DNA of 20,699 nucleotides, taken from IMG/VR virus record IMGVR_UViG_3300046009_007786, positions 1 through 20,699 of that record. One strand, given 5' to 3'. Shown here piece after piece: positions 1-20,699 of this stretch. A program made the translations under genes and the position numbers. Source of the stretch: a virus. The notes below the pieces were generated by a model. The model saw only the letters and a program-made list of their open reading frames with translations, did no database searches and was not told the DNA's origin. Position 1 is the first letter of the stretch, and each line of letters opens with the position of its first letter.

Positions 1-1
1 T

Positions 2-3000
2 GCCGATAACCGTGTAAACTATGGTGTATCAAAAGATTTAGTAGCCGATATCTTAAGAGATATGGGTATTAAAATCTATCAAAACAACTTCTCTACAAAC
101 GATTTATATTCAGCACTTTTAGGTTTTACACCTTCAGGTAGTTTATATAACTTACCTTACACGACTGGTTCATTACCAACACCTACGGGATATGAGTATA
201 TAAACACGTATATTACCGCATCAGCTACAGGTTCATTGGTACCGACCGAAGACATAAACGCTGAAATATATAAGCGCATATATGCTAACTTACCATACTT
301 ACTTAAGAAAAAAGGTACCACAGAAGGGTTAAAAGCTCTTGTTACTCTTTACGGTATTCCGGATACTATTTTACAAGTAAATGAATTTGGTGGACAAAAT
401 AAAATTATAGAAGATGATTATGATCTTTGGTTTGATCAATTTAACTATACTTTTAATACCCAAGGAACAAATTATGTAACATCTTCTTTCTCACTAAACT
501 CAGATTGGAATAGTGCGGATAACGTTCCGGCTGCTGTAGAATTTAGATTTAAAACAAATGGTTTACCAACAAATACAGGATACTACTCTCAAAGTTTATG
601 GTCAACTGATCAAGGTGCTCTTTTAAGATTAAGATACACTGGTTCGGGATATACAAGTGGTTCATACTCAGGTTCAATTCCAAATCCATACAATGAATTT
701 GCATTATTAGAATTCATTCCAGACGTTACTACACCTTCTACATCCGCAAGTGTTTATTTACCGATATTTGATGGAGGTTGGTGGTCTGTTTTAATTAACA
801 GATCAGCACAAGATTTTACCTTATATTCTGGTAATAAAAATTATTTAGGAAGTGATGCTAATTATGTAGCTTATCTTTCATCTTCTACAGTTACAGGAAA
901 TGATGCCCCATGGATTACGGGTAATATTGCTTACTTAGGATCTGGCTCATTAGGAAGATCATTCTCAGGTTCATTACAAGAATATAGATTTTATACAGAA
1001 ACATTAAATACATCTTCGTTTGAGGACTATATAATGTATCCATACTCTATTGATGCAAATGGTGTCAATACAGCTCCGGATGTATTAGCTTTTAGAGCAA
1101 CTTTAGGAGGAGAATTATATACATCTTCAATTTCAGTACATCCTAAAGTGACAGGTTCTTGGACAATTACTCAATCGTTTAGTAATAGTACGAGCACATT
1201 TAAATTTATTCAAGATTCTACTACTTTTACAGCTAATACGGAAAGTGTTTATCCAAACCAATTCCCCGCAGGTATTAAAAACCGAGTATCTAATAAAGTA
1301 AGACAACAAAACGAGGTTTTACCTTATAGTGGAAGTAACGAATCAAACCTACCCCAAAATACAGCTTTATCCCCATTTATTTCAGTACAACAAAATGTAC
1401 CAGCAAGTGGATCTTATACTCCAAACATTGATTATGTTGAGGTAGCATTTTCACCTCAAAACGAAATTAACAATGATATTGCTGGTCAATTAGGGTACTT
1501 TAACTTAGGTGACTATATTGGTGATCCAAGATTAGTATCTTCTTCAGCAGAAACATACCCTGAATTAGATGCTTTACGCGATTATTATTTTGACAAATAC
1601 ACTTCAAATTATAATATTTGGGATTATATAAGACTTATCAAATACTTTGATAACTCTTTATTTAAAATGATCGCTGACTGGACACCAGCAAGAACAGATT
1701 TAGCTTCAGGGATTGTAATTAAACAAACCACCTTAGAAAGAAACAAATATCCTGTTCCACAACTCGATACAGAAACTACAACTTCTTTCTATAGCGGAAG
1801 TACATGGAACACACCAGGTGTATATCAAAACATTGAATATACTGGTTCAATCAACATGTACGAGATAACAGGTTCTACTGGTATTACAATGCCATCTTTG
1901 GTTCCAACCAATAACTTTAGACCAGTAACATCAAGCACAGGTCAAACATATATTGCTCAATATGGTACTCCTTTAAACCCCATGTTAAACCTAACCCAAA
2001 GTTGGTTAGGTAGTACACCATCTTTAAGTGGTTCTGTAGCATTTACTCAAAGCAATGCTCAAGAATTCTTTAACGGTGAATTAAGTGGTTCAAATTTAGT
2101 AGTTGAAGATGGTGAATTAAATCCACTCAACCCAGTAAAACATGCTTCAACCCAATTATTAACTTATAATATTACAGGTTCTAATGATGTTATAAACGGT
2201 ACAGGATACCCAGCAATCGGAAACATATATTGGGCATTTACTGAAGGAACATCTGGAGGAGTACTTACAACAAAAGATTATGTTAATGAAATTTGGATTA
2301 ATGAAACAAGTAATAATAGTATTGATATATTAAATGCTTTAGAAAATTTCCAAGTTGGTGATGTTATTAATTTTAATGTAAAATATAATTTTTTTGACGG
2401 ATTAGTATCACCTCCTATCACTAAAAATATTATTACTCCTATTGAATCTATTACTCCTATAACAGCGGATGTTTGGAGAATAGGTCTTCCCTTTAACAGT
2501 AGTACTACTATTAATAATGATAACTTTACATTTACTGTTCTCTATAATTCAGGTAGCAGCAATGTAGTATTAAATCCATTTCTAAATGATGTAGAAAATT
2601 ATTCTGTATCAGAATACAATCCTTTAATCAATAATGCTGTTGAAAGTAGACCGAATGCTGAGTTTTTTGACGTTGATTTTTCAACTAACGCTATTACAGC
2701 GGTAAATGGTCAAAACATTATTAGTGCCTCTAGAGGTTCTGGTAGTGCAACACCTTCAACAGTCCCTGCTTCAAATTACACAACTGCAAGGATTGCAGTA
2801 CCAAGATATATTGGCAAAGAATTAACCTCAGCAAGATTAAATGAATGGACTGAAGGTGATACTTCTTATGGTAAAACAGCCAATGTAAGTAATCCTGAAA
2901 CTAATTTTGTATACTTTAACTATGTCGGAGGTAGCTCACCAGAATGGGGTAACCAAAACCAAGATAGAACAATTGTAAATATTCGTTATATCATTGATCA

Positions 3001-4225
3001 AAACGGAAATGTAACTAAACCAATTAACGATTCATCAGGTATTAATTTAGGTACAATCCAACAAACATTTGAAGAAGATAAAAATGCTACTTTAGTATTA
3101 GATGATAACGACACATTTGGGGTAAATTTAAATGCATTAAATGGTTCATGGCCTATTTTTAAAAGTGGATATAGAATTGAACCTATTATTTATACTCAAA
3201 CTGCTAGCTATGATAATAATGGTAACATTATTGCTTTTGGTTTTACAAGTTCTATAAATTTTACTCAAGGTCAACAAGGTCCTACAGCATCTGTTAACGA
3301 TTATCAAATGACAACATTTGGGGTTGGTGGACAACAAATAGACAATATTGGTCTTCCAATTAGAATTGATTTTGATTCACCTTTTATATTAGGAGCATCA
3401 GCAAGTTTCTTCCCAGGATCTTCAGATGAATATTATAAACCCACCGGCTCGATTAGTAGTTTGTCTGGTTCAGGTGTTGTGTTAACTTTACAAGCATATT
3501 TAGAATCTACAAATTATTATTTAGCAAGAGCAACATATGCTATTCAAAAATCTACAAATGGTGGTTCTTCTTGGACAACTATAGCTACAAGACAAATTAA
3601 TTATCAAAATAGTAGAACAGGAACTGTAACATATGTTGAAAACAATGCTACAACATCTTCATTATATCGTGTAGCTTGTACAACTTATCAAAATGATAAT
3701 CCTTACGATTACGATATTGTAGAATTAAACGAAAATACTTACTTTAAAGTAACCCAAACACCACTTCCAGGTACTGGTATTTGTACTGCTTTCTGGAGAA
3801 CAGGATCGGCATCTAATATATTACAAGCTAGTCCTTCAGCTGGTGGATTAAACCAATTTTACGGTCAACGTCAAACAAGTATTGAAAGAAGTGGATTTAA
3901 TCCTATCGTAAATGATTTTGAATTGCAACCATATGATGAAATTAGATTCCAAGGAACAGAAAATTTAGCATTTGCAATTACTCGGGTTTACAGCTCTGCT
4001 AGTATTGTAACTTTAGATCTTGATGGAAATATTCCTACTGGAACTGATTTAAATTATTTTTTTGTAAGAAGATATGTTGGAGACCCTTCCAGTATTATTC
4101 TAGAGGTTGATAAACCCGCTGGTGGAAGTAGTGGTGGAGTATTAAAACCTCAATATCTTTCTTCCACACTAGAATCTAACTTGGATACAATAATCCAAAA
4201 CCTAAAAAACCAAAATTTAATATAA
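2..4225 (+). CDS. Large tail/baseplate-associated structural protein with LamG-like segment (5' end outside window)
   Basis: The reading frame is open from the first bases of the window, so the ATG at 62 is only an internal methionine and the true start lies upstream. At least 1,407 residues are visible. Numbering from that Met, residues about 68-110 hold a motif with NLPYLLKKKGTTEGLKAL followed by YGIP, which I recall from large structural proteins of marine T4-like phages. Residues about 120-320 resemble a LamG/concanavalin-like beta-sandwich, ending in a segment with GSLQEYRFY. The rest is rich in Ser, Thr, Gly, Asn and Tyr, with many TGS/SGS turns, as in secreted or fibrous beta-rich virion proteins. 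The gene leads a run of structural genes. I infer a tail or baseplate periphery role, perhaps glycan or host-surface binding; the exact T4 counterpart is not clear. There are no transmembrane segments or catalytic motifs that I can see. Confidence 0.75.
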   Translation, partial: ADNRVNYGVSKDLVADILRDMGIKIYQNNFSTNDLYSALLGFTPSGSLYNLPYTTGSLPTPTGYEYINTYITASATGSLVPTEDINAEIYKRIYANLPYLLKKKGTTEGLKALVTLYGIPDTILQVNEFGGQNKIIEDDYDLWFDQFNYTFNTQGTNYVTSSFSLNSDWNSADNVPAAVEFRFKTNGLPTNTGYYSQSLWSTDQGALLRLRYTGSGYTSGSYSGSIPNPYNEFALLEFIPDVTTPSTSASVYLPIFDGGWWSVLINRSAQDFTLYSGNKNYLGSDANYVAYLSSSTVTGNDAPWITGNIAYLGSGSLGRSFSGSLQEYRFYTETLNTSSFEDYIMYPYSIDANGVNTAPDVLAFRATLGGELYTSSISVHPKVTGSWTITQSFSNSTSTFKFIQDSTTFTANTESVYPNQFPAGIKNRVSNKVRQQNEVLPYSGSNESNLPQNTALSPFISVQQNVPASGSYTPNIDYVEVAFSPQNEINNDIAGQLGYFNLGDYIGDPRLVSSSAETYPELDALRDYYFDKYTSNYNIWDYIRLIKYFDNSLFKMIADWTPARTDLASGIVIKQTTLERNKYPVPQLDTETTTSFYSGSTWNTPGVYQNIEYTGSINMYEITGSTGITMPSLVPTNNFRPVTSSTGQTYIAQYGTPLNPMLNLTQSWLGSTPSLSGSVAFTQSNAQEFFNGELSGSNLVVEDGELNPLNPVKHASTQLLTYNITGSNDVINGTGYPAIGNIYWAFTEGTSGGVLTTKDYVNEIWINETSNNSIDILNALENFQVGDVINFNVKYNFFDGLVSPPITKNIITPIESITPITADVWRIGLPFNSSTTINNDNFTFTVLYNSGSSNVVLNPFLNDVENYSVSEYNPLINNAVESRPNAEFFDVDFSTNAITAVNGQNIISASRGSGSATPSTVPASNYTTARIAVPRYIGKELTSARLNEWTEGDTSYGKTANVSNPETNFVYFNYVGGSSPEWGNQNQDRTIVNIRYIIDQNGNVTKPINDSSGINLGTIQQTFEEDKNATLVLDDNDTFGVNLNALNGSWPIFKSGYRIEPIIYTQTASYDNNGNIIAFGFTSSINFTQGQQGPTASVNDYQMTTFGVGGQQIDNIGLPIRIDFDSPFILGASASFFPGSSDEYYKPTGSISSLSGSGVVLTLQAYLESTNYYLARATYAIQKSTNGGSSWTTIATRQINYQNSRTGTVTYVENNATTSSLYRVACTTYQNDNPYDYDIVELNENTYFKVTQTPLPGTGICTAFWRTGSASNILQASPSAGGLNQFYGQRQTSIERSGFNPIVNDFELQPYDEIRFQGTENLAFAITRVYSSASIVTLDLDGNIPTGTDLNYFFVRRYVGDPSSIILEVDKPAGGSSGGVLKPQYLSSTLESNLDTIIQNLKNQNLI

Positions 4226-4238
4226 AGTCAAACTCATA

Positions 4239-4250
4239 TATATTTATAAC
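4239..4250 (+). promoter_or_regulatory. Putative phage promoter or processing motif before the 4269 gene
   Basis: The sequence TATATTTATAAC lies in the 43-base gap between two structural genes, 18 bases before the ATG at 4269. Near-identical copies in the same orientation precede the genes at 9849, 16508 and 20430. Its core TATTTATA is the reverse complement of the T4 late promoter TATAAATA, and TATATTTA is one base from the Bacteroidota -7 element TAnnTTTG. No -33 TTG is visible here. Function is inferred from position and repetition only. Confidence 0.5.
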
Positions 4251-4268
4251 AAAAACATTTAATTTAAA

Positions 4269-4931
4269 ATGGGATATTTAAACAATTCAGTAGTAACAGT
4301 AGATGCTATTTTAACTGACACAGGTCGCCAACTGCTAGCTCAAAATGATGGACAATTCAGAATCACTCAGTTTGCTTTAGCTGATGACGAAATCGATTAT
4401 ACTCTTTATAATCCAAACCACCCTTCAGGTTCAGCTTACTACGGTGAAGCAATTCAAAATATGCCTTTGTTAGAGGCGTTTCCTCAATCAACACAGGTAA
4501 TGAAGTATAAATTAGTTACTTTACCTCGAGGTACAGCTAAAATGCCTATTCTTGACTTGGGTTATAGTGCTATCGTTATTAAACAAGGTGCTTCATTAGC
4601 AATTACTCCTCAAACATTAAACTACTTAGGTGGAAATACTTATGAAACAGCCGGATACACAGCAACTATCTCAGACGTTAGATTGTTTAGTCAATTTGAA
4701 GGTGTAGGTATAGATACTCCCGCTGTTCAAGCCCTTAATTTATCTAATGCAACTCAAACATTAGGCACTTCAGTATCAAGAACAGTAGTAGGTACTACAA
4801 TTAACTTAAGAGCAACTACCATTAACACACTGTTCGGTTCAAATACTCAATTACAAGCTACATTAACCGTAGAAGGTAGAGATTCAGGTGCTCGCCTAAC
4901 CATCCCAGTAACAGTAACTAAAGTATCTTAA
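4269..4931 (+). CDS. Conserved phage virion structural protein (220 aa)
   Basis: The N-terminus (MGYLNNSVVTVDAILTDTGR, then a segment containing ITQFALADDEIDYTLYNP) matches a pattern I recall from a conserved structural protein of marine T4-like phages, where it sits among tail genes. Residues 1-110 form the conserved part, with PLLEAFP, MKYKLVTLPRGT and LPILDLGY-like stretches. Residues about 150-220 are Thr/Ser/Asn-rich and beta-strand-like, ending in LTIPVTVTKVS, which could be an Ig-like fold. It is the first gene after a 43-base gap carrying the repeated ATATTTATAAC motif, so it probably starts a transcription unit. The start has no Shine-Dalgarno; the leader is A/T-rich. The role in the virion is inferred from context. 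No enzyme motif is present. Confidence 0.7.
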   Translation: MGYLNNSVVTVDAILTDTGRQLLAQNDGQFRITQFALADDEIDYTLYNPNHPSGSAYYGEAIQNMPLLEAFPQSTQVMKYKLVTLPRGTAKMPILDLGYSAIVIKQGASLAITPQTLNYLGGNTYETAGYTATISDVRLFSQFEGVGIDTPAVQALNLSNATQTLGTSVSRTVVGTTINLRATTINTLFGSNTQLQATLTVEGRDSGARLTIPVTVTKVS

Positions 4932-4941
4932 AACATAGACT

Positions 4942-5994
4942 ATGTCATTTAAAAGATTTGAAGCAGACGATTTTGTAGTAAGCACAGATGCTATTTCATC
5001 TACATTGTGGTCAACTAATGCCCCTGCCTTAGCCGCAGTATTTACCTCATCAACACAAGTTGCTAGTTCTAATGGTAACTATTATTTAAACATATATGAT
5101 ACTGCAGCTACAAGTTCAGTACAGTTTGCTATTGCTTATGGTAATAGTAATGGTAGTGGTAGTTTAGTATATAATACTGCAGTAAACGGTTTATCTCCTA
5201 CCTCTACAATTTATGGTCAGTGGCAGGATTTAGTGATCGGTGATGAAAATACAAATTTCACTTTTGGTGGAATTACATCTTCAGAATTTTTTGCTATAAC
5301 TTTTGAAAGAGCAAGATACAAAGATTCATTATTCTTAGGATCACTTTCATTAACCTTATCTGGTTCTGGAACTGGTGGTGCAATTACATTAACTGATAAT
5401 AGCAATTATGTAACATCAGTTCAATTCACTGAAGCTGGTAGAGTATTTCAATTAATTACAGGTTCATCAGGTGTTATATCTGCTGGAGCTTTAAATACTG
5501 ATGGTTACAGTGCAAATTCAGGATCTTATGGTTGGTTACTACCAGATATTGGAACAATCATTTTAAATCCTAGAGCATTAGCTGCTCCTGCTATTAGTGG
5601 TGGTATTAACTTCCAATACAGCGGTTCAGCAACAGCATCAGCTGCTCCTAACGTTAGTCCTAATACATCGTTGTATGTAGCTTTAAGTTCATCTTTAGCT
5701 AATTTAGGTTCAACACGAGATTTTTATATTAATGCCCAAGAATCAATTACTTCAGACTACATCTTTGTAAGACCTAGAAGTTCAGAATACAACTACTCAG
5801 AAAATCCATCATTCATTTCAGGTTCAACCGGTGAAGTATTATATAGTGATTTTATTAATAATCCACAAACATATATTACTACTGTAGGGTTGTACAATGA
5901 TGCTAACCAGTTGTTAGCCGTAGCAAAATTATCAAGACCCTTATTAAAAGACTTTACCAAAGAAGCTTTAGTTCGTGTTAAGTTAGATTTCTAA
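4942..5994 (+). CDS. Phage structural protein, paralogous C-terminal domain (copy 1)
   Basis: This 350-residue protein starts 10 bases after the previous stop. The N-terminus (MSFKRFEADDFVVSTDAIS) is followed by long Ser/Thr/Gly/Asn-rich beta-like sequence. Residues about 282-333 contain EYNYSENPSFISGS and TTVGLYNDANQLLAVAKLS. The next gene ends with the same pattern (EYNFSLNPSIISGS and TTVGLYNEAQQLLAIGKLS), so the two are paralogous at least in this domain. I recall the same C-terminal motif in structural proteins of marine myophages. Together with the neighbours this suggests a tail or baseplate component. No signal peptide, membrane segment or catalytic residues are apparent. The product is a confident coding gene, but its exact position in the virion cannot be read from sequence. 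Confidence 0.7.
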   Translation: MSFKRFEADDFVVSTDAISSTLWSTNAPALAAVFTSSTQVASSNGNYYLNIYDTAATSSVQFAIAYGNSNGSGSLVYNTAVNGLSPTSTIYGQWQDLVIGDENTNFTFGGITSSEFFAITFERARYKDSLFLGSLSLTLSGSGTGGAITLTDNSNYVTSVQFTEAGRVFQLITGSSGVISAGALNTDGYSANSGSYGWLLPDIGTIILNPRALAAPAISGGINFQYSGSATASAAPNVSPNTSLYVALSSSLANLGSTRDFYINAQESITSDYIFVRPRSSEYNYSENPSFISGSTGEVLYSDFINNPQTYITTVGLYNDANQLLAVAKLSRPLLKDFTKEALVRVKLDF

Positions 5995-5999
5995 AATGA

Positions 6000-6980
6000 A
6001 TGAGCGCATACAAACAATTTTTAGCATCTGACATTACAATTGTCCCCTTTGAAGTTAACAAGTCGTTTAACTATCAAGGGGCAGCTGCTTTGACAGGTTC
6101 GTATGTTGCTATTGATAGATTTTTAGGAAAAAACATTACAGGATCTATTTTTGATCCCCTAACAGACCCTACAACCGGTCAAGTATCTACTCAATATCAA
6201 CGTTTAGTATATGATTCAATTGAAGAACTATACTATTCAAATTATTTAACCTCAAGCTATGGTGATTCTGTAAATACAGGAAGTATATTCCCTGGTAGTG
6301 ATACAGCAGGAAATGTTTTAGTAGGTACAACACCCTCAGACGGTAGATATTTTAATTATCTTCAAACAACTTTAACTTTTGAAAGATATTTTCCAACAGC
6401 ATCAAACTCTGAAATTGGAGTAATATCTATCCCTTCTCGCTTATTCGGTAATTATATCCAACCAGGTTCATTTAGGTGGATTGCTGAAAGTGGTTCAATT
6501 TATGATGATGGAGAAGGTAACCTAATATTTTCTTCATCACAACAAATTTGCGGACAAATAATATATACTCATGGTATTGCTGTAATTACAAGTGATAGTA
6601 CCCCAGGACAAGATACTTATGGAACTGCAACTTATGGTTCTTCTTTGTATGGGGTTGGAGATGCAGTTGTTGTTGAAAACTTTGTTACATCATCTAATGT
6701 AACATGTTCGTTTTCTTCTTCTCTTACAATTTACGAAACCCAATACAAGTGTACAATTAGAGAAAACGAATACAATTTTAGTTTAAACCCATCTATAATC
6801 TCAGGTTCAACTGATGGAACAACTTACGGATTTGTTACAGCATCTTATTTTAGTCCATATGTTACAACAGTAGGACTTTATAATGAAGCCCAACAATTAT
6901 TAGCGATAGGAAAGTTATCACAACCACTTCCAACATCACCTACAACAGACACTACAATACTTATAAACATAGATAGATAA
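6000..6980 (+). CDS. Phage structural protein, paralogous C-terminal domain (copy 2)
   Basis: This 326-residue protein begins 5 bases after the upstream stop, with MSAYKQFLASDITIVPFEVN. The middle part is Ser/Thr/Gly/Tyr-rich with predicted strands (for example TYGTATYGSSLYGVGDAVVV). Residues about 257-309 repeat the C-terminal domain of the gene before it: EYNFSLNPSIISGS, TTVGLYNEAQQLLAIGKLS. The N-terminal halves are much less alike, which fits an old duplication with the C-terminal domain kept as an assembly or attachment module. An overlapping ATG at 5996 is in another frame and closes after 11 codons, so the start at 6000 is preferred. Virion role is inferred from the paralogue and the block. 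Confidence 0.7.
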   Translation: MSAYKQFLASDITIVPFEVNKSFNYQGAAALTGSYVAIDRFLGKNITGSIFDPLTDPTTGQVSTQYQRLVYDSIEELYYSNYLTSSYGDSVNTGSIFPGSDTAGNVLVGTTPSDGRYFNYLQTTLTFERYFPTASNSEIGVISIPSRLFGNYIQPGSFRWIAESGSIYDDGEGNLIFSSSQQICGQIIYTHGIAVITSDSTPGQDTYGTATYGSSLYGVGDAVVVENFVTSSNVTCSFSSSLTIYETQYKCTIRENEYNFSLNPSIISGSTDGTTYGFVTASYFSPYVTTVGLYNEAQQLLAIGKLSQPLPTSPTTDTTILINIDR

Positions 6981-6982
6981 TT

Positions 6983-7618
6983 ATGGCAACTTTAGATCCA
7001 TCAAATATAACAACAGGTAATATAATCCAAGCATCCGATATAGCTCAACTATATTCAGCTTTTGGTACTGGATCCTCTAATATTACTGGGTTAAGCATGA
7101 CAGGTAGTATAACTAATGCTACAACAGCAGCAACAGCTTCATCTGCTACTAATCTTGTAGTAGCAAGTACTGCTTCAGGAGTTTACTATCCTATAGTTGT
7201 TGATGGAACAGGAACCAAACCACCTAAAACAGTTTCTACTTTTGAACTTTCAGGTAGTGTATTAAATAATATTACTGCTTCACGAGCTATTACATCTTCA
7301 TTTTCTTTAAATTCTAATGCTACCCAAATTAATGGTCAATCTTATGATGGAGGATCAGGAGTAGTCTCAGGCGATTTTAAATTTATTGCTGGTAAAACAG
7401 CTATAACTGCTGGTTCAGCAACAAGCAGTGTATTTCCTGTTTTGGCCGGAAAAACATTAGGTACAAATGCTTGGATTACAGCAAATTACGCACTTACATC
7501 AGGACCTTCAGATGCTGTTATTGTAACTTCAATTTCAAGTAGTGGAGCTATTTTATTTGATAATAATTCTCCTGGTGCTCCAACTGGAACTGTAATATTT
7601 ACAGGTATATACATTTAA
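6983..7618 (+). CDS. Low-complexity fibre-like structural protein (211 aa)
   Basis: The protein starts two bases after the previous stop. The N-terminus (MATLDPSNITTGNIIQASDI, then AQLYSAF) resembles the attachment end of phage fibre-like proteins, where residues similar to TxGNTIxAsDI often appear. Residues about 35-70 are Ala/Thr/Ser-rich (TNATTAATASSATN), and the remainder is beta-like with many Ser and Gly. The C-terminal part (about 145-211) reads like a compact beta domain ending in TGTVIFTGIYI. Context at the end of the structural block suggests a small tail fibre or decoration protein. I do not recognise a specific family, and no enzymatic residues are seen. Confidence 0.6.
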   Translation: MATLDPSNITTGNIIQASDIAQLYSAFGTGSSNITGLSMTGSITNATTAATASSATNLVVASTASGVYYPIVVDGTGTKPPKTVSTFELSGSVLNNITASRAITSSFSLNSNATQINGQSYDGGSGVVSGDFKFIAGKTAITAGSATSSVFPVLAGKTLGTNAWITANYALTSGPSDAVIVTSISSSGAILFDNNSPGAPTGTVIFTGIYI

Positions 7619-7634
7619 TAAAAAAAAATAATTT

Positions 7635-8096
7635 ATGGAAAATTGGTTATATAAAAATAAGGAGGTTATCTCTATGGAGGATTTACCTCAAAACGCTTTT
7701 GGTTTTATATACGTAACTACACATATACCGAGTGGGGTATCGTATCTTGGAAAGAAGGCGTTATATCACAACGTTAAACGCAAATTAACGAAGAAAGAAT
7801 TAGCAGAGCAAACCGGCCGAGGTCGCAAACCAACAACTCAAGTTGTTCAAAAAGAAAGCGATTGGAAAACATATTTCGGTTCTGCTAAACCAATTCAAGA
7901 GCTAATCAAATCTGGTAAGCAAGACGAATTAAAACGAGAAATTCTACAAGTAGTTGACAATAAAAAATTGTTAACTTATTACGAGTGTAAATATCTTTTT
8001 ATGATGGGTGTTTTAGAACATCCCGAACTTTATTTCAACGACAACATTTTGGGAAAATTTTTCTCACGTGACTTTGGTTCTCCAAAAGAGGATTAA
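7635..8096 (+). CDS. GIY-YIG-like phage nuclease (153 aa)
   Basis: The GIY-YIG pair appears as F24-I25-Y26 and Y37-L38-G39 with K40-K41 after it. Residues ESDWKTYFGS (74-83) and KREIL (100-104) match a family I recall in T4-like phages. A Glu in YYECKYL (E117) and Asn in YFNDNILG (N135/N137) are in the right order for the catalytic Glu and Asn of GIY-YIG enzymes. Such proteins cut DNA as homing or repair-type nucleases; the specific role here is unknown. I keep the first ATG because the family often carries an NWLYxxKE-like N-terminus. However, a near-perfect Shine-Dalgarno at 7658-7670 sits 8 bases before an in-frame ATG at 7674, which would give a 140-aa form keeping the whole domain. The gene is followed 12 bases later by the primase. 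Confidence 0.65.
   Translation: MENWLYKNKEVISMEDLPQNAFGFIYVTTHIPSGVSYLGKKALYHNVKRKLTKKELAEQTGRGRKPTTQVVQKESDWKTYFGSAKPIQELIKSGKQDELKREILQVVDNKKLLTYYECKYLFMMGVLEHPELYFNDNILGKFFSRDFGSPKED
7658..7670 (+). promoter_or_regulatory. Near-perfect internal Shine-Dalgarno-like sequence
   Basis: TAAGGAGGTTATC matches the complement of a typical 16S rRNA 3' end (TAAGGAGGTGATC) at 12 of 13 positions. GGAGG ends 8 bases before an in-frame ATG at 7674. It lies inside the first 13 codons of the nuclease gene (encoding NKEVIS), so it may be chance or may drive a shorter product. No comparable sequence was seen before other genes in the window. Confidence 0.4.
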
Positions 8097-8108
8097 TATA
8101 TTGTCGTT

Positions 8109-9038
8109 ATGATAAATCAATCTCTAGTATCACTGGCTAACTCTGTACTTGGTACAGGTAAGGCAACAGCAAGAGGTAACTATGCTTACCACTGTCCGCT
8201 GTGCCACCATGCAAAGCCAAAACTAGAGATCAACATGACCGAAAATACTAAAGGCGAAAACGCTTGGCATTGTTGGGTTTGTGATAAAAAAGGTAAAAAA
8301 TTATATCAATTATTTAAAGCAGTAGAAGTTTCACCTGAAATAATGGCTGAATTAAAAGCTATTGTAAAATATACTGGACCTGAAACAGATGTTAAAGTTG
8401 AAGAAAAACTTAAATTACCTAAAGAATTTCAACCCTTAACCAACATCCAGAAATCAAATATTATTGGAAGACACGCTTTAGCATATTTAAAATCTCGTGG
8501 CATTACAGAAGAAGATATACTTAAATATGGTATTGGATATTGTGAAACAGGTCGTTATGCTAATATGGTTATTATTCCTTCTTTTGATGCTAAAGGAAAT
8601 ATAAACTACTTTACAGGAAGATCGTTTGAAAAAGAACCATCTGTAAAATATAGAAACCCAACAGTATCTCGTGATATTATCCCATTTGAATTGTTTATTA
8701 ATTGGGATTTACCTTTGATATTGTGTGAGGGTCCCTTTGATGCTATTGCTATTAAACGAAACGTTATACCACTTTTAGGTAAAAATATACAATCAAACTT
8801 AATGAAGAAGATCGTTATGTCTTCTGTCGAAAAAATATACATTGCTCTTGACCGTGATGCCCAAAAACAGGCGTTGGACTTTTGTGAAAAACTTATGAAT
8901 GAAGGTAAAGAAGTATATTTAGTAGACATGAGAGATAAAGATCCAAGCGAAATGGGGTTCGCTGGCTTCACTAATCTTATACAAGAAACTTACCCTTTAA
9001 CCTTCTCGGGTTTACTTGAGAAAAAACTTTTCCTATGA
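8109..9038 (+). CDS. DNA primase, T4 gp61-like (CHC2 zinc finger plus TOPRIM)
   Basis: The 309-residue protein has an N-terminal zinc-binding motif with C29-x2-C32 and C55-x2-C58 (YHCPLC and WHCWVC), as in CHC2-type primases. A linker is followed by LKSRGITEEDILKYGIGYCE, typical of the primase core N-terminal part, and then a TOPRIM fold. E207-G208 lie in LILCEGPFDAI and D248-x-D250 in YIALDRDAQ, the metal-binding Glu and DxD of TOPRIM. Primases make RNA primers for lagging-strand synthesis. The length is close to T4 gp61 (342 aa), and with the phage context gp61-type is the best assignment. It sits between a GIY-YIG-like nuclease and a PD-(D/E)XK nuclease, and its last 4 bases overlap the latter's start codon (ATGA). 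No helicase domain is fused. Confidence 0.85.
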   Translation: MINQSLVSLANSVLGTGKATARGNYAYHCPLCHHAKPKLEINMTENTKGENAWHCWVCDKKGKKLYQLFKAVEVSPEIMAELKAIVKYTGPETDVKVEEKLKLPKEFQPLTNIQKSNIIGRHALAYLKSRGITEEDILKYGIGYCETGRYANMVIIPSFDAKGNINYFTGRSFEKEPSVKYRNPTVSRDIIPFELFINWDLPLILCEGPFDAIAIKRNVIPLLGKNIQSNLMKKIVMSSVEKIYIALDRDAQKQALDFCEKLMNEGKEVYLVDMRDKDPSEMGFAGFTNLIQETYPLTFSGLLEKKLFL

Positions 9039-9814
9039 AAAAAAGAAACATTAAACATGTTAACAATCGGATTCTAGAAATTTCAGAAGATGCTAAACAA
9101 ATCACCCTTCCAGATTCAAGATACTATAGACGAAATGGAGAATATTATCCATCCATTACCCACGTTTTAGGTTCTTATCCTAAAGGTAAACATTTTGAAG
9201 AATGGCTTAAAAACATGGGTCGCTCAGCAGATTATATTGTTCGTAAAGCAGCTGAAGATGGAACTAAGGTACATGAAATGATTGAAGAGTATTTAGAAGG
9301 CAAAGAAATGAACTTTCTAAATCAGTATGGTAACCCACAGTATGACCCAACTATTTGGCAAATGTTTTTACGTTTTGTTGATTTTTGGGAAACATATAAA
9401 CCTGAATTAATTGATCAAGAAATTCATCTTTATTCTGATGAACTTAAAGTAGCAGGTACAACAGATTTAGTTTGTAAAATTGATAATGATTTATGGATTA
9501 TTGATCATAAAACATCAAACCATATCCAGACAACATACGAATTACAAGCTGCTGTTTATGCTCATTGTTATGAAGAATGTTTTGGTGTTAAACCTGATAA
9601 GACTGGTATTTTATGGTTGAAATCTTCTAAACGTAAAGGCGCTAAAGATAAAATGCAAGGTAAAGGATGGGAAATGATTTTACCATCTCGTACACAAGAG
9701 GAAAACATCGAAATTTTTAAAACAGTAAAACGTTTATTTGATTTAGAAAACCCAAACGAAGCACCTGTATTTACAGAATTCAAAACGTCTGTAAAGCGAG
9801 ATTTGGAATCCTAA
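9035..9814 (+). CDS. RecB/Cas4-like PD-(D/E)XK exonuclease
   Basis: The 259-residue protein shows the full set of RecB-family nuclease motifs in order: H80 in DGTKVHE, D144 in KVAGTTDLV, D157-x-K159 in WIIDHKTS, and Q171-x3-Y175 in ELQAAVYA. Residues 38-60 (YPSITHVLGSYP, then EEWLK) are a common N-terminal pattern of phage exonucleases in this superfamily. There are no four Cys residues of the kind that hold the Fe-S cluster in Cas4 or AddB, so a cluster-free form is likely. The substrate is probably DNA ends, in recombination, repair or replication. It overlaps the primase by 4 bases and ends its transcription unit, since the next gap holds the repeated ATATTTAT motif. Exo versus endonuclease activity cannot be told from sequence. 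Confidence 0.8.
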   Translation: MKKRNIKHVNNRILEISEDAKQITLPDSRYYRRNGEYYPSITHVLGSYPKGKHFEEWLKNMGRSADYIVRKAAEDGTKVHEMIEEYLEGKEMNFLNQYGNPQYDPTIWQMFLRFVDFWETYKPELIDQEIHLYSDELKVAGTTDLVCKIDNDLWIIDHKTSNHIQTTYELQAAVYAHCYEECFGVKPDKTGILWLKSSKRKGAKDKMQGKGWEMILPSRTQEENIEIFKTVKRLFDLENPNEAPVFTEFKTSVKRDLES

Positions 9815-9825
9815 CTTATTTTTAT

Positions 9826-9837
9826 TATATTTATGAC
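9826..9837 (+). promoter_or_regulatory. Putative phage promoter or processing motif before the 9849 gene
   Basis: TATATTTATGAC lies in the 34-base gap before the kinase gene, 11 bases from its ATG. It differs from the copy at 4239 by one base. TTTG at 9802-9805 stands 20 bases upstream of TATATTTA, close to the spacing of Bacteroidota -33/-7 promoters, but the other copies lack this partner, so it may be chance. Confidence 0.5.
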
Positions 9838-9848
9838 AAACTTACTCC

Positions 9849-10610
9849 ATGATTGGACTGATATCTCTCTTGAAAGAAATAGAACAAAAGCCAAAAGCAA
9901 TCTTTATGGCTGGTCCTGCTGGATCTGGTAAGTCATTTATATCTAAAAAATTAGTTCCATCAAACTTTAACACTATTAATGTAGATGATACTTATGAGGC
10001 CTTACTAAAGGCCTCTGGTATTGGAATGAAGTTAGCTAAAATGTCACCTGATGAATTAAAAAAAGCAGGTGAGTTGATGGGACAAGCTAGAAAAGCTACA
10101 GATGCAAAATATAAAGAAACTACATCTGGTTTAAAAAATATTTTAATTGATAGTGTAGGTGGTTCTTCTAAAACATTGTTAAAGAAAAAACAAGAATTAG
10201 AAGCTTTAGGTTACGATACATTCATGATAATGACTTATGTATCGCCTATTACCTCACTAGATCGTAATAAACAGCGAGACAGGTCATTGTTGCCGAGTAT
10301 TGTGCTTCGCTCATGGCGCGACGTTAATAAAAATATAGACGTATATAAACAAGCATTTGGAGATAATTTTGTTCTATTGAATCTAGATCCTGAAGATGCT
10401 CAAAAAGGTTTTGATGAAGAATATATTTACAAAACCTACATTGAACCTTTAGGACAAGTAGGTAAAGAAAAAACACCTGAAGAATTAGCAAAGTCTGAAG
10501 CAGAAGCAAAACAACTATACTCAGACATTAAAAAATCAATAGCTAACCAACCAGAATTTAATACAATAGAACAATCACAAACAAAAATCACTAACTTTAT
10601 ACAATCATGA
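9849..10610 (+). CDS. P-loop kinase, zeta-toxin-like
   Basis: A clear Walker A, GPAGSGKS, occupies residues 22-29. D46-D47 in NVDDTYE lie where zeta-type and other small kinases place a substrate-binding Asp. ILIDSVGG (98-105) reads as a Walker B-like strand, and Arg residues in DRNKQRDRS (138-146) could form the lid. The protein (253 aa) probably transfers phosphate from ATP to a small molecule, nucleotide or nucleic-acid end; the substrate is unknown. The C-terminal 50 residues are helical and charged. The first 12 residues (MIGLISLLKEIE) form a short leader ending in LKE, shared in style with the following proteins. It starts a unit after the promoter-like motif and overlaps the next gene by 4 bases. 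A polynucleotide kinase is an alternative, since a HAD phosphatase lies downstream. Confidence 0.7.
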   Translation: MIGLISLLKEIEQKPKAIFMAGPAGSGKSFISKKLVPSNFNTINVDDTYEALLKASGIGMKLAKMSPDELKKAGELMGQARKATDAKYKETTSGLKNILIDSVGGSSKTLLKKKQELEALGYDTFMIMTYVSPITSLDRNKQRDRSLLPSIVLRSWRDVNKNIDVYKQAFGDNFVLLNLDPEDAQKGFDEEYIYKTYIEPLGQVGKEKTPEELAKSEAEAKQLYSDIKKSIANQPEFNTIEQSQTKITNFIQS

Positions 10611-11005
10611 AATTAACCGACTTATTAAACGAAGTAGAAAAAAAAGAAAAACCCGTTAAAGAAATGACTCCTGTTGTTGAAGCAGAAGGCATTCCTGTAG
10701 ACGAGATTGGTAAATTCTTTATAGTTGAAAAACCAACCAAAGATTCAGAAATGGAAGATGTAGTTTACGAATTAACTCTTCCTGAATTTGCACTTCAAAT
10801 CAAAGGTGGATTAGATGTTAAAAACATTTTAGGTGTTTATAAACAAAAGTCTGATGCTAATAGAGCTGGAACTGAAGCTATGAAAGCATTCCAAGATACT
10901 CTTAAGGAAATGGAAGATGCTATGGAAGCTTTCCGTGCCGCTAAAAAAGATATTGAAGAGAAAAAAGCAGTTGCTAAAGAAAAAATCCAAAAACTTAAGC
11001 AATAA
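10607..11005 (+). CDS. Small coiled-coil protein with LxE leader, unknown function
   Basis: This 132-residue protein opens with MKLTDLLNEVEKKEK, a leader with L7-N8-E9 that resembles a capsid-targeting sequence with a prohead-protease site. Residues about 20-80 look like a small alpha/beta domain (IGKFFIVEKPTKD, VVYELTLPEFALQIKGG). Residues about 85-132 are charged heptad-like helix (MKAFQDTLKEMEDAMEAF and on), a likely coiled coil. I do not recognise the family. ATGA overlap with the kinase gene upstream and TAATG overlap with the next gene suggest coupled translation. An internal head or scaffold-type component is a possibility drawn only from the leader and neighbours. Confidence 0.6.
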   Translation: MKLTDLLNEVEKKEKPVKEMTPVVEAEGIPVDEIGKFFIVEKPTKDSEMEDVVYELTLPEFALQIKGGLDVKNILGVYKQKSDANRAGTEAMKAFQDTLKEMEDAMEAFRAAKKDIEEKKAVAKEKIQKLKQ

Positions 11006-12336
11006 TGAACTTTCTTACCAAAGTCTTACTTGAAGATCTTTTGGAAGCGGAGAAAAAGAAAGTAACTGCCATTTATGGTGGTGGCTTTAAACCTCCCACA
11101 AAAGGTCATTTTGCTGTTGTTGAAAAAGCAGCAGAACAAAATCCCGAAATTGATGATATTATCATCTATGTGGGTGGTGGTGAGCGCGATGGTATTGGCC
11201 AAGGTGAATCTATCCAGGTTTGGGAATTATATAAAAAATATCTTCCATTAAAAACCCGTATTGAACCTTCAAAAGCACCTATTGGTGATATTTTACGTTA
11301 TGCTAAAGAACATCCTGAAGAGGAAGTACTTTGGATTATAGGTGCACGTGAAAATAATCCTGAAGATTTTGCTGATATTGCTTCTAGAACAAGAACAATA
11401 GATAAATATCCTAATCTAGAATTACGAGTTATCCAAACCTCAGGCGGTGTTAGTGGTACTGCTGCTCGTAAAGCAATTAAAGACAATAACAAAGAACAAT
11501 TCTTCCATCTTATCCCAGATATTGAAGAAAAAGAACAAGTATGGGATATTGTATCTCCTGTTATTAAAGAAGATGATCCTAAAAAAGGAACAGGCAAAAA
11601 ACCAGAAGGTTCAGGTCGTAGACTATACACAGACGAGGATCCAAAAGACACTGTCCGCATTAAGTTTAAAACTAAAGAAGACATTGTTGATACTTTAAAT
11701 AAAATATCTTTTAAAGCTAAATCTCATGCTCGTCAATCTCAAGTAATTAACTTAATTCACCAACGAGTAAGAGCTGCTTATGGTAAAGCAAAAGATCCTG
11801 AAGTAAAAGCAAGATTGAAACGTGCTTTAGATTATATTGAATCACGTAAAGAATCATCTAAAGCAAAAACACAACGTTTAAATAAAATGAAAGAAGCATC
11901 TGACCCACAAGCAGGTACAGCCTTACCTTATGGATCAGGTTTTGCTCCTTTAAAAGAAGGTTGGAGTTTGCAAGATGCTTTCGTATCTTTATCAAAGTAT
12001 ATGATTGACAATGGGATGAATGTTAAACCATTGCCTAAAATAAAGGTTATATCAAATGATGAAGAAAACGCATCTAGTCTTTTGGGCAAAACGGCTTACT
12101 ATAATCCGAATGATAAATCAATTACTCTATTTACAATGGATAGACACCCAAAAGACATTTTACGTTCATTCGCTCACGAAATGATTCACCACGAGCAAAA
12201 CTTAAATGGAAATTTAAATAATATTAATACAACCAATACAAACGAGGACGGAGATTTACCTGAAATTGAAAGCGAAGCATATCAAAAAGGAAATATGATG
12301 TTACGTAATTGGGAAGATTCAATTAAAAATGTATAA
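11005..12336 (+). CDS. Nucleotidyltransferase fused to a zinc metallopeptidase domain
   Basis: The 443-residue protein has at least three parts. Residues 20-190 are a nucleotidyltransferase domain: GGGFKPPTKGHF (25-36) carries T32-x-G34-H35, the (H/T)xGH motif, and S150-G-T-A-A-R155 matches the ISSTxxR-type motif. NMN or phosphopantetheine adenylyltransferases are the closest type. Residues about 195-295 are a basic helical region (KSHARQSQVINLIHQRVRAA). Residues about 319-443 contain H391-E392-x2-H395 in HEMIHHEQ, with E422/E424 in ESEAYQKG as candidate third ligand, so a gluzincin-like metallopeptidase. The leader has LLE14-A15, and MKE297-A298 and LKE318-G319 lie in the linker before the peptidase. 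These may be prohead-protease sites, which would make this a polyprotein. Overlaps are 1 base upstream and 8 downstream. Confidence 0.75.
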   Translation: MNFLTKVLLEDLLEAEKKKVTAIYGGGFKPPTKGHFAVVEKAAEQNPEIDDIIIYVGGGERDGIGQGESIQVWELYKKYLPLKTRIEPSKAPIGDILRYAKEHPEEEVLWIIGARENNPEDFADIASRTRTIDKYPNLELRVIQTSGGVSGTAARKAIKDNNKEQFFHLIPDIEEKEQVWDIVSPVIKEDDPKKGTGKKPEGSGRRLYTDEDPKDTVRIKFKTKEDIVDTLNKISFKAKSHARQSQVINLIHQRVRAAYGKAKDPEVKARLKRALDYIESRKESSKAKTQRLNKMKEASDPQAGTALPYGSGFAPLKEGWSLQDAFVSLSKYMIDNGMNVKPLPKIKVISNDEENASSLLGKTAYYNPNDKSITLFTMDRHPKDILRSFAHEMIHHEQNLNGNLNNINTTNTNEDGDLPEIESEAYQKGNMMLRNWEDSIKNV

Positions 12337-12862
12337 ACTAACAGATTTATATAAACAACTCAAAGAGGAAACAACTGAAGATCCTCAATCACAATATAAA
12401 ATTTATTGTGATATGGATGGTGTTTTAACCGACTTTGATAAACGTTTTGAACAATATGGAGGTATGCCTCCCCAACAATTTGAAAAAGAAAAAGGTAAAG
12501 AACAATTCTGGAACCTTATTGATAAGCAAGTAGGTGTTAAATTCTGGGCAGGAATGCCTTGGATGCCTGATGGTAAAGAGTTGTGGAATCATATTAAACA
12601 ATATAATCCAACCTTATTATCTGCTCCTTCACGTGAAAATGAATCACGTTTAGGTAAACGTGTTTGGGTTAAAAATAATATTCCGGGTACTCCTTTAATT
12701 TTAGCGGCAGCTGAAAAAAAGAAAAACTATGCCCGAAAAAATTCAATACTTATAGATGATAGAGTTTCTAATATCAACGACTGGAATGCAGCCGGAGGTA
12801 TTGGAATTCTTCATACTTCAACAGCAACAACATTAGATAAATTAAGCAAATATGGCATTTAG
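12329..12862 (+). CDS. HAD-superfamily phosphatase, 5'-nucleotidase-like
   Basis: The HAD motif I is D28-x-D30 in YCDMDGVLTDFD, with the nucleophile Asp and the acid/base Asp. A Lys-rich stretch AEKKKNYARK (about 126-135) fits motif III, and D143-D144 in ILIDDRVSNINDW is motif IV. The 177-residue size and the small cap suit phage or bacterial 5'(3')-deoxyribonucleotidase-like enzymes. It probably removes phosphate from nucleotides or DNA ends. The first 14 residues (MYKLTDLYKQLKEE) are an extra leader with L11-K12-E13, similar to those of neighbouring proteins and not needed for the HAD fold. It overlaps the previous gene by 8 bases and the next by 11. A kinase lies three genes upstream, so end-healing is an alternative role. 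Confidence 0.8.
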   Translation: MYKLTDLYKQLKEETTEDPQSQYKIYCDMDGVLTDFDKRFEQYGGMPPQQFEKEKGKEQFWNLIDKQVGVKFWAGMPWMPDGKELWNHIKQYNPTLLSAPSRENESRLGKRVWVKNNIPGTPLILAAAEKKKNYARKNSILIDDRVSNINDWNAAGGIGILHTSTATTLDKLSKYGI

Positions 12863-13175
12863 AAGAGTAGTAATCAGTGGAGAAAAGGTACAAGATACAA
12901 AAACAGATCTTGAAAACTTCCTTTCAAATAAAATATTCAAAACCAATTATCCAGGTATGAAAACTAAACTTATAGTTTCACCAGTTAAAAATGATACTAT
13001 TGTAATTGATTTGAATGGTGATGGTGCTGACACAGTAGCTAAAAAAATTAAAGATATTGGACAAAAATATAAAATGAAAGCTGTTATTAAGCTTGAAAAA
13101 CCAATGTCCGCTGTTAAAGAAGTTAAAGTTACAAAAACAAAATTAACTGAAATTATCAAAAATTACAATAAGTAA
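12852..13175 (+). CDS. Small conserved-looking protein of unknown function (107 aa)
   Basis: I do not recognise this protein. It begins with MAFRRVVISGEKVQD and appears alpha/beta with alternating strands and helices (TKLIVSPVKNDTIVIDLNG, then DTVAKKIKDIGQKY). The C-terminus KTKLTEIIKNYNK carries LTE, the same kind of motif as the N-terminal leaders of neighbours but at the other end. It overlaps the HAD gene by 11 bases and the next gene by 1 base, so it belongs to the same unit. No catalytic or metal-binding residues stand out. Confidence 0.6.
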   Translation: MAFRRVVISGEKVQDTKTDLENFLSNKIFKTNYPGMKTKLIVSPVKNDTIVIDLNGDGADTVAKKIKDIGQKYKMKAVIKLEKPMSAVKEVKVTKTKLTEIIKNYNK

Positions 13176-13744
13176 TGAGCAAAGATTCGGTTTTAAAGAA
13201 AGAGTTCAAACATAGTGATGTTAATCGTCTCCGTAACCTTGTTCAAGGCAAGTACGGAGAAAAAACTACTATGGGAACTGGTTATACAAAAGCAAAAGAA
13301 TTCCATGATGAAGGAGACGTATGGGAAGAAGACGGACGCACATGGACTATTAAAAATGGTGTTAAACAAAACATCACAAAATTAGATAAGGCAAAAGAAG
13401 GTATTGTAGTACCTTTATTTTGTTCTAAATGTTCTCGAGCAACTAAACCTCATTTAGATAAAAAATGGTTTGTGATGTATGGACATTGTTTTAATTGTCA
13501 GGTTGATTTTGAGGCCTCTCTTAAAAAACAAGGCAAAATGGAAGAGTTTGAAAAACAAATCATTAACCAACATTTAGATGGAACCATCCAGGATTTTGAA
13601 GTTTGGTTTGATGAAATGATAAATGAAAAAAGTCAATTTATTACTGAAGCAGGTGATATTGAAAAATGGGATGGTTCTGGTAAAGAACAGTTGCTAAAAT
13701 ATAAAGAAGAAGCACTAGAATACCTAAGAAACCAGAAAAAATAA
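13175..13744 (+). CDS. Zinc-ribbon protein of unknown function (189 aa)
   Basis: Two Cys pairs, C83-x2-C86 (LFCSKCSR) and C105-x2-C108 (HCFNCQ), form a likely zinc ribbon. The N-terminal 80 residues include HSDVNRLRNLVQGKYGEKT and GDVWEEDGRTWTIKNGVKQN, which I believe recurs in marine phage proteins of unknown role. Residues 110-189 are charged and helical and include I156-T157-E158-A159 (FITEAGD), a good match to a T4-type prohead-protease site about 30 residues before the end. Zinc ribbons usually bind nucleic acids or proteins; nothing here decides which. The gene is tied to both neighbours by TAATG one-base overlaps. Confidence 0.65.
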   Translation: MSKDSVLKKEFKHSDVNRLRNLVQGKYGEKTTMGTGYTKAKEFHDEGDVWEEDGRTWTIKNGVKQNITKLDKAKEGIVVPLFCSKCSRATKPHLDKKWFVMYGHCFNCQVDFEASLKKQGKMEEFEKQIINQHLDGTIQDFEVWFDEMINEKSQFITEAGDIEKWDGSGKEQLLKYKEEALEYLRNQKK

Positions 13745-14364
13745 TGGACAATTTAATGATGTTAACAACTATATTAGTAGCACTAATTACAGCCGTAATT
13801 GGTCCTGCTGTACTTGAATGGGTTAAATCTAAATTAAACAAAAAAGATTCAAAACCATCCTCAGTTAAAGAAGCTATTGATCTAAATGAATTAGTTGATA
13901 ATCAATTAGAACAACTAATGGATGAATTGGAATGTGATAGAATTTGGATTGGACAATTCCATAATGGAGGTCATTTTTACCCAACAGGAAAATCAATCCA
14001 AAAATTCTCTATTTTTTATGAAAAATTAACCCCAAGTACCTCTACAATCCAACACGTATTCCAACAAATCCCAGTTTCATTGTTTCCTAAAGCATTATCT
14101 AAACTTTATAAAGATGGAGAATTAGCGATTGTAAATTACAATACTGATGAAACTTATGATCTAAATATGTTTGCTAAAGACCATGGTACTAAATCTTTTT
14201 ACATGTTAGCTATAGATGATTTAGACGGTCATTTTATAGGTGTTATAGGAATTGCATTTAACGATAAAGAACATAAATTATCCAAGGAAGAATGGATATT
14301 TATAAGACAGAAAATAGGAGCCATTGGTTCTCTTTTGACCGATTACTTATATACTAAAAAATGA
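13744..14364 (+). CDS. Membrane-anchored GAF-like protein
   Basis: Residues about 5-24 (LMMLTTILVALITAVIGPAV) form a single hydrophobic segment near the N-terminus, followed by a basic stretch (KSKLNKKDSK), so a membrane anchor with the bulk of the protein in the cytoplasm is likely. Residues about 55-200 read as a GAF-like domain: DRIWIGQFHNGGHFYPTGKS, then FSIFYEKL, and near the end GVIGIAFNDKEHKLSKEEW. GAF domains bind small ligands or mediate dimerisation; no output domain is fused. It could sense a host signal or second messenger, or block a defence pathway, but this is speculation. It is unlikely to be a holin because of the large soluble domain. Overlaps are 1 base with the gene before and 4 bases with the one after. 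Confidence 0.65.
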   Translation: MDNLMMLTTILVALITAVIGPAVLEWVKSKLNKKDSKPSSVKEAIDLNELVDNQLEQLMDELECDRIWIGQFHNGGHFYPTGKSIQKFSIFYEKLTPSTSTIQHVFQQIPVSLFPKALSKLYKDGELAIVNYNTDETYDLNMFAKDHGTKSFYMLAIDDLDGHFIGVIGIAFNDKEHKLSKEEWIFIRQKIGAIGSLLTDYLYTKK

Positions 14365-16190
14365 AAGACATTCAAAAAATTAAAGAATTTTTCTCTAAAC
14401 CTTTAGAAGAAGGCACTACAGAATATTTCAAACCCTCAATTCGTAAAGACAAATCCAACCCTAATTTCCTATATGTTGATATAGCTTACCCAGCAGGTTC
14501 AGATGTTTTATCTGTAGGTGGGTCTAAAACTATGGGTGGTCAAGACAGAGAAGAAGGCACTACTAAAGCATTAGCGATGGGTAATATGATTGCTAAAAAA
14601 TTACAAGCAAAATACAATATTGAAGATATTGATGTGAGCGATTTAAAAAATGGCAAAGTAGAAGTATTCGCTGTATCAGATGATTTTATTAAAATGGCTT
14701 CTCCTTCATTAGACGAAGCTAAAAAAGAAACAGCTGTTGACATGGCTAAAAAGCAATTAGATGCTTTAGGTGTTAAATACGAAATGTCAAAAACTGATAA
14801 AGTAAGACCATTTAAAGTAATCTACCAGCCAATTAATAAATCAGATGAATTCTATGATAAATTTGAAGATATTGTTGATTTATTTAACTTAAAAGGTGTT
14901 GTAAAATCATCAATGAGTGAAGTAAAAGAAGAAGATAGCTACGAAGTAGTTTGGACTGATAGAGATTATAAAAAACACTCTAAAGTATTTAAAAATGATC
15001 CTAAAGGTGCTCCTGATAATGCTAAAAAGAAAGCAGAAGCATTTAAAAAATCATTAGAAGATAAAGATAAAAAAAGCAAAGAAGGTTTATATAGATCTAT
15101 TGATTTAAATGAAGCTAAAGAAGATAAAGTAGATACTATTACAATGGATGTTCCTTTGTTTATTCGTATGTTAGAATATTCAAGAGAAGATGCTGCTGAA
15201 GATATGGATTTACATGATGTTACTGAAAAAGCAATTTCATTAGGTAAAGAAAGAGGTATCTTACAAATGGATGATTATGATGAGATTATAGGTACTACTA
15301 AAAAAGTTGATGAAGCAAACGTAACTTGGTCAACACTTCATAGAGATAATGCTAATGAAAAACTCTTAAAACAATCTAAATTATCATCAGCTGAATACCA
15401 AAAAGCTAAAAAATTACAAGGTTTTAAAGCAGATAATTACAAATGGAATACTGATGAAGACTTATATGTTAAAGTAGTTGATGAAGGTATGGGTGGTCAA
15501 TTAGACGAACCATTTTTTATTGAAGTATCAGTTCGCGATGCTCGCAAAGCATTAGATTTATTCGATGATCAATACAGTAAATCAAACATTAAAATGTATG
15601 GTTCTAATGTATACGCAGCTACTACTCCTGAAGATATTTACGATTTATACTATGATTTATCTTCTCAAGACATTGAAATTTTAGATGCTAATATTGAAGA
15701 TGAGGAACTTGATGAAGCAGAATTAACCGAAGCATATGTTCCCTCAAACATTAAAGAATTTGCTAAAAGAAAAGGCGTATCTTCTTTAGTAAATAAAGTA
15801 GCTGGTTGGGCAGAAAAAGTAGGTAAAGGTATTAGAGGTGGAACAGCTATTGGATACAATTATTCTACTCTTATTTTAGATATGACCTACCAAGGTTCAG
15901 AAATCCGTATTAATACAGATAATGATACAATTGAGTTATATGATGAACCTGTTAGAAGCTTTGGTGAATTCCAACGTGTATATTTAGATAATCAGGAAGA
16001 ATCAGATAATGGTTTAGAAGAAAGAATTGCTGAAGCATTAAATAAAATTAACGAGGAACTTTGTCCTGCTGGTAAAGCATACATCAAAAGAAGACAAGCC
16101 GCTGGTGAAAAATCATCTGCATATCTTTCAGGCCGTGGAGTTAAAGTATGCAAAGGACAAATGTCTGGTAAAGCAAAAAAGAAAAAATAA
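14361..16190 (+). CDS. Modular 609-aa phage protein with repeated LxE-A sites and basic Cys-containing C-terminus
   Basis: The protein begins with MKDIQKIKEFFSKPLEEG, a leader with LEE17-G18. Further sites of the T4 prohead-protease type are LDE119-A120, LNE251-A252, LDE452-A453, LTE457-A458 and IAE558-A559. Between them lie distinct segments: about 20-115 (beta-rich with YVDIAYPAGSDVLSVGG), 120-250 (charged), 255-312 (TITMDVPLFIRMLEYSREDA, which I recall as a recurring module in marine phage proteins), 315-450 (alpha/beta), 458-555 and a C-terminal 563-609 piece with C568, C597 and a Lys-rich end (GKAKKKK). It looks like a polyprotein or multi-domain internal head protein; none of the segments has an evident catalytic site. 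It shares a 1-base overlap with the next small basic gene. Confidence 0.6.
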   Translation: MKDIQKIKEFFSKPLEEGTTEYFKPSIRKDKSNPNFLYVDIAYPAGSDVLSVGGSKTMGGQDREEGTTKALAMGNMIAKKLQAKYNIEDIDVSDLKNGKVEVFAVSDDFIKMASPSLDEAKKETAVDMAKKQLDALGVKYEMSKTDKVRPFKVIYQPINKSDEFYDKFEDIVDLFNLKGVVKSSMSEVKEEDSYEVVWTDRDYKKHSKVFKNDPKGAPDNAKKKAEAFKKSLEDKDKKSKEGLYRSIDLNEAKEDKVDTITMDVPLFIRMLEYSREDAAEDMDLHDVTEKAISLGKERGILQMDDYDEIIGTTKKVDEANVTWSTLHRDNANEKLLKQSKLSSAEYQKAKKLQGFKADNYKWNTDEDLYVKVVDEGMGGQLDEPFFIEVSVRDARKALDLFDDQYSKSNIKMYGSNVYAATTPEDIYDLYYDLSSQDIEILDANIEDEELDEAELTEAYVPSNIKEFAKRKGVSSLVNKVAGWAEKVGKGIRGGTAIGYNYSTLILDMTYQGSEIRINTDNDTIELYDEPVRSFGEFQRVYLDNQEESDNGLEERIAEALNKINEELCPAGKAYIKRRQAAGEKSSAYLSGRGVKVCKGQMSGKAKKKK

Positions 16191-16480
16191 TGGATTCAAA
16201 TCGCCTAAAAGAATTAGTATCCGAATCATTACGTGACTGGTTTAAAAAAGAGGACTGGGTGCGTATTGATACACAAGGTAACATTACTGGTCCTTGTGGT
16301 ACTATGAAGAAAGGCGATGCTACCACAAGATGTTTGCCTCGTAAAAAAGCTCAATCATTATCTAAAGCAGAAAGAGCAAAAACCTCCAAGAAAAAAGCTG
16401 CTGCTTCTCGTAAAGGAAAACAATTTGTAAAAAACACAGAAAAGGCAGAGTACAAAAAAGGTACGTATCACAAAAAATAA
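16190..16480 (+). CDS. Small basic Cys-containing phage protein (96 aa)
   Basis: The N-terminal leader MDSNRLKELVSESLRDW is followed by KKEDWVRIDTQGNITGPCG, then TRCLPRKKAQSLSKAERAKT and a Lys/Ser/Ala-rich tail ending in GTYHKK. I recall very similar small proteins with a GPCG...RCLP...SKAERA pattern in many aquatic phages, without known function. The tail is strongly basic, so DNA binding within the head is plausible. The two Cys residues (about 41 and 53) are too few for a classic zinc finger alone. It follows the 609-aa gene with a TAATG overlap and closes its transcription unit, as the next gap has the repeated motif. Confidence 0.65.
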   Translation: MDSNRLKELVSESLRDWFKKEDWVRIDTQGNITGPCGTMKKGDATTRCLPRKKAQSLSKAERAKTSKKKAAASRKGKQFVKNTEKAEYKKGTYHKK

Positions 16481-16481
16481 C

Positions 16482-16492
16482 ATATTTATAAC
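16482..16492 (+). promoter_or_regulatory. Putative phage promoter or processing motif before the 16508 gene
   Basis: ATATTTATAAC is an exact copy of the 11-base core seen at 4240-4250. It fills most of the 27-base gap, 15 bases before the ATG at 16508. Orientation is the same as at the other sites. No paired upstream element is evident. Confidence 0.5.
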
Positions 16493-16507
16493 ATATAATT
16501 ATATAAA

Positions 16508-17344
16508 ATGGAAAAATTTAACCTAAAAAAAGCTATATTAGAAAATAAAGCTACTTTCTTTTCTTCATTAAATGAGGGAGATTTAGTAAAAAATATTGGT
16601 AAAGGATTAGAATACGAAGCTACCGAAGAAATGATTCGTGATTATGCCCAACATTTAATGGATGAAGGATCTTATGATGTTGAGGAATTAGCACAATCAT
16701 ACTTAGATATACCCAGATCATTTCCTAGACAATTAGACTACACTTTCTTTAAAAATAACTATGATGATATCTTATCAGTAGCTATGACTGGGTTAGGTGA
16801 AGGTAAAAAAGAATATTATAAAGATGCCGAAGCTGATGATGCTGAACACATTGATGCTTTAGAAAAAGACATGGCAGATGATAAAAAATCAAGCAAAATG
16901 AAAACATCAGAATTAAAAGCTAAAATCAAAGAAATGGTTTTAGCAGAAATGGCTCTAGACGTAGATAACATGGAAGATGCTCCTGAATCTGAAGTTGATT
17001 TCCTATCAGAAGTAGATGCTATTTTAGCTGAAGCTGACGAAGAAGTAGCAGTAGATGATACTGAAGTAGCAGTTGGTGGTGAAGAAAATATTGATGTTGA
17101 TACAACAACTGAAGTAGATCCTAATGTAAAAGCAGTACAAGATGCTTTAACACAAGCTCAAGCAGCTGCTCAAAAATTAGGCGATCCTAAATTAACAGAT
17201 CAAATTGGTAACACAATTACATTCTTTACTCGTGCACACGTAGTTGATAAAGGTGCTGTAGCTGAAGCTGACGAAATGGAAGAAGGTAAAACAGAAGATT
17301 TAAATGAATCTATGTTCCCAATGTTAAAAAGAATTATAAAATAA
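16508..17344 (+). CDS. Acidic protein with LxE sites, possible scaffold or internal head protein
   Basis: This 278-residue protein starts with MEKFNLKKAILENKATFFSS and carries LNE23-G24, LGE98-G99, LAE175-A176 and LNE267-S268. Residues about 30-95 look like a small helical domain (EMIRDYAQHLMDEGSYDVEE). The middle (105-210) is highly acidic and low in complexity, with EVAVDDTEVAVGGEENIDVD. Residues 205-250 are an Ala/Gln-rich helix. The C-terminal peptide SMFPMLKRIIK after the last LNE is short, hydrophobic and basic, like a peptide left after cleavage. Acidity, helices and protease-type sites recall head scaffold or core proteins of T4-like phages, but no clear homologue comes to mind. It heads a transcription unit after the repeated motif. 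Confidence 0.6.
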   Translation: MEKFNLKKAILENKATFFSSLNEGDLVKNIGKGLEYEATEEMIRDYAQHLMDEGSYDVEELAQSYLDIPRSFPRQLDYTFFKNNYDDILSVAMTGLGEGKKEYYKDAEADDAEHIDALEKDMADDKKSSKMKTSELKAKIKEMVLAEMALDVDNMEDAPESEVDFLSEVDAILAEADEEVAVDDTEVAVGGEENIDVDTTTEVDPNVKAVQDALTQAQAAAQKLGDPKLTDQIGNTITFFTRAHVVDKGAVAEADEMEEGKTEDLNESMFPMLKRIIK

Positions 17345-17350
17345 AAGTAT

Positions 17351-17521
17351 ATGAACACACAAGAAATTTTCGAAAAAATTGAAGCTTTATACGAATCATT
17401 TAAAGCAGAACACGCTGGAAAATCAAAAGCTGCTCATGGTCGCGCTCGCAAAGCATTAGGTGAAATCAAGAAATTGGTTACCGAATACAGAAAAGCGTCA
17501 ATCGATGAAGACAAAAAGTAA
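17351..17521 (+). CDS. Histone H1-like (Hc1-type) small protein (56 aa)
   Basis: The short frame from ATG 17351 to TAA 17519-17521 encodes 56 residues. Its second half, GKSKAAHGRARKALGEIKKL followed by VTEYRKASI, follows the pattern of Hc1-type histone H1-like proteins: a small G(N/K)xKAA stretch, RxR(K), then xYRKxSI, as I recall from Chlamydia HctA and the ~57-aa proteins common in Bacteroidota. These proteins bind and compact DNA. The length fits the Bacteroidota form, without the long Lys-rich tail of HctA. The gene begins 6 bases after the acidic protein's stop and overlaps the next start (17505) by 17 bases. It may bind phage DNA in the head or host DNA early in infection. The absence of an LxE leader sets it apart from its neighbours. 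Confidence 0.7.
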   Translation: MNTQEIFEKIEALYESFKAEHAGKSKAAHGRARKALGEIKKLVTEYRKASIDEDKK

Positions 17522-18824
17522 TTTGACTGAAAAAAAGCTTACCAAAGCTGAATTAGAAGCAAGAGAAAAAGTAATGAAGGACTTGAAGAAAAACAAGTCC
17601 GCTCTTGTTAAACGCTACGGCAAAGATGCCGAAGCAGTTATGTATGGACGTGCAACAAATATAGCTAAAAAAATGGCAGAATCAGAAAATAAAAATCGCA
17701 TTAAAGAGCTTGTTAGAAAATCTCTTATGCAGGAAGCCGATATCGAAGTTGGTGCTGACAAGTACGAAGAAGAAGAAAAATTAACACAAGCATCTTCAAT
17801 GTTAGATGATTTAGAAACTAAATTGAGCCGTCACGATTGGTTCTACATGATGTCTGATGATTCAAACAAATATAGTCAAGGTTCAGCTAAAGAAAGAGAA
17901 ATTCGTGATTTAATTTCTAAATTAGAATCTATGGGCTACGGAAAAGAAGCAAAAGATATGTACAATGAAAAAGAACCATATTCAAGATCTTTTAGTCGTG
18001 ATTCTAAATTAAAAGAAGCCAAAGGTAAAGACATGGACAAAGATGGCGATATCGATTCAGACGATTACTTAGCTGCTCGCGATGCTGCTATTAAAAAAGC
18101 AAAAGGTGAAATGAAAGAAGATTTAGATTTAGGTCACGAAGATAACGAACCACATATGATTAAAGCCGAACTATATCGTATTGGAAAATATGCTATGGAA
18201 TTATACCAAATGGTAGACGGATTTGAAGGTAAAGGTGAGGTTGATTTCCCGGGTTGGTGGCAGTCAAAAATTACCAAAGCACAAGAAATGATGGTTTCAG
18301 CTAAACATTACTTAGACTTTGAATTAAAAGAACCAGCTATTGATGCTATGGTGGGTGTTGCCTCTGATGAAGAAATACTTGATGATGAAGCTCCAATGAT
18401 GGAATCAGCTTATGATTATGTAAAAACTCCTAAAGAATATGTTGCTTTACAATTGTCTGATTTTTTTAGAGTTCCTAAAGACAAATTAATGTCTTTTAAT
18501 TTAGATGGTACTGATAATATTGATGCTTTAACAAAAGCTTTAAATTCAACCTCAAATCAAGGTACAGAAATGTATTTAAAAATGTCTATGAAATCTGCTC
18601 AAGAACATTTTGATTCATCAATGATGAATGAAGATGAAGTAACTAAAGTAGATAAATTAGCTGCTGCTATTCAAAAAGCTTTAAACAAAAATAAATCAGC
18701 TGAAGATCAAAACAATATCAAACAAGCTAGAAAAGCTATGAATGATGGTAATATAGAAGCTGCTAAAAAAATCTTAAACCCATATTTAGCAGAAAAATTA
18801 GCTAAACAGTTAAAGTCTAAATAA
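17505..18824 (+). CDS. EF-hand-containing phage protein with LxE sites (439 aa)
   Basis: I place the start at ATG 17505 rather than the upstream in-frame GTG at 17460, because the latter lies deep in the histone-like gene and the residues after 17505 (MKTKSNLTEKKLTKAELEAR) look like a normal phage leader with LTE9. Residues 10-60 are basic and helical. A perfect EF-hand loop, DMDKDGDIDSDD, occupies residues 176-187 and is followed by YLAARDAAIKKA; it should bind calcium. LKE171-A172 lies just before it and MQE77-A78 near residue 77. Residues about 205-300 are helical (IKAELYRIGKYAMELYQMV), and 395-439 form a helical, Lys-rich end. I recall similar EF-hand segments in aquatic phage proteins. 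An internal head protein is likely but unproven. Confidence 0.65.
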   Translation: MKTKSNLTEKKLTKAELEAREKVMKDLKKNKSALVKRYGKDAEAVMYGRATNIAKKMAESENKNRIKELVRKSLMQEADIEVGADKYEEEEKLTQASSMLDDLETKLSRHDWFYMMSDDSNKYSQGSAKEREIRDLISKLESMGYGKEAKDMYNEKEPYSRSFSRDSKLKEAKGKDMDKDGDIDSDDYLAARDAAIKKAKGEMKEDLDLGHEDNEPHMIKAELYRIGKYAMELYQMVDGFEGKGEVDFPGWWQSKITKAQEMMVSAKHYLDFELKEPAIDAMVGVASDEEILDDEAPMMESAYDYVKTPKEYVALQLSDFFRVPKDKLMSFNLDGTDNIDALTKALNSTSNQGTEMYLKMSMKSAQEHFDSSMMNEDEVTKVDKLAAAIQKALNKNKSAEDQNNIKQARKAMNDGNIEAAKKILNPYLAEKLAKQLKSK

Positions 18825-19297
18825 TGACTAAAAGCGAATTAAGAGATAAAATCAAAGTCCTTGTACAACAAACGTACAAAGCCAAATCTATTGATTTAGA
18901 TGCTGGTGGAGAAGTTACTCTTGATGCTGAAAAGTTTCCCGTACTATTAAAATTTCCAAAACTTAAAGAAGTTATCATTGATTTGTTAACTGATCAATAT
19001 GAGGTTTTCATGACCAATATTGAGTGGGTTGCTCCTCGCCCTACAACTTTCAGAATTGTACTCGGTAATGGTGAAAACTTTTTGTTAATTTATACCGAAA
19101 GAAGCTGGATTGCTCAAGTTGAAGGCAAAAAGTATTATTTGTTAAACCTGGGTGAAGAAGAGCAAGCCGCCCAAGCAATATCAAGAATTTTAGCATATGG
19201 CCAAAAAACAGAAACCAGCACCGAAGCCAGCCCAGAAGCCGGCTCCGAAGAAACAGGGCAAGAAGAAGTAACACCTGAAGAAGAAACAGCAGCGTAA
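18824..19297 (+). CDS. Unknown protein with acidic C-terminal tail (157 aa)
   Basis: I do not recognise the family. The N-terminus MTKSELRDKIKVLVQQTYKA is a helix similar in style to neighbouring leaders but lacks an LxE. Residues about 25-125 form an alpha/beta domain with FPVLLKFPKLKEVIIDLL, TTFRIVLGNGENFLLIYTE and KKYYLLNLGEEEQAAQAISR. Residues about 127-157 are a Glu/Thr/Ser/Pro-rich tail with visibly higher GC than the surroundings, probably disordered. It is joined by a TAATG overlap to the gene before and by a 2-base gap to the nuclease-like gene after. The acidic tail might be a linker or DNA-mimic segment. Confidence 0.6.
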   Translation: MTKSELRDKIKVLVQQTYKAKSIDLDAGGEVTLDAEKFPVLLKFPKLKEVIIDLLTDQYEVFMTNIEWVAPRPTTFRIVLGNGENFLLIYTERSWIAQVEGKKYYLLNLGEEEQAAQAISRILAYGQKTETSTEASPEAGSEETGQEEVTPEEETAA

Positions 19298-19299
19298 TT

Positions 19300-20418
19300 A
19301 TGAAAGTATTTGATAAACTTATCAAAGAAATTTTTTACAAATTTCCAAAAGGATATCTTGATGTAAATGATACTCAAGATGTTCTTTTTTTTCAATCGAT
19401 ATTAGAGTCGATGGGAGTTGAACTTTATGAAGCTATATTAATTAATGAAGCGGCTGAAGATATTAAAAATGAACTCATTGATGCCGGATATACTCCCGAA
19501 GATATTGTCATAAAAAGTAGTAAACAAATTCGTTTATTAACTAAAGGAGCTGAACGTAAATCTACAATGGATAAATTGTTAAAAGATTTAGAAGGTTCAC
19601 GTTACGATATAAATTTTAAAGGTTCATCTTTAGGTGCTATTATAGCGGATGATGGTACGGCAATTATTGTTAAACCAAAAGAAAGACAAGGTGGTTTATC
19701 TGCTGGTTTAGATAACGAACAAATGCTTGTAGATAGTATAAACCAATACGCTCAAGATGGTCCAATCAACATCAGATTTAAAGGAACAAACAAATCTTTA
19801 TCTTACAATGATGTTGTTTCAGCTAAATCTGTAGGTACAGATACAGCCGGTGGAAAAAAAGCAGACGTTCAATTATTAGATAAAAGCGGTAGTGTTATAG
19901 CAAATATTTCTCTTAAAAAAGCAAATGCTGAAATGTGGGAAAGTGCTGATAGACGTTATAAAAATTTAATGCTTAAATTATCTGAAAAACTTTTAGATAG
20001 TCCATTCCCAAATGTTGCTTTAAGAACAACAGATAAAAAAGATATCTATCGTTTATATAACCCTGAAACAGGAACAGATTTAGGAGGTCTTGTAATTACA
20101 GACTTACCAGACAATGAAAATGAATCTATTGTATTTGGTACTGATAATCCAAAAACAATAGTTATTAAACATACATTCCAACCTTCAGACTTTAGCTTTA
20201 ATAAATCTATATTAACTATAGATTCAGGTACTATCTTTACTGATTTAAAAGATATTGAAGGAACAAAATACGAACCTATTTTAGTAATCAGACACGATGT
20301 GACTCGTACTGCAACTAATGGTTTACGTCCTATTGTATATAATGCTTCACATGCTTATAAAGACGGTAAACTTGCTGGCGGTAGACAAGAGTTAACGTAT
20401 GCTGATGCTATTAAATAA
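19300..20418 (+). CDS. PD-(D/E)XK-like nuclease candidate (372 aa)
   Basis: The leader MKVFDKLIKEIF has IKE10, and INE50-A51 (ILINEAAED) is a second protease-type site. Residues about 50-130 form an alpha/beta domain (ELIDAGYTPEDIVI, GAIIADDGTAIIVKPKE). Residues 135-210 have the order of a restriction-type PD-(D/E)XK fold: E140 in GLDNEQMLVDSI, D189 in GGKKADVQLLD and S204-L-K206 in ANISLKKANA, where the usual (D/E)xK is replaced by SxK. Related phage proteins with ISLKK motifs are, to my recollection, nuclease-fold proteins. The C-terminal part (about 230-372) is alpha/beta of unknown function. The substrate could be DNA, including host DNA if delivered from the capsid. Nuclease activity is uncertain because of the altered motif. 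Confidence 0.55.
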   Translation: MKVFDKLIKEIFYKFPKGYLDVNDTQDVLFFQSILESMGVELYEAILINEAAEDIKNELIDAGYTPEDIVIKSSKQIRLLTKGAERKSTMDKLLKDLEGSRYDINFKGSSLGAIIADDGTAIIVKPKERQGGLSAGLDNEQMLVDSINQYAQDGPINIRFKGTNKSLSYNDVVSAKSVGTDTAGGKKADVQLLDKSGSVIANISLKKANAEMWESADRRYKNLMLKLSEKLLDSPFPNVALRTTDKKDIYRLYNPETGTDLGGLVITDLPDNENESIVFGTDNPKTIVIKHTFQPSDFSFNKSILTIDSGTIFTDLKDIEGTKYEPILVIRHDVTRTATNGLRPIVYNASHAYKDGKLAGGRQELTYADAIK

Positions 20419-20428
20419 TATTTATAAC
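20418..20428 (+). promoter_or_regulatory. Copy of the ATATTTATAAC motif at the start of the 20430 gene
   Basis: ATATTTATAAC begins on the last base of the previous gene's stop codon and ends one base before the ATG at 20430. The spacing is too short for a normal promoter with this ATG, unless transcription begins inside the coding region or the motif acts on RNA. It is otherwise identical to the copy at 16482. Confidence 0.4.
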
Positions 20429-20429
20429 C

Positions 20430-20699
20430 ATGGATTTAAAAAAGCTAATTAAAGAAGCTCTTAACAACCGTAAACCCGATTGTGGCTGTGGTTGTGGAGA
20501 TGGCTGTGGCAAAACTAAAGCACCTATATTAAACGAAAGTTTAGCACCACGTGAGATATTGTCTGAGGGTTTGAAATACCATATAGACAATAAAAAACCG
20601 CTTACTGAACATGTATACCGTGCTGGATCCGAAAATTATTTTAATCTATGGGCCGAAGCAAGAACATTATATACTCGCGGCATTTTAGACTTTTCAGGT
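20430..20699 (+). CDS. Cys-rich phage protein with LxE leader (3' end outside window)
   Basis: Ninety codons are open to the window end. The leader MDLKKLIKEALNN has IKE9-A10. A tight cluster of five Cys residues follows (DCGCGCGDGCGK, 17-28), with LNE36-S37, LSE46-G47 and LTE60 after it. The pattern EGLKYHIDNKKPLTEHVYR plus GSENYFNLWAEAR recalls a family I have seen in marine T4-like phages, often with a shorter CGCG cluster, probably a virion component. The Cys-rich stretch may bind a metal. Three protease-type sites within 60 residues suggest a processed N-terminus. The gene is preceded directly by the ATATTTATAAC motif. Confidence 0.6.
   Translation, partial: MDLKKLIKEALNNRKPDCGCGCGDGCGKTKAPILNESLAPREILSEGLKYHIDNKKPLTEHVYRAGSENYFNLWAEARTLYTRGILDFSG

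Follow-up and report, generated by a model that had tools for sequence, protein, structure and literature searches.

The window, the whole stretch of 20,699 nucleotides (positions 1 to 20,699 of IMG/VR virus record IMGVR_UViG_3300046009_007786), carries a small open reading frame, here called hc1, that begins with an ATG at position 17351 and ends with a TAA at 17521 (56 codons). The features of the locus are the following.

16508..17344, plus strand: upstream neighbour, an acidic protein of 278 amino acids (net charge -37) that recurs 5' of hc1 in loci arranged as in the window.
17351..17521, plus strand: hc1-like gene encoding 56 amino acids, an ORF whose PF07432 (Hc1) domain spans the whole protein, with viral homologues and under purifying selection.
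17357..17413, plus strand: helix 1 (residues 3-21) of the AlphaFold model, rich in acidic residues (residues 1-22 have a charge of -3).
17426..17515, plus strand: helix 2 (residues 26-55) of the AlphaFold model, with a conserved basic face opposite the hydrophobic face.
17426..17452, plus strand: family motif KAAHGRARK (residues 26-34), with K26, A27, R31, A32, R33 and K34 invariant.
17486..17503, plus strand: family motif YRKASI (residues 46-51), with S50 invariant and R47 and K48 at least 90% conserved.
17505..17521, plus strand: overlap of 17 bases between the end of hc1 and the start of the next ORF (ATG at 17505), from ORF calls and locus comparison.
17505..18824, plus strand: downstream neighbour, a protein with an EF-hand-type loop, DMDKDGDIDSDD, recognized by eye.

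The sequence-only reading of this DNA had placed the 56-amino acid product in the Hc1 family, and the profile search that it proposed bore this out, because the protein matched PF07432 in the Pfam search with an E value of 2.2e-10 and a score of 40.7 bits, where the curated gathering cut-off is 23.5 bits, and covered the full model (positions 2-57 of 57). The pattern that had led to that assignment, KAAxxRxRK followed by YRKxSI, is present and conserved, and its KAAxxRxRK and YRKxS core is common to the window protein and the cellular members; in an alignment of 41 phage and cellular sequences, nine residues were invariant. The length of the protein, described earlier as typical of Bacteroidota versions, also agrees with that of the sampled cellular copies. 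We consider it practically certain that the window protein is a member of the Hc1 (PF07432) family. An HU/IHF identity was discarded, since PF00216 was not one of the families that the Pfam search returned for the protein; NCBIfam provided nothing usable for it, and the PHROGs phage library contained no significant match.

A first scan of IMG/VR provided 234 confirmed viral relatives of hc1, and an alignment-based scan located relatives on at least 561 IMG/VR stretches, with a single copy per contig in 12 of 12 phage contigs. The median dN/dS over 64 distinct phage hc1 genes was about 0.10-0.12, which indicates that the gene is under purifying selection. The Pfam match, the hundreds of viral relatives and the low dN/dS rule out a chance ORF, and the 56-amino acid phage protein is real and strongly conserved.

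AlphaFold, provided with 41 homologues, predicted a helical hairpin formed by residues 3-21 and 26-55 (pLDDT 96.8), and an identical helical arrangement was predicted for a Flavobacterium chromosomal homologue (pLDDT 96.5), so that the two-helix hairpin is a predicted trait common to the phage protein and a cellular member. Because the model contains two helices and no strands, an identity as a eukaryotic linker histone H1 or another winged-helix protein was rejected. The PF07432 proteins of moraphages have been compared with the H1 of medusavirus and eukaryotes (PMC12619734), a comparison that does not fit this predicted model. Solved structures provided no match to the protein by sequence profile, and a fold search provided none at E 0.001 or better; the weak, nonsignificant fold matches included small hairpin proteins such as SSV1 D-63 and Aqs1, and LSD1 and ribosomal hairpins were set aside as generic hits without significance. 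The best match in BFVD, a protein from an uncultured virus, bears the name "Histone H1" (TM 0.92, E 0.1).

The window protein terminates where the PF07432 model ends, i.e. with the hairpin. According to the chlamydial literature, the conserved N terminus of Hc1 mediates dimerisation (PMC2848022), and DNA is bound by its lysine-rich C terminus (PMC2848022; PMC3469542). Judging by its name and its 57-position model, PF07432 should correspond to the N-terminal dimerisation domain of its namesake, chlamydial Hc1/HctA; in contrast, the lysine-rich C-terminal DNA-binding domain that HctA adds is missing from the window protein, a comparison in which HctA was taken from its description. A lysine-rich tail was equally absent from 91 of 91 copies of the phage set (55-62 amino acids; the set counts the chromosomal copies L087 and L088) and from 91 of 91 copies of the cellular set (47-59 amino acids), and the net charge of the Hc1-family copies has a median of +3, with the window protein at about +3. 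The earlier description of a DNA-compacting, histone H1-like protein therefore stands for the family and is not borne out for the function, since only the N-terminal type of domain is present; the label of a DNA-compacting histone exceeds the evidence. DNA compaction by the phage protein may be supposed, but it is not transferable from chlamydial Hc1 because the phage protein lacks the tail. The "histone H1-like" family name itself stems from a tail that the sampled phage and cellular copies do not have.

The gene order of the window is shared with Flavobacterium phage immuto and comprises tail genes, an NAD-synthetase-like gene, and primase, exonuclease, adenylyltransferase and 5'-nucleotidase genes, with protein identities of about 28-73%. 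In immuto the same block continues into terL, portal gp20, prohead protease and major capsid gp23. In the four relatives with enough sequence to place hc1 with respect to the head genes (L173, L174, L176 and L177), the gene precedes the terL, portal, prohead protease and capsid genes by about 3-10 kb, in agreement with the late head-gene block that had been suspected. Two arrangements were observed, one with hc1 between the acidic and EF-hand-loop genes, as in the window, and a second with hc1 closer to terL, with an oxidoreductase-like gene often following it. The head-gene context is not universal, because in immuto (L082, 16036-18174) hc1 comes directly after the phage groES and groEL genes and far from the head genes. 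The carrier of hc1 is best explained as a T4-like myovirus related to immuto with a Bacteroidota-like host. Late expression of hc1 in the window lineage is likely, judging by its position; the T4-type late promoter TATAAATA showed five matches versus 4.1 expected, with none on the plus strand.

The sequence-only reading had also described hc1 as nested between an acidic and an EF-hand protein. The acidic neighbour and the loop DMDKDGDIDSDD are indeed there, but no Pfam family matches the downstream protein (17505-18824). A functional tie of hc1 to these two genes was rejected as a rule, since other relatives have other neighbours. The reported 17-base overlap is real, the ATG at 17505 lying inside hc1, and is conserved among close relatives only: of the 88 loci in which a downstream ORF was scored, 14 keep it, and all 14 are close relatives. 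A TTG at 17523 provides an alternative, overlap-free start for the next ORF, and in other window-type loci this ORF starts between 20 bases inside hc1 and a few bases past its stop. Tight packing of genes and translational coupling are the probable reasons for the overlap.

A nucleic-acid role of the predicted hairpin would find its main support in the conserved basic face of helix 2. Eight basic positions, all of them in helix 2, are present in at least 90% of the sequences and point mostly away from the hydrophobic side; residues K26, R33, K34, K41, R47, K48 and K55 make up the basic face. Conservation affected 8 of 13 K/R positions versus 9 of 43 other positions (Fisher p 0.013), and the one-sided clustering of basic positions on helix 2 gave permutation p values of 0.027 and 0.004, all of them modest values from tests picked after viewing the alignment.

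This conserved face argues against the view that the protein is a helical-hairpin adaptor without any nucleic-acid role, which would bind another protein (e.g. in head assembly or chaperoning) and bear a histone label of historical value only. Such an adaptor would be in agreement with the low net charge and the missing tail, with dimerisation as the reported job of the chlamydial domain, with the location of the immuto gene beside groEL/groES and with the presence of SSV1 D-63 and Aqs1 among the weak fold matches. However, these fold matches lack significance, and no partner gene is conserved, since the neighbours vary between arrangements. We regard the adaptor as improbable.

The phylogeny that had been proposed showed that the main phage copies group together and that their nearest cellular kin are from Marinimicrobiota and not from Bacteroidota. 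The phage clade proper consists of 57 rows (support 92/84) inside a group of 59 (100/92) that adds the chromosomal copies L087 and L088, placements that are rough because the Hc1 tree is based on few alignment columns. L087 is titled Neomarinimicrobiota, and L088, which carries typA and a coxB-like gene (cytochrome c oxidase subunit II), looks chromosomal and Marinimicrobiota-like. These two copies are 50-60% identical to the phage proteins and are the closest cellular kin of the phage clade, from which they differ in their chromosomal context; Flavobacteriaceae copies come next. The tail-less PF07432 proteins of Bacteroidota chromosomes resemble the phage protein in family, length (57-60 amino acids), median charge (+3) and predicted hairpin, but they are about 42-53% identical to it, their inter-helix loop is slightly longer, and they show KAAGA where the phage copies show KAAHG. 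In the short flanks available, chromosomal Hc1 genes shared no conserved neighbours of note. The immuto and LR745206.1 copies fall within the main phage clade, and the Lak and S-SRM01 copies branch elsewhere, which suggests that phages probably acquired hc1 more than once. The phage version of hc1 also occurs on L086, together with the EF-hand-loop gene and the genes downstream of it. This contig was assigned to a Candidatus Pelagibacter MAG, probably by a binning error, and would be phage DNA; the MAG holds a second PF07432 match.

To have called hc1 the best host clue of the window was too strong. As far as sequence comparison goes, the gene is a moderate clue that points to Bacteroidota or Marinimicrobiota, and the synteny with immuto, together with identities of roughly 42-73% for several proteins, is the better clue; a Bacteroidota host appears more likely than a Marinimicrobiota host because of the kinship with immuto.

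An Hc1-family gene is present in 87 of 148 sampled genomes from the phylum of F. johnsoniae, and the phage and host proteins have the fold and the conserved core in common. These observations, together with the dimerisation of the matching chlamydial domain, would be consistent with a takeover of the host nucleoid in which the phage protein either joins the tail-less host Hc1 in common assemblies or displaces it, and alters nucleoid structure or transcription. Nevertheless, in the window lineage hc1 sits with late head genes and not with early genes, and the phage and Flavobacterium copies are so far apart in sequence that hetero-association is a guess. We consider such a takeover unlikely, and the more specific proposal that mixed assemblies with host Hc1 turn the nucleoid over to late transcription or packaging of the phage is more doubtful still; if true, it would be a takeover of the nucleoid through a borrowed histone-family subunit.

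The reading that we favour, with a probability somewhat short of even, is that of a late-made, self-associating hairpin that would touch nucleic acid through helix 2 and act as a minor nucleoid protein. Two or more hairpins may associate via their hydrophobic faces, as the corresponding N-terminal domain of Hc1 from Chlamydia reportedly does, and helix 2 would contact nucleic acid with its conserved basic face; the one-chain models and helix wheels behind this proposal cannot reveal dimerisation or DNA contact. Late in infection, at about the time of replication and packaging, the protein might thus behave as a small nucleoid-associated protein, with replicated phage DNA before packaging, or the leftover host nucleoid, as its possible target. 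A nucleoid protein is suggested by the full-length PF07432 match, the confident hairpins, the conserved basic face, the low dN/dS, the proximity to head genes and the chlamydial Hc1 literature, as well as by the fact that no HU/IHF (PF00216) was detected in eight related phage records, the complete immuto genome included. The absence of a tail, a net charge of only +3, the lack of a solved-structure match by sequence and of any fold match at E 0.001, and the location of the immuto gene away from the head block count against it. Terminases are commonly assumed to remove proteins from the DNA that they package. That the late-made protein enters the head, and packs the genome or is injected with it, is quite unlikely, and so is its presence inside virions, because the terminase effect, the missing lysine-rich tail, the remoteness of the immuto gene from head genes and the fact that virion proteomics were not found outweigh its location in the late head region and the compaction during packaging proposed in PMC12619734.

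Similar phage Hc1 genes and the packaging idea are already published. PF07432 proteins were described in 2025 in four complete genomes of moraphages, jumbo phages of Bacteroidota, and DNA compaction during packaging was proposed for them (PMC12619734). Like the window, the moraphages have a phage-borne PF07432 protein and predicted hosts that are mostly Bacteroidota (PMC12619734), but they are a separate jumbo-phage lineage, likened to the window here by description and not by sequence. Four other phage groups also match PF07432, namely immuto (exactly at the cut-off), Synechococcus phage S-SRM01, whose gene is already annotated "histone H1", Lak phages and LR745206.1. The present analysis adds that every phage and cellular copy sampled lacks the tail, that hc1 lies in the head region and that such genes are widespread; they are common in viruses, strongly constrained and yet missed by PHROGs. 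The literature searched contained no experiments on phage Hc1-family genes; testing one phage copy would reveal the function of the hairpin alone, both in phages and in the many Bacteroidota with the same tail-less protein, and immuto and its host, Flavobacterium sp. LMO8, provide a cultivable system.

Some other proteins of the window may be mentioned. A 96-amino acid protein (16190-16480; net charge +16, lysine-rich in its second half) is about 91% identical across the block and matches phrog_23735, of unknown function; its charge is more histone-like than that of the Hc1 protein. Large myoviruses, Vibrio phage KVP40 among them, encode relatives about 30% identical to a phrog_12709 protein of the window (19300-20418). 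Finally, many ORFs between 9849 and 20600 open with a short amphipathic stretch (MKLTDLLNEVE, MIGLISLLKEIE, MNFLTKVLLEDLLEAE, MYKLTDLYKQLKEE, MDSNRLKELVSESL and MTKSELRDKIKVLV), which to the eye recalls the capsid-targeting propeptides of T4.
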